DNA from: Haloglomus litoreum
GTDB lineage: Archaea; Halobacteriota; Halobacteria; Halobacteriales; Haloarculaceae
Assembly (NCBI RefSeq): GCF_029338515.1
Contig: NZ_CP119988.1
Coordinates: 620,001 to 684,000 of the forward strand
DNA: 64,000 nucleotides
Direction of reading: 5' to 3'
A program made the position numbers and the translations under genes. Under the pieces are notes generated by a model that saw nothing but the letters and a program-made list of their open reading frames with translations, was not told the DNA's origin and searched no databases. Positions within the stretch are counted from its first letter, which is position 1. Every line of letters starts with the position of its first letter. This document shows, piece after piece, positions 1 to 64,000 of the stretch.

Positions 1-141
1 GTCCGGCCGTACCGCGTCCAGGAGACCGCGGCCTTCGCCGCCGCGGGCGACGGCGGCGGCGCCAGCACCACCTTCGAGGGCGGTACCGTCACCGTCCGCG
101 CCCAGGCGCTGGTCACCTACAACGCCACGAGCACGAACTGA
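1..141 (+). CDS. C-terminal end of a SIMPL-type (DUF541-like) protein, 5' end outside window
   Basis: Frame 1 is open from the first base to a TGA at 139-141 and gives 46 residues. The end (GGTVTVRAQALVTYNATSTN) matches in layout the end of the next gene (PGDVTVTVQVSAVYTLADGN): a G-x-VTV-x-V beta strand followed by a short polar tail, which is how SIMPL/DUF541 domains close. I therefore infer a tandem paralogue of the gene at 257. SIMPL proteins are usually secreted or periplasmic with poorly defined function. Only the tail is visible, so signal peptide and length cannot be judged. Confidence 0.6.
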   Translation, partial: VRPYRVQETAAFAAAGDGGGASTTFEGGTVTVRAQALVTYNATSTN

Positions 142-225
142 CGGCTCCGACCGGGGACAATCGTCCCCCGGAGTCCTATTTTCTCCGTTCAGAACCGCTC
201 AAACGCCCATTTGACGTTCCGCTCG

Positions 226-233
226 CTATATCT
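226..233 (+). promoter_or_regulatory. TATA box for the SIMPL lipoprotein gene
   Basis: CTATATCT lies 24-31 nt before the ATG at 257, the spacing expected for an archaeal promoter giving a leaderless or nearly leaderless transcript. No Shine-Dalgarno sequence is seen. Confidence 0.5.
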
Positions 234-256
234 CCGCTGACGGCGTCCGGGACGGT

Positions 257-1075
257 ATGTCCACACCGAGACGCTCCGTCGCGGCTGTCGCGACGGCCCT
301 GCTGCTCCTGCTGGCCGGCTGTACAACCTTCAGCGTCGCCGCCGACACCGGTCCTGTCGCAGACCTCCCCGCCGATTCGGCCGCCCTCTCCGACCCGGTC
401 GCCGCCTCGAACGACACCGCGGCCCCGACGGTCCACACGACCGGCGTCGGTGAGGTCTCGGCCGCCCCCGACGAGGCGGTCGTCTCCCTGACGGTCACCG
501 CCCTCGCGCCGACGGCCGCCGAGGCCCGCGAGCGGGTCGCCGCCGACACCGAGGCGGTCCGCACGGCGCTGGCGGATGCGGGCTTCGAGACGGTCGAGAC
601 GACCAGCTTCTCGCTCGTCGCCGACTACGACTACACCCGCGACGGCCGCGAGCTGCGCGGCTACCGCGCCACCCACGGCCTGGAGGTGACCACGACGCCC
701 GACCGCGCCGGCGAGGCCGTCGATACCACCATCGCGGCCGCCGAGGAGCGCCGCTCGGGCGAGAGCACCGTCCGCGTCGATGCGGTCCGCTTCGGGCTGA
801 CCGACGACGCCCGCGCCGCCGCCCGGACCGCGGCGCTGACGATGGCGACCGAGAACGCCCGTGCCGACGCCGACGCCGTGGCGAGCGCGGCCGGCCTCTC
901 GGTCGACGGCGTCCGGTCGCTGTCGGTCGGCTCCCCTGCGGGCCCGGTGTTCTACTACGACCGGGCGGCCGACGACGGGGGCGCCGAGTCCGGCACCCCG
1001 ACCACCTTCACCCCCGGCGACGTGACCGTCACCGTCCAGGTGAGCGCGGTCTACACGCTGGCCGACGGGAACTGA
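257..1075 (+). CDS. SIMPL (DUF541) domain lipoprotein
   Basis: 272 residues. The first 22 form a signal peptide ending in the lipobox LAGC (lipidated Cys22), so the protein is probably anchored outside the membrane. A spacer rich in A, D and P runs to about residue 55. The rest has the SIMPL pattern: an opening VHTTGVGEVSAAPDEAVVSL strand, a central helix (AEARERVAADTEAVRTAL), the Y-D-Y-T-R-DGRELRGYRATH strand typical of the family, and a closing VTVTVQVSAVYTL strand. Family members in bacteria bind interleukin-1-receptor-associated kinase-like partners or form BP26-type channels; the archaeal role is unknown. It follows a probable paralogue ending at 141, so this looks like a tandem duplication. 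Confidence 0.85.
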   Translation: MSTPRRSVAAVATALLLLLAGCTTFSVAADTGPVADLPADSAALSDPVAASNDTAAPTVHTTGVGEVSAAPDEAVVSLTVTALAPTAAEARERVAADTEAVRTALADAGFETVETTSFSLVADYDYTRDGRELRGYRATHGLEVTTTPDRAGEAVDTTIAAAEERRSGESTVRVDAVRFGLTDDARAAARTAALTMATENARADADAVASAAGLSVDGVRSLSVGSPAGPVFYYDRAADDGGAESGTPTTFTPGDVTVTVQVSAVYTLADGN

Positions 1076-1181
1076 GCCGGATAGAGTCCGAGAACAACAG
1101 TTAATTTCGTTACCTGGAGAACAAGCTCCCAGTTCTTCGCCCCAGTGATTTACGCGCGAATCATCGAGGCGAGTCTGCAGG

Positions 1182-1793
1182 TCACTCCGAGTCCGACGGC
1201 TCGTCGTCCTCGAGCGCCTCGTCGGGGAGTGTGTCGGCGGGGGTCCCGGTGACCTCGTAGGCGTAGAACTCGTCGGGGTTCGGGAAGAAGCGTTCGGCGT
1301 CCTCGTGCTCGACGGTGGCGATGACGGTGCCGTCGCCCTGGCGGATGTGGCTGTACATCTTCTCGGCGGCGGTGGCGGTCCGGACGAGGTCGGCGGCCAG
1401 GCGCATCCGGTAGGCCCCCGCGATGAGGAGGATGGCCTCGTTGTCCAGGTCGATGCACTCGGTGGCGATGAAGACGTTGCCACTCGACTGGTTCTGGTAG
1501 ACTGCGGTCTCGTCGAAGTCGGTCCGTTCGTCGAACTCGGTGACGGTCTCGGCGTCGCTGCTGTCGACAAGGTAGCTCAGCCCCCAGCGGTCCTCCTCGA
1601 CGTCACCGGGCGCGACCGTCGCGGTGTCGGCCGCGAAGACGGTCAGCGTCTCGTACCCCTCCTCCTCGCGGGCGTCGGCCATCGCCCGGACCTCCTCGAT
1701 GGTCCGCTTCCATCCGTTCCGGACCACGTCCGGCGCACGGGCGATCCGTTCGAGTTCGTCGGGATTGGCCTCATCAGAGTTCAGGTGGACCAT
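1182..1793 (-). CDS. haloarchaeal hypothetical protein (DUF7529-like)
   Basis: 203 residues, acidic, no signal peptide and no membrane segment. It opens MVHLNSDEANPDELERIARAPDVV; the middle holds two plausible beta-rich stretches (ETLTVFAADTATVAPGD and NVFIATECIDLDNEAILLIAGAYRM) and the C-terminus is a disordered acidic tail (LEDDEPSDSE). I connect it from memory, unverified, with the haloarchaeal family DUF7529; no catalytic motif is visible. It is convergent with the SIMPL gene and is followed upstream by about 165 nt in which I see no gene. Confidence 0.75.
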   Translation of the reverse strand: MVHLNSDEANPDELERIARAPDVVRNGWKRTIEEVRAMADAREEEGYETLTVFAADTATVAPGDVEEDRWGLSYLVDSSDAETVTEFDERTDFDETAVYQNQSSGNVFIATECIDLDNEAILLIAGAYRMRLAADLVRTATAAEKMYSHIRQGDGTVIATVEHEDAERFFPNPDEFYAYEVTGTPADTLPDEALEDDEPSDSE

Positions 1794-1959
1794 ACTGGTG
1801 GATTGGCGCCGGCGTGGATAAATGGTGTGTCGGCGGGGGCGCGTCAGATGGCGGGCACGTCTGTCCCGACCGGTTCTGCGGGCGCTCTCACTGGCACGAA
1901 CAGGTGGGAAGCCCCTGGCCGACCGACCATCCGACCGAGTTCCCCCCGACCCACGACCG

Positions 1960-2349
1960 TCACCCCGGAACGCCGAGCCCCAGCTCCAGCAGCAGCGAGA
2001 CCACCAGGACGACGATGCTGCTGACGAACAGCTTGGTGTCGCGGCTGACCCGCTTGTCGTAGGGGAGCCGCTCCTCGACGGGGAGGGTGTCCTGGAGCCG
2101 GGCCTCGAACTCGGACTCGGTGTCCCGGCTGGCCGTCACCATCTGCCCGTCGCGGTGGGGTCGCTCGGGCTGGATGGCGAAACTGGCGTAGCCGAACATG
2201 AGAATCCCGACGACGAACAGGAACTGCTTCACGGCCGGCAGTCCGCCGATGAGCAGTGCCGGGGTCCCCGCGACGACGACGACCGCGCCCGAGAGCGCGG
2301 CCACCCAGGCGACGAAGTCGACGACCCGGAGGACCCGGTCACTCGTCAT
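1960..2349 (-). CDS. small membrane protein at the end of the peptide ABC operon (DUF7555-like)
   Basis: 129 residues with three predicted membrane helices: about 12-34 ([21 protein letters not shown]), 38-58 ([20 protein letters not shown]) and 105-125 ([20 protein letters not shown]). A polar cytoplasmic-type loop of about 45 residues separates the second and third. The start overlaps the stop of the upstream ATPase gene by 11 nt, so it is probably translated with the ABC transporter genes. Function unknown; it could be an accessory of the transporter or an unrelated passenger. Confidence 0.75.
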
Positions 2350-3673
2350 CGATCCGCCGCTCTATCACCAGCTCGGGATCCTCGTACTCGTCGGTGTGGC
2401 GGTGACAGTAGCTCTTCCGACCGGTGTTGCCGATGGGGTGGAAGTCCGGGCGCTCACGGTCACAGATGCCGCCGAACTCGTCGTAGAGCTGCTGGCGTGC
2501 CTCGCCGGGGTCGCCGGCCTTCACCTGCTCGCTCGCCTCGTCGACCGCCGCGGCCACCTCGTCGGGCACCTCCAGCTCCCCGAAGAGGTCCTCGACGGCA
2601 TCGTCGATGTCGTCGTACTTCGAGAACCGGCCCAGTCGCAGCCGGGCCTGGTCGACCAGGCCCAGCTCCTGGCGGGATCGCTCGCGGACGATCTCGCGGA
2701 ACCGCTCGATGGCGTCCCACACCTCGTCACTCAGGTCGGCGTACTCCTCGGGGTGGATTTTCGCCGGACACCGGGTCGAGAACTGACAGCCGACGGGCGG
2801 GTCCCGCGGGCTCGGCGGCGTTCCGGGCAGGGTGATCCGCGTCCGCTCGGCCGTCGGGTCCGGCGTCGGGATGGCCGACAGCAGCGACTGGGTGTACGGG
2901 TTCGCGGGGTTCTCGTACATCTCCTCGGTCTCGCCCAGTTCCATGATCTTCCCCAGGTACATCACGGCGACCCGGTCGCAGATGTGCCGGATGACCGAGA
3001 GGTCGTGGGCGATGAACAGGTAGGTGAGGTCGTGCTCCTCCTGCAGGTCCTCGAGCAGGGTGATGATCTTCGCCTGGACGGAGACGTCCAGCGCCGACAC
3101 CGGCTCGTCGAGCACGATGAACTCGGGTTCGAGCGCCAGCGCGCGGGCGATGCCGATACGCTGGCGCTGGCCGCCGCTGAACTGGTGCGGATAGCGGTAG
3201 TAGTGCTCCTCGCGGAGGCCGACCTCCGAGAGCAGCTCCAGCGCCCGCTCGCGTCGGTCCTGCTTCGTCTTCCAGCCGTGGGCCGAGAGCGGCTCCACGA
3301 TGATCTCGCCGACCGTCATCCGGTCGTTGAGGCTGGACTCGGGGTCCTGGAACACCATCTGCGCGTTCTTGCGCCACTGTTTCAGGTCGTCCCCCGACAG
3401 CTCGGTGATATCCCGGCCGTCGAACAGGACCCGGCCCTCGGTCGCGTTCTCGAGCTGGATGAGCGTCCGGCCGAGCGTGCTCTTTCCGGAGCCGGACTCG
3501 CCGACCAGCCCGAACGTCTCGCCGCGGCGGATCTCGAAGCTCACGTCGTCGACCGCCTTCACCGGCGGGTCTGCGAACATCCCCTCCCCGCCGTAGTACT
3601 TCTTCAGGTTCTCGACGTCGACCAGGGTCTCCTGGCTCGCTTCCGTCCGTGCTCTCTCGGTGACCTTGCTCAT
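2339..3673 (-). CDS. dppF: peptide/nickel-type ABC transporter, second ATPase (DppF/OppF-like)
   Basis: 444 residues. ATP-binding subunit of a peptide-type importer: Walker [10 protein letters not shown] at residues 58-66, signature [15 protein letters not shown], Walker [13 protein letters not shown] and the H-loop IAHDLSV. The C-terminal oligopeptide region holds GCQFSTRCP and later GGICD and SYCH, the cysteine pattern that in some relatives carries a 4Fe-4S cluster. Between the second and third cysteine there is an insertion of roughly 95 residues, mostly helical and charged, which explains the length (typical members have 320-350). It overlaps the upstream dppD stop by 4 nt. Substrate is inferred from family only. 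Confidence 0.9.
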
Positions 3674-4779
3674 GGTTTGCTCCCGTCGTCGGTACGACCA
3701 CGTTCGCGCTCCTCCGCGGCCGCGCGGTGGTGTTCGATGCGCTCCTCCTCGGTCATCCCCTCGGGGTACAGCAGGCAGGAGGCGGTGTGCTCGGAGCCGT
3801 CTCCGACCGACACCTGCTGCGGGGGAATCCGGTCACAGGCGTCGAACGCCTCCGGACAGCGGGGCGCGAACCGGCAGTGGTCGGCCGGCGCGTTCGGCGT
3901 CGGCACGTCGCCCTCGATGGTCCGGAGCTGCTCGCCGGCGGCGTTCCGCCCGGGGATCGCCTCCAGCAGTCCCTGCGTGTACGGGTGTTTCGGGTCCGCG
4001 AACAGCTCCTCGACGGGGGCCTGCTCGACGATCTGACCCGCGTACATCACGTTGACGCGGTCGGCGATCTCCGCCATCACCCCCATGTCGTGGGTGATGA
4101 AGATGATCGAGAGGCCGTGTTCCTCCTGCAGGTCCCGCAGCAGCTCGAGGATCTGGGCCTGGATCGTCACGTCCAGGGCCGTCGTCGGTTCGTCGCAGAT
4201 CAGGAACTCCGGGTCACACGCCAGCATCATCGCGATAACCGCCCGCTGGCGCATCCCGCCGGAGAACTCGTGCGGGTACTCGTTGAGCCGCCGGGCCGCG
4301 TCCGGGATGGCGACCGCCTCCAGCAGCTCGACCGCCTTCTCCCGGGCCGGCTCGCCGGTCATACCCCGGTTGACCTCCAGGGCCTCCATGATCTGGTTGC
4401 CGACCGTGTAGACGGGGTTGAGCGACTGCTGGGGGTCCTGCGAGACCATCCCGATGCCGCTCCCGCGGATGTGCTGGTACTCCTTCGGCGTGAACTCGGT
4501 CAGCTCCTGGCCGTCGAACCGGATGGAGGAGCCCTCCAGGATCTTGCCGGGGGACTCGATCAGCCCCATGATGGAGCGGGCGGTGACGGACTTGCCGGAG
4601 CCGGACTCGCCGACGATGCCGACGGTCTCGCCCCGCCGGACGTCGAAGTCGATCCCGTCGACCGCGTAGATGGTCTCCTTGTCGGTGTAGTACACCGTCC
4701 GGAGGTCCCTGACCGACAGCAGCGGCTCCTCGTCGGCCTCGACGCTCGCGCCCGCGTCGGCGGGCGACTGGGATGCCAT
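3670..4779 (-). CDS. dppD: peptide/nickel-type ABC transporter, first ATPase (DppD/OppD-like)
   Basis: 369 residues. Walker [10 protein letters not shown], signature [15 protein letters not shown], Walker [13 protein letters not shown] and the H-loop ITHDMGV are all intact. The C-terminal segment has [15 protein letters not shown] and SCLLYPEG, four cysteines in the arrangement proposed to bind a 4Fe-4S cluster in dipeptide transporters of this type. The start shares one base with the stop of the permease gene (TGATG) and the stop overlaps dppF, so all are co-translated. Together with DppF it forms the ATPase pair on the inner membrane face. Confidence 0.92.
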
Positions 4780-6332
4780 CAGCCACCACCCCCGGCGGCC
4801 GTGGCCTCACCGCCGCCGCCGGTGTCGCTCTCGGGGTCGATGGCGTCCCGGAGCCCGTCACCGAAGGCGTTCATCCCGGTCACGAGCAGCACGATCATCG
4901 CGCCGGGGATGAACGAGATGTGCCAGGACGGGCCCGAGACCAGGCCCTGGCCCAGCGAGACCGCACGACCCCACGCCGGGGTCGGCGGGCTGATCCCCAG
5001 CCCGTTGCCCAGGAACGACAGGGCCGAGAGGCTGATGATGATGCCTCCCGCCGACATGGAGGCGTAGATGAGCAGGTAGCCCATGATGTACGGGAACATG
5101 TGCTTACGCATGATGACCCGGGGGCGCTGGCCGAAGCTCTTGGCGGCGTCGACCCAGGCCTCCTGGGCCACCTGGAGGGCCGGACCACGGACCGCCCGCC
5201 AGAGGAACGGCCAGATGGTCAACCCGAATATCACCGCCAACAGGAAGCCCCCGTCCAGGATATCGCCGAGCCAGTGGTTGGCGAACACGGCGCTCACCAT
5301 GATCAGCAACAGCAACTGTGGCACCGCGACGACGCCGTCGGCCAGCGTCAGGATACCCAGGTCGACGGTACCCTTGTAGAACGCCGACACCATCGCCAGC
5401 CCGCCGGCCAGGAACGTCCCGAGGCCGATGGCCAGCCCGGTGACGATGAGCGAGATGCGAGCCCCGCCCATCATGAAGGTGAACAGGTCTCTCCCGTTGG
5501 TCAGCGTTCCGAACGGGTGGAACCGGCCGTAGTCGTCGTAGGTCATCGGGCCGACGTTGCTGTCCTCGGCGCCGATGGACTTGGAGTTGAAGTTCGCCTC
5601 CCCGGCGAAGACGGTTTCGACGGAGTTGGTCTCCTCCGACCAGTACTGGATCTGGGAGTCCTCCGAGTACGGCGAGAGGATGTTCTGCTTGACGGTCGTC
5701 GGCCCCATCGCCGGGCCGAACAGCCCCATCGTCAGGAACAGCACCAGCACGATGATGCCGAACTGGCCCCAGCGGTGGCCGCGGAGCTTGTCGATGATGT
5801 CGTCGGTGGGCGACCAGTCGGCCTGCCGGTAGTGCTCGCGGAAGACGAGCCAGCCCTGGAACAGCCAGTAGGCCAGGAACAGCGCGTACACCACCACCAG
5901 CGTCAGGCGGATGGCCCACGCGTACGGCGGTGCCAGGTTGAGGAAGGTCCCTTCCCAGGCACCGCTTCCCCCGGGCTGGTAGCCCTGGTTGGGGATGAGT
6001 TCGCGGCTGAGCAGCGTCGGGATGCCCGTGGTGCCGTCGCGGAGCCCGGAGATGAACCCGGCCGTCGACTGCTGGAACTCCAGCACCGCCCCGGACGCCG
6101 ACGACGAGAGCGGCTTGAGGGCCTCCTCGATGAGGCCCGTGACGCCGATCAGCGCCGCCTCGACGACCGTGAGGAGGCCGCCGAGGAAGGCCCCCAGCTC
6201 GACGAGGACGAGGACCGCCATGACCGAGCCCCACCGGAGTCCCGGTCGGGGGTTCTCGACGATCCGCGACAGCAGCGTCGAGTCGTCTCGCCGCACCGAT
6301 TCCGCGGCCTGAGTGTTCGTACTGCTTGCCAT
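4779..6332 (-). CDS. dppC: peptide/nickel-type ABC transporter, permease 2 (DppC-like, with long N-terminal region)
   Basis: 517 residues, clearly longer than the usual 280-300. The C-terminal half is the standard binding-protein-dependent permease domain with an EAA loop (WVDAAKSFGQRPRVIMRKH). The N-terminal 200 residues add membrane helices (about 36-60 VLVLVELGAFLGGLLTV, then VVVYALFLAYWLFQGWL), a soluble stretch and another helix. I have seen such extended permeases in haloarchaeal peptide transporters and do not consider this a fusion error. It lies 3 nt from the other permease gene. Confidence 0.9.
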   Translation of the reverse strand: MASSTNTQAAESVRRDDSTLLSRIVENPRPGLRWGSVMAVLVLVELGAFLGGLLTVVEAALIGVTGLIEEALKPLSSSASGAVLEFQQSTAGFISGLRDGTTGIPTLLSRELIPNQGYQPGGSGAWEGTFLNLAPPYAWAIRLTLVVVYALFLAYWLFQGWLVFREHYRQADWSPTDDIIDKLRGHRWGQFGIIVLVLFLTMGLFGPAMGPTTVKQNILSPYSEDSQIQYWSEETNSVETVFAGEANFNSKSIGAEDSNVGPMTYDDYGRFHPFGTLTNGRDLFTFMMGGARISLIVTGLAIGLGTFLAGGLAMVSAFYKGTVDLGILTLADGVVAVPQLLLLIMVSAVFANHWLGDILDGGFLLAVIFGLTIWPFLWRAVRGPALQVAQEAWVDAAKSFGQRPRVIMRKHMFPYIMGYLLIYASMSAGGIIISLSALSFLGNGLGISPPTPAWGRAVSLGQGLVSGPSWHISFIPGAMIVLLVTGMNAFGDGLRDAIDPESDTGGGGEATAAGGGG

Positions 6333-6335
6333 GGG

Positions 6336-7451
6336 TTATCCAGTGTCCTCCAGCGTGACCCGCGGGTCGATCACCGTGTACAGCAGGTCCTGCGTGATGT
6401 TGAACACCTGGTTGATGACGACGAAGATGAACACCAGCGCCATCACCACCGGGATGTCCGGGACGACGATGGCCCGGAAGAACAGGTTCCCCAGGCCGTT
6501 GATGGAGAACACCTTCTCGACCAGGACCGAGCCGCCGATCAGCAGGTAGAACTCCCCCATGATGACCGGGAGCAGCGGGATCGATGCGTTCCGGCCGACG
6601 TGCTTGACGATGATGCGCCGGGGAGAGAGGCCCTTCGCCTTCGCGGTCTCGACGTACTTCGAATTGATGCTCTCCAGCACCGCGGTCCGGCCGATCCGGA
6701 TCTCGTTGCCCATCGACGCCGACCCCAGGACCAGCGCGGCCGGCAGGATCCACTTGAACGCGATGACCATGTTGAACGCGTTCGGAATCGGGATGAACAG
6801 CATCTCGAGCACCGGTATGCCGTTGAACAGCTCGATGGTCGAGAACAGGTTGTTCACCTCGTCCGGTGTCGAGACCACGTCGGTCCGCCAGACGCAGTTC
6901 ACCTGCTCCGGCCCGCATGGCCAGTGTCTGTACCACGACATCAGGCCGCCGGCCGTCAGGCTCCCGGCGAGGATGACGGCCAACCAGAAGTTCGGCATCG
7001 CCCGCCAGATGATGCCACCACCGGAGGCGACGTAGTCGCTCAGCGTGTTCGCGCGCAGTCCCGCGAAGAAGCCGACCGGGATGCCCACCACCAGTGCGAC
7101 CATCACCGACCAGAAGCCCAGCCAGAGGGTCGCCGGCATCCGACCGATGATGAGCTGGCTCACCGCGACGTTGCGCTGGACCGCCCAGGACTTGCCGAAG
7201 TCGACGGTCAGCAGGTCGGACATGACGCCGTAGTACTGCTCCCACAGCGGGACCGTCGACCCGTCCGGATTGATGTAGCCCAGGGCGATCCGGAGCCGCC
7301 GGACGTCCGAGGGGGCGGCGTCGCGGCCGAGGATGGCGTTCGCCGGGTCGAGCGGCCCCCGGTAGAGGATCAGGAACGTCACCGTGAGCCCGAACAGGAT
7401 CACGGGAAGCGCCAGTGCCAGCCGCTTCAGGATGTAGAGCGAGCGGTTCAC
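6336..7451 (-). CDS. dppB: peptide/nickel-type ABC transporter, permease 1 (DppB-like)
   Basis: 371 residues from a GTG at 7451. I chose this start because the protein then begins VNRSLYILKRLALALPVILF, the usual first helix of DppB proteins; the frame stays open to an ATG at 7529, but the extra 26 residues are proline/arginine-rich and unlike the family. The permease domain has several membrane helices and an EAA loop (YVETAKAKGLSPRRIIVKH). A 206-nt gap separates it from the binding-protein gene upstream, which may hold a processing or weak promoter site; I see no gene in the gap. Confidence 0.88.
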   Translation of the reverse strand: MNRSLYILKRLALALPVILFGLTVTFLILYRGPLDPANAILGRDAAPSDVRRLRIALGYINPDGSTVPLWEQYYGVMSDLLTVDFGKSWAVQRNVAVSQLIIGRMPATLWLGFWSVMVALVVGIPVGFFAGLRANTLSDYVASGGGIIWRAMPNFWLAVILAGSLTAGGLMSWYRHWPCGPEQVNCVWRTDVVSTPDEVNNLFSTIELFNGIPVLEMLFIPIPNAFNMVIAFKWILPAALVLGSASMGNEIRIGRTAVLESINSKYVETAKAKGLSPRRIIVKHVGRNASIPLLPVIMGEFYLLIGGSVLVEKVFSINGLGNLFFRAIVVPDIPVVMALVFIFVVINQVFNITQDLLYTVIDPRVTLEDTG

Positions 7452-7657
7452 GGTCGGGCACCCCCCTGGCGTCTGCCAGTGTGGCGTCCTCCCCGGCGGC
7501 CACGGTCGTCGAATCGGGTGACGTGGCACCGATTACCGGCTGGCCGTGGACGGTCGTCAAATCGTTCGTGTGGAATCATCGTATCGAGACGTATCTGCCG
7601 TTCGGATGCGAGTACACTTCAAATCCGCGGGACGAACGGTGGGGTGACCCCGACCGC

Positions 7658-9571
7658 TTACTCTTCGCTGCTCGGCGTCGCCGTGTAGGTGACCGTCCGC
7701 GTCTCGCGGTCGATGTTGAGGACCGAGAGCGGGAAGTAGGTGTTCGTCGAGTTCGCCGACTCGACCAGGCGGCGGATGGAGTAGACGGCGTCGTCGGCCG
7801 TCACCTCGCCGTAGTCACCCTGGAACTGGACGCCCTCCTTGAGCTTGAACTCGTAGGTCGTCAGGTCGTCGCTGACCTCGAAGTCCTCGACGAGGAGGTT
7901 CTCCGTCTCGGGCGACCCGTTGGGGTAGTTGAACGGCGCGTCGAACATGTCCATGATCTTCCCACCGCTCGCGGTGTTCCCGGAGGCGATGGGGTCGAGG
8001 GAGTTGAACGTGCCCGAGATGCCGTTGAGGGTGTCCTTGTCGAGGCCCTTGACGGAGTTGATGGCCTTCGACCGGGACGCGCCCATGGCGCCCGGCGACT
8101 CGTAGTCGACCGTGTCGTACCAGAACAGGTCGTCGGTCCGGTGGTAGATGGGGATCAGCGCGGCCGACGCCCAGAGGCCCTCCTCCATCTTGGCCGCGGC
8201 GTCGTCGCGGATCTGCTGGGCCTCGTCGGAGGTGCCCGGGTTGTTCTGGATGCGGTCGAACTGCTCGATCATGTACTCGCGGACGCCGTCGTCGTCGTTG
8301 GCGTCCTCGGACCAGAACAGGCGGGCGCCGTTGGGCTGGGAGCCCTCGGCGTCGTAGATCGTGTTCGGCGGGTCGATCAGCTGGAGGAAGTTCTGGGGCG
8401 CCGGGTAGTCGGCGATCCAGCCCAGCGTGTACGCCTCGTGCTGGCCCTTCTCCGTCTGGTTCAGCAGCGGCCCGAACGCCGCCGAGCTGATGTTCATGTC
8501 GATGTAGGCCGCCTCCAGCCGCGAGCGGATGGTGTTGGCCATCTGCTTCCAGGTGCCGCTCTCGTACTGGAGCCAGTCGAGCTGGAAGCGGTTGTCCGGC
8601 CCGTAGCCGGCCTCACGCATGACCTGCTTCGCGGCCGCGATGTCGTTCTCGTTGGGGCTGTACGGGTAACCGCTCAGTCCCTCGAAGTCGCTGCCGCCGG
8701 TGTCGGAGCCGTCGTAGCCCTGCCAGTGCTCCTGGTAGGCGTCGGCGCCGCCCGGGTAGATCTGCGTCGGGGTGAGGTGGTAGGCACCCGCGCCGCGGGC
8801 CTTGAAGACGTTCTGGACGAACGCCTCGCGGTTGATGACGTAGGCCATCGCCTGCCGGACCGCCTTCGGCACCTTCTCCATGTTGAAGCCCACGTAGAAG
8901 GTGTTGATCGTCGGCGTCCGGGACATGTTGATCGTCTTGTCGTTCTCGAGCGGGCCGTAGGTCCCGGTCCGCTGGCCGGCCCCGTCGGGGAGGTCGACCT
9001 TGTTCGGCTCGTACTTCTCGGTCGGGATACCGCTCACGTCGGCGTTCTCGTTGAGGAAGTAGTTGTACCGAGCCGTCGGGGAGGCGATGATGGCGTCCTG
9101 GAGGTCGAAGTCGGCCGGCTCACCGTGGTAGTCCTCGAACGCGGTCGCGGCGAACTCGCCGCCGTCCCCGGACTCCCACTTGTCGAACCGGAACGGGCCG
9201 GCGCCGACGGGGTTGCCGGTGGAGAACTCCTCGTAGCTCATGTCGCCGTCGTACCCCTGGATGTCGCCGACGATCCCCTCGGGAACGATGGAGAACGCGG
9301 AGTAGGCCAGGACGGACACCGCGAAGGCGAAGGGGTCGCGGAGCTGGATCTGGAAGGAGTACTCGCCGGTCTTCTCGACCGCCGTCGAGCCGGGGACGAT
9401 CTCGGTTCGCTCTTTCACTACCGGCGTCGGGCTGCCGGTCGGGCTGGCGCCACCGTCGCCGTCGCCGTCGCCGTCGCCGCCGTCGCCGGAACAGCCGGCG
9501 ATACCGGCTGCCAGGGCGGTGGCACCGGTGGCTTTCAGGAACTTCCGACGCGATTTGTCGTTCTCGGTCAT
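7658..9571 (-). CDS. dppA: peptide-type ABC transporter substrate-binding lipoprotein (DppA/OppA-like)
   Basis: 637 residues, first gene of the operon. N-terminus has a twin-arginine motif (SRRKFLKATG) followed by a hydrophobic stretch and lipobox IAGC, then an Asp/Gly linker: a Tat-exported lipoprotein anchored on the cell surface, the normal haloarchaeal solution. The mature part is an SBP_bac_5-type protein (solute-binding family 5), with the characteristic stretches NPVGAGPFRFDKWESG and PTINTFYVGFNMEK. Such proteins bind peptides, nickel chelates or other small ligands; nothing here decides between them. The 3' part overlaps no other gene. Confidence 0.92.
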   Translation of the reverse strand: MTENDKSRRKFLKATGATALAAGIAGCSGDGGDGDGDGDGGASPTGSPTPVVKERTEIVPGSTAVEKTGEYSFQIQLRDPFAFAVSVLAYSAFSIVPEGIVGDIQGYDGDMSYEEFSTGNPVGAGPFRFDKWESGDGGEFAATAFEDYHGEPADFDLQDAIIASPTARYNYFLNENADVSGIPTEKYEPNKVDLPDGAGQRTGTYGPLENDKTINMSRTPTINTFYVGFNMEKVPKAVRQAMAYVINREAFVQNVFKARGAGAYHLTPTQIYPGGADAYQEHWQGYDGSDTGGSDFEGLSGYPYSPNENDIAAAKQVMREAGYGPDNRFQLDWLQYESGTWKQMANTIRSRLEAAYIDMNISSAAFGPLLNQTEKGQHEAYTLGWIADYPAPQNFLQLIDPPNTIYDAEGSQPNGARLFWSEDANDDDGVREYMIEQFDRIQNNPGTSDEAQQIRDDAAAKMEEGLWASAALIPIYHRTDDLFWYDTVDYESPGAMGASRSKAINSVKGLDKDTLNGISGTFNSLDPIASGNTASGGKIMDMFDAPFNYPNGSPETENLLVEDFEVSDDLTTYEFKLKEGVQFQGDYGEVTADDAVYSIRRLVESANSTNTYFPLSVLNIDRETRTVTYTATPSSEE

Positions 9572-9820
9572 GTATCGTGTGTGTTGTCGTGAGGATTACC
9601 GACGCGTCGCTACGTCGTGGTCTGATGCCAGTTCGCCGTATCCGCGTGCCATACAGTCGAACGTACTGGTATATGCCCTAATAGCTACCGTAAGCTGAAA
9701 CGCCGTTTTCACCAACCGTGCACGTGATTCACATGAACGCCCGGAGACTGACCGTTCGTCCACTCTCTGCCGGGGACGAGCCGGAAGGTGGAGCCGTGTT
9801 CGGCGTCGATATCCGGCACG

Positions 9821-9828
9821 TTTATAAT
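9821..9828 (+). promoter_or_regulatory. TATA box for the 52-residue gene
   Basis: TTTATAAT lies 24-31 nt before the ATG at 9852, so the transcript is expected to start at or just before the start codon (leaderless). Confidence 0.6.
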
Positions 9829-9851
9829 GGACTGTCAGTTACTGTCACAGT

Positions 9852-10010
9852 ATGTCACCCGACACCGCCCGGGCGTCCGGACTGGCCCCGGACTGTGAGG
9901 TGATGGGCTCCGTCGACGACGACCGGTTCGTCATCGCCGCGATCTGTCGCGACGGTGCCTGGCTCTCGATGCAGGCTGGGGAGGCCCTCGATCTCGAGGG
10001 CTGGCGGTAG
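9852..10010 (+). CDS. small haloarchaeal protein, 52 residues (DUF7556-like)
   Basis: Short ORF beginning MSPDTARASGLAPDCEVMGS and ending DLEGWR. It carries the pattern EVMGSVDDDRFVIAAICRD that I remember from a conserved family of about 50 residues in haloarchaea (DUF7556, unverified). It has a strong TATA box at leaderless spacing, which supports a real gene despite the length. Two cysteines (in PDCEV and AICRD) might bind metal but there is no CxxC. It is convergent with the heme-pathway gene that ends at 10105. Function unknown. Confidence 0.7.
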   Translation: MSPDTARASGLAPDCEVMGSVDDDRFVIAAICRDGAWLSMQAGEALDLEGWR

Positions 10011-10104
10011 CCGACGGTGCGGCGGTCTCCTGCGGTCGACTCCCCCGGATAGCCGTGGCCTCGTCGATCTCGGAGGGCGCGGCGGGGTCTCGGGCACCGG
10101 CTGC

Positions 10105-11166
10105 TCAGGCGCCGTCGCCGACGATGTCGTCGTAGCGGGCGCCGGTCTGCTTCAGCGTCTCCGTCGAGAACAGTCGCTCGTGCTCGTACGGGAGGTGTTC
10201 GGCCGCCAGCTCGTCGACCTTCTCGTCGACGGCATCGGCCTCCCGGCCGTGGACCATCGTGAACAGGTTGTACGGCCAGTCCTGGTCGGGGCGGCGAGGT
10301 CGGTGGTAGCACAGCGTCACGTACGGGAGCGCGCCGACGGCCTCGCCGCGGGCGTCCAGCTCGTCGTCGGGCACGTCCCAGACGACCATGCAGTTGGCGT
10401 CGAAGCCGGTGACGAGGTGGTTGACCACGCAGCCGATGCGCTTGATGCAACCGTTCGCGAGCAGGCGCTCGACCGCCGCGAGCACGTCGTCGACGGGCGC
10501 GTCGATGGCCGCCGCGATGTCCCGGTACGGCGTCCGGGTCAGCGGGAAGCCGTCCTGGATCTCCAGCAGGAGCCGCCGTTCGAGGTCGCTGAAGTCCGCG
10601 GTCGCCTCCTCGGAGATGCGGGTCGCGTCCACCTCGGTCTCCTGCAGGGATTCCCGGGCGAACCGGTCCCCGTTCACCACGGGGAACTCCAGGTCGATGT
10701 AGAAGTCCGTCAGCATCGGCAGCACGAGCACCTCACAGCCCGTGCGCTCCTCGATCTCCTCGAGGATGCGGTCGCGGGTCTCCCGGCTGCCGGCGGTGAC
10801 GACGAACCAGGTGTTCCACTCGTGGCTCCGGCGGTAGTTGTGGTTCACCTGCCGGTAGCCGTTGATGATTTCGGCGACCTCGTCGAAGCGGTCCTCGGGC
10901 GCCCGGACCGCGGCGAGCGTCGACGAGCCGATGACGGGTGGGTTGAGGACCGCCCCGAAGCGGCGGAAGACGCCGCGCTCGCGGAGCGCCCGCACCCGTT
11001 CGAGCGCCTCGGCCTCCTCGATGCCGAGGTCCGCGGCCACGACCTGGAACGGTTCCTCGACGACGGGGAAGTCGGACTGGTAGCCGTCGACGAGCGCCGC
11101 GTCCACCTCGTCGAGTCCGGCACGCCAGTCCCCGTCCTCGCTCCCGCCGGTCCCCAGCGAACTCAT
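10105..11166 (-). CDS. ahbAB: siroheme decarboxylase, fused AhbA-AhbB (Lrp/AsnC-like fold)
   Basis: 353 residues from the ATG at 11166. Two AsnC/Lrp-type modules in one chain: an N-terminal AhbA-like half (DEVDAALVDGYQSDFPVVEE, then GVFRRFGAVLNPPVIG) and a C-terminal AhbB-like half (TPYRDIAAAIDAPVDDVLAAV, then CIKRIGCVVNH, CYHRPRRPDQDWPYNLFTM). The YHRPRR/WPYN motif is typical of the siroheme decarboxylase B component. The enzyme removes two acetate carboxyls from siroheme to give didecarboxysiroheme in the alternative heme pathway used by archaea, and the product is often misnamed as a transcription regulator. In methanogens the two halves are separate genes. Confidence 0.85.
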   Translation of the reverse strand: MSSLGTGGSEDGDWRAGLDEVDAALVDGYQSDFPVVEEPFQVVAADLGIEEAEALERVRALRERGVFRRFGAVLNPPVIGSSTLAAVRAPEDRFDEVAEIINGYRQVNHNYRRSHEWNTWFVVTAGSRETRDRILEEIEERTGCEVLVLPMLTDFYIDLEFPVVNGDRFARESLQETEVDATRISEEATADFSDLERRLLLEIQDGFPLTRTPYRDIAAAIDAPVDDVLAAVERLLANGCIKRIGCVVNHLVTGFDANCMVVWDVPDDELDARGEAVGALPYVTLCYHRPRRPDQDWPYNLFTMVHGREADAVDEKVDELAAEHLPYEHERLFSTETLKQTGARYDDIVGDGA

Positions 11167-11308
11167 TGGGCGGGATACGGGTGCGAGGGACTTGCCTCCG
11201 TCGGTCGCGGGCGACCGGGCCCGGGCCGCGGCCGGCCGGTGGCTCCCGTCGGTGACGAATGCTGCCGGCCTCCAAAGGGTGAAACCACGCAAGGCCGAGC
11301 GACCAGGC

Positions 11309-12235
11309 ATGCCGACGGCACTCATCACGGGCGCCACGAGCGGAATCGGCCGGGACGCGGCGGTCCGGCTCGGTGATGACGGCTGGCGCGTGCTGGTCCA
11401 CGGCCGCGATGCCGAGGCCGGCGCCGAGACGGTCGCACAGGTCGAGGAGGCGGGTGGGGAGGCCTCCTTCCACGCCGCCGACTTCGCCGACCTCGACGCC
11501 GTCCGGGCGTTCGCCGACGAGGTCCGCGACGAGGTCGACGAACTGGACGTCCTCTGCAACAACGCCGGCCTCGCGATCAACGAGTTCCGGGAGAGCGAGC
11601 AGGGCTTCGAGCTACACTTCGCCGTCAACCATCTGGCGGGCTACCTCCTCACCCACGAGATCGTCGACCTGCTGGCCGACGACGGGCGGGTCGTCAACAC
11701 GGCGTCGGTCGCCCACCGCAACGGCGACATCGACTTCGAGGAGATCCGCGAGCACGGGCGGACCGGCGTGCCGGGCATCACGGGGGCGAAGGAACTCGCC
11801 CCGCTCCGCAAACTGGGGCAGGCCACCGGCGTCACCGAGGCCACCGGCCTGAACGGCTTCGCCTTCTACTCCAACTCCAAGCTCTGCAACGTCCTGTTCA
11901 CGAAGGAACTCGCGCGCCGGCTCGACGACGGCCAGCAGTGCAACTGCTTCCACCCCGGCATCATCCCCGGCAGCGGCGTCGGCCGGGACCTCGCGTTCCC
12001 GGGCAACCTGCTGTGGGAGAGCCTGGACCTCGTCCCCGGCGTGAGCGACACCGTCGAGGACGGCGGGGAGGCGATGGCGAAGCTCGCCGCGGACCCGAAC
12101 GTGACCGTCACGGGCGCGTACTTCAACAAGCGGCGGAAGGCCCGCGCCTCGCCGACGGCCCGGAACGAGGACCTCGCCACGCGCCTGTGGGCGCTGTCGG
12201 CCGACCTCGTCGACGTGGACTCGAACTGGCCCTGA
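11309..12235 (+). CDS. short-chain dehydrogenase/reductase (SDR) family protein
   Basis: 308 residues from ATG 11309. Rossmann start ALITGATSGIGRDAAVRL (TGxxxGxG cofactor motif), NNAG at the end of strand 4, a catalytic serine in NTASVAHR and the catalytic pair in FYSNSKLCN (YxxxK). The R in VHGRD at the end of strand 2 favours NADP(H). This N-terminal pattern with the SKLCNVLFTKEL helix resembles retinol dehydrogenase/WW-domain-oxidoreductase-like SDRs; substrate unknown. A very similar gene lies 234 nt downstream in the same orientation, so this is a tandem duplication. Confidence 0.88.
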   Translation: MPTALITGATSGIGRDAAVRLGDDGWRVLVHGRDAEAGAETVAQVEEAGGEASFHAADFADLDAVRAFADEVRDEVDELDVLCNNAGLAINEFRESEQGFELHFAVNHLAGYLLTHEIVDLLADDGRVVNTASVAHRNGDIDFEEIREHGRTGVPGITGAKELAPLRKLGQATGVTEATGLNGFAFYSNSKLCNVLFTKELARRLDDGQQCNCFHPGIIPGSGVGRDLAFPGNLLWESLDLVPGVSDTVEDGGEAMAKLAADPNVTVTGAYFNKRRKARASPTARNEDLATRLWALSADLVDVDSNWP

Positions 12236-12243
12236 GCGGCGGT

Positions 12244-12252
12244 GGTTTTATT
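12244..12252 (+). promoter_or_regulatory. possible TATA box before the lipoprotein-leader ORF
   Basis: GGTTTTATT just after the SDR stop and 15-23 nt before the GTG at 12267. It may instead belong to the SDR 3' end (T-run terminator-like). Weak. Confidence 0.25.
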
Positions 12253-12266
12253 CGCCACTCGTAAGT

Positions 12267-12428
12267 GTGGGAAATATACGGTGGCGGGGGTTACTCCGGC
12301 GAGGAACCGCGGCGCTGACGGCGGCCGCATCGGTCGGGCTGGCTGGGTGCAGTGGCGGTGACGGGGACACGGGGCCGCCCGGCGAGGTCGCCCCCGGCGA
12401 GTGGGGGACAAAGAACCCCCATCCATGA
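12267..12428 (+). pseudogene. Tat/lipobox leader remnant or very small lipoprotein
   Basis: A GTG-start ORF of 53 residues between the two SDR genes. It reads GLLRRGTAALTAAASVGLAGC followed by SGGDGDTG, that is, an Arg-Arg pair, an alanine-rich hydrophobic stretch and lipobox LAGC, then the Asp/Gly linker seen in haloarchaeal lipoproteins. After about 25 more residues it stops, with no domain behind it. Both the signal and the spacer are convincing, so I read it as the 5' stump of a lipoprotein gene whose body was lost (perhaps when the second SDR was inserted), or less likely as a real mini-lipoprotein. It is too short to name a family. Confidence 0.45.
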
Positions 12429-12469
12429 CCGCGGGAACTGGCATTAGGCTCGCGCCCCTCGAACCGGGC

Positions 12470-13753
12470 ATGGAGCTACCGGACCTCTCCGGACGCACGG
12501 TCCTCGTGACGGGCGCGACCAGCGGCGTGGGCCAGGACGGGGCCATCCGCCTCGGGGCGCGTGGGGCACGCGTCCTCGTCCACGGGCGCGACGCGGAGCG
12601 CGGGCGGGCGACCGTCGACGCCGTCGAGGACGCCGGCGGCACCGCGTCGTTCCACCCGGCGGACTTCACGGATCTCGAGGCCGTGCGGACCCTCGCGGAC
12701 GCGGTGCGCGCCGAGACCGACGAGCTGGACGTCCTCTGCAACAACGCCGGGCTCTACACCAGCTACCGGGGTCGCACCGAGCAGGGGTTCGGCACCATCT
12801 TCGGCGTCAACCACGTCGCGCCGTACGTCCTCACACACGAGCTGGCCGACCACCTGGCCGCGGACGCGCGCGTGGTGAACACGGCGTCGGTCGCGCATCG
12901 CTTCGCCCAGCTCGACCTCGACATGGTCGAGCGCAAGCGGGGGCTGACGGGGCCGGCGGTCGAGCGCTACTGCGAGTCGAAGCTCTGCAACGTCCTGTTC
13001 ACGCGCGAACTCGCCCGTCGACTCGGCCCCGCGACCGCCAACTGCTTCCACCCCGGCAACATCCCCGAGAGCAACTTCACCCGGGACCTGCCGTTCCCGC
13101 TGTCGCTGGGGGCCGACGCCCTCTCGGCCCTGCCCGCCATCCCGGGCGTGACCGACAGCGTCGAGGATGGGGGTCGCGCGCTGGCCTACCTCGCGGCGGC
13201 CTCCGAGGTCGAGGGCGTCACCGGCGAGTACTTCGACAAGCGGGAGCTGACCGACCCGGCGCGGACCGCCAAGAACGATGCCCTGGCGCGCCTGCTCTGG
13301 GACCTCACCGCGGACCTGGCGAACGTCGACCCGGAACTCCCGGCGGGCCCGGCGACCCGCGACGCCGACGCCGAGGGCCGGGCCTCCCGGGGTGTCCGCA
13401 TCGACGTGACCGACGCCGCCGACGGGTCCCGGGAGACGGACACCGGGGCCGAGTCGACCGCGGTCGCGGACGCCGGCTCCGCGGCGGCCGACGACGGCCC
13501 CGTCGAGGTCGAGGTCACGGAGGCCGGGGACGACGCTCCGGGGACGGCTCCCGACGACGACGCTTCGGGGACGGCCGACCGGGCGCTGACGGACCTCGAT
13601 GGCGTGGGCCCGACGACGGCCGAGGCGCTCCGGGCCGCCGGCTTCGAGTCCGTGGCCGACGTGCGTGCGGCCTCGGTCGCCGACCTGACGGCGGCCGACG
13701 GCGTGGGGCCGGCGAAGGCCCAACGCATCAGGGCGGACACCGACGAGGAGTGA
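12470..13753 (+). CDS. SDR family protein with C-terminal helix-hairpin-helix domain
   Basis: 427 residues from ATG 12470, preferred because the protein then begins MELPDLSGRTVLVTGATSGV like other SDRs and CATTAGG lies 22-28 nt upstream; an in-frame ATG at 12425 is an alternative. The dehydrogenase part (about 1-285) has TGATSGVGQD, NNAG, NTASVAHR and YCESK (YxxxK). A disordered Asp/Ala-rich linker follows (about 290-370). The last 55 residues form two HhH hairpins: LDGVGPTTAEALRAAGF and ADGVGPAKAQRIR. Such HhH tails normally bind DNA or other proteins (they occur in RadA and in ribosomal proteins L32e of haloarchaea). Their fusion to an oxidoreductase is unusual. Paralogue of the preceding SDR. 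Confidence 0.82.
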   Translation: MELPDLSGRTVLVTGATSGVGQDGAIRLGARGARVLVHGRDAERGRATVDAVEDAGGTASFHPADFTDLEAVRTLADAVRAETDELDVLCNNAGLYTSYRGRTEQGFGTIFGVNHVAPYVLTHELADHLAADARVVNTASVAHRFAQLDLDMVERKRGLTGPAVERYCESKLCNVLFTRELARRLGPATANCFHPGNIPESNFTRDLPFPLSLGADALSALPAIPGVTDSVEDGGRALAYLAAASEVEGVTGEYFDKRELTDPARTAKNDALARLLWDLTADLANVDPELPAGPATRDADAEGRASRGVRIDVTDAADGSRETDTGAESTAVADAGSAAADDGPVEVEVTEAGDDAPGTAPDDDASGTADRALTDLDGVGPTTAEALRAAGFESVADVRAASVADLTAADGVGPAKAQRIRADTDEE

Positions 13754-13858
13754 GCCGCCGTCCCGGCACCGACATCCGGTGAGGCCGACAGTCGGATGCG
13801 TGCCAGGAACCTGGGAGCGACGCGGGGTGTTTTTGACGCCGCCGGCCGGAGGTCGGGT

Positions 13859-14938
13859 ATGGCGAAAGCGACCGAGCCCGGTACCGAGTTCGGGGAGTGG
13901 CCCCTCAAGCGACTGATGACGGAGGTCGTCGGCTCCGGACACAAGTCCGCCGACGACATGACCCGCGAGCAGGCCCGGGACGCGTTCACCCGCATCCTCG
14001 CGGGCGAGCCCGACCCCACGACGCTGGGGGCGTTCTGGCTGGCCAACCGCTGGAAGCGCAACACGCCCGAGGAGCTGGGCGCTTACGTCGACGTGATGGC
14101 CGAGGAGTCAGTCGTCCAGCACGCGCCGGAGTGCGACCCGGTCGACTGCGGCGCGAACTACGACGGCAAGGGGCGGACCGCGCTGCTCGGCGTCGCGGCC
14201 GGCGTGGTCGCCGCGGCCGCCGGCACGCCCGTCGTCGCCCACTCGGGCGACCGCGTCCCGACCCAGAAGCAGGACTCCTACAAGCAGGTCCTCGACGAAC
14301 TCGGCGTCCGGACGGACCTCGACCCTGCGGCGTCGGCGGCGATGACCGACGAGGTCGGGTTCGGCTACTACTTCCAGCCCAACTTCAACCCCGGCGTGGT
14401 CGACCTGTTCGACCGCCGCGACGAGATGGGCGTCCGCACGTTCGTCAACACCATCGAGACGCTCGCGAACCCCGCGGACGCCGGCGTCCACCTGGGCTCG
14501 TTCTACCACCTTCCCTACGCGGTCCGCATCATCGAGACGTTCCAGCAGGCCGAGACGGCCGACATGGACCGCGTCGTGATGTTCCAGGGGCTGGAGGGCT
14601 ACGACGACATCCGGCCGGGGAGCACGAAGGTCGCCGTGTGGAATGCAGGCGACGACGACGTCGAGGACTTCGACATCGAGACGCCGGCCTACGGGATGGA
14701 CTTCGAGAGCGAGGACCTGCAGGTCGACGACATCGCCGAGGACTCGGCCGCCATCACGGAGGCCGTCCTGCACGGCGACCGGACCGACCGCTTCGCCGAC
14801 GCGGTCGCGCTCAACGCCGCACTCCGTATCTACGCCCGCGGGGACGCCGACGACATCGACACCGGCCTCGAGACCGCCCGCGAGACGCTCGATTCGGGCG
14901 CGGCGGCCGCGACCCTGGAGGAACTGCAGGACTTCTGA
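13859..14938 (+). CDS. TrpD-family (glycosyltransferase family 3) protein
   Basis: 359 residues from ATG 13859; the frame is open 63 nt further upstream but the family start fits here, and TTTTGAC at 13831 could serve as a weak TATA box. It has the GT3 helical N-terminal domain (KRLMTEVVGSGHKSADDMTREQARDAF) and the alpha/beta domain (TALLGVAAGVVAAAAGTPVVAHSGD, VLDELGVRTDLDP). The canonical anthranilate phosphoribosyltransferase loop GTGGD is replaced by CGANYDGKGRT and the KHGN/S motif by AHSGDRVPTQKQDSYK. It is thus probably a TrpD2-like relative, and the substrate may not be anthranilate. No other trp genes are near. Confidence 0.75.
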   Translation: MAKATEPGTEFGEWPLKRLMTEVVGSGHKSADDMTREQARDAFTRILAGEPDPTTLGAFWLANRWKRNTPEELGAYVDVMAEESVVQHAPECDPVDCGANYDGKGRTALLGVAAGVVAAAAGTPVVAHSGDRVPTQKQDSYKQVLDELGVRTDLDPAASAAMTDEVGFGYYFQPNFNPGVVDLFDRRDEMGVRTFVNTIETLANPADAGVHLGSFYHLPYAVRIIETFQQAETADMDRVVMFQGLEGYDDIRPGSTKVAVWNAGDDDVEDFDIETPAYGMDFESEDLQVDDIAEDSAAITEAVLHGDRTDRFADAVALNAALRIYARGDADDIDTGLETARETLDSGAAAATLEELQDF

Positions 14939-15012
14939 GACACGGTCGCTGGCCCCCGGCCCTGTGACCCCGCGAAAGGCACTTGCCGTTCGCCCGTGGG
15001 GGCCACGTACGG

Positions 15013-15459
15013 ATGGCCCGCTCGCCGCTCCGCGCCCGGTCCCTCCCGACAGTGTGGCAGGCCGCGTTGATCGGGACGCTCGCGTCGCTCCCCGTCGCCG
15101 TCATCGTGAACCGGACGCCCGGTTCGGCGGCGACGCTCGGCGGGAGCATCATGCTCGTCGGCGCGTTGGTCGCGGGCGCCGTCGCCGCGGGTCGCGGGGC
15201 GGCGCCGGCGGCTGCCGGCTCCCGAGCGGGGCTCGTCGGTGCAGTCGTCGAGGTGGTGGCGTTCGCCGCGACGCAGGCCGCTGCTGCCCTCGCAGGCGGA
15301 ACGGCGGCGTGGCCGCTGTCCCGGCTCGCCTTCTTCGGACTCGCCGCGGCCGTGGTTCTGTGTCTCGCCCCCGTCTTCGGGTCCGCCTGCGGCCGTGTCG
15401 GCGGCTGGGTCGCGAACCGGGTCCGCTCGCGGTCGGGCGCCGGCGCGAGCGCCCCGTGA
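15013..15459 (+). CDS. small multi-helix membrane protein (DUF5518-like)
   Basis: 148 residues from ATG 15013 (an in-frame GTG/ATG at 14983 adds ten basic residues). Four hydrophobic segments: about 17-34 (AALIGTLASLPVAVIV), 42-60, 72-92 (GLVGAVVEVVAFAATQAAAAL) and 105-126 (FFGLAAAVVLCLAPVFGSACG). Rich in Ala and Gly with a basic C-terminus. The layout fits haloarchaeal DUF5518 proteins, from memory. No function known. Confidence 0.7.
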   Translation: MARSPLRARSLPTVWQAALIGTLASLPVAVIVNRTPGSAATLGGSIMLVGALVAGAVAAGRGAAPAAAGSRAGLVGAVVEVVAFAATQAAAALAGGTAAWPLSRLAFFGLAAAVVLCLAPVFGSACGRVGGWVANRVRSRSGAGASAP

Positions 15460-15513
15460 GCGGTCCCGCCGACCACCCGAAGGGTTTCACCGCGCCCGGG
15501 TGGAGGGCTGCGC

Positions 15514-16161
15514 ATGTCCGAAGCGACACCGCCCGCCGACCGCGAGCGGCTCCCGACCGGCGTGGCCGGTCTCGACGACGCGCTCGGCGGCGGCCTCCCG
15601 GTCGGCGACCTCGTCGCGCTGGTCGCACCGCCCACGTCCGGTGCCGAACGCCTGCTGTACGCGCTCGGCACGGCGAACCCGACGCGCTACCTCTCGACGC
15701 TCCGGCCGCCCGCGGAGGTCCACGGCGCGATGGCCGCCGTCGACCTGCCGGACGGCCGCGTGGACGTGCGCGCCGTCGACGCCGACGCCCTGCTCGACGC
15801 GCCGGCCGACCACCTCTCCGGCCTCGACGCGGGGTCGGCGGTGGTGGTCGATCCCGCGACGGAGCTGGAGCGGGCCGGCGAGGACCGCTATCGGTCGTTC
15901 CTCGACGACCTGAAGCGTCACTGCCGGACGACAGAGAGCGTCGCCGTCTGCCACTGCCCCCGGACCACGCCCCGCACCCTCCGGCGCGACCTGACGCTGG
16001 CCCGGGCGGACACGACGCTGGTGCTCCACCGGGAGGTCGACCCCGACGGGACGCGGAGCTACCTCGACGTGGGGAAGTTCCGCCACGGCCGGCCGCCGAC
16101 CGAGCCGGTCCCGCTCGACCTCGGCGGCCGACCGACCGTCGCTGACGGGGGCGGGGCCTGA
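15514..16161 (+). CDS. KaiC/RadA-like protein without Walker A lysine (pseudo-ATPase)
   Basis: 215 residues. Opens like RecA/KaiC-superfamily proteins: RLPTGVAGLDDALGGGLPVGDL, then a strand and the place of the P-loop (VALVAPPTSGAERLLYALG), where the canonical GxxxxGKT is absent. A Walker B-like strand (SAVVVDPATEL) remains, followed by helices and a last strand TTLVLHREV. Haloarchaea have many such HTR-like or DUF7125-type proteins, some near signalling genes. Without Lys it is unlikely to hydrolyse ATP in the usual way and probably acts as a scaffold or regulator. It is followed by a paralogue 86 nt on. Confidence 0.75.
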   Translation: MSEATPPADRERLPTGVAGLDDALGGGLPVGDLVALVAPPTSGAERLLYALGTANPTRYLSTLRPPAEVHGAMAAVDLPDGRVDVRAVDADALLDAPADHLSGLDAGSAVVVDPATELERAGEDRYRSFLDDLKRHCRTTESVAVCHCPRTTPRTLRRDLTLARADTTLVLHREVDPDGTRSYLDVGKFRHGRPPTEPVPLDLGGRPTVADGGGA

Positions 16162-16247
16162 CGGGCGCCACGCGGCCGGTCGAGACGTGAAAGGGCCCGG
16201 CTACACACGGCGGAACTGACTTGTCGGTCAGGAACCGCGTCGTGGAC

Positions 16248-16904
16248 GTGAGTGACGAACGTCTGTCGACTGGAATCGGGGGGCTCGACCGGGCGACCGA
16301 CGGCGGGGTACCGCCGGGCAGCCTCGTGGCCGTGACCGGGGATGCCGACTCACCGGCCGAGCGCATCGCCTACGCCTTCGCCGACGCGCACCCGGCGCGC
16401 TACTACTCGACGCTCCGCTCGGGCAGTGCCGTCGACGAGACGATGTCGGCGTCCTCGACCGGCGTCGACGAGTTCGACTTCCGCGACGGGGAGGAGAGCC
16501 CGACCCGGATGCAGGACGTCCGTCGGGGCGACCTGCTCTCCGGCCCGGACGACCGGTTCACGAGCCTCTCGGCCGGCGAGACGGTCGTCGTCGACCCGGT
16601 GAACACGCTGGAGCGTGCCGACCGCGACGACTACCGCACCTTCCTCGATGGCCTCGTGAGCGGCCTCCGGTCGGCGGGCGGCATCGGTGTCCTCAACGCC
16701 CACACTGTCCCGAACACGCCGGACGGCCGCGACCTGACGCTCGCGCTGGCCGACGTGGTGCTCGACCTGCGGATGCTCGTCGAGGACCGGGTCTCGTGGA
16801 AGCTCGTGGTGAGGAAGTTCCGCCGCGGCGCCATTCCGCCGAAACCGCTCGCGCTCGCCTTCGACGACGGCGTCCGCGTCGACGAGACGCGCGAACTCCG
16901 GTAG
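16248..16904 (+). CDS. KaiC/RadA-like pseudo-ATPase, tandem paralogue
   Basis: 218 residues from GTG 16248 (in-frame GTG 16242 and TTG 16221 are alternatives). Begins RLSTGIGGLDRATDGGVPPGS; the P-loop place reads AVTGDADSPAERIAYAFA, again without lysine. It retains ETVVVDPVNTLERADRDDYRTF, close to the neighbour's SAVVVDPATELERAGEDRYRSF, and ends in a strand-rich region (WKLVVRKFRRGAIPP) matching the neighbour's YLDVGKFRHGRPP. The pair therefore arose by duplication and both have lost the nucleotide-binding lysine, suggesting selection for a non-catalytic role. Likely in one transcript. Confidence 0.75.
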   Translation: MSDERLSTGIGGLDRATDGGVPPGSLVAVTGDADSPAERIAYAFADAHPARYYSTLRSGSAVDETMSASSTGVDEFDFRDGEESPTRMQDVRRGDLLSGPDDRFTSLSAGETVVVDPVNTLERADRDDYRTFLDGLVSGLRSAGGIGVLNAHTVPNTPDGRDLTLALADVVLDLRMLVEDRVSWKLVVRKFRRGAIPPKPLALAFDDGVRVDETRELR

Positions 16905-16922
16905 CCCAGTCCCGGGGCCGGC

Positions 16923-17309
16923 TCAGCCCCGTCGCCACCAGTGCCAGCCACCGAGCGCCGTCCCGACGGCGCCGGTGAGGACGAGGCCGACCGCCGTGAT
17001 CTGGAACGGGAGCCGCCACGCGCCGGCCGGGAGCGCGTGGACGTGGTCCGGGTTCTCGAGCAGGAAGTGGAAGACCCCCCCGAACACCAGCCCGACGGCC
17101 ATCGTCAGCGTGAACAGGGGGAGCCCGAGCGGGTGCCCGCGGCGGACGAGCGCCACGCCGGCGACCGGACCCGCGAACACCGCGACGAGGACGACCGCGT
17201 TCTGCCACGGCGCGAGTCCCACAGGGAGCAGTCCGTGGCTCACGCCATGCACCACGGCGACCACGAGGTGCGCCGCGAGGGCGCCCGTCAGGGCGAGGGT
17301 GCGGTCCAC
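16923..17309 (-). CDS. small four-helix membrane protein
   Basis: 128 residues from GTG 17309, inside the end of the upstream epimerase gene (22-nt overlap), so the two are probably translationally coupled. Hydrophobic segments: ALTGALAAHLVVAVVHGV, AVVLVAVFAGPVAGVALV, LFTLTMAVGLVFGGVFHFLL and ITAVGLVLTGAVGTALGGW. Several histidines (VHGVSHG, FHFLLENPDHVHAL) lie at helix ends and could bind metal or heme. No family name recognised. The GTG start was chosen because it begins the first helix. Confidence 0.65.
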   Translation of the reverse strand: MDRTLALTGALAAHLVVAVVHGVSHGLLPVGLAPWQNAVVLVAVFAGPVAGVALVRRGHPLGLPLFTLTMAVGLVFGGVFHFLLENPDHVHALPAGAWRLPFQITAVGLVLTGAVGTALGGWHWWRRG

Positions 17310-18280
17310 TCGTATCCCTCCCCGGTCGCCCGGATGGTCCCGGTCTCGCGCCACCGCTCGACCACCTGGTCCAGCCCCTCGCGGTGGGTCGGGTACGCGG
17401 GTTCCCAGTCGAACGCCTCGCGCAGCCGCTCGTTCGTGGTCGGCATCGAGTTCGTGAGGAGCCGAACCGAGGCCTTCCCGACGAGGAACCGCGCGAGCCA
17501 GCTCGGCACCCGTCGGGGCTCGGGGGCGTCCAGCCGGTCGGCGAGCGCCCGGAGGAACGTCGCCAGCGTGGTCGGGTCGTCGTCGACGACGTGGAAGGTG
17601 CCCGTGGCCTCGCCCTCGGCGGCGGCCGCGAACGCCCGCGCAGCGTCGTCGACGTGGACGAACGAGAGCGTGGCGTCCTGCCGCCCGAGGATGCCACCGC
17701 CGACGATGGGCAGCCGTCCGGAGAGCAGGCCCTCCCCGAACTGCCGGGTGTGGGCCGTGTCGGGCGCGTAGAACCAGCCGCCCCGGAGAACGACCGGGTC
17801 GAACCCGTGGTCCTCGGCCCCCTGCTCGACGATGCGCTCGGCGTCGAGCGCCGACCGCGTGACGCGGTTCGGGTGTGGCTCGTCGGTCTCGTCGAACTGG
17901 CTTCCATCGGGCTGGCGGGCCACCCAGACCACGCTCTGCTGGAGGACGCGGCCGGCGTCGACGGCTCCGGCAGCGGCCACGAGGTTCTCGGCCCCCTCGC
18001 GCCGGACCCGGTCGTTCAGGGCCCAGTCCTCGTCGCTCGGGCGGGTGTCGGTCGGGATGGCGGTCGCCGCGTGGACCAGCACGTCCGCGCCCGCGGCGGC
18101 CTCGACCACGCTCTCGCGGTCGAACACGTCGCCGCAGCGCGGTTCGCCACCCCGCTCCCGAACGAGTTCGTCGCCACGGTCGTCGCGGGTCAGTCCGACG
18201 ACCTCGTGGCCACGCTCGACGCACTCGGCGACGAGTCGACGTCCCAGTACGCCAGTCGCCCCGGCGATGAACACCTGCAT
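17288..18280 (-). CDS. NAD-dependent epimerase/dehydratase family protein
   Basis: 330 residues from ATG 18280. Extended SDR: MQVFIAGATGVLGRRLVAEC (GxxGxxG), an NDRV...AAAAGAV middle, then a catalytic-type region VLRGGWFYAPDTAHTRQFG and a C-terminal substrate domain (LREAFDWEPAYPTHREGLDQV), as in NDP-sugar epimerases and complex I subunit NDUFA9-like proteins. The usual YxxxK is not clear; the tyrosine may be replaced, which makes an atypical reductase or RNA-/NAD-binding role possible. Immediately upstream of the small membrane protein, divergent from the HTH-10 regulator. Confidence 0.8.
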   Translation of the reverse strand: MQVFIAGATGVLGRRLVAECVERGHEVVGLTRDDRGDELVRERGGEPRCGDVFDRESVVEAAAGADVLVHAATAIPTDTRPSDEDWALNDRVRREGAENLVAAAGAVDAGRVLQQSVVWVARQPDGSQFDETDEPHPNRVTRSALDAERIVEQGAEDHGFDPVVLRGGWFYAPDTAHTRQFGEGLLSGRLPIVGGGILGRQDATLSFVHVDDAARAFAAAAEGEATGTFHVVDDDPTTLATFLRALADRLDAPEPRRVPSWLARFLVGKASVRLLTNSMPTTNERLREAFDWEPAYPTHREGLDQVVERWRETGTIRATGEGYEWTAPSP

Positions 18281-18330
18281 ACGTGAGCACAGGCCGCGAG
18301 GCGACTCACCGCTGCTGCCGACGTGCGTCG

Positions 18331-18340
18331 GGTAGTTTAT
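18331..18340 (+). promoter_or_regulatory. TATA box for the HTH-10 regulator
   Basis: GGTAGTTTAT lies 27-36 nt before ATG 18367; leaderless spacing. The divergent epimerase start is only 87 nt away, so the two promoters share this gap. Confidence 0.5.
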
Positions 18341-18366
18341 CTGCATCTGGTCGGAACTCCGACGGG

Positions 18367-19032
18367 ATGCGGTACCTGATAGTCCGGCTCACCGGCGACG
18401 ACGTGCTGCTGCATCCGCTGGTGCCGACGCTCACCGACGGGTCGCTGTTCCGCGAGGCGTTGATGCTGGACTGGACGGTGTCGCTCGCGCCCCCGCGGTC
18501 GACGGTCCTGCTCTACCTCGACGGCGACCTCGACGCGTTCGGGGCGGTGCTGGCCGACCGGGAGATCGTGCTCGACCACGACGTGACCGACGTGGGAGGT
18601 GGCCGGGGGTACGCCTACGTCCACTCCGAGCCACACCCGACGGAGTGGGAACTGTTCGAGACGTTCTCGCGGCCGGGACTGGTCGTCGTCTCGCCGCTCC
18701 GGTACGCCGCCGACGGCTCCGTCTCGATCCGGCTCGTCGGGTCGCTGGAGCGGCTGCAGGCGGCCGTCGATGCCATCCCCGAGGCCGTCGAGACGGAGAT
18801 CGAGCGGGTCGGCGAGTACGACCTCGGTCGGGCCGCGGTTCCGGGTCGGCTGTCGGACCGCCAGCGCGAGGCCCTGGCGGTGGCGTTCGAGGCCGGCTAC
18901 TACGAGGTCCCCCGCGAGGCGACCCGCGACGAGGTGGCCGCGGCGCTGGACTGTGCGCCGAGCACGGCCTCCGAGCACCTCCGGAAGGCCGAACGGAAGG
19001 TGGTCCGGGCCCAGCTCGGTCGCGGACGGTAG
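18367..19032 (+). CDS. HTH-10 (bacterio-opsin activator type) transcription regulator
   Basis: 221 residues. The N-terminal about 150 residues are an alpha/beta sensor-like module of the kind found in bacterio-opsin-activator relatives. The C-terminus is a typical HTH-10 domain: [20 protein letters not shown] (the start of the family motif), then [32 protein letters not shown]. Such proteins bind DNA and are abundant in haloarchaea. No PAS or GAF domain is obvious. Target unknown; divergent neighbour (epimerase) and the downstream cyclophilin gene are plausible. Confidence 0.88.
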
Positions 19033-19100
19033 CCACGCATGGGGTGCCGGCTCGGCCCAGGACCCACACACCTTTCGGCCAGGCACTCCTGCCTCCGGAT

Positions 19101-19673
19101 ATGGCTGACAACCACGACGTCACGAACCCGGACAACCCGCAGGTGACCCTCCACACGACCCACGGCGACATCACGATCGAGCTGTTCGCCGACCGCGCGC
19201 CGAAGACGGTCGAGAACTTCCTCGGCCTCGCACGACACGACCCGGCCGCCGACGCCGAGCCCGCGCGGGACACGAACACGTGGGCGGACCCGGAGAGCGA
19301 CGAGACGCGAGGCGACTCCCTGTACGCCGGCGCCGTCTTCCACCGTATCATCGGCGGCTTCATGATCCAGGGCGGGGACCCGACCGGGACCGGCCGCGGC
19401 GGCCCGGGTTACCAGTTCGACGACGAGTTCCACGACGACCTCACCCATTCGGGCCCGGGCATCCTGAGCATGGCCAACTCCGGGCCGAACACGAACGGCT
19501 CGCAGTTCTTCATCACGCTCGACGCCCAGCCCCACCTCGACGGCAAGCACGCCGTCTTCGGGCACGTCGTCGAGGGGATGGACGCCGTCGAGGAGCTGGG
19601 TGCGGTCCCGACCGACCGGAACGACCAGCCCCAGGTCGAGGCGAAGATCGAGGACGTGACGGTCCACGAGTAA
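19101..19673 (+). CDS. ppiA: peptidyl-prolyl cis-trans isomerase, cyclophilin type
   Basis: 190 residues. Cyclophilin core with the family motif [21 protein letters not shown] and [29 protein letters not shown], containing the catalytic-site Arg (HRIIGG), Phe/Met/Gln (FMIQGG) and the QFFIT strand. The insertion [16 protein letters not shown] after the second helix is acidic, as is usual in haloarchaeal cyclophilins. Cytoplasmic (no signal peptide). Catalyses proline cis-trans isomerisation during protein folding. Confidence 0.95.
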
Positions 19674-19709
19674 CGGTCCTCTCGACCCGACGGGGGGCGT
19701 TCTCGGCGG

Positions 19710-20429
19710 CTACCGCCGTGCGTCCAGCCAGTCCCCGTACGCGCTCTCGTTCATCACGCGCACGGTCCCGTCCATGCGGGCGTGGCCCGAGCCACAGAGC
19801 TCCGTGCAGTAGAGGTTGTACTCGCCCGTCCTCGTCGCCCGTGTCCGGGCCACGGCCTCGCCGGTGGGGAAGACGTCCTGCTTCACCCCGAGCTTCGGGA
19901 CGAACAGGGAGTGGACCACGTCACGTGAGGAGAGTTCGAACCGTACGTCCCGGTCGACCGGGATGGCGAGTCGGTTCCGCGTGGTCACGTTGGCCTCCGG
20001 GTAGGTGAACTGCCAGCCCCACTGGTAGGCCACCACCTCGACGGTGAGGTCGTCGGCCTGGTCCGGCGTCGCGACGTCGGCGCTCCCGGCGGCCGCGGGC
20101 GTGATGTAGGGGTTGGCCATCACGAAGTACGCCGAGACGCCGACGAAGACGAGGATGACGGCCGTCGCGGCCGTCCACGTCGTCTCCAGCGCGGGGTCGT
20201 CGACGGTCGGTTTCGGGTCGTCGTTGTCGTGGAAGCGGTAGATGGCGTAGACGAGTGTCAGCTCGACGAACAGCGTGAGCGGCAGCGCCACGTACAGCAG
20301 CTGCGTGTTGAGGTCGTCGATGGCTGCACGGTTGACCGACTGCGCGGCCGCGGGCGTCGCGAGTGCGGCGAGGCCGACCGTGGCGCCGGCGAGCGCGACG
20401 AGGAGGGTAGGGGCGCGCGGACGCTCCAT
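19710..20429 (-). CDS. coxB: cytochrome c oxidase subunit II (CuA domain)
   Basis: 239 residues. Cleavable signal peptide (ends about AAAQS30), two membrane helices (about 42-62 and 88-106), then the CuA cupredoxin domain. The ligands are complete: His173 (DVVHSLF) and the C-x3-C-x3-H-x2-M motif CTELCGSGHARM (Cys208, Cys212, His216, Met219); the YQWGWQF stretch is typical for electron entry. Transcribed divergently from coxA with a 136-nt gap between the two starts. It accepts electrons from a halocyanin or cytochrome-like carrier and passes them to heme a. Confidence 0.94.
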   Translation of the reverse strand: MERPRAPTLLVALAGATVGLAALATPAAAQSVNRAAIDDLNTQLLYVALPLTLFVELTLVYAIYRFHDNDDPKPTVDDPALETTWTAATAVILVFVGVSAYFVMANPYITPAAAGSADVATPDQADDLTVEVVAYQWGWQFTYPEANVTTRNRLAIPVDRDVRFELSSRDVVHSLFVPKLGVKQDVFPTGEAVARTRATRTGEYNLYCTELCGSGHARMDGTVRVMNESAYGDWLDARR

Positions 20430-20494
20430 CGTCTCCTTCTGCAGCGACGGGACGGAAATAGGTTCGGGAGCCACCGTCCCCACTCCGTCGGGCG

Positions 20495-20502
20495 GATTTA
20501 TG
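20495..20502 (+). promoter_or_regulatory. TATA box before the coxA mini-ORF
   Basis: GATTTATG lies 26-33 nt before the ATG at 20528 (mini-ORF) and 64-71 nt before the coxA ATG. The spacing fits a leaderless mini-ORF, not a leaderless coxA. Confidence 0.5.
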
Positions 20503-20527
20503 TGCGAGGCCGCGCCATCCCCGGACG

Positions 20528-20569
20528 ATGACCGACTCGCCCTCCAGGCCCGCGGAGGTGCGGCCATGA
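20528..20569 (+). CDS. 13-residue upstream ORF overlapping the coxA start
   Basis: ATG 20528 gives MTDSPSRPAEVRP and ends at TGA 20567-20569, so its stop overlaps the coxA ATG (20566) as ATGA. A TATA box sits at leaderless distance from this ATG. The likely transcript therefore starts at the mini-ORF, and ribosomes would reach coxA by termination-reinitiation. Either this is a coupling or leader peptide, or the true coxA start is upstream in another frame through an undetected frameshift. Confidence 0.4.
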   Translation: MTDSPSRPAEVRP

Positions 20570-22833
20570 ACCGGGCGTTCGTCGAGGTCGGCGCGCTTGC
20601 GGTGCTCGGGCTGGCGGTGCTGACGCTCTGGGTCCGCTCGCGCCGCGGGACCATCGAGAGCGACGGCGGCTACCCCACCCGCGAGGGGCTGGTGCTGGAA
20701 CTCGGACGGCTCCGCGAGCGCCTCCTCCACTACCTCACGACGACCGACCACCGCGACATCGGCCTGCTGTACATCTACTTCGGCACCGTCGCGGCGCTGT
20801 GGGGCGGCGTCGACGCGATGATGCTCCGCACGGAGCTGCTCACGCCGCCCGCGGACATCTGGACGCCGGAGACGTACAACGCGCTGTTCACGACCCACGG
20901 GCTGACGATGCTCATCTTCTTCGTCGTCCCCGTCTTCTTCGGCATCGGTAACTACGTCCTGCCGCTGCTCATCGGCGCCGACGACATGGCGTTCCCGCGG
21001 CTGAACGCCATCGGCTTCTGGCTGCTGCCACCGTCGCTGCTGCTCGTGCGCGGTGGGCTGTTCGTCCAGGTCGCCGGCCAGCTCCTGAGCCGGCTCGCGC
21101 CCTGGGTCGACGCGGCCTTCTTCTTCACCCTCCGGGAGGTGAGCGTCGGCTGGACGCTGTACGCGCCCCTCTCCGTGCGAAGCACGAACCCGCAACTCGA
21201 CCTGCTCCTGCTGGGGCTGCATCTCAGCGGCATCGCCACGACCATCGGCGCCATCAACTTCATCGCGACCGTCGTCTACGAGCGCGGTGAGGGGGTCCAC
21301 TGGGGCAACCTGGATATCTTCTCGTGGAATATGCTCGTCACCAGCGCGCTCGCGCTGTTCGCCTTCCCGCTGCTGGGCGCGGCGCTCGTGATGCTCCTGC
21401 TGGACCGGAACCTCGGGACGGCCTTCTTCACGGCTGACGGCGGCGGGCCGCTGCTGTGGCAGCACCTGTTCTGGTTCTGGGGCCACCCGGAGGTGTACAT
21501 CCTGTTCCTCCCCGCGACGGGGCTGCTGAGCACCATCCTCCCGAAGTTCGTCGGGCGGAAGCTGTTCGGCTACCGCTTCATCGTCTACTCCACGCTCGGG
21601 CTCGGGGTGCTGTCGTTCTCCGTCTGGGCCCACCATATGTTCACGACGGGCATCGACCCGCGGGTCCGCGCGAGCTTCATGGCCATCTCCATCGCCATCG
21701 CCGTCCCGAGCGCAATCAAGGTGTTCAACTGGCTCACGACGATGTGGGACGGCGACATCCGGCTCTCGGCGCCCTTTATCCTCTCGGCGGGCTCCATCGC
21801 GACGTTCATCGTCGGCGGCGTCACCGGTGTCTTCCTCGCCGTCATCCCCGTCGACATCCTGTATCACGGCACCTACTACGTCGTCGGCCACTTCCACCTC
21901 ATCCTCGTCGGCATCGTCCCGTTCCTGATGATGGCGGCGGGCTACTACTGGTACCCGCTCATCACGGGCCGGTGGTACGATCGCCGGCTGGCGCAGTTCC
22001 AGTCGGTCCTCCTCGTCTTCGGCTCGACGGTGACGTTCACGACGCTGCTCGTCGTCGGCGGGCTCGGGCTCCCGCGCCGGCAGGCCATCTACCCGCCGGA
22101 GTTCCAGTTCGCCCAGCAGCTCGCCACCGTCGGCGCGTACGTCATCGGCCTCGCGGTCCTGCTGTGGCTCTACAACATGGTCGCGTCCTACTGGCGGGGC
22201 CAGCCCGTCCGGACGACGGACCCGTGGGAGCTGAAGGCGACGAACCAGTTCACCCGCGAGTGGCAGTGGTTCGAGGACCGGCTGGTCGCCCAGTACGACA
22301 TGGAGCCGGCCGAGCCCGAGACGACGCGGCGCTCCTACGCCCCGGAGGCCGAGCCCACGTCGCTGCTGGGTGGCGCGGTCGGCAGCGTCGGCCGGACGGT
22401 CTCGCGCAACGCCGCGCTCGGGGTCCTCGGCGGGCTGGTCGGGACCCTCCTGATGACGGGCGGCCTCGGGACCGCGGCCGTCATCGGGGTGCTGGACCCG
22501 GCGTCGTTCGGCGAGCTGGCGACGCTCGTCGGGCTCCCGGCGAGCCCGCTGCTGGGCGCGGTCCTCTTCCTCGTCGGCGGCACCGTCACGTGGCCGCTGC
22601 TGTTCCTCACGTTCCAGGAGTACCTCCCCGGCCGGCTGCTGTTCGAGACCGGGCTGACCTTCGCGACCATCATCTCGACCGGGTTCATCATCGCCTTCTA
22701 CACCGGGCAGTCGGGGCTCGAACTGCTCGGGTACGTCGGCTTCGTGCTGGTCGCGCACTGGGCCTACGGCCTCGGGCTGACCGTCACCTTCCAGTACCTC
22801 CGCCGGCGGGACGCCGAGGGGGTGGACGGATGA
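20566..22833 (+). CDS. coxA: cytochrome c oxidase subunit I, type A1, with C-terminal membrane extension
   Basis: 755 residues. All functional residues of an A-type heme-copper oxidase are visible: low-spin heme ligand His111 (TTHGL), GHPEVY (His307, Glu309 of the D channel, Tyr311 for the His-Tyr cross-link), the CuB histidines His356/His357 (SVWAHHMFTTG), K-channel Lys385 (SAIKVFNW) and His442/His444 (VGHFHL). The first about 545 residues match a normal subunit I; the remaining 150 add about four hydrophobic helices (AALGVLGGLVGTLLM, LLGAVLFLVGGTVTWPLLFL and others). The start follows the 13-residue ORF with an ATGA overlap, and the end overlaps the next gene by 4 nt. Terminal oxidase reducing O2 to water. 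Confidence 0.95.
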   Translation: MNRAFVEVGALAVLGLAVLTLWVRSRRGTIESDGGYPTREGLVLELGRLRERLLHYLTTTDHRDIGLLYIYFGTVAALWGGVDAMMLRTELLTPPADIWTPETYNALFTTHGLTMLIFFVVPVFFGIGNYVLPLLIGADDMAFPRLNAIGFWLLPPSLLLVRGGLFVQVAGQLLSRLAPWVDAAFFFTLREVSVGWTLYAPLSVRSTNPQLDLLLLGLHLSGIATTIGAINFIATVVYERGEGVHWGNLDIFSWNMLVTSALALFAFPLLGAALVMLLLDRNLGTAFFTADGGGPLLWQHLFWFWGHPEVYILFLPATGLLSTILPKFVGRKLFGYRFIVYSTLGLGVLSFSVWAHHMFTTGIDPRVRASFMAISIAIAVPSAIKVFNWLTTMWDGDIRLSAPFILSAGSIATFIVGGVTGVFLAVIPVDILYHGTYYVVGHFHLILVGIVPFLMMAAGYYWYPLITGRWYDRRLAQFQSVLLVFGSTVTFTTLLVVGGLGLPRRQAIYPPEFQFAQQLATVGAYVIGLAVLLWLYNMVASYWRGQPVRTTDPWELKATNQFTREWQWFEDRLVAQYDMEPAEPETTRRSYAPEAEPTSLLGGAVGSVGRTVSRNAALGVLGGLVGTLLMTGGLGTAAVIGVLDPASFGELATLVGLPASPLLGAVLFLVGGTVTWPLLFLTFQEYLPGRLLFETGLTFATIISTGFIIAFYTGQSGLELLGYVGFVLVAHWAYGLGLTVTFQYLRRRDAEGVDG

Positions 22834-23423
22834 GCGACAGCGCGGGCGGCGATGGCCGGCCTGACGACGAGGGCCGCCCCGCGAGCGACCCTCCGCCGAC
22901 CGACCCGCCCGACGTGAGCGACGACACGGTCGGCGCAACGCTGTTCACCTACGGCGCGCCGTTCCTCGGCGTCCTCCTCGTCGCGGTCGGCATCGGCGCC
23001 GCGGTCCCGGGCGCGTACGGGCTCATCCAGGAGGATATCGCGGACTGCGGCGACCCCTCCATCTCGGTCGACCCGGTCGAGGAACAGTTCGCGGGTGAGC
23101 CGCCCGACGGGCTCCGGCGGTTCACGGTCGAGGAACTCGCGCCGGCCGAGCGGCGGGCGGTCCGGCGGGCGCTGGACGACCCCCTCGGCGAGGCCCACGT
23201 CCGGGGTGAGTTCCGGAACCGCCCCGCGTTCGAGAACGGAACGCTCGTCGACGCCGACGGCCGGACGTACTACGCGACCATCGTCGCCGAACACCCCTGC
23301 TTCGAGACGGCGCCGCTCCAGTTCCCGCTCGGCGTCTTCGCCATCGCGCTGGGGGTCGTCGGCATCCTCACGCCGCCCGGCTACCGGCGGCTGGTGGCGC
23401 TCGAGGAGCGCATCCGCGAGTGA
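22830..23423 (+). CDS. cox-linked membrane protein of unknown family
   Basis: 197 residues. The N-terminal 35 residues are disordered (D, P, G rich). Hydrophobic segments at about 44-68 (TYGAPFLGVLLVAVGIGAAVPG) and at about 163-183 (FPLGVFAIALGVVGILTPPGY) leave a soluble region of about 90 residues between them. This region contains IADCGDP and EHPCF, two cysteines that could form a disulfide outside the cell. The ATG overlaps the coxA stop (ATGA), implying co-translation and perhaps a role in assembling the oxidase. No family recognised. Confidence 0.7.
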   Translation: MSDSAGGDGRPDDEGRPASDPPPTDPPDVSDDTVGATLFTYGAPFLGVLLVAVGIGAAVPGAYGLIQEDIADCGDPSISVDPVEEQFAGEPPDGLRRFTVEELAPAERRAVRRALDDPLGEAHVRGEFRNRPAFENGTLVDADGRTYYATIVAEHPCFETAPLQFPLGVFAIALGVVGILTPPGYRRLVALEERIRE

Positions 23424-23547
23424 GTGGTGGCCGGGGGCGCCGCCCGGCGAGAGGGCCTCCCGTTCTCGCCGCCCTTCGGCCCCCTCCCGCCGCCCCCCGC
23501 CGGCACCGTCCCGACATCCTTTCCCCGCGGCCCGCGCACGCCAGGGC

Positions 23548-23991
23548 ATGCGCCGAACCACCATCGTGCGCGGTGACGCCGACGAGCCGACCGTGGCGAA
23601 CGGCGTCGTCACGCACCACCCGGACCACGACCGCGTCCGACTCTCGGGGATGACCTGGCCCGAGGGGACACCCGCCGAGCAGACCCGCCACCTCCTCGCG
23701 TACGTCGAGACGCTGCTCGAACGGGAGTGCGGCGGCGAGATGGCCGACGTGACCTACCTCCGGTTCTTCCTGCGGGAGGAGCACGCGGACGAGGCCACGC
23801 GGGAGGCCATCGAGGCCGTCGAGCGAGAGTTCTTCGAGCCGCCCGCGCTGCCGGGGACGACGATGGTCGGCGTCGCGGACCTCCTCGTCGACGGGGCGGC
23901 GTTCGAGCTGGAGGTCGAGGCGATGGTCCCGACGCGCGAGCGCGAGGTGTCGATGCGGCGGCTCTCGCCGGACGGCGACGGGGGTGCCTGA
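23548..23991 (+). CDS. RidA/YjgF-type protein
   Basis: 147 residues. Pattern RLSGMTWPEGTPAEQTRHLLAYVETLLER and MADVTYLRFFLREEH resembles Rid/YER057c/UK114 proteins: a strand with SG, helix with a Q-T-R, then DVTYLRFF; the family's catalytic Arg of RidA (R105) is not clearly present, so it belongs to a divergent Rid subfamily. Rid proteins deaminate reactive enamines. It overlaps the following ornithine-cyclodeaminase-like gene by one base (TGATG), so both are made together, which fits an amino-acid/imine metabolism role. Confidence 0.65.
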   Translation: MRRTTIVRGDADEPTVANGVVTHHPDHDRVRLSGMTWPEGTPAEQTRHLLAYVETLLERECGGEMADVTYLRFFLREEHADEATREAIEAVEREFFEPPALPGTTMVGVADLLVDGAAFELEVEAMVPTREREVSMRRLSPDGDGGA

Positions 23992-24926
23992 TGGCTCGCG
24001 TCCTCGACGACGAGACCATCCGGGGCGTCCTCTCGATGCCCGACGTGGTGAAGACGATGCGGCTCGCCTGCCGCGAGCGGGCCCACGGCTCGCTGTACGC
24101 GCCGCCGCGGTGGTCACTGGACGTGCCGGACGGCTCGCTCGTCATCACCGCGGGCGCGGCGATGGGCGTCGGGACGATGGGCTTTCGCGCGTACGAGACG
24201 CTCGGCCGGGGCCCCGGCCACGAGGGCCTCGTCGCCGTCTGGAACGCCGAGTCCGGGACCTTCGACGGCTGTTTCGTCGGCCACCGCGTCGGCCTGTTCC
24301 GGACGGCGGGAATCAACGGCGTCGCCGCGGAGGCCCTCGCCCCCGCGGACGCCCGCACGCTCGCGGTCCTGGGCACGGGTCCGCAGGCACGCCAGGGCGC
24401 ACGGGCCGTCTGTGCGGTCCGGGACATCGACGTGGTGCGCGTGTTCTCGCCGACCGCCGAGCATCGGGAGACGTTCGCCGAACGGATGCCCGGGAAACTC
24501 GACCTGCCAGACGGGGCCGTGACGGCCCACGACGACCCCGAGCCCGTCGTCCGGGGCGCGGACGTGGTGTACGTCGCGACCGACAGCGAGGAGCCGGTGC
24601 TGGAGGCCGACTGGCTCGACGCCGGCGCGCACGTCCACACGCTCGGGCCGAAGTGGGCCGACGGCCACGAACTCCCCGTCGAGGTGTTCGACCGGGCCGA
24701 CGTGGTGGCGACGGACTCGCTCCCGCAGGTCGAGGCGTACGAGGACGCGGGCGGGTTCGTCGTCCGCGAGTGGGACGAGCGCGTCGTCGAACTGGGTGAC
24801 CTCGTGGTGGACGGGGTCGGCCGGGATCCCGACGCGCTCACGGTGTTCTGCTCGGTCGGGCTGGCAGGGACGGAGGTGGTGCTGGGGGACCGCTACCTGC
24901 GTGAACTGGAGCGGAAAGGGAATTGA
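23991..24926 (+). CDS. ornithine cyclodeaminase/mu-crystallin family protein
   Basis: 311 residues. N-terminal domain (VKTMRLACRERAHGS...PPRWSLDVPDGSLVITAGA) and a Rossmann domain with TLAVLGTGPQARQGARAVCAV (GxGxxA). Further strands DVVYVATDSEEPVLEADWL, then AHVHTLGPKW. Family members are ornithine cyclodeaminase, alanine dehydrogenase of archaeal type, ketimine reductase or mu-crystallin; substrate unclear here. Coupling to the Rid gene suggests an imine/enamine substrate. Cytoplasmic. Confidence 0.85.
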   Translation: MARVLDDETIRGVLSMPDVVKTMRLACRERAHGSLYAPPRWSLDVPDGSLVITAGAAMGVGTMGFRAYETLGRGPGHEGLVAVWNAESGTFDGCFVGHRVGLFRTAGINGVAAEALAPADARTLAVLGTGPQARQGARAVCAVRDIDVVRVFSPTAEHRETFAERMPGKLDLPDGAVTAHDDPEPVVRGADVVYVATDSEEPVLEADWLDAGAHVHTLGPKWADGHELPVEVFDRADVVATDSLPQVEAYEDAGGFVVREWDERVVELGDLVVDGVGRDPDALTVFCSVGLAGTEVVLGDRYLRELERKGN

Positions 24927-25864
24927 TTCTCTGACGATGGGTTTTCAATACTTTTATTCTGATATCTGGCCCAATATTCCTTCATTTACCATATAATATC
25001 AGAATTTGTCCACTTATGGTGTACTCTCACCGATACAATCCCTTCGCGTGGGTGAGACTCCTACGAAGCCCTCGCGCGCTCAGGTCCCCGCGACTCGCTG
25101 CGCTCCTCGGGTTCGCTCCCTCCGGTCGCTCACCCTGCGGTGCTTGCGTCGTCGGGGGAACCTGAGCGCGCTCGCCCTTCGAGTCCGCCAGGGTCCGACT
25201 GACCGGCCGAGCGTGCGCACGTAGTGGTTCCAGGCGAGCAGGGTGCCCCCACACCTCCCCGCCCGCTCGCCGGAGTGGTTCGACCCCTCGCCCGCAAGGG
25301 GCTCGGGCGTCTTACCGGCGGAGGCGAGCGGGCGCTTCCTAATCCCGGAACCAGCCTGCCGACCCAGCCGCTCGACAGCTACGTGCCAGCCCTGTCAGTC
25401 CGACGGGCGTGCGCTGGCGGCTGTGCCGGTGGCCAGCCGCCGAGCACGCGCGAGGGCTGAGCACCGCAGCGAAGCGAGGAGCGCAAGCGGTTGGGGAGGT
25501 GAGAGGCCAACGTGCCTGACTGACCAGCGGCGGTCCTGGCGTCCTCGTGAACGAAGTGAGCGAGGGCTTGAGGGAGCTTGCTCCCTCGGCGGAAAGTCTG
25601 AAGGGCGAACCCGCTCCGCGGGGCCCGGACGACGCAAGCACTGGACCGGAGCGAGCGCAGCGAGCGGAGGGAAGCGCGCAGCGAGTGTGAGGCCGCAGGC
25701 CGAACGACGGAAGTCGCAGCCCGGAACGGCGAGCGAAGCGAGCCGCATGCCCGGACCGTCTTCCGGAACCCGGCCCCCGGAGCGGGTGAGGGCTTCAGTA
25801 GCAGTCTCGCTTCCGTCGTACACACCTCAGTCCGAGTCTCCTCGAAAACCAACCCAAACCGGGT
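24927..25864. other. gene-poor intergenic region with nested inverted repeats
   Basis: About 940 nt without a credible gene. 24940-25010 is AT-rich with a 10-bp inverted repeat (24956-24965 and 24996-25005) and T-runs that may terminate the upstream operon. From 25040 the sequence is GC-rich and dominated by GCGAGC/GAGCG-type repeats: 12-bp arms GCGCGCTCAGGT at 25074-25085 and 25160-25171; nested arms 25225-25231/25347-25353 and 25260-25271/25323-25334; and short perfect hairpins at 25570-25587 and 25610-25622. ORFs here are arginine/serine/leucine repeats in all frames and look spurious. It could be an RNA gene, a MITE-like remnant, or a hypervariable filler typical of haloarchaea. Confidence 0.6.
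24940..24960 (+). terminator. possible T-rich terminator after the ornithine-cyclodeaminase-like gene
   Basis: After the stop at 24924-24926 the plus strand carries GGTTTT and CTTTTATTCT within 35 nt, then an AT-rich stretch. Archaeal termination depends on T-runs, so this is plausible but not decisive. Confidence 0.3.
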
Positions 25865-27046
25865 CTAGTTCGCCGTCGAGACGATCTTCACCACGTCCCC
25901 CTCCGCCAGTTCGTGGTCCTCGCCGATGCGGCGGTTCTCGCGGGCGTCGATGGCGTGCAGGTACCCATCCCCGATATCGGAGTGGACCGCGTACGCGAGG
26001 TCCTTCGGGGTCGAGCCGTCGGGCAGGAGGAACGCGTCGGGCAGGACGTTCCCCTGGCCGTCGGTCCAGTGGGTCTCGTTCTGGACCGGATACGCGGTGA
26101 AGTGGTCGAGCAGGTCGTAGACGGCGTAGTTCAGCGCCGTCTGGACGCCCGTGCCACCGAACTCCTCCATCACGCCGCGGATCTGCTCCAGGCCCTGCTG
26201 CTGTGCGTCGCTCAGGTCCGCGACGATGTCGAAGTCCTCGTCGCCGGGGTCGTAGTCGACGGCGCCCTTCTCGACCGCGCGGCGGAGCGCGAGTTCGCCC
26301 TCGGCGGTCGCCGGAATCACGTGCTCGGCGGCCTCCTGGAGGCGCGCGATGTTGTCGTCGGGCGCGATGTCGGCCTTGTTCGCGACGACGACGAGTGGCT
26401 TCGTCTGGGCCCGCAGCCCCCGCGCGAGGCGCTCGCGGTCTTCGTCCTCCCAGGAGATGGGGTCGTCCGGGTACTCCATGTTCCGCAGGACCATCATCAC
26501 GTCGTACTCCGTGGCGCCGACGCCCGTCAGCATCTCCGTCAGGGCCTCCTCCTGGTCGAAGTCCGGGGAGCGGGACTTGCGCTCGATGGACTCCCAGTTC
26601 TTCTCGATGATGCTCGCCAGCCACAGGTCCAGCTCCTCCTGGATGAACTCCACGTCCTCGACGGGGTCGTACTCGCCGACCTCCACGGGCTCGCCCTCGG
26701 CGTTCGTCCCGCCGGAGGCGTCGACGACGTTGAGGATGACGTCGGCGCCCGTGAGCGCGTCGAGGAACTGGTTGCCCAGGCCACGGCCCTCGTGGGCGCC
26801 CGGCACCAGTCCTGCGACGTCGAGCAACTCCACCGGAACGTAGCGTTTCCCATCGTGGCAGTGTTCGTCGCCACAGCGCTCCTCGCGGTCGAGGCACGGA
26901 CAGCGCGTCCGGACCTGCGTGACGCCGCGATTGGGGTCGATGGTGGTGAACGGGTAGTTGCCGACGTCGACGTCCGCGAGCGTCGCCGCCGTGTAGAACG
27001 TGGACTTGCCCGCGTTGGGCTTGCCCGCCAGCGCGACCGAGAGCAT
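25865..27046 (-). CDS. ychF: YchF/OBG-like GTP-binding protein with TGS domain
   Basis: 393 residues. G1/Walker A ALAGKPNAGKST, G2 region NYPFTTIDP, G3 LLDVAGLVPGA and G4 VVVANKADI; the NKxD form predicts GTP preference, unlike bacterial YchF. A cysteine cluster (CPCLDREERCGDEHC) sits in the switch region and may bind zinc or act as a redox sensor. Helical insertion (about 130-180) and a C-terminal TGS domain (DLAYAVHSDIGDGYLHAI, ELAEGDVVKIVST). Members bind ribosomes and help translation quality control. Convergent with nothing; it starts 162 nt from the divergent HAD gene. Confidence 0.9.
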   Translation of the reverse strand: MLSVALAGKPNAGKSTFYTAATLADVDVGNYPFTTIDPNRGVTQVRTRCPCLDREERCGDEHCHDGKRYVPVELLDVAGLVPGAHEGRGLGNQFLDALTGADVILNVVDASGGTNAEGEPVEVGEYDPVEDVEFIQEELDLWLASIIEKNWESIERKSRSPDFDQEEALTEMLTGVGATEYDVMMVLRNMEYPDDPISWEDEDRERLARGLRAQTKPLVVVANKADIAPDDNIARLQEAAEHVIPATAEGELALRRAVEKGAVDYDPGDEDFDIVADLSDAQQQGLEQIRGVMEEFGGTGVQTALNYAVYDLLDHFTAYPVQNETHWTDGQGNVLPDAFLLPDGSTPKDLAYAVHSDIGDGYLHAIDARENRRIGEDHELAEGDVVKIVSTAN

Positions 27047-27208
27047 ACCGTCGAGTGCCGGGCGCGCGGGTTGGCGCTTTCGGTCGCACGCGGGGCCGAC
27101 GCCGGACGCGACCGTGCGTCACGTGGGGCGACCCCGGCCGCTGACGGTCCGTTCAGCCGGCTCCACTCGCCACAACACACAAACCCGGCCGGAGCGACCG
27201 TTCCGCCA

Positions 27209-27877
27209 GTGACGACCGCCGTCCACTTCGACCTCGATGGGACGCTCCTCCAGTTCACCCGCCCGTACGGGACCTTCGTGGCGGAGGTGCTGGACACCCA
27301 CCTCGGGCGGGCGCCGGACGAGCTGGTCGAGGCCTACGACGAGGCGTTCTACGAGCGGTTCGCGGCGATGGAGCCGGCGCCGGTCCGGGGGGCGATGCGG
27401 GCCGTCGTCGAGGCGGCCCACGAGGCCGGCTACCCCGTCGGGGAGCCGGACGTCGACGAGATGGTGGCGACGCTCTCGCGGGCGGAGTACGCCGGCACCC
27501 GCGTCTCCGAGGGCGTCCCCGCGTTGCTCGACCGGCTCGACGCCGCGGACTGCCGACTCGGCGTCCTCACCAACGGGCTGCCGGAGTGGCAGACCGGGAA
27601 ACTCGACACACACGGGCTCACCGACCGTTTCGAGAGCGTCGTCACCTCCTACGGTGCCGGCGCGCACAAGCCCGACGCCGCCATCTTCGAGGAAGCCGCC
27701 GAGCGCCTCCCCGCCGACCGGCACGTGATGATCGGCGACGACTTCGAGCCGGACGTGCAGGGCGCCCGCGACGCCGGCTGGGCGGCCATCCACCTCGACG
27801 GCATCACCGGGGCGCGTGCGGGGTCCGTCGCGGAGCTGGAAACGACGCTCGCGCTGCTCGGCGGAGGCGAGGCATAG
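27209..27877 (+). CDS. HAD-superfamily hydrolase (phosphatase)
   Basis: 222 residues from GTG 27209. Motif I HFDLDGTLL (nucleophile Asp and acid/base Asp), motif II LTNGLPEWQ (Thr), motif III AGAHKPDAAIF (Lys) and motif IV MIGDDFEPDVQGARDAGW (Asp-Asp). The helical C1 cap (about 20-95) is that of phosphoglycolate phosphatase-like or 2-haloacid dehalogenase-like members. Likely a cytoplasmic phosphatase with an unknown small substrate. The GTG is preferred because upstream codons of the same frame run through the oppositely coded ychF. Confidence 0.9.
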   Translation: MTTAVHFDLDGTLLQFTRPYGTFVAEVLDTHLGRAPDELVEAYDEAFYERFAAMEPAPVRGAMRAVVEAAHEAGYPVGEPDVDEMVATLSRAEYAGTRVSEGVPALLDRLDAADCRLGVLTNGLPEWQTGKLDTHGLTDRFESVVTSYGAGAHKPDAAIFEEAAERLPADRHVMIGDDFEPDVQGARDAGWAAIHLDGITGARAGSVAELETTLALLGGGEA

Positions 27878-27895
27878 GGTGGCCGCGGCCGGGAG

Positions 27896-28267
27896 CTACG
27901 TCCAGTTTGCCTCGTCGAAGACGAGTTCCGAGAGGTGCGAGGCCAGCGCCCGGGCCTCGCGCTCGGTCGGCTGGTGGACCTCGCCCGACACCGGTCCGAC
28001 GTCGCCGCCGACCCGCTCGGTCTGCGAGTGAGCATCCGCGCGGCGCTCGATGCGGCGGTAGTCCAGCACGCGGTCCCGGAGCCGCTGGAGGGTCGCGTCC
28101 GAGAGTTCGCGATCGAGGTGCTGCAGGTCGTAGCGGATGATCCAGCCCCGGCTGGCGTCCCGGACGGCGACGACGGGCTGGTCTCGCCCGGCACAGCGCG
28201 CCCAGACGGCGCGCTGTTCCTCTGGCGTCTCGTAGACGGGGACGTGCCCCGCGGAGAGGTGGTCCAT
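27896..28267 (-). CDS. haloarchaeal hypothetical protein
   Basis: 123 residues, soluble, charged. Strands around PVVAVRDASRGWIIRYDL and a helical second half (RELSDATLQRLRDRVLDYRRIERRA, EREARALASHLSEL). No recognised domain, metal motif or signal peptide. It is convergent with the HAD gene (stops 19 nt apart). I cannot name a family. Confidence 0.6.
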   Translation of the reverse strand: MDHLSAGHVPVYETPEEQRAVWARCAGRDQPVVAVRDASRGWIIRYDLQHLDRELSDATLQRLRDRVLDYRRIERRADAHSQTERVGGDVGPVSGEVHQPTEREARALASHLSELVFDEANWT

Positions 28268-28398
28268 GCCACCGTTTCGGGTCGAGTGCGCTTGTCTGTG
28301 CGGGTTCGGGGCGTCGGGGGTTATGGGGTCTGGAGTCGGGGGGTGTGGGATTCGGAGGTGTCGGGAGAGTCAAGTGCGGGGGCCCCACGCACTCGCCC

Positions 28399-28593
28399 AT
28401 GGCCGACCGGTTCCCGGCGGACCCGCGCGACCCCGAGTTCGTCGCCGTCGTGGCCGGCGTCCTCGCCGTCGCGGCGCTGTACGTCTACGCCGCGACGACG
28501 GGCGTCCCGACACCGGCGACCGTCACGTTCGTCCTCCTGGCGGTGACGCTGCCCATGACGATCGCCTACTGGCTCGCACGGACCCTGTTCTGA
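28399..28593 (+). CDS. two-helix small membrane protein
   Basis: 64 residues. MADRFPADPRDPEFVA followed by helices VVAGVLAVAALYVYAATT and TVTFVLLAVTLPMTIAYWLA with a short loop GVPTP between. Hydrophilic ends are short. The absence of charged residues inside the helices and the D/P-rich N-terminus are typical of many haloarchaeal mini membrane proteins. Convergent with the ABC-2 permease gene. Function unknown. Confidence 0.55.
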   Translation: MADRFPADPRDPEFVAVVAGVLAVAALYVYAATTGVPTPATVTFVLLAVTLPMTIAYWLARTLF

Positions 28594-28619
28594 GGTCGCG
28601 GGGCGCCCCGGTCGTCGGC

Positions 28620-30455
28620 TCAGTCCACCCGGAAGCGGTCGAACCGGCCGGCGGCGTTCCGGTAGCCGCGGTAGCCCGCCAGCGCGACCAGCGCGAGCGG
28701 CCCGGCGTAGCCGACCCCCCGGACGGTCCGGAGCGGGATGCCGAGGATCGGCCCGGCGAGGTCCGCGGCGGCCCGGGCCAGCCCGGCCGTCGGGAGGCCA
28801 CGCTCTGCGAGGAGCGAGAGCACGAACGACGGCAGCGCCGAGACGAGCGCGGCGAACAGTGCCCGCGCGACGTCGGGCGCGAGCAGCGAGAGGGCCGCGA
28901 CCCCACCCGCGAGACCGATGCCGAGCGAGTAGACGATGACCGCCGACAGCGCCGGAGGGATGACCTCGCGGGAGCGGCCCACGGTGACCGCGTCGAGCCG
29001 GGGGAACCGCGTCCCGACGCCCGGCGCGAGGCCGACCGCCGCGAGCGAGAGGCCGGCCGCGAGCGCGACCAGGCCGACCGCGTCCAGCGGGTCGTGGCCC
29101 GCGGCGACGACGCCGGCGGCCGTCACCAGCGTCGCCAGCGGGACGCCCACGAGCAGGCCGGGCAGGCACAGCCCCCGGACGAACCGGCGGCCGCCGACCG
29201 TCGAGAGCAGTGTCGCGGGCAGCACCGGCGCCTCGTCGCCCAGCGGGTTGAGGCCGAACGCCGCGCCCGACAGCCACGCCAGCGCGAGCGCGAGCACGAC
29301 CGGCGCGAGGCCGAGCCCGACGCCGCCGCTCGCGCCCGCGTAGCTCAGCAGCGTCGACCCGACGATGAACAGTGGGGCCAGCAGGAAGGAGAGCCGCGCC
29401 GGTTGGCGACGGGTCCGGACCAGCGCCAGCTGGGCCACCCGCCGGGCCGGCCGGGAACCGACGGCGGGGACCGACAGCGGGGCGATGGCCGCCGCGAGCG
29501 CGTCGCGGGCCCCCGACGACGCCACGGCGTCGCTCCCGGCAGCGGCTTCCACGCCTCCTGCGGTCGGGTCCGCGTTCCCGGCGGCCGGCACGTCCCCGGC
29601 GGCGGCCCCCGTCTCCCCATCGTCCGTCGGGTCCACGGGGTCCGTGTACCAGTACGCCGTCGCGACCCGCGTGGCGACGGCGCCGAGGCCGGCGACGGCG
29701 AGTGGGCCGCCGACCGCGACCGCCGCGGCCCGCGCGAACGACCAGCCCACGGGCGACCCCGCGACGAGCAGGTCCGCCACCCACCCCGGCGGGAGGGCGG
29801 CGAGGACGGCCACGTCGACCGGGATGCCGATGGAGCTCAGCTGGAAGGCCATGTAACCGCCGAAGAAGCCGACGACGAGGACCCCGCCCAGCACGGTCTT
29901 GTGGCGTGCGACGAACGGGACCTGCGCGATGATCAGCGCCGCGGTCCACCCCAGCGTCACGCCCACGGCGACCGCCGTCGCGAGGAAGCAGGTGATGGCG
30001 AACGGGACCGCGACCAGCGGGACGAGCGCGCCCGTCGCGTACACGAACGCGCCCGTCAGCACGAGCACCGGGACGGCGACCAGTGTCAGCGCCCGGAGCG
30101 TCTCGGCGACGACCAGCCCGACCGCCGCGGTCCGCGCGGAGACGGTGGTCAACACGAGCGCCTCGGCGTCGACGCGGTCGTACAGCGAGATCGCCCGCTG
30201 GCCGACGATGAACGTCAGGAACAGCCAGAACAGCGCCAGGTTCCCCCTGGCGCCGTCGCCCACCCCCAGCCCGGAGAAGTCCTCGACCACGGACACGAGG
30301 AGGTAGACGCCAAGCGAGAGCGCCAGCAGCCCGAACAGCGCCCCGAAGCCGTAGATGGCAAGCCGGGCCCCATCGGCGCGCGTCGCCCGTACGGAGCGAC
30401 GCCACTCCACGAGCCCGACCCGGAGCGCGTGGCCGAACCAGCCCGACTCAGCCAT
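28620..30455 (-). CDS. ABC-2 type transporter permease
   Basis: 611 residues with many hydrophobic helices in two blocks (about 30-270 and 340-600) joined by an acidic, Ala/Gly/Asp-rich loop (about 275-335). Such a double-length membrane subunit is characteristic of haloarchaeal ABC-2 exporters encoded next to a CcmA/NatA-like ATPase. Its ATG overlaps the end of the ATPase gene by 8 nt. It likely forms the channel of an exporter; whether for drug, lipid or ion is not deducible. Confidence 0.85.
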   Translation of the reverse strand: MAESGWFGHALRVGLVEWRRSVRATRADGARLAIYGFGALFGLLALSLGVYLLVSVVEDFSGLGVGDGARGNLALFWLFLTFIVGQRAISLYDRVDAEALVLTTVSARTAAVGLVVAETLRALTLVAVPVLVLTGAFVYATGALVPLVAVPFAITCFLATAVAVGVTLGWTAALIIAQVPFVARHKTVLGGVLVVGFFGGYMAFQLSSIGIPVDVAVLAALPPGWVADLLVAGSPVGWSFARAAAVAVGGPLAVAGLGAVATRVATAYWYTDPVDPTDDGETGAAAGDVPAAGNADPTAGGVEAAAGSDAVASSGARDALAAAIAPLSVPAVGSRPARRVAQLALVRTRRQPARLSFLLAPLFIVGSTLLSYAGASGGVGLGLAPVVLALALAWLSGAAFGLNPLGDEAPVLPATLLSTVGGRRFVRGLCLPGLLVGVPLATLVTAAGVVAAGHDPLDAVGLVALAAGLSLAAVGLAPGVGTRFPRLDAVTVGRSREVIPPALSAVIVYSLGIGLAGGVAALSLLAPDVARALFAALVSALPSFVLSLLAERGLPTAGLARAAADLAGPILGIPLRTVRGVGYAGPLALVALAGYRGYRNAAGRFDRFRVD

Positions 30456-31266
30456 CCGTGCGGCCCTCGGCCTCTGCAGTCGTCGCCCGGTCCGTCGCCC
30501 CGCCGGCGCCCTCGCCCGCGGCGGGGTCCTCAGCGGTCACCTCGAGGAACACCTCCTCGAGGGTCCGGTCGCCGGTCCCGTCGCCCTCGGCACGGCGCTT
30601 CAGCTCGGACGGCGGGCCCTCCGCGACGAGCCGCCCGTCCGCGAGCACGCCCACCGTGTCGGCGTGCTCGTCGACCACGGGGAGGACGTGTGTCGAAAGG
30701 AACACCGTGGTCCCGCCGTCGGCGAGCCGGTCGAGCGTGTTCCGGAGCGCCCGGGCGGCCCGCGGGTCCAGCCCGTTCGTCGGCTCGTCGAGGAACAGGA
30801 CGGGCGGCTCGTGGAGGACCGCCTGGATGAACCCCAGCTTCCGTCGCATCCCGCTGGAGTAGCCCTCGATCCGCCGGTCGAGCGCGTCGAGGTCGAGCAG
30901 GTCGGTCAGCTCGGCCACCCGGTCGCGGACCCGGTCATCGGGGAGGTCCCGGAGTCCGGCCACGTAGGTCAGCTGCTCGCGCCCGGTCAGCTCGTCGTAC
31001 AGCGGCGGCTCCTCGGGGAGATAACCGATGCGCGCGGCGACGGCGTCGCGGTCCGTTACGTCGGCCCCGGCGACGGTGGCCGTCCCGCTGGTCGGCTCGG
31101 AGAGCGTCGTCAGCAGGCGCATCGTGGTCGTCTTCCCGGCCCCGTTCGGGCCGAGGAAGCCGTACACCGTCCCCTCGGGAACCGAGAGCGACAGCGACTC
31201 CAGGGCGGTCACCGACCCGTATCGCTTCGTGAGGTCGGTCGTCTCGATGGCGTGGGTGGAGGACAT
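30448..31266 (-). CDS. ABC-2 type exporter ATP-binding protein
   Basis: 272 residues from ATG 31266, preferred since the ATPase then begins MSSTHAIETTDLTKRYGSV; ten further in-frame codons exist upstream. Walker A GFLGPNGAGKTTT, signature YSSGMRRKLGF, Walker B PVLFLDEPTNGLD and H-loop STHVLPV are intact. Acidic, Ala-rich C-terminus after the conserved RTLEEVFLEVT (D-E-F-type region typical for drug/lipid exporters). First gene of the two-gene exporter operon; divergent from the Trm56 gene. Confidence 0.92.
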   Translation of the reverse strand: MSSTHAIETTDLTKRYGSVTALESLSLSVPEGTVYGFLGPNGAGKTTTMRLLTTLSEPTSGTATVAGADVTDRDAVAARIGYLPEEPPLYDELTGREQLTYVAGLRDLPDDRVRDRVAELTDLLDLDALDRRIEGYSSGMRRKLGFIQAVLHEPPVLFLDEPTNGLDPRAARALRNTLDRLADGGTTVFLSTHVLPVVDEHADTVGVLADGRLVAEGPPSELKRRAEGDGTGDRTLEEVFLEVTAEDPAAGEGAGGATDRATTAEAEGRTDG

Positions 31267-31365
31267 TCGACTCGCGGGGATTGAACGGGTGTTCACGTAA
31301 AGTCACACCCTGGTTCTCGGCGCCAGAGCGACAGGTCTACCCTCGCGCACCCACCACGGCGAGCC

Positions 31366-31959
31366 ATGCAAGGTGAACCGGAGGTGGCGGTCCTCCGACT
31401 CGGCCACCGCCCGGGCCGTGACGACCGGATGACCACCCACGTCGGCCTCACCGCGCGGGCGCTGGGGGCCGACCGCGTCGTCCTTCCCGACGAGGCGACC
31501 GGCCCCGCCGACACCATCCGCGATATCACGGGCCGCTTCGGCGGTCCCTTCGAGGTCGAGGTCCGCGAGGACTGGCGGCCCGTCCTCCGTGACTGGCCCG
31601 GGGTCGTGGTCCACCTCACGATGTACGGGCTTCCCGTCCAGGACGTGGAGACCGACGTGCGCGCCGACCACCGGGAGGGGCCCGTCCTCGTGGTGCTCGG
31701 CGCGGAGAAGGTCCCGTTCGAGGTGTACGACCGCGCGGACTACAACGTCGGCGTCACGAACCAGCCCCACTCCGAGGTCGCGGGGCTGGCGGTGTTCCTC
31801 GACCGGCTGTTCGAGGGCCGCGAACTCGACCGCGAGTGGGCGGACGCCGACCGCGAGGTCGTCCCGATGGAGACGGGCAAGAAGGTGGTGCCGCTGGACG
31901 GGGAGGGGGACGGCGACGAGGGTGGGTCGGCCGGCGACGAGCCGGACGACGGGGCGTAG
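31366..31959 (+). CDS. trm56: tRNA (cytidine-56 2'-O)-methyltransferase
   Basis: 197 residues. SPOUT-type methyltransferase specific to archaea: RLGHRPGRDDRMTTHVGLTARALGA at the start, and the C-terminal knot VLVVLGAEKVPFEVYDRADYN, VTNQPHSEVAGLAVFLDRL with the Gly and Asn/Gln residues that bind S-adenosylmethionine. The enzyme modifies C56 in the T-loop of tRNAs. The tail from about residue 165 is acidic and probably disordered. Divergent from the exporter ATPase. Confidence 0.92.
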   Translation: MQGEPEVAVLRLGHRPGRDDRMTTHVGLTARALGADRVVLPDEATGPADTIRDITGRFGGPFEVEVREDWRPVLRDWPGVVVHLTMYGLPVQDVETDVRADHREGPVLVVLGAEKVPFEVYDRADYNVGVTNQPHSEVAGLAVFLDRLFEGRELDREWADADREVVPMETGKKVVPLDGEGDGDEGGSAGDEPDDGA

Positions 31960-31966
31960 GCCGCTC

Positions 31967-34900
31967 CTAGGACTGCCGTGCCCGCTCGCCCGCCAGCATC
32001 GGCTCGGTCGTGTCGTCGGTGACGACGAGGCGGTCGAGCTTCGTGTCGTCCTCGCGGAACGCCACCGTCAGTGTGTGCTCGCCGCCCGGGAGTGCGAACG
32101 TCCGGGGGCCCTCCTCCCCGGGCACCGACTCCCACTCCCAGCCGCCTCGCGTGCGCATCCCGTCCCAGCGGTGCCACTCGCCCCCGTCGACGCGCACCCA
32201 GAACGAGTCGGCGTTCCCGTCGGGCGCCTGCACCCGACCGCGGACGTGGTACTCGCCGCTCGCGACGCGGAACCGGTAGGTGGCGTGGCCCTCGCTCGGC
32301 GGCTCGTCCTTCGAGTCGACGCCGCTCGTGGTGATGTACGCGCCACCGGACGCCGAGGCGTCCTCCTCGACCTCCCACGGTCGCTCGATCCCGCCGTCCT
32401 CGGCTTCGAGCCACGCCTCGTGCTCGCTCGCGTGTGTCCCCGATTCGAGCAAGCCCGTCACGCGGTCGTCGGACCCGGCCCAAGAGGGCGCGACGCGGCC
32501 CTTCACCGCGAGGTCGTACCGGTCGGCGAGCTGCCGGTTCGTCAGCCCGACCACGTCGTCGGCCGAGCCGCCGGTCCACTCCGCGAGTTCGCTCTTCCCG
32601 CCCAGTGTCTCCAGCGCCTTCCGGTCCGGGACGGGGACGTGGCCGGGTGCCTGCTCGGCGAAGAACGCCACCCGGTCGTCGAGCTTGATCGGGCCACCGT
32701 CGCCGAACAGCCCGCCCGGGTCGAGGTTCTCCAGCTCGTCCAGCGCGAGGACGCAGTTGCCGCCGGCACCGCGCTCGAACGTGCAGTCCCGGACCTGCAC
32801 CCGGCGGGTGGGGTGGCCGTGTTCGTCCGCGACCACGAGGTTCCGGCGGTTCGCCAGCCGCGTACCCGTGACGCGGGTGACGCCGCGGACCATCGCGCGG
32901 ACGCCGTCGTCGAAGCCCTCGACGTCGCTGTCCTCGATGGCGACGTGGAACGGGTAGGGGGTGTTGCGGTTGAAGCCGACGCCGTCGGGGCCGCGGCCGC
33001 TCACCAGCCGCAGGTTCCGGAGCCGGAGGTTGTTGGAGTACCGAACCGTGACGCCGGCGTTGGCGCCGCGGGCGTTGCCCCGGTCGGGGTCGACGGTCTT
33101 CCCCCAGTGGGTGGTGAACGTGCCGATGTCGAACGCGGTGAACCCGTCGACGACGCTCCAGGCGCGGGTCCGGGTGTGGGCGAAGCCGAACTGGTGCCGG
33201 GAGACGTCCAGTCCCCCCGCGGAGGCGAAGGCGACGTTGTCGGTCACCGAGCGCAGCGAGACGTACGCCGAGGAGACCTGCCCCTCGTCGACGTGGTCCG
33301 ACTCGAGCAGTTCGGGCTGGCCCTCGACATGCGCGACGGGGAAGTTCGCGACCGTGCCGCGGCGGTCGTCGATCCCCTCGCCCGGCCCGAGTTCGCGGTC
33401 GATGAGCGGCCGGTTCCAGAAGACGAACGCGTGGTAGCGGTGGCCGGCCGCGACGTTCCCCTCGACGGCGACGGCGGGACCCTGGAGCCAGAAGCCGTGA
33501 CCGCCGTGGCCGAAGTCGTCCACCTTGCCGGGCTTGCCGTCCTCCTTGAACGCGCGGCTGTCGAGGAAGTCGCCGCTCCCCTCGGAACGGAGCGCGAAGT
33601 TCCGGCGGAAGGCACCGCGCTCGTTGCCCGCCTCGCTCACGAAGCCCGCGCCGAACACGTCGTGCGTGACGCTCTCCGTGACGACGGCGTGGGCGTGGTG
33701 GTTGACGACGCCCCAGCCGGGCGAGCCCCGAACCGAGAGGCCCGTCGCCTCGTGTGGCTCGGCCTCGATGCCCGTCCGATGGTAGTGGAAGGCATACCGG
33801 GCCCGCGGGTTCGGGTGCGGCGGGTCCTCGGGCGGGTCGCCGTGCATCGGGTTCGTGAACGCGAACGACTTGTCGGTGCGGCCGCAGTCGCGGAACTCGG
33901 CGTACCGCACCGTCGTCGCGGGGGCCATCAGCATCACGTGCCCCCGGCGGGTCGTCTCGGTCGACTCCGAGCGGAAGCGGACGGGGCGGTTCAGCTTCAC
34001 CACGTAGCTCGGGAGATCGTCTGCGGGCGGGACGTGGTTGTTCGTCAGCGCGCGGTCCAGGTGGACGGTCGTCCCCTCGACGCGCTCGACGCCGACGGCC
34101 TCGTCCTCGTTCCAGGCGTCGTCGGGTGCGTCGTCACCGGTGTCGGTGGGGGGTGCCATCCCGGGCACGACGAGGCGGTCGCCCCGGCTCCAGTTCGTCG
34201 GCGGCTCCGGGAGTTCGAGCGTCCGGTCGCCCCGCTCGGGGTGGGCCGCGAGCTCGGCCCACGTCGTCGTCTCGGCACCGTGGACGTCGACGCTCCCCAT
34301 CGCGACGAGGCCCCGCCCCACGAGTTCGGGGTCCCGGTCGCGGTCGAGCGGCCCGCTGTCGAGGAAGGTCACCTCGGCGGTCGTCTCCGGGCCCACGGGG
34401 GTGTCCTCGTGGCCGATCCGGAGGACGCTCCCGGGGGTCGTCACGAGGTCCTCGACCCGGAGGCCCGTGTCGACCCGGGGGTCGAACTCGAGCAGGCCGT
34501 CGACGCGGACCCAGTCCAGCCGCGCGGGGTCGCGGCTCCGGACCGTCACGGCGGCGTCGCCGGGGACGTGGACCCGGGCACCGTCGTCCGGGACGCCGCC
34601 GTCCCAGGTGCCGGGGTCGTCCCACGCGCCGCTGCGGACCGCCCGGTGGGTCGCCCGCTTCGGCGGGACCAGCGCGAGCGCCGCCCCGTCGGCGTGGCCG
34701 GTCTCGCCCTCCGGCGGTGTCCGGCCGCCGAACGCACCCGTCACGGCGTTCGCGGCGTCGAGCACGTCGTCACCTCGTGCCAGCGCCGCCCCGGTCAACC
34801 CGGCCCCGACCAGCGTCAGCAGCGTCCGCCGGTCCGGTCCCGGGCGGCCGCCGTCGGGCAGGAGTCGCCCGTCTCGACCCGTCGCTGCCGCTGCTGCCGC

Positions 34901-35020
34901 CGCTGCGTCCCCCCGCCCCCGGTGTTTCCCGTCGGCATCCGGTCCGCCCGCGCCGGCGGGTGCCCGTGCGGTCCGCCCGTCCGTGGGTCCGTCCCCGGAC
35001 CCTGGCTCGTCCTCGGTCAT
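31967..35020 (-). CDS. secreted G8-domain / right-handed beta-helix protein, CEMIP-like, with carbohydrate-binding C-terminus
   Basis: 1017 residues. A long low-complexity N-terminus (D, G, A rich) precedes a Tat signal (DRRTLLTLVGAGLTG, Arg64-Arg65). Residues about 127-250 are a G8-type domain: RSGAWDDPGTWDGGVPDDGA, then a two-strand G-x-LxF-D pattern (VDGLLEFDPRVDTGL) and SVLRIGHEDTPVG. Residues about 350-780 form a right-handed parallel beta-helix with motifs found in the animal CEMIP/TMEM2 family: RYAFHYHRTG, SPGWGVVNHHAHAVV, then GGHGFWLQG. The end (about 880-1000) looks like a CBM6/35-type or malectin-like module (RFRVASGEYHVRGRVQAPDG, PGGEHTLTVAFREDDTKLDR). It may bind or cleave a polysaccharide outside the cell. 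Convergent with Trm56 (stops 7 nt apart). Confidence 0.8.
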   Translation of the reverse strand: MTEDEPGSGDGPTDGRTARAPAGAGGPDADGKHRGRGDAAAAAAAATGRDGRLLPDGGRPGPDRRTLLTLVGAGLTGAALARGDDVLDAANAVTGAFGGRTPPEGETGHADGAALALVPPKRATHRAVRSGAWDDPGTWDGGVPDDGARVHVPGDAAVTVRSRDPARLDWVRVDGLLEFDPRVDTGLRVEDLVTTPGSVLRIGHEDTPVGPETTAEVTFLDSGPLDRDRDPELVGRGLVAMGSVDVHGAETTTWAELAAHPERGDRTLELPEPPTNWSRGDRLVVPGMAPPTDTGDDAPDDAWNEDEAVGVERVEGTTVHLDRALTNNHVPPADDLPSYVVKLNRPVRFRSESTETTRRGHVMLMAPATTVRYAEFRDCGRTDKSFAFTNPMHGDPPEDPPHPNPRARYAFHYHRTGIEAEPHEATGLSVRGSPGWGVVNHHAHAVVTESVTHDVFGAGFVSEAGNERGAFRRNFALRSEGSGDFLDSRAFKEDGKPGKVDDFGHGGHGFWLQGPAVAVEGNVAAGHRYHAFVFWNRPLIDRELGPGEGIDDRRGTVANFPVAHVEGQPELLESDHVDEGQVSSAYVSLRSVTDNVAFASAGGLDVSRHQFGFAHTRTRAWSVVDGFTAFDIGTFTTHWGKTVDPDRGNARGANAGVTVRYSNNLRLRNLRLVSGRGPDGVGFNRNTPYPFHVAIEDSDVEGFDDGVRAMVRGVTRVTGTRLANRRNLVVADEHGHPTRRVQVRDCTFERGAGGNCVLALDELENLDPGGLFGDGGPIKLDDRVAFFAEQAPGHVPVPDRKALETLGGKSELAEWTGGSADDVVGLTNRQLADRYDLAVKGRVAPSWAGSDDRVTGLLESGTHASEHEAWLEAEDGGIERPWEVEEDASASGGAYITTSGVDSKDEPPSEGHATYRFRVASGEYHVRGRVQAPDGNADSFWVRVDGGEWHRWDGMRTRGGWEWESVPGEEGPRTFALPGGEHTLTVAFREDDTKLDRLVVTDDTTEPMLAGERARQS

Positions 35021-35159
35021 GCGTTCGGCTCCGGCGGCTGGCTACCGCTCCTGACACAGCGTTCAGCGCCGGCGACTTCAACCGTCGCACCACCGCCGCT
35101 GGAACCGAACGACGCCACGCCCGCGCGGTCACCGGATTCGAGCGCCCCGTGACACGACC

Positions 35160-35167
35160 GTTTATGG
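35160..35167 (+). promoter_or_regulatory. TATA box for coxC
   Basis: GTTTATGG lies 24-31 nt before the coxC ATG (35191), giving a leaderless transcript. Confidence 0.55.
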
Positions 35168-35190
35168 CCCGGGCGTGACACCCGGCCGGT

Positions 35191-36063
35191 ATGGGCTCGA
35201 CCGAACGGGCCGGGACGCACGGTGACACCGCCGGCGGACCGACCGGCGACGGCGACGGCACCCACGCCGACGACGGGCACGAGCACAACAGCCGCTGGCC
35301 GACCCTCACGGCGTTCGCGGCGGCGGCGCTGTACGCCGGCATCGGCCTCGTCTTCGTCGGACTCGACCTCGTCCCGCTCCCGCTGGCGGCCGGGCTGGCG
35401 GCCGTCGGCGCGCTCGGCTTCGTCGTCGGCATCGCCGGCTGGGTCCGCGAGGCCTTCGGTACCGGGACGGACCCGGGCGGGGCGGGCAACGCGGGCCCGG
35501 TCGACCGCCGCTCGCTCTACTGGGGGACCACGGTCCTCTTCCTGGTCTCCGACGTGGCGACGTTCCTCGGCGGCTTCATCTACTACGCCTTCATCCGGGC
35601 CGGCGCGTGGCCGCCGGCGGAGCTGCCGCCCCTGCTGGGGTCGCTCGTCGCCATCAACACGGTACTCCTCCTCGTGAGCAGCGTCACCCTCCACTACGGC
35701 CACGAGGCGCTCCACGGGGGGAACCGCCGGCGCTTCCTCGGCCTGCTGGGCCTGACGACCGCGCTCGGGGCGATCTTCGTCGGCGGACAGGCGCTGGAGT
35801 ACTACGAGTTCGTCGCGGAGGAGGGGTTCACGCTCGCCAGCGGCGCCTTCGGGAGCGCCTTCTACGGCCTGACCGGCCTGCACGGCCTGCACGTGGCCGC
35901 TGGCGTGGTGATGCTGGCCACCGTGTTCGTGCGTGCGCTCCGGGGAGCGTACGGGCCCGAGCGCGACGCCGGCATCCGGACCGTCTCGCTCTACTGGCAC
36001 TTCGTCGACGCCGTCTGGATCTTCCTGGTCCTCGTGCTGTACGTCGGCGCCGCGGCTCTCTGA
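35191..36063 (+). CDS. coxC: cytochrome c oxidase subunit III
   Basis: 290 residues. Disordered polar N-terminus (about 35 residues, histidine- and Asp-rich), then seven hydrophobic helices. Family signatures: WGTTVLFLVSDVATFLGGFIYYAF (glutamate/aspartate helix), LHYGHEALH, QALEYYEFV and TGLHGLHVAAGV (helix with HGLH), finally YWHFVDAVWIFLVLVLY (WHFVDxVWIF, diagnostic). Unusually it lies 12 kb from coxB/coxA, with unrelated genes between, and has its own promoter. Forms part of the terminal oxidase. Confidence 0.93.
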   Translation: MGSTERAGTHGDTAGGPTGDGDGTHADDGHEHNSRWPTLTAFAAAALYAGIGLVFVGLDLVPLPLAAGLAAVGALGFVVGIAGWVREAFGTGTDPGGAGNAGPVDRRSLYWGTTVLFLVSDVATFLGGFIYYAFIRAGAWPPAELPPLLGSLVAINTVLLLVSSVTLHYGHEALHGGNRRRFLGLLGLTTALGAIFVGGQALEYYEFVAEEGFTLASGAFGSAFYGLTGLHGLHVAAGVVMLATVFVRALRGAYGPERDAGIRTVSLYWHFVDAVWIFLVLVLYVGAAAL

Positions 36064-36098
36064 ACGTCGGGTATCGCCGGCAGGAGGTGTGCGGGTGT

Positions 36099-37952
36099 CT
36101 ACTCCTCGTCCAGCTCGTCCTCGGCCTCGGGCGCGTAGTAGTACTCCCCCTGCTTCTTCTGCTTGCGGTCGAGCTGCGAGCCGGGCTTGTTGATGCGCGG
36201 GCGGCCGGTGTTCTGGTCGCGGCGGAACGTCACGTCCAGGTTCGCGAGGAACTGGTTCATCCCCTCGCGCATCCCGACCGGCTCGCCCGCCCGCCCGTGC
36301 TCGGCGGGCTCGCCCTGGAACACCTGCAGGCGGTCGGCCAGCAGGTCGATCATGTAGATGTCGTGGTCGATGACCATTGCCGTCGCGTCGTGGTTCTCCG
36401 TGTAGCGGCGGATGGCGCTGGTCGCCTGCACCCGCTGTTCGACGTCGAGGAACGCCGAGGGCTCGTCCAGCAGGTAGAGGTCGGCGTCCTTCGAGAGGCA
36501 GGCCGCGATGGCGACGCGCTGGCGCTCCCCGCCCGAGAGGTCGGTGAGCTGCTGCTCCATGATGCGCTCCAGTTGCAGCGGCCCCGCGATCTCCGTGTTC
36601 CAGTACGAGGAGCCGAAGTCGTCCGTGATGGAGGCGAGGAACGAGTCGACACGCATCGGCTGGTCGATCTCGATGTACTGGGGCTTGTACGCGATGTCCA
36701 GTCGGGTGTCGACCTCGCCCTCCGTCGGCTCCAGCCGACCGGTCAGCAGTTCCGCGAACGTCGACTTCCCGATGCCGTTCGGGCCGACGATGCCCAGCAC
36801 CTCGTTGTTCCGGATCTCGCCGGCCTCGACCTCGAGCGTGAACTCGCCCTCGCCGTAGGACTTGGTGAGCTCGGGATACTCGATGAGGACGTCGCCGCGG
36901 GCGCTCTGCCGCGGCGCGTGCTCCTCGAATCGGATGGGCGACTCCCGGATGCGCATGTTCTCCGCCTCCAGGTAGCCGTCCAGGTACTCGTTGATGCCGT
37001 TGCGCGTCGATTTCGGCGTCGTCACGACACCGAACGCGCCCGGCTCGCCGTAGGTGACGTGGACCGTGTCCGCGACGAGATCGAGGATGGCCAGGTCGTG
37101 CTCGATGACCATCATCGAGCGGTCCTCCGCCTCGGCGAGTTCGCGGATGAGGCGCGCTGCGGTGACGCGCTGCCCGATGTCCAGATACGGCGTGATCTCG
37201 TCGATGAAGTAGAAGTCCGCGTCGCGGACGAGCGCCGCCGCGAGCGCGACACGCTGGAGTTCGCCACCCGACAGCGTGTCGATGTCCTGATCGACGACGC
37301 CCGCGATGCCGAGTCGCTCGGTCACCTCGTCGACGGCGTCGCGCTCGTCGACACCGTTCAGGAGGTCCGCGGTCTTCCCGTCGAACTGGTCGGGGATGCG
37401 GTCGACGTACTGTGGCTTCCGTGCGACGTCGAGCTTCCCGTCCCGCAGGTCCTCGAGGTAGTCCTGCAGGGCGGTCCCGCGGTACTCGTCGAGCACGGCC
37501 TCCCACGTCGGTTCGTCCTCGTAGCGGCCGAGGTTCGGGGTGATCTCACCCGCGAGGATCCGCACGGCGGTGGACTTCCCGATGCCGTTCGGGCCCAGCA
37601 CGCCGGTCACGCGACCCTCCTGGGGCGCGGGCAGGCCGTACAGCCCGAACGCGTTCTCGCCGTAGCGGTGGGCGGGTGACTCCTCCAGCTCCCCGGGGAG
37701 GTTGATGATCTCGATGGCGTCGAACGGGCACTTGTTCACACAGATGCCACAGGACTCGCCCAGGCAGATCTCCTCGGAGATGGAGATCTGGTCGGCCCCG
37801 CCCTCGTGTGGCTCGTCGTCGTGGCGCTCCTCGCGCGTGACGATACACTCCTTCCCGGTGCGGTTGGGCGGGCAGTAGTTGGCGCACTCGTAGTTGCAGC
37901 GGTCGGGCTGGCACCGGTCCAGGTCCACGACCGCGATACTGTCCTCGGCCAT
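36099..37952 (-). CDS. abce1: ABCE1/RLI ribosome recycling ATPase
   Basis: 617 residues. N-terminal 2x4Fe-4S domain: CQPDRCNYECANYCPP, then CLGESCGICVNKCPFDAIEI. Two ABC domains, each with Walker A GPNGIGKST, signatures LSGGELQRVALAAAL and LSGGERQRVAIAACL, and Walker B (FYFIDEITPYLD, LYLLDEPSAFLD). The hinge at the end (DQNTGRPRINKPGSQLDR) is typical. Splits ribosomes after termination together with aPelota or aRF1. Its ATG overlaps by one base the stop of the EMC6-like gene (TAATG), an arrangement I recall from haloarchaea. Confidence 0.96.
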   Translation of the reverse strand: MAEDSIAVVDLDRCQPDRCNYECANYCPPNRTGKECIVTREERHDDEPHEGGADQISISEEICLGESCGICVNKCPFDAIEIINLPGELEESPAHRYGENAFGLYGLPAPQEGRVTGVLGPNGIGKSTAVRILAGEITPNLGRYEDEPTWEAVLDEYRGTALQDYLEDLRDGKLDVARKPQYVDRIPDQFDGKTADLLNGVDERDAVDEVTERLGIAGVVDQDIDTLSGGELQRVALAAALVRDADFYFIDEITPYLDIGQRVTAARLIRELAEAEDRSMMVIEHDLAILDLVADTVHVTYGEPGAFGVVTTPKSTRNGINEYLDGYLEAENMRIRESPIRFEEHAPRQSARGDVLIEYPELTKSYGEGEFTLEVEAGEIRNNEVLGIVGPNGIGKSTFAELLTGRLEPTEGEVDTRLDIAYKPQYIEIDQPMRVDSFLASITDDFGSSYWNTEIAGPLQLERIMEQQLTDLSGGERQRVAIAACLSKDADLYLLDEPSAFLDVEQRVQATSAIRRYTENHDATAMVIDHDIYMIDLLADRLQVFQGEPAEHGRAGEPVGMREGMNQFLANLDVTFRRDQNTGRPRINKPGSQLDRKQKKQGEYYYAPEAEDELDEE

Positions 37953-38272
37953 TACAGCGACGCCCCCGACGTGAGGAGGACGCCCCAGCTGACGAACCAG
38001 AACGCGAACGTCATGAAGACGACGTAGAGCACGTCCTTCGCGCCGAAGTCGTCGACATCGAGCTGGAGGATGCCGGCGGTGTCGATGCCCTGCAGGACGG
38101 CGAACTGGGCGAACGTGAACCCGACGAGCACGAACAGCGCGGTCCGGTCGGTCGCGCCCGTCGCGAGCTGTGACGACACCACGGCGGCCGCGATCCCCGC
38201 GAGGGCCGCCAGTGTCGTCACCGTCACGCCGCGCAGGTGCGCGGTCCGACGGTCGACCGTGTCGGTTGCCAT
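37952..38272 (-). CDS. EMC6-like small membrane protein
   Basis: 106 residues, three hydrophobic helices: VTVTTLAALAGIAAAVVSSQL (about 16-36), FVLVGFTFAQFAVLQG (about 47-62) and DVLYVVFMTFAFWFVSWGVLLT (about 79-100), with polar N-terminus and an Asp-rich loop (LDVDDFGAK). Length and topology match archaeal relatives of EMC6, a component of the ER membrane complex and of related insertases of the Oxa1 superfamily. It is directly upstream of ABCE1 and overlaps it, which agrees with that assignment from memory. Inferred role: membrane-protein insertion near ribosomes. Confidence 0.6.
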   Translation of the reverse strand: MATDTVDRRTAHLRGVTVTTLAALAGIAAAVVSSQLATGATDRTALFVLVGFTFAQFAVLQGIDTAGILQLDVDDFGAKDVLYVVFMTFAFWFVSWGVLLTSGASL

Positions 38273-38444
38273 ACCCGACCGTCGACTGCCCGCGGGCAAA
38301 AGCGGTTCGCTCCGCTGGCCCGCCGGCCACACGCTGACGGCGCGAACCGACCCGGCACCCGGGGGGTGGTGACACGCGTGACACTGGATCGGTCCCATAC
38401 CGTTCTGCCCGTTTCCGGGCGGCACGCGGCTCGATGCCTCAATC

Positions 38445-38450
38445 TTTATA
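38445..38450 (+). promoter_or_regulatory. TATA box for the small HTH gene
   Basis: TTTATA lies 30-35 nt before ATG 38480; leaderless spacing. Confidence 0.55.
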
Positions 38451-38479
38451 CGGATGGCACGCGTCAGACACAGGTACAG

Positions 38480-38755
38480 ATGGCAGAATCCGACGCGGAG
38501 GAACTCTCGGACCTTCCGCCGAGCGCGAAGCTCGTTTTCAAGGTGCTCGAGTACAACGGGCCCATGACCCAGAAGGGCATCGTCGAGGAGTCGATGCTGT
38601 CGGCCCGGACGGTCCGGTACGCGCTCGAACGGCTGGAGGAGATCGACACGGTCGAGGAGGACGTCTACTTCGCTGACGCCCGGCAGAACCTCTACGAGAT
38701 CGTCCAGTCCGAGACCGAGTCCGAGCCCGAAGCACCTGCTGCGGCCGACGACTAG
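38480..38755 (+). CDS. small winged-helix regulator (MarR/TrmB-type)
   Basis: 91 residues. A single HTH domain: LPPSAKLVFKVLEYNGPMTQ, then GIVEESMLSARTVRYALERLEEIDTVEEDVYFADARQNLYEI, that is, helix-turn-helix followed by the wing. The tail is acidic. Similar sized proteins are widespread in haloarchaea, often annotated MarR family. There is no sensor domain, so it may bind DNA constitutively or with a partner. It has a strong TATA box. Confidence 0.8.
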   Translation: MAESDAEELSDLPPSAKLVFKVLEYNGPMTQKGIVEESMLSARTVRYALERLEEIDTVEEDVYFADARQNLYEIVQSETESEPEAPAAADD

Positions 38756-38857
38756 CCCGCACACCACGGCCCGCGACTCTCTCTCTCCCCGTTCTCCACC
38801 TGTCGAGCCGTGCGCCCGGCGTGGCCTCCGGGCGCGGACTGCCACCGCGCGGTCCGG

Positions 38858-39751
38858 CTACCCGACGGTCCCGGAGTGGGGCGGCGGTAGGAGCACGTCC
38901 GTCCCCGGATGCTCACGCCGCCACGCACCCCACGTGGCGACCGTCGCCGGCCGGATGTCCAGCGTCGTCCCGCGCTGGGGCCCACAGATGGCGCGTGCGA
39001 GGAACTGGCTCCAGTAGCTCCCGGTCGCGTCGTCGCGCATCACGAGGTTCCCGTTGCGTGCCGCCTCGGTCGCCCCGCTCCCGTCGGCCCCGAAGACGGC
39101 CCCCTGCTGCTTGCTCAGTTCGCCGTACACGCCTGGGGGTTTCCACAGCAGGCCCGTCACCTGGAAGCGCGTCACCGCGCCCGCGGCACGGCGGTCGGCG
39201 ACCACGCCGCTCCGACAGAGCGGGCAGTACGTGACCAGCACCGCCCTCCCGAACCGGTCGTTCACGACCTCGTGCTCCCAGAGTACCGACAGCGGGTAGG
39301 CCCGGGCGCGCCGCGCCGTCCGGTCACCGTCCGTCCCACCGCCCGAGGTGCCGGTCGACCCGTCGCCCGCCGGCCCACCGGACCCGTCGGCGTCTCCCTC
39401 ATCCGACCCGCCGGCCGTCAGCCCGATGACGACGGCCTCGTCGGGGAGGTCGCGGCGCTCGACGTCCGGGCGGTAGCGCCGCTCGGGCGTGACATCGTCC
39501 CAGGAAGCGGCGAACGCGGGGTCGTCGATGGCGAGGATATCGGTGGCGAGTGGCGGCTCCTGGCAGACCGTCGCGGGGATGCCGCTCTCGGCGACCGGAC
39601 CCGCGTTGCCGGGCGCCGTCTTCCCCGACCGCGCGGTGGGCTTCTCCGCCACCGCCACCTCGCCCGGGACCGAGCCGCGGTACCCGGCGAGACAGCCGGC
39701 CAGCCCGCTCGCGAGGCCGGCGGCGGCCGCCAGCATCGCCCGTCGCTTCAT
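38858..39751 (-). CDS. DUF3179 lipoprotein
   Basis: 297 residues from ATG 39751. Signal MKRRAMLAAAAGLASGLAGC with lipobox LAGC. The DUF3179 core is recognisable: VLVTYCPLCRSGVVADRR (the family's VTYCPLC motif), FQVTGLLWKPP, NLVMRDDATGSYWSQF. Between residues about 120 and 145 there is a low-complexity G/S/D/T stretch. Function of the family is unknown; the conserved cysteine pair (CPLC) could bind metal or form a disulfide outside the cell. Divergent from nothing close; followed by Sec61-beta on the same strand. Confidence 0.8.
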   Translation of the reverse strand: MKRRAMLAAAAGLASGLAGCLAGYRGSVPGEVAVAEKPTARSGKTAPGNAGPVAESGIPATVCQEPPLATDILAIDDPAFAASWDDVTPERRYRPDVERRDLPDEAVVIGLTAGGSDEGDADGSGGPAGDGSTGTSGGGTDGDRTARRARAYPLSVLWEHEVVNDRFGRAVLVTYCPLCRSGVVADRRAAGAVTRFQVTGLLWKPPGVYGELSKQQGAVFGADGSGATEAARNGNLVMRDDATGSYWSQFLARAICGPQRGTTLDIRPATVATWGAWRREHPGTDVLLPPPHSGTVG

Positions 39752-39848
39752 GGGTCGGAGGAGGTCCGTGGCGTGGATAACGGGTTCGCGGCTGCGCACG
39801 GCGGCCGCACGGCTGGCGGGGGGAGCACGACGGAGGAGAGCGAGCCGG

Positions 39849-40010
39849 TCAGGCGACGGCGTTCAGGATCTGGACGAGGACGCCGAAGAGGATGCCGAAG
39901 GCGACCACCGTCTTGGGGTCGATGGTCGGTGCGTTGCGGTCCTCGGAGTCGAAGTACCGGACGAGGCCGGCACTGGACATCAGCCCGCCGGAGTTCTGTC
40001 CGCTGCTCAT
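39849..40010 (-). CDS. secG: preprotein translocase Sec61-beta subunit
   Basis: 53 residues. [20 protein letters not shown] followed by [19 protein letters not shown] and one membrane helix ([19 protein letters not shown]). Archaeal Sec61-beta proteins have exactly this build: polar N-terminus with SSAGLxRYFD, PxxVV at the membrane entry and a single C-terminal helix. Component of SecYE-beta. Divergent from the thioredoxin gene. Confidence 0.93.
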
Positions 40011-40106
40011 GTCCACCCGTGGGGAAGCAGCGTGCCTAAGCCTTTCGGCCTGCCGGGAACGCCCGGCGGCACGGGGGCCGAACCGGCGGCACCCCCCGAC
40101 TGGGAA

Positions 40107-40116
40107 ATCCTTATGC
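40107..40116 (+). promoter_or_regulatory. TATA box for the thioredoxin gene
   Basis: ATCCTTATGC lies 26-35 nt before ATG 40142; leaderless spacing, no ribosome-binding site. Confidence 0.5.
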
Positions 40117-40141
40117 GCGAGGCTCGGCAATCGCCGGTAGC

Positions 40142-40411
40142 ATGACTGTCAGCCTGTACGACTTCCACGCGGACTGGTGTGGCCCCTGCAAGACCCAGGA
40201 CCCCATCCTCGACGAGCTGAAGGAGGACTGGGGCGACCGGTTCGACCTGGAGAAGGTGAACGTCGACGAGGAGCAGGACGTGGCCAACGAGTACCAGGTC
40301 CGCTCGCTCCCGACGCTCATCATCGAGAACGACGACGGTATCGTAGAGCGGTTCGTCGGCGTCACCCAGCGCGAGGACATCGAGGCCGCGCTGGAGCGCG
40401 CCGGCGCCTGA
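40142..40411 (+). CDS. thioredoxin-like protein
   Basis: 89 residues. Active site WCGPCK in the expected place after the first strand ([12 protein letters not shown]), cis-Pro segment [12 protein letters not shown], and helices before and after. It is shorter than normal thioredoxin (105-110) because the first strand/helix is missing, as in glutaredoxin-like small thioredoxins of archaea. Cytoplasmic disulfide reductase; partner reductase unknown. Confidence 0.9.
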
Positions 40412-40467
40412 ACCGGCCGCCCTGTCGCCTTCTGCCGCTCGCTCTCTCCCCCGAGCGCCCGCCGTCC

Positions 40468-41046
40468 TCAGAACTCGCAGGTGACGGTGCCGTCCTCGGT
40501 CAGCGTGATGACCCCGTCGAACAGCTCGCGGTAGCCCGCCTGTACGTCCTCGTCGTGGACCTCCTCGGCGAGGTGGAACAGGCCGACGGCGTCGTGCTCC
40601 TCCAGCAGCGCCAGCACGTCCTCGACGGCGCCGCGGGTCCGCTCCTCGTCGGCGTAGTAGGCGAGTTCCGTGATGGAGTCGAAGCTGATGCGGAGTTTGC
40701 CGTCGTGGCTGTCGAGGAACTCGCGGACGACCTCCACGATACCGTCGAGGTCGTCGGGCGCGCCGACGTAGTGGACGTTGCTCGCCGAGCGCCGGGAGTA
40801 GCCGCGCTCGACGGAGAGGGTGTCGAGGATGACGGCGTGCTCCTCGTCGACGCCGTAGTACTCCAGCTTCTGCTGGACCTCGCGCGCGGTGGTCCGGGTG
40901 GAGACCACCAGCAGGTGGTCGGTGTCGGTCTTGAGGAAGTCCGTGTCGATGCGGTCGGTCTCGCCCGTGCTGGGGTGGACCAGCAACACGCCGGTCCCGC
41001 CGGGGATCGTCGCCGGCGCGCCCTCGATCGCCAACTCGTAGTCCAT
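40468..41046 (-). CDS. KaiC/RecA-like degenerate protein (DUF7090-like)
   Basis: 192 residues. Strand-rich RecA-type layout without any P-loop at the start (GTGVLLVHPSTGETDRIDTD), then DHLLVVSTRTTAREVQQKLE, AVILDTLSVERG and LRISFDSITELAYYADEERT. The segment order (strand-helix-strand with an I/S-F-D-S-I-T-E like the KaiC Walker B DSxT) resembles KaiC, but the ATP-binding lysine is absent. From memory it matches DUF7090. It could be another non-catalytic relative, like the pair at 15514 and 16248. Confidence 0.65.
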   Translation of the reverse strand: MDYELAIEGAPATIPGGTGVLLVHPSTGETDRIDTDFLKTDTDHLLVVSTRTTAREVQQKLEYYGVDEEHAVILDTLSVERGYSRRSASNVHYVGAPDDLDGIVEVVREFLDSHDGKLRISFDSITELAYYADEERTRGAVEDVLALLEEHDAVGLFHLAEEVHDEDVQAGYRELFDGVITLTEDGTVTCEF

Positions 41047-41165
41047 ACCGTGGGGGCGCGTGGAAGCGTCTTAAATCCCGTGCGGGCACGGCTGTTCGAC
41101 GACCCCCGTGGTCGCGATGCTCCCGGCTCCCCCGGCGACCCCGAGGCCATGCCGGCTCCCGGACC

Positions 41166-42011
41166 TCAGGGTTCGTCCTCGTCGGGGACGAACCGGGGTC
41201 GCTCGATGCCGGCCTCGTCGAACCCCGCGAGCGCGCGGCGCGTCATGTCCGACGTGAACGGGAACTCGTCGCGCAGGTCCGCCACGTACGCCTTCCCCCT
41301 GATGGTCGTGTAGTGTGGGCCGTCCTCGACGATGACCGTCACCGGGTGCTCGCCCGACAGCCGGACGTACGGGGAGGTGAGCGCGGCCTCGCGGACGATC
41401 TCGACGGCTCGCTCGCGGTCGGCGCTCGGCGCGACGTGGACCTCGGCCACCGCGAGCAGCTCCGCGGCCCCCGTGTTCGCGTTCGCCACCGGCTCGCCGA
41501 AGATGGACAGGTTCGGGACGACGACCTCCGTGTCGTCCGGCGTGACGAGCCGGGTCGCGCGCAGACCCACGTCGGTCACCTCGCCGTAGTGATTGCCGAG
41601 TGTCACCTTGTCGCCGACCCGATACGGGCGCTCGAAGACCACGACCAGCCCGCCGATGACGCTGGCGAACAGGTCCTTGATGCCGAAGCCGAGCGCCGCG
41701 CCGAGCAGGCCGCCCGCGGCCACGAGCTGCGTGGAGCTCAGCCGGAAGATGCCCCCCAGGATGGAGGCGACGGCGACCGCGTAGATGACGAACCGGATCA
41801 GCGGGATGAACACCTTCACCGTGATGCGGCGGTCGCCCGCCCGCTCGGAGACGGCCGACAGGCTCGCCGCCACGAGCTGGGCCAGCACGTACGCGACCGC
41901 CAGCACCAGCGCGGCCTGCGCGACGGTCCCGGTGTCGACCTGCAGGCCGGCGAAGGGGCTCGACTGCAGCACCGCCAGCGCGCCGGTTGGGGGCCCGACG
42001 GCGACCGTCAC
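41166..42011 (-). CDS. small-conductance mechanosensitive channel (MscS) family protein
   Basis: 281 residues from GTG 42011. Three hydrophobic helices; the third is the pore helix AAGGLLGAALGFGIKDLFAS (the Ala/Gly-rich MscS pore helix). A beta domain follows (ERPYRVGDKVTLGNHYGEVTDVGLRATRLVTPDDTEVVVPN, the strongly conserved MscS signature), then an alpha/beta cage. The GTG overlaps the stop of the upstream ATPase-like gene by 4 nt (GTGA), so both are co-translated. Opens under membrane tension; exports solute in hypo-osmotic shock. Confidence 0.9.
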   Translation of the reverse strand: MTVAVGPPTGALAVLQSSPFAGLQVDTGTVAQAALVLAVAYVLAQLVAASLSAVSERAGDRRITVKVFIPLIRFVIYAVAVASILGGIFRLSSTQLVAAGGLLGAALGFGIKDLFASVIGGLVVVFERPYRVGDKVTLGNHYGEVTDVGLRATRLVTPDDTEVVVPNLSIFGEPVANANTGAAELLAVAEVHVAPSADRERAVEIVREAALTSPYVRLSGEHPVTVIVEDGPHYTTIRGKAYVADLRDEFPFTSDMTRRALAGFDEAGIERPRFVPDEDEP

Positions 42012-43096
42012 GGGATCCGCCTCCCGTCGGTCAGTTCGACGGCGTCCGGAACGGCCGCGGGCCGGAGCCGAACGGTGTCGTCGGTCGCCGTCACGTAGCC
42101 ACGGCGTTCGAGGCCCGTGAGCAGGCGGTCGGCGCCGTCGATGCTCTCGGCCAGGGTCGGCCGCGGAACCCACTCGCTCGCGAGGACGAGGCGGCAGCAG
42201 AACGCGGCCCGACGGTCGGGCCCCGCGTCGTCGGCGCCCGTGGGCGTGCCCGCGCCGGCGGTTCCACGTTCGCGTTGTGTCCGCTCGCGCTCACGGGCCC
42301 GCTCCCCGACGCGCTCGACCGGCGTCCGGAGCGCCGTGGGATCGACCTCCGGGTGCCGCTGGGACCCGACGCAGTCGTGCCAGAGTGCCCACGCGACGCC
42401 CGGGTTCCCGTCAGCGAGTGTCGTCAGTCGCCGGATGACCGCGGCCTCGGGGTCCTCCTCGGCGTCGCGATGGTCGAGCGCGTCCGTGTCGATGACCGGC
42501 ACCGGGACATCGCGCTCGCCGAACAGCGGGAGCGAGTAGTGGCGGCGCTCGACCCGCAGGAGGTCCCGCGCCTCCTCGAGTGGGGCCCGGAACGTGACGC
42601 TGGGCGACCACCGCCTGACGAGCGCGCCGAGCACGTCCCGGTCGACTGCCGGAACCGCCACCGCGTCGAACGCCTCGTCGACGTCGCGAGCGTGGAGGAG
42701 GTACGACCAGGCGTGCTGGTTCCAGCCCGTCACGACGGGGGCGTCGGTCCGGGAGAGCCGCTCGACGAGCGTATCGAGCGCCTCGAACCCGCCGACCGTC
42801 CGCCGGTACGAGTGGTGTGCGTCGGCGACGACCGTCGGGCCGTCGAACGCCGGCGGTCGGTCGCCCGGTGTCAGGCGTTCCCGGCTCGCGTCGAGTCGGT
42901 CTGCGACCCGCTCCAGCACCCGGTCGCGGCCGCCGAACGGGGCCCCGACGACCGCGACCGGGGCGCCCGCCGTGGCGCATTCGGCCGCCTCGTCGACGGC
43001 CGGCTGGAGGGGGTCGCCCGCAGCCTCCAGTGCGTCCCAGAGGTCGTCGCCGGGTGGTCGTCCCGGCCCCGTCGCCGTCCCCGCGTCCGCATCCAT
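42008..43096 (-). CDS. degenerate P-loop protein coupled to MscS
   Basis: 362 residues from ATG 43096. AAA+/STAND-like organisation: a Walker A-like strand AVVGAPFGGRDRVLERV in which the K-S/T pair is replaced by R-D, a Walker B-like GPTVVADAHHS, a sensor-like strand APVVTGWNQHAWSY, then a helical middle (DVLGALVRRWSP) and a C-terminal winged-helix-like part (LTGLERRGYVTATDDTVRL). The gene overlaps the MscS gene by 4 nt. Co-translation with a channel suggests it gates or assembles it. Low-complexity E/R stretch at about 275-295. Confidence 0.6.
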   Translation of the reverse strand: MDADAGTATGPGRPPGDDLWDALEAAGDPLQPAVDEAAECATAGAPVAVVGAPFGGRDRVLERVADRLDASRERLTPGDRPPAFDGPTVVADAHHSYRRTVGGFEALDTLVERLSRTDAPVVTGWNQHAWSYLLHARDVDEAFDAVAVPAVDRDVLGALVRRWSPSVTFRAPLEEARDLLRVERRHYSLPLFGERDVPVPVIDTDALDHRDAEEDPEAAVIRRLTTLADGNPGVAWALWHDCVGSQRHPEVDPTALRTPVERVGERARERERTQRERGTAGAGTPTGADDAGPDRRAAFCCRLVLASEWVPRPTLAESIDGADRLLTGLERRGYVTATDDTVRLRPAAVPDAVELTDGRRIP

Positions 43097-43193
43097 GGTC
43101 GAGGGTCGACGGACGGACCCGTAAATGGCGGTGGTCGGTGCGGTCGCGATAGCCGTGACGGTGGTCGGTGCGGTCGGAGGGGCCGCGGCGGCG

Positions 43194-44156
43194 TCAGTCG
43201 TCGCCGGTCGGGTAGTCGGCGTCCAGCACCTCGGCCTCGCTGGGGAGTCCCTCGTCGCCAGCATCGCCACCGGGCGCCGCCTCGCCGTCCGGCGAGACGC
43301 TCCCCGTCTCGTAGCCCGCCAGGTCCAGCGTGACGTGGTCGAAACCGGCGTCCGCGAGGTGTTCGCGGGCGGCCGCCGCGAAGTCGGTGTCGAGCGCGTA
43401 CTCCAGTTCGTCGGCGCCGACCTCGATGCGCGCGAGACCGTCGTGGTCGCGGACCCGGAACTGGTCGAAGCCCCAGGTCCGGAGCAGGCGCTCGGCCCGC
43501 TCGACGCGCGAGAGCCGCTCCTCGGTCACCTCCAGCCCGGTCGGGATGCGCGAGGAGAGACACGCCATCGAGGGCTTGTCCGCGACCGAGAGGTCGTACT
43601 CGCGGGCGATGGCGCGGACCGTCGCCTTGTCGACGTCGTGGGCCAGCAGCGGGGAGTAGGCGTCCAGTTCCTCGACTGCCCGTAGCCCGGGCCGGTGTCC
43701 CTCGCCCGGGTCCGAGGCGTTCGTCCCGTCGCAGACGGTGTCGATATCCAGTTCGCGGGCACGCTCGAACATGGCACCCAGCCGCATCGTCCGGCAGTGG
43801 TAGCAGCGCTCGCCGTCGTTCTGGACGAAGCTGGGGTCGTCCAGTTCGGAGAACGTGACCTCCTCGTGGCGGATGCCGATCTCCTCGGCGACGCGGCGGG
43901 CGTCGTCGAGTTCGGCGGCGGGGAGCGTCTCGCTCCGCGCGGTGCACGCGACGGCGTCGTCGCCGAGCGCGTCGTGGGCCAGTGCGGCGACCACCGCGGA
44001 GTCGACACCCCCGGAGAACGCCACGAGGACGCCGTCGCGGTCGGCCAGCGACTCGCGGACGGCTGCCGCGCGCTCGCGGGCCCGCTCCGGGTCGATACTT
44101 CCGGAACCGCCCGTGTCGGCCGGTTCCGCCCCGTCGGCGGCAGCGTCGTCGGTCAT
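43194..44156 (-). CDS. larE: LarE-type ATP-dependent sulfur transferase
   Basis: 320 residues from ATG 44156. PP-loop motif VAFSGGVDSAVV (residues 46-57), ERCYHCRTMRLG (Cys118 and Cys121) and SMACLSSRIPTG (Cys199). LarE makes the nickel-pincer cofactor precursor by sulfuring carboxyl groups of pyridinium dicarboxylate mononucleotide; in the Lactobacillus enzyme a single Cys is sacrificed, whereas three-Cys variants, such as this, hold a 4Fe-4S cluster that transfers sulfur from an external donor. No larB or larC lies in the window. The C-terminal tail is acidic. Confidence 0.88.
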   Translation of the reverse strand: MTDDAAADGAEPADTGGSGSIDPERARERAAAVRESLADRDGVLVAFSGGVDSAVVAALAHDALGDDAVACTARSETLPAAELDDARRVAEEIGIRHEEVTFSELDDPSFVQNDGERCYHCRTMRLGAMFERARELDIDTVCDGTNASDPGEGHRPGLRAVEELDAYSPLLAHDVDKATVRAIAREYDLSVADKPSMACLSSRIPTGLEVTEERLSRVERAERLLRTWGFDQFRVRDHDGLARIEVGADELEYALDTDFAAAAREHLADAGFDHVTLDLAGYETGSVSPDGEAAPGGDAGDEGLPSEAEVLDADYPTGDD

Positions 44157-44397
44157 CGTCGATGGCAGGGGAAGGACCGGCAAAAGCGCACGGGTCGGTA
44201 TCGGGGGGCTTCGGAGGCGGACTCGTCGTCCGGTCAGTACAGTGGACCGCGGTATCGCGTGGTTCGAACGTCTGCCAACAGTGGTCGAACCGGGAGCCCC
44301 GGGCTTCGGCCGATATCGTCCGAGATATCGTCATGGAAGATACACCGGCGAGGCGGTCGGCCTTCGGTACGCCGGGGTCGACGGGGTCCCCCGAGCA

Positions 44398-45738
44398 CTA
44401 GTCGTCTGCCCGGACCTCGGTCGCGTCGGCGGTTCCCTTGAACTGGCGGCGGCTGAGCGAGGCGACCTGCTTGGCGTCGTCGAAGCGGCGGGCGAACAGC
44501 CCCAGGCCCAGGACGATGTAGAGCGCCGTGAACGCGAACAGGAGCGTGATGGAGATGGATTCGGCGGCGGCCTCCGAGTACAGCCGGATGATGGCGAACT
44601 CGCCGACGACCTGCGAGAGGAACAGGACGAGCAACACCACCGCCTCCGTGACGGAGATGCGGAAGTTGATGAGGATGGCCAGCGCGAAGAAGCTCTGTGC
44701 GGCGGTGAGCCAGATCTCGGCGGCCTGCTTCTCGCCGAACGGGAGCGCCCCGTACTGGCCCAGCGCGATGGAGTAGACGACGACCAGGGTCCCGATGAGC
44801 AGGGTCCACTGGTTCAGCTTCGAGGAGATGAGTGCGTTGAACGACGCCGTCGTCCGGGCCTTGTTGACGAGATAGGCCGTCACGATGAGCTCCGGCGACT
44901 CGCTCGCCAGCGGCGCGAACCACTGGACCATGAAGAACTCGGGGATGCCGTTGGCCACGCCGATGGCCTCCAGGCCGTGCGCGAACGGTTCGACGGCGGT
45001 GAAGATGAGGAAGCCGGAGTAGACGAACAGGCCCAGCACGATGGGCACCCGGAGCTGCCGGGCGAACTGCTGGAGGTAGGCGGGGACGCCGACGTGGGTC
45101 TCGCTGTCGTCGACCTCGCCGCGGATGATGACGAAGATGTAGGTGGCGTAGATGCCGACCAGCACGAGCATATCGACGATGTCGATGCCGCGGCCGCCGC
45201 CGAGCATCCCGAACGGGACGAGGAACGCCCAGACGGTCGCGGCGGTCAGGAAGAGGATCTCGGTGGCGATGCTCTTGTCCAGTTTCACCGCGTTCGAGAG
45301 GAAACTGCTGCCACTGGTGTCGACGGCCACGTCACCCGACGAACGGGCCTTGTAGATGGAGAACAGGGCGATGCCGGACCAGCCGAGGCCGATGAGGATG
45401 CGGTTCGCGCCGGTCATGTTGGCGACCGCGAGGTCGCCCCCGCCGGAGCCGGGGTTGGCGCCGGCCTGGTAGGCGTAGAGGGCGTCGACCGCGTACTCGG
45501 GGGCCACCGCCAGCACCGCGAGGACCGCGAGCGCGAACGCCCGGGGGACGTCCTTCTCGGCGGTCTCGGCGCCCCACGCCAGCAGGAACGACGCACCGAG
45601 GACGGCCGCCCCAGCGACGAGGACCTGCAGCACCGTGGAGAGCCCGTCGACGGAGCCGGTCGCCCAGACCCCCACCCACGGCAACGTGAACATGGCCGCG
45701 ACCGCCAGCGAACCGATGGAGTACCGGGCGTTTGCCAT
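44398..45738 (-). CDS. calcium/cation antiporter, CaCA-like membrane protein
   Basis: 446 residues from ATG 45738, about 11-12 hydrophobic helices. Two repeats of the cation exchanger type: APEYAVDALYAYQAG and ANRILIGLGWSG in the first half, and ASESPELIVTAYLVNK and FNALISSKLNQWTLLIG in the second, where the alpha-repeats of CaCA exchangers have P-E-x and G-N-x-x-G/N-I-x-x-N-x. Acidic residues in helices fit Ca2+ or Na+ transport. C-terminal tail is charged and cytoplasmic. Function (Na+/Ca2+ exchange) is inferred from family. Confidence 0.85.
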   Translation of the reverse strand: MANARYSIGSLAVAAMFTLPWVGVWATGSVDGLSTVLQVLVAGAAVLGASFLLAWGAETAEKDVPRAFALAVLAVLAVAPEYAVDALYAYQAGANPGSGGGDLAVANMTGANRILIGLGWSGIALFSIYKARSSGDVAVDTSGSSFLSNAVKLDKSIATEILFLTAATVWAFLVPFGMLGGGRGIDIVDMLVLVGIYATYIFVIIRGEVDDSETHVGVPAYLQQFARQLRVPIVLGLFVYSGFLIFTAVEPFAHGLEAIGVANGIPEFFMVQWFAPLASESPELIVTAYLVNKARTTASFNALISSKLNQWTLLIGTLVVVYSIALGQYGALPFGEKQAAEIWLTAAQSFFALAILINFRISVTEAVVLLVLFLSQVVGEFAIIRLYSEAAAESISITLLFAFTALYIVLGLGLFARRFDDAKQVASLSRRQFKGTADATEVRADD

Positions 45739-45859
45739 TGTCCCAGGTACGCTGCCGGGGACTTGTATCGCTTCTGCTTCCGGGGTCTCCTCGTGCCCCG
45801 GTCGCACGGACGGGCACCTCGCGGGCCTGCTGCGGCCCGTTCGTCCGGTTCCGCCCGCC

Positions 45860-48421
45860 TCAGCCGTCGTCGGGCTGGTCGGCGGCCTCGATGGTCCGGA
45901 CGGCGGCGACGTTCTCGGCCACGTCGTGGACCCGGACCACGTCGGCACCGCGGGCGGCCGCCAGCGCCGTCGCCGCGACGGTCGGCGCCAGCCGCTCGTC
46001 CTCGTCGGCGCCGACGAGCCCGAACATCGACTTGTGCGAGTGGCCGACGAGGACCGGACAGCCCAGGGCGCGGAACTCGCCGATGCGGCCCAGCAGCTCG
46101 AAGTTCTCGTGGCGTGACTTCCCGAAGCCCAGCCCGGGGTCGACGAGGATCTGCGAGCGGTCGAGACCGGCCGTCTCCGCCAGCAGCACGCGCTCGACCA
46201 GTCCCGCGAGCGTGTCCTCGACCACGTCGTCGTACGCGACCTCGACGTCCGGGTCGACGGGTGCGTTCACCGAGTGCATCACGACGACCGGCACGTCGCG
46301 CTCCGCGGCGAGCAGGCGCATCGCCGGGTCCGCCAGCCCGGAGACGTCGTTCAGGAGGTCGGCGCCGGCGTCGAGCGCGGCCGCCGCGACCGAGGCCTTC
46401 CGCGTGTCGATGCTCACCATCGCGTCCAGGTCGGCGATGCGCTCGATGACGGGGACGACCCGGTCGCGCTCCGCCGCGGCCGGGACGGGGTCTGCGCCCG
46501 GCCGGGTCGACTCGCCGCCCACGTCGACGATGTCGGCGCCCGCCTCGACCATCGCCTCGGCCCGCGCGACGGCGTCCTCGACGGCGTCGTACTCGCCGCC
46601 GTCGTGGAACGAGTCGGGGGTGACGTTCAGGATGCCCATGACGGCGGTGCCGTCGGCCCAGGGGTAGCCGCGCTCGCGCGCGGCGGTGTCGGGGTCCGTC
46701 CGGATGCCGAGGCGCCGTCGCAGCTGGTCGCCCAGCTGGGAGAGCCCGTACGGCTGTCCGTCCAGTTTCTCGAGGAGCCGGTTGAACTGCGCGAGGGTCC
46801 CCGAGAGAACGACGTCGGCGGGTTCCTCGTCCTGCCGGGAGAGCCCCGACGTGGCGCACTCCCCGCCCAGCGAGAGCATCTCCTGCTTGAGGTACTCGGC
46901 CTGCCGGACCCGAACCCGCGTCCGTATCGTCCGATGGACCGCCTTCCCGCGCATCCGCCAGACGCCCGGGTCGGTGACGTTCGCGTCCCGGAGCACGGCC
47001 TCGGCGGTCGGGAGGTCGTCGACCCGTTTCGGGACGTGGAGCCGGGTCCAGCGGGTCCGGGCCTCCGCGACGGTGTACAGCGACCCCGTGACGAGGACGG
47101 CGTCGTCCTCGCCGGCGGCGTCGAGCGCCGCCGCGAGCGCGCCGGGGACGTTCCCCTTCCGGTGGATGGGGGCGTGGCGGCTCCCGCCGTCCCCCGCGCC
47201 GTCGTTCGCCCCCTCGTCCACAGCCTCGAACGCGGCGGCGAGCGCGTCCGACGCCTCCGCCCGGTCCACGTCGGGCCGGCAGGTCCACACCTCGCCCGGC
47301 GGGAGTGCGGCGGCCATCCCGGCGTGGTCCTTGTCGGCCATCGCGCCGACGACGAGGTGCAGGTCGTCGAACTCGCCGTCGAACTCGGCGAGCGTCTCGG
47401 CGACCGACCTGCAGCCGCCGGGGTTGTGGGCGCCGTCGAGGACGACCAGCGGGTCCCGCGAGAGGATCTCGAACCGGCCGGGCCAGTGCGCGTTCCGGAG
47501 ACCGCTCCGGAGTGCGGTGTCGGGGTCGACCATCTCGTTCCCGGCCGACCCGCCCTCCAGCGCGTGGAGCGTCTGTCGGACGAGCGCCGCCGCCACGCCC
47601 GCGTTCCGGGCCTGATGCGCGCCCAGCAGCGCGAGTCGCGCATCCAGCGACCAGTCCGGCCCCGCCAGTGTGACGGCCCCCTCGACGCCCTCGCGGCCGT
47701 GATAGTCGACGGTCACGTCCGGCGCTTCGTCGCGGTCGTCCGCAGCGTCGGCCGCGTCCGCCGCCCCGACCGTCAGCACGCCGCCGCGCTCGTCGGCCAC
47801 CTCGTGGACGGCCGCGAGCGCCTCGCCCGTCGCGCCCGTGACGAGGGGCCGGTCGCTCGGCGCGACGTGGGCCTTGTCGCGGGCGATCTCGGCCGCCGTG
47901 TCACCCAGCACGTCGGCGTGTTCGAGCGTGACACTCGTGACTGCGCTCGCGACCGGGTCGACGACGCTCGTGGCGTCGTGTTTCCCGCCGATGCCGACCT
48001 CGAGCACGGCGACGTCCACGTCGGCGCGGGCGAACTCCCACAGCGCCATCGCGGTCACCGTCTCGAAGAAGGTCGGCGACTCGCCCGCGCCCGCCCGCTC
48101 GGTGATGTACTCCTCCGTGGCGTCGACGAACTCGCAGACCGAACCCTTCCGCATCCGGCGGTCGTTCACGAGGATCCGCTCGCGGAGGTCGTCCAGGTGG
48201 GGGGAGGTGTACAGTCCCACGTCGAGGCCGGCCTCGCGGAGCGAGCGCTCGACCATCCGCGCGGTCGAGCCCTTCCCGTTCGAGCCGGCCACCTGTACGG
48301 GGAGCAGGTCCGCGTGCGGGTCGTCGAGGTGGCCGAGGAGGCGCTCCGTGGACGCCACGCCGGCCCGGGGCGAGTACCGGCGGAGGTCGAACAGGAAGTT
48401 CGCCGCCTCGTGGTAGTCCAT
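45860..48421 (-). CDS. folCP: bifunctional folylpolyglutamate/dihydrofolate synthase - dihydropteroate synthase (FolC-FolP)
   Basis: 853 residues. N-terminal FolC (about 1-430): MDYHEAANFLFDLRR, P-loop QVAGSNGKGST (residues 43-53), LYTSPHLDDLRERI, FFETVTAMALWEF and GAHNPGGC. Spacer of about 130 residues. C-terminal FolP (about 560-850): VMGILNVTPDSFHDGG (dihydropteroate synthase signature), VDVGGESTRPGA, LVDPGLGFGKSRHEN and VGHSHKSMF. Such a FolC-FolP fusion is known from haloarchaea and catalyses two non-adjacent folate steps; no other folate gene is in the window. Single gene, promoter in the 178 nt upstream. Confidence 0.95.
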   Translation of the reverse strand: MDYHEAANFLFDLRRYSPRAGVASTERLLGHLDDPHADLLPVQVAGSNGKGSTARMVERSLREAGLDVGLYTSPHLDDLRERILVNDRRMRKGSVCEFVDATEEYITERAGAGESPTFFETVTAMALWEFARADVDVAVLEVGIGGKHDATSVVDPVASAVTSVTLEHADVLGDTAAEIARDKAHVAPSDRPLVTGATGEALAAVHEVADERGGVLTVGAADAADAADDRDEAPDVTVDYHGREGVEGAVTLAGPDWSLDARLALLGAHQARNAGVAAALVRQTLHALEGGSAGNEMVDPDTALRSGLRNAHWPGRFEILSRDPLVVLDGAHNPGGCRSVAETLAEFDGEFDDLHLVVGAMADKDHAGMAAALPPGEVWTCRPDVDRAEASDALAAAFEAVDEGANDGAGDGGSRHAPIHRKGNVPGALAAALDAAGEDDAVLVTGSLYTVAEARTRWTRLHVPKRVDDLPTAEAVLRDANVTDPGVWRMRGKAVHRTIRTRVRVRQAEYLKQEMLSLGGECATSGLSRQDEEPADVVLSGTLAQFNRLLEKLDGQPYGLSQLGDQLRRRLGIRTDPDTAARERGYPWADGTAVMGILNVTPDSFHDGGEYDAVEDAVARAEAMVEAGADIVDVGGESTRPGADPVPAAAERDRVVPVIERIADLDAMVSIDTRKASVAAAALDAGADLLNDVSGLADPAMRLLAAERDVPVVVMHSVNAPVDPDVEVAYDDVVEDTLAGLVERVLLAETAGLDRSQILVDPGLGFGKSRHENFELLGRIGEFRALGCPVLVGHSHKSMFGLVGADEDERLAPTVAATALAAARGADVVRVHDVAENVAAVRTIEAADQPDDG

Positions 48422-48599
48422 ACCCGGGACTGCCGTGCGGGGCGCTTCAGCGTGTCGGACTCTCGAGGCGAGTCCCCCGCCAGCCACCCCGCCGACCTGC
48501 ACCTGCGTCCCTCGCCGGCCGATGTGTCAGCCGTCCCTGCCGTTCGAACCGGATGGCCGCTCCCGATGTCGGCTGCCCCCTACGGACTGTCCGGCACCA

Positions 48600-49160
48600 T
48601 CACTCCCGGCTCCGTGAGACGGTTCGTATCCGTGGGCATCGCTCCACCCAGCCGCCCACGGTGGCCCGTGTCCGGTACCGGACCGCGTCGACGGTGTTGC
48701 CCAGCAGGTTCCCGAAGTGGATGGCCCGGACGTACGCCCGGATGTCCGCCGCCATCTCGGCACCGTACTCGTCGACCAGGGCGTCGACGGCCTCGCTGGA
48801 GGGCTCCCCGTCGGTCTCGGCGTAGTGCTGTGCGAACAGCAGCGCCGTCCGTTCACCCGGGTCGATGGCCGCCTCCACGTCCCGCTCGAGGATATCGTCG
48901 ATGACGCTGTCGTCGATGCCGGCCTCGCGTGCGAGGTGCGTGTGAAAGCGGGCGCAGTACCGGCACTCGTTGACGGCGGTCGTCGCCAGCATGAGCTTCT
49001 CGGCCAGCTGGTGGGGAACCCGTCCGGCACGGGTCGCTCGCACCAGCGCGGGTCCGTTGCGGACGACCCGTCCGAGCTCCGTGGGGAGGTTCCGCGCCGT
49101 CAACGACCGTTTCTCGAACCCACCGCCGCCCGGCAGGTCCGACTGTGTCTCGGAGGTCAC
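48600..49160 (-). CDS. carboxymuconolactone decarboxylase / AhpD-like protein
   Basis: 186 residues from GTG 49160, selected because the upstream in-frame extension to 49277 is an unlikely mix (IFLTARSATVHRLLRN). Contains the AhpD-type core HQLAEKLMLATTAVNECRYCARFHTHLAREAGID with CxxC and a nearby His, the catalytic pattern of alkylhydroperoxidase AhpD proteins, and a second helical half (FGNLLGNTVDAVRYRTR). Likely cytoplasmic peroxide- or lactone-handling enzyme. Divergent from the low-GC membrane gene. Confidence 0.75.
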   Translation of the reverse strand: MTSETQSDLPGGGGFEKRSLTARNLPTELGRVVRNGPALVRATRAGRVPHQLAEKLMLATTAVNECRYCARFHTHLAREAGIDDSVIDDILERDVEAAIDPGERTALLFAQHYAETDGEPSSEAVDALVDEYGAEMAADIRAYVRAIHFGNLLGNTVDAVRYRTRATVGGWVERCPRIRTVSRSRE

Positions 49161-49250
49161 TGGCCAACGATAGGTCGACAGCGAGCAAAAGGGTTCGCCG
49201 AGGTGGTCGTTCCGTAGTAATCGGTGAACCGTTGCCGAACGCGCGGTCAA

Positions 49251-49258
49251 AAATATTG
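49251..49258 (+). promoter_or_regulatory. TATA box for the low-GC membrane gene
   Basis: AAAATATT lies 35-42 nt before ATG 49293; an alternative ACTTATTC sits 9-16 nt before it, probably too near. A short 5' leader of about 10 nt is implied. Confidence 0.35.
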
Positions 49259-49292
49259 CATCGAGCTGAAAAAGCAACTTATTCTCTAAGGT

Positions 49293-49760
49293 ATGGACGC
49301 TTCTCTCCCTGTAGAGCGTATAGTGGTCGATTTATTCATGGCAGGGAGAGTACAGTCGAGACAACAGAGGTGGCACAGTATCACGAAAGCCCTGCTGGTC
49401 GGCTACGTGGTTCTCCTCGTACTCTCACACGGAGCGTCAGCTGACGCATCGGACTGGCCGACACAGGCGACACAACTGGTGATATGGGGTGCCGGCCTGG
49501 GTGCTGTTAGCTTCATGCTCCTGCGGTACGAACTGGAGATCGGATATCTGCTCGCTATCGTTACAGGCCTCCTCGGTATCGCCAGTTGGCTCCTCATCCC
49601 CGACGGGGTCCTCAGTCCTGGGCCTGATATCGGAATCGTATTCGGGCTGGTCGAGTTCCCGCTGTTCGAACTTGCTCTGATAGCGTCCGCCTATCTGGTC
49701 CGAAGAGAACGCGGCGAGACGACGAACAGAGCCGCATCGGACGATAACGTCCCACAATAG
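49293..49760 (+). CDS. membrane protein of lower GC than its surroundings
   Basis: 155 residues. Helices: about 32-48 (ITKALLVGYVVLLVLSH), 60-78 (QLVIWGAGLGAVSFMLL), 83-104 (IGYLLAIVTGLLGIASWLLI) and 114-137 (DIGIVFGLVEFPLFELALIASAYL). The 5' flank and coding sequence are visibly less GC-rich (many A/T third positions: TTA, ACA, ATA) than neighbouring genes, which suggests recent acquisition. ATG 49293 is first; ATG 49338 (MAGRVQSRQQ) is an alternative. No family recognised. Confidence 0.7.
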   Translation: MDASLPVERIVVDLFMAGRVQSRQQRWHSITKALLVGYVVLLVLSHGASADASDWPTQATQLVIWGAGLGAVSFMLLRYELEIGYLLAIVTGLLGIASWLLIPDGVLSPGPDIGIVFGLVEFPLFELALIASAYLVRRERGETTNRAASDDNVPQ

Positions 49761-49876
49761 GGGGGAATCTACCCAATCCGTCGGCCCGGGCTCCGACCCG
49801 ACGACAGTCGGGCCGCCGCCCTCACCCACGGGGGCGGCGAAGGCGCCCGAGTGCCGGCTGTCTCTCCGACCGGGGT

Positions 49877-51559
49877 CTACATCATGCCGCCCATGCCGCC
49901 GCCCATACCGCCCATACCGCCCATGCCGCCGCCCATACCGCCACCGGGACCACCGGCGTCCTCCTCGCCCTCGGTGGACAGGTCGCCGGCGGCGATGATG
50001 TCGTCGATCTTCAGGACGAGCGTCGCCGCCTCGGTGGCGCTGGAGAGCGCCTGCTCCTTGGCGTGGGCCGGCTCGACGACACCCGCCTCGTAGGTGTCGA
50101 CCACGTCGCCCGTGAAGACGTCGAGGCCGGCGTGCTCGTCGCCGTCGGCGTGCGCGGCGCGCAGATCGACCAGCGTGTCGATGGCGTCCAGGCCGGCGTT
50201 CTCGGCGAGGACGCGGGGGACGAGTTCGAGCGCGTCGGCGAAGGCCTCGACGGCGAGCTGCTCGCGGCCCTCGACGGAGTCGGCGAAGTCGCGCAGTCGG
50301 GAGGCGACCTCGACCTCGGCGGCACCGCCGCCGGCGAGGACGCGGCCATCGCTCACGGTGGTCGCGACGACGTCGAGCGCGTCACCGATGCCGCGCTCGG
50401 TCTCGTCGACGACGTGGTCGGTGGAGCCGCGGACGATGAGCGTGACGCCGTGGCTGTCCTCGTCGCCCTCGACGAGGAACATGTCGTCGGCGTCGTCGCG
50501 GGTGACGTCGGCGTGGCCGAGGTCCTCGGGGCCGAAGTCGTCGAGGTCCGAGACGATGTTGGCGCCGGTGACCTCCTTCAGGAACTTCAGATCGGACTTC
50601 TTCACACGACGGGCCGCGAGGATGCCCTCCTTCGCGAGGTAGTGCTGGGCGAGATCGTCGATGCCCTTCTGGCAGAAGACGACGTCGGCGCCCGAGTCGG
50701 CGATCTGCTGGACCTTCTCCCGGAGGCGCTCCTCCTCCTTGTCGAGGAACTCCTGGAGCTGGTCCGGCGAGTCGAGGTTGATCTGGGCGTCGGCCTCGGC
50801 CTCCTCGACCTCGATGGGCTCGTTGACGAGGAGGACGTCGGCGTCCTCGACCTCGCTCGGCATGTCCGGGTGGGTCGGGTCCTTGTCGATGGCGGCGCCG
50901 TGCAGCAGCTCGGACTCGCCGACCGAGCGGCCGGTCTGGGTCTCGATGTTGATGAAGTCGAGATCGACGACGTGGGAGCCGTCCTCGGCCTCTACGGTGA
51001 CCGCCTGGACGGCGTCGACGATGAGCTGGGCGAGCAGGTCCTTGTTCTGCTCGGCGCCCTTGCCCGTCATCGAGGTCTCGGCGAGCTTCTTCAGCAGTTC
51101 GATGTCGTCGGCGTCGACCTCGGTGGCGATCTCGTCGACCTGCTTGCGGGCCTCCTCGCTGGCGAGGTGGAAGCCACGGATGACGTTCGAGGCGTGGATG
51201 TCCTGCTCGAGGAGGTCCTCGGCGTTCTTCAGGAGCTCGCCCGCGACCGCGACGGCCGTCGTCGTCCCGTCGCCGGCCTCGTCCTCCTGTGTCTCGGCGA
51301 CCTCGACGATCATCGACGCCGTCGGGTTGTCGATGTCCATCTCCTGGAGGATGGTGACGCCGTCGTTCGTGATGGTGACGTCACCCATCGAGGAGACGAG
51401 CATCTTGTCCATCCCCTTCGGCCCGAGCGTGGTCCGCACCGACTCGGCGACGGCCTTCGCCGCCTCGATGTTGTGGCTCTGGGCGTCCTTGTCCTTCATC
51501 CGCTGGGAGTCCTCCCCCAGGATGATCATCGGCTGCCCCTGCATTCGCTGCTGGCTCAT
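49877..51559 (-). CDS. ths: thermosome subunit (group II chaperonin)
   Basis: 560 residues. Group II chaperonin: RTTLGPKGMDKMLVSSMGDV, ITNDGVTILQEMDIDNPTAS, DGTTTAVAVAGELL (ATPase catalytic Asp in DGTTT) and the C-terminal Gly-Gly-Met repeat tail (about 15 residues), typical for archaeal thermosomes. Apical domain (about 210-380) is acidic. ATP-driven folding chamber of two eight-membered rings, cytoplasm. Haloarchaea have two or three paralogues; which one this is cannot be told. Strong TATA box upstream. Confidence 0.97.
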   Translation of the reverse strand: MSQQRMQGQPMIILGEDSQRMKDKDAQSHNIEAAKAVAESVRTTLGPKGMDKMLVSSMGDVTITNDGVTILQEMDIDNPTASMIVEVAETQEDEAGDGTTTAVAVAGELLKNAEDLLEQDIHASNVIRGFHLASEEARKQVDEIATEVDADDIELLKKLAETSMTGKGAEQNKDLLAQLIVDAVQAVTVEAEDGSHVVDLDFINIETQTGRSVGESELLHGAAIDKDPTHPDMPSEVEDADVLLVNEPIEVEEAEADAQINLDSPDQLQEFLDKEEERLREKVQQIADSGADVVFCQKGIDDLAQHYLAKEGILAARRVKKSDLKFLKEVTGANIVSDLDDFGPEDLGHADVTRDDADDMFLVEGDEDSHGVTLIVRGSTDHVVDETERGIGDALDVVATTVSDGRVLAGGGAAEVEVASRLRDFADSVEGREQLAVEAFADALELVPRVLAENAGLDAIDTLVDLRAAHADGDEHAGLDVFTGDVVDTYEAGVVEPAHAKEQALSSATEAATLVLKIDDIIAAGDLSTEGEEDAGGPGGGMGGGMGGMGGMGGGMGGMM

Positions 51560-51586
51560 AGTCAGGCGAAAGATTGCGAGCAGTTC

Positions 51587-51594
51587 TATATAAA
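51587..51594 (-). promoter_or_regulatory. TATA box for the thermosome gene
   Basis: On the minus strand TTTATATA lies 28-35 nt before ATG 51559, the classical distance; a C/G-rich BRE-like stretch (GAACGCCACA) precedes it. Heat-shock regulation is inferred from the gene, not from a visible operator. Confidence 0.65.
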
Positions 51595-51778
51595 TGTGGC
51601 GTTCGCACCGTCGTTCGCGTCCGGGGTGGCGCCGGCCGGCCCCACCACGAATCGGGGGTAGCGGTCAGAAAGACGCCGAATAGTGTGTGAACGGATGACA
51701 CCGACCCCCGCCGGGAGACGGCAGTTGTTACCTGGGTTTATATACTCCTCGCCGGGGTGTCCGGGGCCGCCGGTGGCG

Positions 51779-52168
51779 CTACTCGACCGGCTCCTTCCAG
51801 TGGACGGTCGCGGTCCCGATGACGAACGCGTCGTCGGTGGCGGCGTCGCGCCGGACCCGGAGCGTGTTCTCCCCGCCGACGAGGTCGGTGCCCGTGATAG
51901 AGTCCATCCAGCACTGCCAGCCCGGCGACGGCGGGATGTCGAACCCCGACAGCGGCTCGCCGTTGACGACGATCTCGTGGCCGAACTCGCCCACGTCGTA
52001 GGCCTGCAGCTGGACGAACCCCTCCGTCGGGTCGTCGGTCGGCACGTCGAACGTGTGCGCGTCGGTCCGGTTGCCCACGAACTCCGCCCACGGCGTGTCC
52101 AGGTCGTCCTCGTCCTCCCCGAGCAGCTCCATGAAGTTCATCAGCGCGTAGTTGGCCCGATGGGTCAT
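51779..52168 (-). CDS. haloarchaeal conserved protein (DUF7383-like)
   Basis: 129 residues from ATG 52168. Jelly-roll-like strand pattern: DAHTFDVPTDDPTEGFVQLQAYDV, HEIVVNGEPLSGFDIPPSPG, WMDSITGTDLVGGENTLRVRR and FVIGTATVHWKEPVE. It looks like a lectin-type or carbohydrate-binding-module fold (the family resembles the DUF7383 group I remember), with the strands ending in aromatic residues. No signal peptide, so it is intracellular or non-classically exported. It lies between the thermosome and the glycan cluster. Confidence 0.65.
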   Translation of the reverse strand: MTHRANYALMNFMELLGEDEDDLDTPWAEFVGNRTDAHTFDVPTDDPTEGFVQLQAYDVGEFGHEIVVNGEPLSGFDIPPSPGWQCWMDSITGTDLVGGENTLRVRRDAATDDAFVIGTATVHWKEPVE

Positions 52169-52458
52169 ACACGGCTCCTCGGGGGGTGGCTGTATAGGTG
52201 CGGCGCTCGCCTGCTCCCCGTGGCTCCGCCTCCGCATCCCGGTGGGTAGTCACCTCGTTCCGCGCCCGCCGGGTCCCGGGACGGTCCGGTGGGGGCGCGA
52301 CACGGCCTGTGAAAATAATGCCTGGTTGATACTTACCGGACTGGAATCCGAGCGATACCGCTACCTTGCCCGAAGCGTGGCTGCCTGCTGCACGGATAGC
52401 CCGGAAATAACAATGCTCCCCATCGGCATACGGGGCTTTCACCAGCCAGAGACTTCAT

Positions 52459-53778
52459 ATGAGAGACCGGACCAGACAGCAGCGTCGCGGAGTCGTCCCG
52501 GCCGAGTCGGTGGACCGCCCTGCGCTCGGACTGGTCGCCGACCGGGCGAACCTGAAGCAACTGGTCCGGGCCGTCCTCCGTGCACAGCGACACGACTATC
52601 CTGTGCTGGTCTCCTGTCCCGAAGCGGATAGTTTCGTCGCGACCGTGGTGCGGCGGCTGGGGGCCACCCTCGTCGTTCCGGAGGGCTCCCATCCGGACAG
52701 CGAGGCGGTCCGGCGGAGCCTCACCGCCACCGCCCGCCGGCACGGCCATCCCGGACTGCTGTTCCACCGACGGCTCGACGAACGCGTGGCGTTCGAGGCC
52801 GTCGCCCCGGCGTTCGCGGAGCCCGGCGAGTACGTCGTCGAGGCGCCGACGACGGCGAGTACCTCCTCCGGGAGGTCGGTCCTGGTCGGCATCCCCGCGT
52901 TCAACGAGGAGGATGCCATCGGGGCCGTCATCGAGGAGTCGGACGAGTACGCCGATACGGTGCTGGTGGTCGACGACGGGAGCCGGGACCGGACCGGCGA
53001 ACGGGCTACCGAGGCCGGCGCCGTGGTGGTCGAACACGAGTCGAACCGCGGCTACGGTGGGGCACTCAAAACGCTGTTCCGGGAGGCCCGGCAACTGGAC
53101 GCCGACCACCTCGTCGTCGTCGACGGGGACGGCCAGCACGACACCACCGACATCCCGGAACTCGTCTCGACCCAGCGCCGGACCGGCAGCGAGATCGTCA
53201 TCGGCAACCGGTTCGGGTCCGGAACCGAGCCGCCGCTGTACCGGCGCGTCGGGCTCGGAATCATCAACGGGCTGATGGCCGGGTGCCTGCGTCTGTTCGA
53301 CGTGGGGTTCCGGGTTCGCGACGCCCAGAGCGGGTTCCGGGCCTACGATCGGCGGGCCATCCGGTCGCTCGCGGCCGACGCCTCCATCGGCGACCGGATG
53401 GACGCGAGCAGTGACATCCTCTTCCACGCCGCCAGGCAGGGGTACGACGTCACCGAGGTCGACACCACCATCACGTACGACGGCGAGGCGACGAGCACCC
53501 ATCCCCCGGTGGCTCACGGCCTGCGGGTCGTCAGGTCGATACTCCGAGCTGTGGCGCTGGAGCGCCCCATGACCGTCCTCGGCGCTCCGGGGTTCGTCGG
53601 TGCCTCGGCCGGCCTCGCGCTCGTCTACTGGGCGCTCGCCACCCTCGTCCGGACCGGGACGCTCCCGCACCACCTGACCCTCCCCTCCATCCTCCTGACG
53701 CTCGGCGGACTGCTCGCGTGCCTCTCGGCCGTGGTCGTCCGCTCGCTCGACGGCTACCTGGACCTCGACCACCACTGA
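52459..53778 (+). CDS. family 2 glycosyltransferase, polyprenyl-phosphate type, with N-terminal extension
   Basis: 439 residues. The GT2 core starts at about residue 139 (SVLVGIPAFNEEDAIGAVIE), with VLVVDDGSRDRTGE (metal/nucleotide site), VVVDGDGQHDTTDIPELV (DGDGQHD) and RVRDAQSGFRAYDRRAI, the pattern of dolichyl/polyprenyl-phosphate glucose or mannose synthases (DPM1/GtrB type). Two hydrophobic helices at the end (about 377-398, 404-427). The N-terminal about 135 residues contain an alpha/beta pattern (ALGLVADRANLKQLVRAVLR, DYPVLVSCPEADSF, LGATLVVPEG) that is not part of a GT2. It may act as a regulatory or second nucleotide-binding part. Starts the glycan locus. Confidence 0.88.
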   Translation: MRDRTRQQRRGVVPAESVDRPALGLVADRANLKQLVRAVLRAQRHDYPVLVSCPEADSFVATVVRRLGATLVVPEGSHPDSEAVRRSLTATARRHGHPGLLFHRRLDERVAFEAVAPAFAEPGEYVVEAPTTASTSSGRSVLVGIPAFNEEDAIGAVIEESDEYADTVLVVDDGSRDRTGERATEAGAVVVEHESNRGYGGALKTLFREARQLDADHLVVVDGDGQHDTTDIPELVSTQRRTGSEIVIGNRFGSGTEPPLYRRVGLGIINGLMAGCLRLFDVGFRVRDAQSGFRAYDRRAIRSLAADASIGDRMDASSDILFHAARQGYDVTEVDTTITYDGEATSTHPPVAHGLRVVRSILRAVALERPMTVLGAPGFVGASAGLALVYWALATLVRTGTLPHHLTLPSILLTLGGLLACLSAVVVRSLDGYLDLDHH

Positions 53779-53906
53779 TCCGGGGCCCCGAGGGTCCCTT
53801 GCAGCAGGGTCGTACCGCCGCGAGGGGTGACCATACCTGCTGGAAAGGCCGCTCTACCCCACGTATCCGTCGCATTACAATCTCGGAGGCCATCCTGGGG
53901 ACCCCC

Positions 53907-54869
53907 GTGACGACACGGATCGACCCCCCGACGAACGCGATCAGCTTCGACCTCGAACACTGGCACTCGGCGACCCTCGTCGCGGACTCGGTCCAGGACC
54001 CGGTCGACCGCATCGAGCAGTCGACGGCCATCGTCCTCGACCTGCTCGACCGCCACGATGTCCGGGCCACGTTCTTCGTCGTCGGTGAGGTCGCGGCGGC
54101 GTATCCCGACCTCGTCGGGCGTATCGCGGCTGCTGGCCACGAGATCGCCTCTCACGGGCACACGCATACCCCACTGTTCCAGCTGACACCGCGGGAGTTC
54201 GACGACGAACTCCGCCGTGCGGCAGCGGCTATCGGGGACGCCGCCGGCGTCGAGCCAGTCGGGTTCAGGGCACCGAACTTCTCGGTGACCCCCCGGACCG
54301 AGTGGGCGTTCCCGGTCCTCGAGGTCAACGGCTACCGCTACGACTCCAGCGTCTTCCCGGTGCGGACGCCGATGTACGGTGTCAACCGGGCCGCCATCGA
54401 ACCCCATCCGGTCGAGCCGGCAGCCCCGTTCCGGGCCGGGGACGACACGACGACCGAGGGGGGGCTGGTGGAGGTGCCGGTCGCGGTCGCTGGGCCCCTG
54501 CTCCGGCTTCCAGTCGCCGGCGGGTTCTACGGCCGGTTCCTGCCGACCCGAATCCTCCACTGGGCCATCGAGCGCATCCAGCGCCGGGGCGTCCCAGCCA
54601 CACTCTACTTCCACCCGTGGGAGTTCAACCCGGACGTTCCGACCGACGAGCCGGCGATCCACGAACGCTTCGTCAGCTTCACCGGTATCGACGGGGCAGC
54701 GGCGAAACTGGACCGCCTGCTCCAGTCGTTCGAGTGGGGCCCGGTCCGGAGCGTCGTCGAGCGGGTCCGGAACCCCTCCGCAGACGAACCGGGGCCCCAC
54801 GTGGCCCAGGACCGCCACGGGGAGCTCCGGTCGGTCCGGGAGACTGCGGCGACACGCCAGGGACGGTGA
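53907..54869 (+). CDS. polysaccharide deacetylase with C-terminal HPWE motif
   Basis: 320 residues from GTG 53907 (earlier in-frame codons are proline/arginine-rich and unlikely; ATTACAAT around 53872 is a possible TATA box). NodB motifs: NAISFDLEHWHSATL (motif 1, catalytic Asp), HEIASHGHTHTPLF (motif 2, metal-binding His pair), VGFRAPNFSVTPRTEWAF (motif 3, RxPxF), and the C-terminal YFHPWEFNPDVP, a feature of the exosortase-linked group that carries DUF3473. No signal peptide, therefore cytoplasmic or acting on a nascent, lipid-linked glycan. Next gene starts 5 nt on. Confidence 0.88.
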   Translation: MTTRIDPPTNAISFDLEHWHSATLVADSVQDPVDRIEQSTAIVLDLLDRHDVRATFFVVGEVAAAYPDLVGRIAAAGHEIASHGHTHTPLFQLTPREFDDELRRAAAAIGDAAGVEPVGFRAPNFSVTPRTEWAFPVLEVNGYRYDSSVFPVRTPMYGVNRAAIEPHPVEPAAPFRAGDDTTTEGGLVEVPVAVAGPLLRLPVAGGFYGRFLPTRILHWAIERIQRRGVPATLYFHPWEFNPDVPTDEPAIHERFVSFTGIDGAAAKLDRLLQSFEWGPVRSVVERVRNPSADEPGPHVAQDRHGELRSVRETAATRQGR

Positions 54870-54874
54870 TACCG

Positions 54875-55951
54875 ATGGCGCGACCACAACACCGAACCGA
54901 ACCCGGCCGGGTGACCGTCCAGCGGTGCACGGACCCGACGGGCTGGGACGCGTTCGTCCGGGACAACGACGGGACCCCGTTCGCCCTGTGGGGCTGGGGC
55001 GATGCCGTGGAGACGTATCCCCACGACCGCTGGTACCTCACCGCGCGGGCCGAGGATGACATCGTCGGGGGGCTCCCGCTGTTCCACATCGAGAGCCGGC
55101 TGTTCGGCGACAAGCTCGTCTCGCTCCCGTTCACCTCCCAGGGGGCCCTGCTGGCCAGCGGCCCGCACGCCGAGGCGGCGACACGGGCCCTGCTGGACCG
55201 GGCGATAGACCTGTCCGACGACCTGGGGGTCGACTTCGCCAGCATCCGAGCGACCGACCTCGGCGAGCGGGAGCGGTTCACCCACCGGAACCGGTTCGTC
55301 ACGTTCCGCGTCCCGCTCGATGACGGTCCCGGACGTGTCTGGGAGCGGGTGAAGTCGAGTCGACAGCGGCAGATACAGGGGGCACGCGAGGACGACGCGC
55401 TCACGTTCGAGGTCGGCACGTCGCTCTCGGCACTCCGCGACTTCTACGACCTCTACCTCCGGTCGATGCGGGGTCACGGGAGTCCACCCCACACCTTCGA
55501 GTTCTTCAGGGTGCTCTGGGACCGACTCCACGACGACGGCCACCTCAGACTCGGACTGGTCCGCCACGAGGGTGATGTCATCAACGGCGTCATCGACCTG
55601 GCGCTCGGCGAGCGGGTCATCCAGAAGGGGGTCGTCACGGACTTCGCCCGGCGGGACCTGAACGGGGGGAGCCTCATCCACTGGAAGTCGCTTGAGTGGG
55701 CCGCCGAGAACGGCTACCGGAGCTACAACCTGGGCCGGACCCGGGAGGCGTCCGGGGTGTATATATTCAAGAAGAGCTTCGGCGGCGAGAAGGTCTGGAT
55801 CGACGATTATCACTATTTCCCGGACGGAGAGACACAGCCCCCCGACCCGGAGGATCGCCCCTACGACCTGGCCAGACGTGCCTGGCGCCGTCTCCCGATT
55901 CCCGTCACGCGCGTCGTCGGCCCGAAGATACGCCGGGGGCTCAGCCTCTAG
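54875..55951 (+). CDS. FemAB/GNAT-type transferase
   Basis: 358 residues from ATG 54875. Two GNAT-like halves: DGTPFALWGWGDAVETYPHD (N-terminal), then GGLPLFHIESRLFGDKLVSLPF, and in the second half NGVIDLALGERVIQKGVVTDFARRDLNGGSLIHWKSLEWAAENGYRSYNLGRTREASGVYIFKKSFGG, a typical FemAB C-terminal pattern. Bacterial relatives add aminoacyl groups to peptidoglycan or occur in PEP-CTERM/exosortase loci. In an archaeon without peptidoglycan, the substrate is probably a sugar amine, perhaps on the product of the preceding deacetylase. The following gene starts 1 nt after its stop. Confidence 0.82.
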   Translation: MARPQHRTEPGRVTVQRCTDPTGWDAFVRDNDGTPFALWGWGDAVETYPHDRWYLTARAEDDIVGGLPLFHIESRLFGDKLVSLPFTSQGALLASGPHAEAATRALLDRAIDLSDDLGVDFASIRATDLGERERFTHRNRFVTFRVPLDDGPGRVWERVKSSRQRQIQGAREDDALTFEVGTSLSALRDFYDLYLRSMRGHGSPPHTFEFFRVLWDRLHDDGHLRLGLVRHEGDVINGVIDLALGERVIQKGVVTDFARRDLNGGSLIHWKSLEWAAENGYRSYNLGRTREASGVYIFKKSFGGEKVWIDDYHYFPDGETQPPDPEDRPYDLARRAWRRLPIPVTRVVGPKIRRGLSL

Positions 55952-55952
55952 G

Positions 55953-57131
55953 ATGCACGTACTCTACGTGAGCGGACAGGACTCGGGCGGTCTCCCCCAC
56001 TACACCGCGGAACTGGCGAACGCGGTCGCGGCGCACGCCGACGTCACCGTACTGAAGCCCAGCGAGACGAGTGCGGACGACGTGTTCGACGACGCGGTGG
56101 ATGTCCGGAGCGTGTTCCGACCGCTCGGACTCTCCGTGGCCAGGATCTCCAGCCGGGAGTTCGCCCCGCTCCGGACCGCGCGTGGCATCCTCTCGTACCG
56201 CTACCTGCGCGAGATACGTGCCATCGACCCGGACCTCGTCCACGACGCCACCGACCTGTTCCCACAGGTGAAGCTGTTCCTGAAGGCCTACGGCATCGAC
56301 CGGCGGTATCCGCTCGTCGTAACCCGCCACGAGGTCGAGCAGAACCGGTTCTCGCTCGCGCGCCCCCACCACGCGGCCGAGGAGTTGGCCGACTGCCTGA
56401 TACCGGACCTCCGTTCGGACGGCTGCGTCGTCCACACGCGGAACCAGCGACAGGCCCTCGTCGACCGGGGCGCGTCGGCTGCCGACATCCGGGTCATCCC
56501 GCACGGTGCCTACTCCCTGTTCGGAACACACGAGGACATCGACAGTACGCCCGAGGAGAACTGTCTGCTGTTCTTCGGGAACATCATCCGGTACAAGGGC
56601 ATCGTCCCGCTCATCCGGGCGATACCGCTCGTGAAGGAGCGGTTCCCGGATGTCAAGCTGCTCGTCGCCGGCAAGGGACGACTCCCGCCCGAAACCGCCC
56701 CGATACTCGAAGCCCACGAGGAGAACTTCGAGGTCCACAACCGCTTCATCCCGAACGAGGAGGTCCAGGAGTTCTTCGAGCGCGCGGCCGTCGTCGTCCT
56801 CCCCTACAAGCGCCGTGCCGGTGGGATGAACGGCCACAGCGGCGTGCTGTCGGCGGCCCTCTCGTTCGGGAAACCGGTCGTCACGTCGCGTGCCGGGGAC
56901 TTCCCGTCGCTGGTCGGGGCGACCGGCTGCGGTGTCACCGTTCCCTCGGAGGCCCCCGAGGCCCTGGCCACGGCCATCTGCCGGGTACTGGGGGACGATG
57001 ACGCGAGGGCGGAGATGGCGGCCGCCAGTCGCCGGCTCGCCGACGAACTGTCCTGGGAGCACGTCGCCGACCAGCACCTCAGCCTCTACGAGACGGTCGT
57101 CGAGACCGACCGTACCTCTCCCGAATCATGA
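55953..57131 (+). CDS. family 4 (GT1-type) glycosyltransferase
   Basis: 392 residues. N-terminal Rossmann half with MHVLYVSGQDSGGLPHYTAELA (GGLPHYT for nucleotide-sugar and acceptor), C-terminal half with IRVIPHGAYSLF, LLFFGNIIRYKGIVPLIRAIPLV, LLVAGKGRLPP, FFERAAVVVLPYKRRAG and NGHSGVLSAALSFGKPVVTS (the E/G motif near the active site, here SGVLSAALSFG). Retaining GT-B enzyme. The stop overlaps the GH16 start by 4 nt (ATGA). Confidence 0.9.
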   Translation: MHVLYVSGQDSGGLPHYTAELANAVAAHADVTVLKPSETSADDVFDDAVDVRSVFRPLGLSVARISSREFAPLRTARGILSYRYLREIRAIDPDLVHDATDLFPQVKLFLKAYGIDRRYPLVVTRHEVEQNRFSLARPHHAAEELADCLIPDLRSDGCVVHTRNQRQALVDRGASAADIRVIPHGAYSLFGTHEDIDSTPEENCLLFFGNIIRYKGIVPLIRAIPLVKERFPDVKLLVAGKGRLPPETAPILEAHEENFEVHNRFIPNEEVQEFFERAAVVVLPYKRRAGGMNGHSGVLSAALSFGKPVVTSRAGDFPSLVGATGCGVTVPSEAPEALATAICRVLGDDDARAEMAAASRRLADELSWEHVADQHLSLYETVVETDRTSPES

Positions 57132-57970
57132 GCCGACGAAACGGCGGGCTGTCGAGGCGCCACCTGCTGGCCACCGGACTCTGCGGGCTCGTCACGGGCT
57201 GTTCCAACGCTCCGGCCGCCAGCTCACCGGATGGCGAGACGGCCACGACCGGTGCCGGCGAGCGCTCCCAGCGAGGGGATGTCCCGGCGCGTCGCCCGGT
57301 CGACGTCTCGGAGATGGAACTCGTGCTCGAGGATACCTTCAGCGCCAGGCAACTCGATCGGTCGCGCTGGCGCGATAAGTACCCCTGGGACGCGCGGACC
57401 CACAACTACGACGGCTACGCCGCCCCAGAGAACGTCACCGTCGAGGACGACCGGCTCGTCCTGCGGGCCGAGGACCGGCCACAGGGTGGGATGCGGTTCT
57501 CGACCGGTGTCGTCTCGGCGAAGGAGGTGTTCGAGCCCGGCTACTTCGAGGCGAGCATCAAGATTCCGCCGCCGGTGCCCGGGTTCTGGCCGGCCTACTG
57601 GCTCACGTCGGCCTCCTACCATCCCCCGGAGTTCGACATCTTCGAGTTCTACGACGGGACGCCCGAGGCGAAGATGAGCTACCACTTCATCGGCGAGGAC
57701 GGTTCCGAGGAGCGTGTCCGGGGGACGTACACGGGACCGGATTTCAGCGCCGACTTCCACACCTACAGTCTGGACTGGGACCCGCCGGAGAAGGTCGTCT
57801 GGTACATCGACGGCGTCGAGCGATTCCGGTACGAGGGGCCGTACGTCAGCGACGAGTACTGCTGGTTGATCCTCAACTTCGGTATCGACCCGCCGTGGGG
57901 TGCGACGCCGGAGCTACGGCACCTGCCGGCGACCTACGAGGTCGACTGGATCAGGTGCTGGGAGCGGTAG
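57128..57970 (+). CDS. GH16 family glycoside hydrolase, Tat-type lipoprotein
   Basis: 280 residues. Twin Arg10-Arg11 (LSRRHLLATG), hydrophobic stretch and lipobox VTGC (Cys25), then a Ser/Thr/Gly linker: a surface-anchored enzyme. The catalytic sandwich has VLEDTFSARQLDRSRW at the start, ASIKIPPPVPGFWPAYWLT and the ExDxxE centre as EFDIFEF, then DFHTYSLDWDPPEKVVWYIDGVERFRY. GH16 hydrolyses or transglycosylates beta-1,3/1,4-glucans, galactans or related polymers; it might trim or attach the locus' own polysaccharide. Co-translated with the GT4 gene. Confidence 0.9.
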   Translation: MSRRNGGLSRRHLLATGLCGLVTGCSNAPAASSPDGETATTGAGERSQRGDVPARRPVDVSEMELVLEDTFSARQLDRSRWRDKYPWDARTHNYDGYAAPENVTVEDDRLVLRAEDRPQGGMRFSTGVVSAKEVFEPGYFEASIKIPPPVPGFWPAYWLTSASYHPPEFDIFEFYDGTPEAKMSYHFIGEDGSEERVRGTYTGPDFSADFHTYSLDWDPPEKVVWYIDGVERFRYEGPYVSDEYCWLILNFGIDPPWGATPELRHLPATYEVDWIRCWER

Positions 57971-58083
57971 TGACACCCCATGACCGGACACCAGCAGACA
58001 GGCGTCGGGCGAACGGCGGCCGGACGAGGGCGCCACGGGACGGGACCGGAGTGGACCGTGAGCACGGGCCGCCCCGGCGATCG

Positions 58084-58791
58084 ATGGGCGACGCCACCGA
58101 CGGACGGGGGGTCTCCCGGATGCTGAGCCGTGCCCGCGACCGGAAGGAGCTCCTCGCCGAGATCCTCGAGCAGGTCCGCCCGACGTCGATGCTCGATGTG
58201 GGGTGTGGAACGGGCGAACTCGCCCTCCGGCTCGTGGAGATCGCTGGCGTCGAGGAGTGCGTCGGGGTCGATGTCTCCGCGGCGGCCGTCGAGCGGGCGG
58301 AGGAGCACGGGCTGACCGCCTACCAGGTCGACGTGGAGGACGAGCGCCTCCCGTTCGAGGACGACCGGTTCGATGTCATCACCGCCAGCGAGGTCATCGA
58401 CTACCTCTGTGACCCGGGGAACCTGTTCCGCGAGGTGCAGCGCTGTCTCCGGCCCGGCGGCGTGTTCGTCCTCACGACCCCGAACCTGGCGTCCTCGCAC
58501 AACCGGATCGCCCTGCTCGCCGGGCGCCTCCCGCTCCCGATGCAGGGACAGTTCGACCGGCTGGCCGACGGGGACGAGCGCGCGACACCGCTCTCCAAAC
58601 GCTGTTCGCTGTACACCTGCGGCGTGCTTCACACGGTGCTCGAGGAACACGGGTTCGTGGTCACCGAGGTCCTCGGTGCCAGCGGGGAACGCCCCGACAG
58701 CTCCCTCCTCCACGCGTTCGTCGAGACCCTGGCCGTCCAGTGGCCTCCGCTCAGTTACCGGAACGTCTTCGTCTGCGAGCACCCGCCCTGA
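58084..58791 (+). CDS. class I SAM-dependent methyltransferase
   Basis: 235 residues from ATG 58084 (GTG 58051 in frame adds 11 residues). Motif I SMLDVGCGTGELALRL, motif II CVGVDVSAAAVERAEEHGL, motif III DRFDVITASEVIDYLCDPG, and RCLRPGGVFVLTTPNLASSHNR, as in methyltransferases of glycan or lipid modification. The 3' end overlaps the convergent ATP-grasp gene by 41 nt. The substrate is unknown; location in the locus suggests methylation of a sugar or polyprenyl intermediate. Confidence 0.85.
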   Translation: MGDATDGRGVSRMLSRARDRKELLAEILEQVRPTSMLDVGCGTGELALRLVEIAGVEECVGVDVSAAAVERAEEHGLTAYQVDVEDERLPFEDDRFDVITASEVIDYLCDPGNLFREVQRCLRPGGVFVLTTPNLASSHNRIALLAGRLPLPMQGQFDRLADGDERATPLSKRCSLYTCGVLHTVLEEHGFVVTEVLGASGERPDSSLLHAFVETLAVQWPPLSYRNVFVCEHPP

Positions 58792-59986
58792 GGCCCGGGA
58801 CCAGGTTCCGAACGGCGCGCGCGAACGGGCGGGGGTCGTCCCACCGGAAGTAGTCGAACCGCGGCGTGGTGACCAGCGAGGACAGGACCGACCACGAGGC
58901 CGCCGGCAGCGACGGACGGTCGACCAGCGGACAGTCGGTCCGGGCGACACTATCGAGGTACTCCAGCTCGCCGTAGAGGAGGTGACTCCGGACGCCGCTC
59001 TCGTATGTCGGGTCGATGGCGTCGCGGCGCCCGGTCGCCAGCAGCCAGTAGTAATGCGGGAAGTCCGCGCCCGCACGGACAGTACATGGGAGCGACCGCC
59101 ACATCCGGGGGTTGATCTCGGTCAGGACGAACTCGCCCGTCTCCGCGTCCTCCATGAACTCGATGCACGCCAGGCCGTGCCAGTCGAGGTGGTCGAGGAG
59201 CCGTCGGGCCACGGTCTCCAGTCGCGGCAGGTGGACGGACTCGCGGTAGACGCTGCCGCCGCCGGTGTATGAGTCCCCGCGGATCTGTCGGTGCTGGAAC
59301 GTCGCGACCGGGTCGCCGTGGTCGTACAGCGCCGCCACCATGTACTCGTCGGCCTTCTCCACGAACTGCTGGACGAGGGGTTCGTGGCCGAGCAGAGCGT
59401 CCCGGAGCGCCTGCCTGTCCGGTTCGACACCAGGGTCGAGGTAGGTCACCTCGTGGATGGGGTCGCACTCCGACTCGGCGTACGTCGGCTCGTAGCCGGC
59501 GACACGCAGCGGATAGCGGGGTTTGACGACCTGTCTCCGGTCCCAGTCCTCGACATCGCCGAGCAGTCGCGTCTCGGGCACCGGGACGCCGCTCGCCTCG
59601 GCGGCCTCGGCCAGCCGGAGCCCATCGTGGGCCATCCGCAGCAGCTCGGGTGGCTGCCACAGCTCGGTGACGTGTGGGGAGAACTCGTCGGCGTACCGCG
59701 ACAGCAGGTAGGCGTCCTCCTCCCGGCAGGGGACGACCGCGCGCACGTCCGACCGTGCCGCCAGCGCCACGAGCGCGTCCCGGTACGCGAGCAGATCTTC
59801 GTGGACCGACGTGACGGGGACCAGCTCGTCGCAGTACCGCGAGGCGAGCGTCGGGCGCTCGGGGCGTTCGGCGGCGGCCACGACGTTGATGTCGCGCCGC
59901 CCGAGCGACCGGACACACGCCAGCGAGGACGGTGAACCGTTCACCGGGACGAGTACGGACCGGGCCGGCGAGCGCCCTCGTGCCAT
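58751..59986 (-). CDS. ATP-grasp family ligase
   Basis: 411 residues. N-terminal pre-ATP-grasp domain (SVLVPVNGSPSSLACVRSLGR, VVAAAERPERPTLASRYCD), central ATP-grasp domain with VVKPRYPLRVAGY (lysine of the ATP site), LVQQFVEKADEYMVAALYD and EFVLTEINPRMWRS (E-I-N-P-R metal-binding motif). C-terminal basic. The family ligates a carboxylate to an amine or thiol; in surface-glycan loci such enzymes add amino acids to sugars. Convergent overlap of 41 nt with the methyltransferase; TATA box TTTAGTATAT just upstream. Confidence 0.88.
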   Translation of the reverse strand: MARGRSPARSVLVPVNGSPSSLACVRSLGRRDINVVAAAERPERPTLASRYCDELVPVTSVHEDLLAYRDALVALAARSDVRAVVPCREEDAYLLSRYADEFSPHVTELWQPPELLRMAHDGLRLAEAAEASGVPVPETRLLGDVEDWDRRQVVKPRYPLRVAGYEPTYAESECDPIHEVTYLDPGVEPDRQALRDALLGHEPLVQQFVEKADEYMVAALYDHGDPVATFQHRQIRGDSYTGGGSVYRESVHLPRLETVARRLLDHLDWHGLACIEFMEDAETGEFVLTEINPRMWRSLPCTVRAGADFPHYYWLLATGRRDAIDPTYESGVRSHLLYGELEYLDSVARTDCPLVDRPSLPAASWSVLSSLVTTPRFDYFRWDDPRPFARAVRNLVPGLRAGARRRRRSGN

Positions 59987-60010
59987 ACCCCTGCTCCCCC
60001 ACCACGAGAA

Positions 60011-60020
60011 TTTAGTATAT
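60011..60020 (-). promoter_or_regulatory. TATA box for the ATP-grasp gene
   Basis: On the minus strand ATATACTAAA lies 25-34 nt before ATG 59986; leaderless spacing in an otherwise GC-rich gap. Confidence 0.55.
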
Positions 60021-60133
60021 CCCGATTACGCGCGGTCGAGCGGTACGCGCCGGGCTCGCCCGCAGACTAGGCCCGCGTTTCCCGGCACCGGCGGCCCGGG
60101 GCCGGCGCCCGGGCCGGCGACCGGAATCCGGGA

Positions 60134-62059
60134 CTACTCGGTGACGCTGCCGGTCGCCGTCGCCGTCGCGCCGTCGCCGTCGGTCACCGTCAGCGAGAGA
60201 TCGAACGTCTCGCCGTCCGCGTGCTTGATGCGGAAGTAGTTCACGTCGGCGGCCGAGTCACCACTCACGGCCGTCCGTCTCGCGTCGACGACGGCGCCCG
60301 TGTCGTCGCGGACCTGGACGAGGACCCGCGCGAGGTCGCCGTCGTCGTCGGCGACGACCCAGTTGGCCACGATGTCGGCGTGCGGGTTCGGCGATCCGCT
60401 CTCGCTCACCTCGAACCGGTCGACCGCCGGCGGCGTGGTGTCGTCGGTGGTGTCGTCGGTGGTGTCGTCGGTGGTGTCGTCGGTGGTGTCGTCGGTGGTG
60501 TCGTCGGTGGTGTCGTCGGTGGTGTCGTCGGTGGTGTCGTCGTCAGAGGGCTTCTCCGGGCCGGGCTTCGACTCGTCGACGAGGGAGTCCGGATCGACGT
60601 ACTGGTCGTCGACGAACGTGTCGATCGCCCCCTCGTAGCTGAGGTCGGTGATCTCGCCGTAGAACCAGAACCCGTCGCCGCCGGAGGCGTGTTCGGTCCC
60701 TCCGGCGGTGTATCCATCCTCGGCGACCCACTCGTCGCTCTCGCCGTCGCTCAACTCCCCGTCGTCGACGCGGATGTGCCCGCCGCTGGTCTCGAAGGCG
60801 TAGGTCACCGGATCGCCGTCGTCCGAGCGCACCCAGAAGTAGTGCTCGGTCAGGTCCCCGGTGTCGCTCTCGGTCGTCGCGGAGACGGTGTCGCTCTCGC
60901 CGGACTCGTTGCCCGCGGCGTCGACCGCGGTGACCGCGAAGTCGTAGGTGGTGTCCGCGTCGAGGCCCGAGACGGTCACCGACGTACCGGAGACCGACCG
61001 GTCCAGACCGCCGTCGACGTAGACGTTGTAGCCGTCGACGCCGGTGTCGTCGGTGGCGGCATCCCACGCGAGGCTCACGGCGTCGGAGCGGATCCCCGTC
61101 ACGTCGAGATTCGTCGGGTCGCTCGGCGGGGTCGTGTCCGCCGTGTCGTCGGAGCCGCCGCTCCCGGGGGCGTACTCCCAGACCCGGACCCAGTCGACCA
61201 CCATCTCCTCGTCCCAGGACTCGGAGTAGTCGGGACTACCGACCTTGTCGATGATGTTGGTCAGCATCATGTAGTGGTCCCCACCGTTGCGGAGCGCCTC
61301 CAGCGCCTCCCACTCGGTGATCGAGCCGACGTGCATCCCGTCGAAGTAGAACGCGACGCGGTCGCTCCGCCACTCCGCCGCGTAGACGTGGAACCCCTCG
61401 GTCAGGTCGTCCGCCGAGTCGTACTCGACATCGAGCGAGTCGTGGGTCGAACTGTCGTCGGAGATGGTCGAGGTCGAGTAGTGGACGTGGTACTCCGCGC
61501 GGTGGGTGTCCTCCCAGCCGCCGTCGTTCTGGAAGATCTCGATGACGTCGATCTCCGGCGGCCAGTCCTCCGAGTTCGGCTTCGTCCAGAACGCCGGCAA
61601 GACGCCCGTCCGGTCGGGCAGCCTGATTCTCGCCTCCCAGTAGCTCCCCTCGAAGGCACCGAACGTCTCCTTCGTGTTCACCGCGGAGGTCCTGACGGAG
61701 TCGGGGTCCCCGGAGTGCGAGAACGAGAGGTGGAGCCGCCCGTCACGCACGGCGACCTCGTCGGCGTCGATCCGGCCGGCGGAGTTCCGGTCGGTGGTGC
61801 CCCAGCCGTAGCCGACCTCCCACTTCGAGGTATCGAGCGCCCCGGCGTCGAAGGTGTCCTCGAACGCGAGTTCCCAGTCCTCGGGGGTGGACGGGCCACC
61901 GGTGGCTCCCCGGGTGAGACTCGTGCCCAGTCCGACGCTGCCCAGCGTGGCCGCGCCAGCTGCGGCGAACTTCAGGTAGTTCCGGCGGTCGACTGTGAGG
62001 TCGTCCGCCCCTTCGTCACTGTCCGTCCCATCAGTAGCTTCGTCCTTCCCGTCAACCAT
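60134..62059 (-). CDS. secreted multidomain GH16 enzyme (Tat signal, GH16, FN3, Thr/Asp repeat linker, Ig-like)
   Basis: 641 residues. Acidic N-terminus and Tat signal (LTVDRRNYLKFAAAGAATLG, Arg25-Arg26). GH16 catalytic domain about 55-300 with PPEIDVIEIFQ (ExDxxE nucleophile/acid-base), VLPAFWTKP and EWRSDRVAFYFDG. A fibronectin type III domain (about 315-395, SDPTNLDVTGIRSDAVSLAWDAATDDTG). A beta-domain (about 405-500, HYFWVRSDDGDPVTYAFETS). A low-complexity linker of nine DDTT units. A C-terminal Ig/PKD-like domain (DRFEVSESGSPNPHADIVANW). Surface or exported polysaccharide hydrolase, more elaborate than the lipoprotein GH16 of this locus. The operator-like inverted repeat lies upstream. 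Confidence 0.9.
   Translation of the reverse strand: MVDGKDEATDGTDSDEGADDLTVDRRNYLKFAAAGAATLGSVGLGTSLTRGATGGPSTPEDWELAFEDTFDAGALDTSKWEVGYGWGTTDRNSAGRIDADEVAVRDGRLHLSFSHSGDPDSVRTSAVNTKETFGAFEGSYWEARIRLPDRTGVLPAFWTKPNSEDWPPEIDVIEIFQNDGGWEDTHRAEYHVHYSTSTISDDSSTHDSLDVEYDSADDLTEGFHVYAAEWRSDRVAFYFDGMHVGSITEWEALEALRNGGDHYMMLTNIIDKVGSPDYSESWDEEMVVDWVRVWEYAPGSGGSDDTADTTPPSDPTNLDVTGIRSDAVSLAWDAATDDTGVDGYNVYVDGGLDRSVSGTSVTVSGLDADTTYDFAVTAVDAAGNESGESDTVSATTESDTGDLTEHYFWVRSDDGDPVTYAFETSGGHIRVDDGELSDGESDEWVAEDGYTAGGTEHASGGDGFWFYGEITDLSYEGAIDTFVDDQYVDPDSLVDESKPGPEKPSDDDTTDDTTDDTTDDTTDDTTDDTTDDTTDDTTDDTTPPAVDRFEVSESGSPNPHADIVANWVVADDDGDLARVLVQVRDDTGAVVDARRTAVSGDSAADVNYFRIKHADGETFDLSLTVTDGDGATATATGSVTE
60435..60542. 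repeat. 9 x 12-bp tandem repeat coding for DDTT units
   Basis: GTGGTGTCGTCG (plus strand) repeats nine times without change over 108 bp. It encodes Asp-Asp-Thr-Thr units of the GH16 linker. Perfect sequence identity implies recent slippage, so unit number probably varies between strains. Such acidic Thr-rich linkers are often O-glycosylated. Confidence 0.85.
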
Positions 62060-62074
62060 CGTCCGGTAATGTGT

Positions 62075-62087
62075 GATTAATAGTATA
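62075..62087 (-). promoter_or_regulatory. TATA-like element of the large GH16 gene
   Basis: On the minus strand TATACTATTAATC lies 16-28 nt before ATG 62059. It sits between the start codon and the inverted repeat at 62090-62121. Confidence 0.5.
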
Positions 62088-62089
62088 CC

Positions 62090-62121
62090 GGTTATTACCG
62101 GTCAAACGCGAGGTAATAACC
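62090..62121. promoter_or_regulatory. operator-like inverted repeat GGTTATTACC / GGTAATAACC
   Basis: Arms GGTTATTACC (62090-62099) and GGTAATAACC (62112-62121) are exact reverse complements with a 12-nt spacer. The repeat lies just upstream of the GH16 TATA element, where activators or BRE-overlapping repressors bind in archaea. The sub-motif CCGGTTATTAC, as its complement GTAATAACCGG, recurs at 63007-63017 before the LicD-type gene. Confidence 0.5.
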
Positions 62122-62300
62122 CGGTAGCTACGGTTGGTCACGTTTGGCCATCAGATAGCTACGTTTCGTCTGGATCCGCACCCGACGGGGTCCCGACTCC
62201 GTCCCATCCGGAGCCCGGCGAGAAGGAACAGCGTACTGCCACTCGGCGGTGGTCAGGAGCTCGTTACCGGTGCCGGCCGGGCTGGCGCGCGACCCGTGCG

Positions 62301-62978
62301 TCAGGCGAGCAGGTCCGACGGCCCCCGCTCGTGCACCGCGCCGTCATCGGTCAGCGACCACTCCGCGACCGGAGTCTCCCAGTCCCCGTACCTGATGGCG
62401 AGGTAGTCCTCCAGCTCCGTGGGCGTATGGACGCCGAGTTCCTCATCGTACCGTAGCTCCTCGAGGTGCGACAGCGGGAGCCGGAGGGTGAGCACCTCCA
62501 CCAGGAGCGATTTCGGGAACGACGTCATCTCCACGTGCCCGCCGGTGGACCGTGCGTACCACTGGATGAACGGGTAGAGCCGGTCGACGACGGTCGTGAG
62601 TCCCGGGACCCCGAACTCCTCCCTGACGCGTGACTGGGCCGTCCAGGCGCACTCGCCGTCGCGCCGGAAGACCATCACGTCGACGATGCGCCTGTTCGAC
62701 CGGGAGCGTGGTCCCCGGTCCGTCCGAGGGAGGAACTGGTACTTGTACGTGTGCCCGCGGTAGGATCTGCTCTGGACGTGATAGCCCTTCGACTCGATCT
62801 CCGGCCGGAGCGCCTCGATCACGTCGACGTCCGAGGCCCACACCGCCAGGTCGATGTCGTCGTCGTACTTCGTGAGTTCACCCGACCGGACCAGCGTCAA
62901 CAGCGTCCCGCTCTCGACCCAGTGGGTGACGTCGTGCTCGGCGAACAGCGACGTCACCCAGGATAGCTGCTCGTCCAT
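62301..62978 (-). CDS. LicD-type nucleotidyltransferase-fold protein
   Basis: 225 residues from ATG 62978. LicD family features: HDVTHWVESGTLLTLVRSG, TKYDDDIDLAVWASD (the DxD metal site, Asp39-Asp43), then RRIVDVMVFRRDGE, and the C-terminal GDWETPVAEWS (tail typical of LicD). Bacterial members transfer phosphocholine or phosphoethanolamine to cell-surface glycans; eukaryotic fukutin is related. A phosphodiester-linked decoration is a reasonable guess. Regulatory motif shared with the GH16 gene in the upstream gap. Confidence 0.85.
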   Translation of the reverse strand: MDEQLSWVTSLFAEHDVTHWVESGTLLTLVRSGELTKYDDDIDLAVWASDVDVIEALRPEIESKGYHVQSRSYRGHTYKYQFLPRTDRGPRSRSNRRIVDVMVFRRDGECAWTAQSRVREEFGVPGLTTVVDRLYPFIQWYARSTGGHVEMTSFPKSLLVEVLTLRLPLSHLEELRYDEELGVHTPTELEDYLAIRYGDWETPVAEWSLTDDGAVHERGPSDLLA

Positions 62979-63006
62979 GACCCCACCGAGACGCGGTGCT
63001 GTGCTT

Positions 63007-63017
63007 GTAATAACCGG
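63007..63017. promoter_or_regulatory. GTAATAACCGG motif before the LicD-type gene
   Basis: On the plus strand GTAATAACCGG at 63007-63017, 28-39 nt before the start at 62978 on the minus strand. It repeats the sub-motif of the GH16 operator and overlaps the expected TATA position, so it may be a TATA/BRE element, an operator, or both. Confidence 0.35.
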
Positions 63018-63037
63018 CCTACTGGGCGGTAGCCGGG

Positions 63038-64000
63038 TCACCAGGTGAGCCGGCGTGGGTTGGCGATGATCCGGCGGGGGTCGGGACCGAACCACCACCC
63101 GTACAGCATCGTCGAGCGGGACTTCAGGCGGGCGATGGTCTCGGCAGAGACGACCTGTCGCTCGGCGAGCAGGCTCCGGCGCTGGCCGTACAGCCGCACG
63201 AGGACGCGCCACACCGGTCCGACCCGCCCCCGCGCGGTCACGACGCCGTAGGCGGACCAGACGAGTGTCGTGAACAGTACGTAGCGCCACGGGAGGTTCC
63301 TGACGGCGAGCCGGATGCGGTTCTCGATCCCCCGCTCGCGGGTCTCCGCCGGTGGGAGGCGTGCCTTCGGGGTCTGCTTGTGTGAGACCACGACCTCCGG
63401 CGTGTAACGGATGTCGTAGCCCGCATCGAGGAGCCGCAGGGAGAGGTCGTGTTCCTCGAAGCCGTAGACGAACTCCGGCGGGAAGGCGCCGACGTCGTCG
63501 ATGACCTCGCGGCGGATGGCGTTCCCGACCCCGCAGAACGACGACGCACGGTAGGGCTCGCTCGGCGGTGTGTCGAGGTCCGGCGGGTCGGGAATCTCCA
63601 TCAGGATGGGGTCGCCCGTCTCGTGACTCCGGCTCTGGAAGGCGAGGACGCCGACGTCCGGAGCGGCGCTGAACAGCGATACCATCCGCCCGGTCGCCTC
63701 CGGGTCAGGGAGCACAGCGTCGTCGTCGATGGTCACGAGGAACTCGCCCGCGGCCCGCTCGTAGCCGAGGTTCCGGGCCTTCGGCACCCCCATCCGCTCG
63801 TCGAACTGGTGGTAGTGGACCCGTTCGAGGTCGAACCGGCCGCCCGGCTCGAACATCGCCCCCGTCTCGTCGGTCGAACTGCTGACGACCACGACCTCCA
63901 GCGGGCGGTACGATTGCTGGAGGATGGAGTCGAGCGCCGCCGCGAGCTCGGTCGGCCTGTTGTACGTCGCGACGACGTAGGAGACGAGCGGGTCCGTCGC
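63038..64000 (-). CDS. family 2 glycosyltransferase, 5' end outside window
   Basis: 320 residues visible; the frame is open through the right edge. Begins (at the edge) ATDPLVSYVVATYNRPTELA, a normal GT2 start, with ALDSILQQSYRPLEVVVVSSS, FLVTIDDDAVLPDPEATGRM (DDD metal/nucleotide site), FCGVGNAIRREVIDDVGAF and FGFEEHDLSLRLLDAGYD-like VYGFEEHDLSLRLLDAGYDI (ED motif). C-terminal helices are amphipathic (YVLFTTLVWSAYGVV). Typical inverting GT2 of cell-wall or S-layer glycan synthesis. Possibly cotranscribed with the LicD-type gene downstream (59 nt gap). Confidence 0.9.
   Translation of the reverse strand, partial: ATDPLVSYVVATYNRPTELAAALDSILQQSYRPLEVVVVSSSTDETGAMFEPGGRFDLERVHYHQFDERMGVPKARNLGYERAAGEFLVTIDDDAVLPDPEATGRMVSLFSAAPDVGVLAFQSRSHETGDPILMEIPDPPDLDTPPSEPYRASSFCGVGNAIRREVIDDVGAFPPEFVYGFEEHDLSLRLLDAGYDIRYTPEVVVSHKQTPKARLPPAETRERGIENRIRLAVRNLPWRYVLFTTLVWSAYGVVTARGRVGPVWRVLVRLYGQRRSLLAERQVVSAETIARLKSRSTMLYGWWFGPDPRRIIANPRRLTW

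Follow-up and report, generated by a model that had tools for sequence, protein, structure and literature searches.

The window, a 64,000-nucleotide stretch of the Haloglomus litoreum genome, ends in a cluster of glycan-related genes that continues past its border (Table 1). All ten genes described in the earlier note are present in the order given there. The match of the LicD-type gene to its family lies below the cut-off, and the final GT2 gene is present but begins just past the window end. Reading beyond 64000 adds a GT-C candidate (DUF2206), a Wzx-type flippase as would serve the exported glycan suggested earlier, and a short DUF1616 protein. The next gene, RidA, is unrelated to the glycan cluster. 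The archaeosortase ArtA that was also to be looked for there is not linked to the locus, which contains no exosortase or archaeosortase; the nearest lies 0.47 Mb away (G000:C1:1146444).

Table 1. Genes of the glycan locus, in window numbering.
Feature	Position	Strand	Evidence
GT2a: GT2, dolichyl-phosphate-sugar-synthase type, extra N-terminal domain	52459..53778	+	TIGR04182 103 bits (cut-off 325), PF00535 77 bits
Polysaccharide N-deacetylase (CE4 + DUF3473)	53907..54869	+	TIGR03006 218 bits (cut-off 276), PF11959 95 bits
FemAB/FemX-type double-GNAT transferase	54911..55951	+	TIGR03019 186 bits (cut-off 260)
GT4 glycosyltransferase	55953..57131	+	PF13692 81 bits
GH16 glycanase, N-terminus Tat-lipoprotein-like	57128..57970	+	PF00722 64 bits; EFDIFE catalytic motif
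SAM-dependent methyltransferase (accessory)	58084..58791	+	PF13489 85 bits
ATP-grasp enzyme (carboxylate-amine ligase type)	58751..59986	-	Weak Pfam ATP-grasp matches; NF009405 50 bits
Large GH16 glycanase: Tat-like signal, fn3 domain, DDT-repeat linker	60134..62059	-	PF00722 49 bits, PF00041 47 bits; EIDVIE motif
LicD-like nucleotidyltransferase-fold protein (weak)	62301..62978	-	PF04991 19.6 bits (cut-off 22.6)
GT2b: GT2	63038..64000, runs to 64015 outside window	-	PF00535 71 bits
DUF2206, GT-C-fold membrane protein	64003-66324 (outside window)		Model matches GT-C enzymes
Wzx-type flippase	66392-67816 (outside window)		
Short DUF1616 protein	68103-68861 (outside window)		

The deacetylase combines CE4 motifs with a DUF3473 domain (PF01522, 84 bits; PF11959, 95 bits). 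Its SFDxEHW, SHGxxH, RAPNFS and YFHPWEF motifs are conserved or invariant in the alignment, and no signal peptide is apparent. GT2a stays below the cut-off of TIGR04182, the equivalog model of the first-step N-glycosylation transferase AglJ. Both GH16 enzymes have Tat-like N-termini and intact catalytic residues, which supports exported GH16 enzymes as part of the earlier reading. DUF2206 was considered as a Wzy polymerase; its model matches GT-C enzymes (oligosaccharyltransferases, AftA and Dpy19) at TM-scores that are modest, 0.3-0.46, and we therefore class it as a GT-C transferase.

The cluster is more than a chance gathering of genes. About a dozen of its families co-occur in relatives from several haloarchaeal families, and comparison of gene order across haloarchaea shows a conserved neighbourhood, so that the chance association allowed for in the earlier note is not borne out. 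Haloferax mucosum is one of the species that carry the locus. GT2a is present in most related loci, GT4 lies immediately 3′ of FemAB in many of them, and the ATP-grasp gene is similarly recurrent. The methyltransferase occurs in one relative only among the compared loci, the LicD-like gene has no relative in the other loci compared, and a beta-helix protein takes the place of GH16 in one subgroup.

The FemAB gene directly follows the deacetylase gene in the window. This deacetylase clade occurs in 17 haloarchaeal genomes; the two genes adjoin directly in 14 of them and are spaced about 11 kb apart in two more. Methanogens carry the pair in the same order, as do the XrtA loci of Nitratidesulfovibrio, Vibrio and Sphingomonas plasmids. 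Gene trees of the deacetylase and FemAB agree across 19 haloarchaeal loci (Mantel r 0.71, p 0.0001). The haloarchaeal sequences group separately from their bacterial counterparts, in clades next to them. One FemAB match labelled 'Gammaproteobacteria' (L115) was rejected, since its contig seems to be misbinned and the sequence a piece of haloarchaeal DNA.

The likeness to bacterial XrtA/PEP-CTERM loci that was seen in this region holds in part. TIGR03006 and TIGR03019, the models proposed for checking it, are the best models for the deacetylase and FemAB respectively, each over the full length, and the pair has the order common to bacterial XrtA loci. Both scores, however, fall under the equivalog cut-offs (218.3 of 276.2 bits and 186.2 of 260.35 bits). 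The locus might still be an archaeal counterpart, whose polysaccharide serves the anchoring or processing of archaeosortase substrates. An archaeosortase is indeed present in all 26 related genomes tested, yet neither it nor any other sortase of this kind lies near the deacetylase-FemAB pair in any of them. Among the ten window proteins scanned with the XrtA models (DUF2206 and the flippase were searched by Pfam only), none matched a sorting-signal model and no XrtA-specific glycosyltransferase, chain-length determinant, kinase or amidotransferase scored over cut-off; GT4 reached 50 of 442 bits on TIGR04063. In Chelatococcus, moreover, the pair has no exosortase within 12 kb. Given also the separate clades, we consider such a counterpart very improbable, and we reject an archaeal XrtA system proper because of the cut-offs, the absent sortase linkage and the separate clades. 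Five haloarchaeal deacetylases that do exceed the TIGR03006 cut-off (G162, G041, G114, G180 and G033) were rejected as true XrtA cases: in the tree they fall within the bacterial sequences, their genomes lack a strong match to FemAB, and the one archaeosortase of each, as is usual, is located elsewhere in the genome. What lies here is a cassette common to XrtA loci. The locus resembles them because of this shared cassette and not because of protein sorting, a connection that should be given up.

The structure model of FemAB (pLDDT 91.5; model mce8d05b1a239) resembles enzymes that use aminoacyl-tRNA. It aligns with FemX (6snr) over 303 residues (Z 28.6, rmsd 3.8). Rows 1-11 of the fold comparison hold nothing but FemX/FemA or aminoacyl-tRNA-dependent peptide synthases, at Z 26.7-28.6. 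MprF/aminoacyl-PG synthases occupy rows 12-21 and 23, and the Z of other tandem-GNAT enzymes goes no higher than about 18. Searching PDB sequences with the FemAB profile likewise recovers FemX lipid II glycyltransferase (4e-10) and aminoacyl-tRNA-dependent peptide synthases (2.5e-9). In the HMMER alignment K287, invariant in 17 of 17 sequences, corresponds to K305 of FemX, which is the catalytic lysine (PMC12945691). From this we infer that aminoacyl-tRNA would be the donor for FemAB.

Relatives of the locus supply a candidate partner. Across 242 genomes, nine haloarchaeal copies were found of a gene that encodes the tRNA-binding C-Ala domain of AlaRS as a free-standing, membrane-anchored protein. 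All nine abut a FemAB gene, six of them overlapping it by 4-8 bases, and further C-Ala genes lie beside FemAB in G406, G409, G411 and Halocatena. Halalkalicoccus paucihalophilus and Halocatena salina are examples of species whose FemAB is linked to C-Ala. The C-Ala profile matches AlaRS C-Ala structures (PDB 2zvf, 2.4e-9; 3g98, 4.1e-8), and the proteins fall just under the cut-off of Pfam PF02272 (best 24.3 vs 25.9 bits). Isolated C-Ala binds tRNA-Ala with a Kd of about 1 uM (PMC3158927). Genomes placed in Halococcus, solely on the DNA similarity they show to an H. dombrowskii plasmid, have GT2a, deacetylase, FemAB and C-Ala genes in consecutive order; the C-Ala cassette is absent from six of ten species of the genus. 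Because the window locus is without a C-Ala gene, and only G166 within its FemAB clade has one, it is by homology and fold that the case for tRNA extends to the window. The FemX fold and the C-Ala partner in relatives together support the 'aminoacyl-decorated' glycan suggested earlier. Next to the Halobaculum pair lies a gene resembling tryptophanyl-tRNA synthetase; it was dropped as evidence for aminoacyl-tRNA use, since no such gene was seen by the pair elsewhere.

We propose that this is probably a haloarchaeal flippase-type exopolysaccharide locus with a cassette for glycan N-deacetylation and N-aminoacylation. Judging from the enzyme families, GT2a would charge dolichyl phosphate with a sugar, and the glycosyltransferases would assemble a lipid-linked oligosaccharide in the cytoplasm. 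The deacetylase, assigned by family and motifs, would remove N-acetyl groups from a putative amino sugar in the lipid-linked intermediate. FemAB, with its FemX fold and lysine, would then transfer an aminoacyl group from aminoacyl-tRNA to the freed amine or a nearby group; in sister loci, the membrane-anchored C-Ala protein of the adjacent gene may bring tRNA-Ala to it. The flippase would turn the unit outward, the GT-C protein could join or transfer it, and the Tat-exported GH16 enzymes would trim the polymer. We speculate more generally that archaea aminoacylate surface polysaccharides from aminoacyl-tRNA, through a FemX-like enzyme that is fed in some lineages by a dedicated membrane-anchored C-Ala and loads amino acids onto amines that the adjacent deacetylase has uncovered. 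This wider claim we hold tentatively, as falling just short of probable.

FemAB could instead be an acyl-CoA-dependent N-acyltransferase that puts an acyl group, fatty or otherwise, back on the freed amine, yielding an N-acylated exopolysaccharide. CoA is the usual substrate of GNAT folds, the Pfam name for the FemAB domain is Acetyltransf_6, and an acyl carrier protein and an AMP-binding enzyme lie near the pair in a bacterial XrtA locus. One report (PMC5362036) also places Caulobacter HfsK in one pathway with the deacetylase HfsH, and proposes acyl transfer to exposed amines without a known donor. Yet aminoacyl-tRNA-dependent enzymes stand well above CoA-dependent ones in the fold comparison, the FemX catalytic lysine is retained, and relatives possess the tRNA-binding C-Ala partner, leaving acyl-CoA use unlikely, if worth serious attention. 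An ordinary exopolysaccharide locus, in which FemAB acts elsewhere (for example on a nucleotide sugar or peptide) and the neighbourhood reflects general clustering of glycan genes, seems to us improbable. Genes mix freely in glycan loci, and the unconserved methyltransferase and LicD-like genes and the replacement of GH16 in one subgroup agree with it, but three distant groups retain the deacetylase-FemAB pair, which is co-inherited.

Surface polymers whose building depends on tRNA are known for bacterial peptidoglycan and lipids. In the open-access literature we found no report of tRNA-dependent building of an archaeal polysaccharide, and nothing relevant on a free-standing C-Ala partner or on an archaeal polysaccharide locus with FemAB and deacetylase genes. 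If N-aminoacylation from tRNA is true, archaea would divert amino acids from translation to surface glycan, and the C-Ala protein would be a tRNA-recruiting subunit seemingly undescribed before. It would also provide enzymes for the N-glycyl-glucosamine-type chemistry of Halococcus, opening the aminoacylated wall sugars long known from that genus to genetic test. There is also a consequence for annotation: TIGR03006 and TIGR03019 together mark a cassette for glycan modification, and exosortases need not accompany it.

Among known systems, the XrtA/PEP-CTERM locus of Nitratidesulfovibrio likewise has GT4, flippase and ATP-grasp genes, whereas the exosortase, chain-length determinant, autokinase and TIGR03013 transferase of such loci were not found in the window locus, which has a dolichyl-phosphate-type GT2, GT-C DUF2206, DUF1616 and GH16 instead. 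FemAB shares with Weissella FemX and Staphylococcus FemX/FemA the double-GNAT fold over nearly the full length and an FK motif with the catalytic lysine, but only 14-18% identity. Unlike them, it is encoded next to a glycan deacetylase, in an archaeon that has no peptidoglycan, and some relatives have C-Ala as a protein of its own. The Caulobacter holdfast pair HfsH-HfsK also unites a glycan deacetylase and a FemX-like GNAT in one proposed pathway, HfsK perhaps acting on freed amines; HfsK differs as a c-di-GMP effector whose donor is not known, and the part of the paper available reports no tRNA-binding partner (PMC5362036). FemX-type proteins without a known donor, such as HfsK, exist in bacteria, which counts against a tRNA donor.

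Haloarchaea themselves offer two comparisons. For the acidic exopolysaccharide of Haloarcula hispanica, AepG is a dolichyl-phosphate-sugar GT2 acting on an exported polysaccharide, the same type as GT2a, whereas no deacetylase is named in the text for its HAH_1202-1214 cluster (PMC9943897). N-glycyl-glucosamine, a chemistry reported from Halococcus in 1979, is described for the wall heteropolysaccharide of Halococcus morrhuae (PMC4187196), and we found no report of the enzymes of this polymer. Its amino acid is glycine, whereas C-Ala would predict alanine, but it is a haloarchaeal polymer whose amino sugar bears an aminoacyl group, the type of product predicted here.

The locus lies in a 4.70 Mb haloarchaeal genome assembled as one contig (G000), of which the window covers bases 620001-684000. 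All ten genes called here by the earlier note were found, in the order it gave. Reading past position 64000, as it proposed, extended the locus by a DUF2206 membrane protein and the anticipated flippase, of Wzx type, and then by a short DUF1616 protein, with RidA marking the end of the locus. G+C content is 69.1% within the locus, against 70.9% in the preceding stretch.

Coordinates of features in the window, its genome and other loci compared
Feature	Position	Strand	Remark
Thermosome gene	window 49877-51559		Upstream of locus
GT2a (dolichyl-phosphate-sugar-synthase-type GT2)	window 52459-53778	+	
CE4/DUF3473 deacetylase	window 53907-54869		
FemAB	window 54911-55951		
GH16 protein	window 60134-62059		Long DDT repeat linker precedes C-terminal domain
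DUF2206 membrane protein, Wzx-type flippase	beyond 64000	-	Minus-strand gene set carries on
DUF1616, short protein	after flippase	+	Next gene RidA
Tandem archaeosortase-family genes	G000:C1:1146444-1148370		Single gene in most relatives tested
Tryptophanyl-tRNA synthetase-like gene, Halobaculum marinum plasmid	L121:23401-24558		Adjoins deacetylase-FemAB-GT4
Gammaproteobacteria-labelled MAG contig SLLK01000178.1	L115:1-4571		DUF2206, FemAB, GT2, deacetylase; likely a misbinned, apparently haloarchaeal exopolysaccharide fragment
Methanogen FemAB-adjoining deacetylases	L134:13483-15180, L136:6505-8187, L139:6772-8454		ORFs of ~560 residues with additional N-terminal deacetylase-like part
FemAB ahead of C-Ala gene, G113	L184:8798-9915		Two reading frames; sequencing error or decayed gene

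In the HMM searches that the earlier note asked for, the XrtA/PEP-CTERM models TIGR03006 and TIGR03019 are the best models for the deacetylase and FemAB and match their whole length, but both scores fall below the cut-offs (218 bits against 276, and 186 against 260). Among 242 haloarchaeal genomes, FemAB scores form two groups, 173-211 bits (18 genomes) and at most 134 (the rest), while deacetylases score 195-224 bits in 17. A separate five deacetylases (L086-L090, from G162, G041, G114, G180 and G033) exceed the cut-off and branch amid bacterial XrtA sequences; neither a strong FemAB match genome-wide nor a linked sortase was found in these genomes. These five are a second, separate transfer.

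Gene order, which the earlier note wished to see compared, is conserved in most of the 17 genomes, with FemAB directly following the deacetylase in 14. The two genes lie ~11 kb apart in two others, and no FemAB was found near the deacetylase of G047. Recurring around the pair are GT2a, DUF1616, GT4, a YdjM-like hydrolase, an FkbM methyltransferase, ATP-grasp, a flippase, DUF2206, and either GH16 proteins of two types or a beta-helix protein. Among the species carrying it are Haloferax mucosum, Haloprofundus marisrubri, Halorubellus salinus, Halobaculum marinum and Haladaptatus salinisoli, and several copies of the set are plasmid-borne. Haloarchaeal sequences form their own clades in the trees of both proteins (97 and 100% support), and the trees are concordant (Mantel r 0.71, p 0.0001, 19 loci). 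The window's sister in both is Halorubellus, a member of another family, so a transfer of the whole cassette from one family to another is probable.

The AlphaFold2 model of FemAB (pLDDT 91.5) most closely resembles FemX, FemA and aminoacyl-tRNA-dependent peptide synthases (Z 26.7-28.6), followed by MprF and aminoacyl-phosphatidylglycerol synthases (Z 19-22) and other tandem-GNAT or CoA-dependent enzymes (Z ~18 or less); Foldseek ranked the top matches in the same order. A sequence profile matches FemX at 4e-10, and K287, invariant across a 17-sequence alignment, aligns with K305, the catalytic lysine of Weissella FemX (PMC12945691). We infer that the window FemAB uses aminoacyl-tRNA.

In one subgroup of relatives, FemAB is followed by a gene for a protein of ~215-220 residues. 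Its N-terminus is hydrophobic, with basic residues next; then come a coiled-coil-like segment and a domain matching C-Ala structures of AlaRS (2zvf, 2.4e-9; 3g98, 4.1e-8). Isolated C-Ala binds tRNA-Ala (PMC3158927). A class-wide search recovered nine free-standing copies (109-342 bits, against at most 62 for full AlaRS or AlaX-like proteins), and a FemAB gene adjoins all nine. C-Ala follows FemAB in G236, G209, G134, G216, G183, G165, G039 and G113, overlapping it by 4-8 bases in all but G165 and G113, and is divergent from it in G166. The adjacency recurs in Halocatena and, from a family search, in G406, G409 and G411; in G413 FemAB precedes a C-Ala fragment. Conversely, within the searches made, each FemAB of the C-Ala-linked clade has a C-Ala gene. 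Because the G166 FemAB falls in the window's clade, the association spans both FemAB clades. The Halococcus-like genomes, Halocatena and G183 share the row GT2a, deacetylase, FemAB, C-Ala, FkbM, ATP-grasp, and their deacetylase belongs to the same clade as that of the window.

Halococcus also offers a chemical precedent, as N-glycyl-glucosamine bridges are reported in H. morrhuae walls (Steber and Schleifer 1979, cited in PMC4187196). Genus g35 is most likely Halococcus, judging by DNA similarity, because the best matches of an H. dombrowskii plasmid (up to 90% identity) fall there. However, the precedent is suggestive only: the cassette occurs in four of ten g35 species and is missing from six, and a protein that binds tRNA-Ala would lead one to expect alanine instead of glycine.

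By eye, no signal sequence is apparent on the deacetylase or FemAB; both would act in the cytoplasm, the site of charged tRNA. Both window GH16 proteins have Tat-like N-termini (also by eye). The ExDxxE residues are intact in these two, and likewise in every one of the 18 GH16 proteins compared. The DUF2206 model (pLDDT 72) matches GT-C enzymes using polyprenyl-linked donors, which fits the dolichyl-phosphate GT2a. These steps of export and trimming are predicted from the protein families.

We consider it reasonably probable that the locus is mobile, serves exopolysaccharide synthesis in haloarchaea, and carries a cassette for deacetylation that probably also carries out tRNA-dependent aminoacylation. 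The least certain part is the tRNA step, and the C-Ala evidence comes from relatives rather than the window. The resemblance to XrtA/PEP-CTERM clusters claimed by the earlier note is real: annotated XrtA loci on bacterial plasmids (Nitratidesulfovibrio, Vibrio and Sphingomonas) have the same deacetylase-FemAB order. Membership fails, given the sub-threshold scores and the location of archaeosortases, which are present in all 26 haloarchaeal genomes tested and near the pair in none. This deacetylase type also directly precedes FemAB in methanogens of the same phylum (G374, G278, G348), where no sortase was found nearby, and the two genes are divergent in Chelatococcus, with no exosortase found within 12 kb. 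Consequently, the cassette is older or more mobile than its exosortase link. A mobile exopolysaccharide locus is a better account than membership of the XrtA/PEP-CTERM system.
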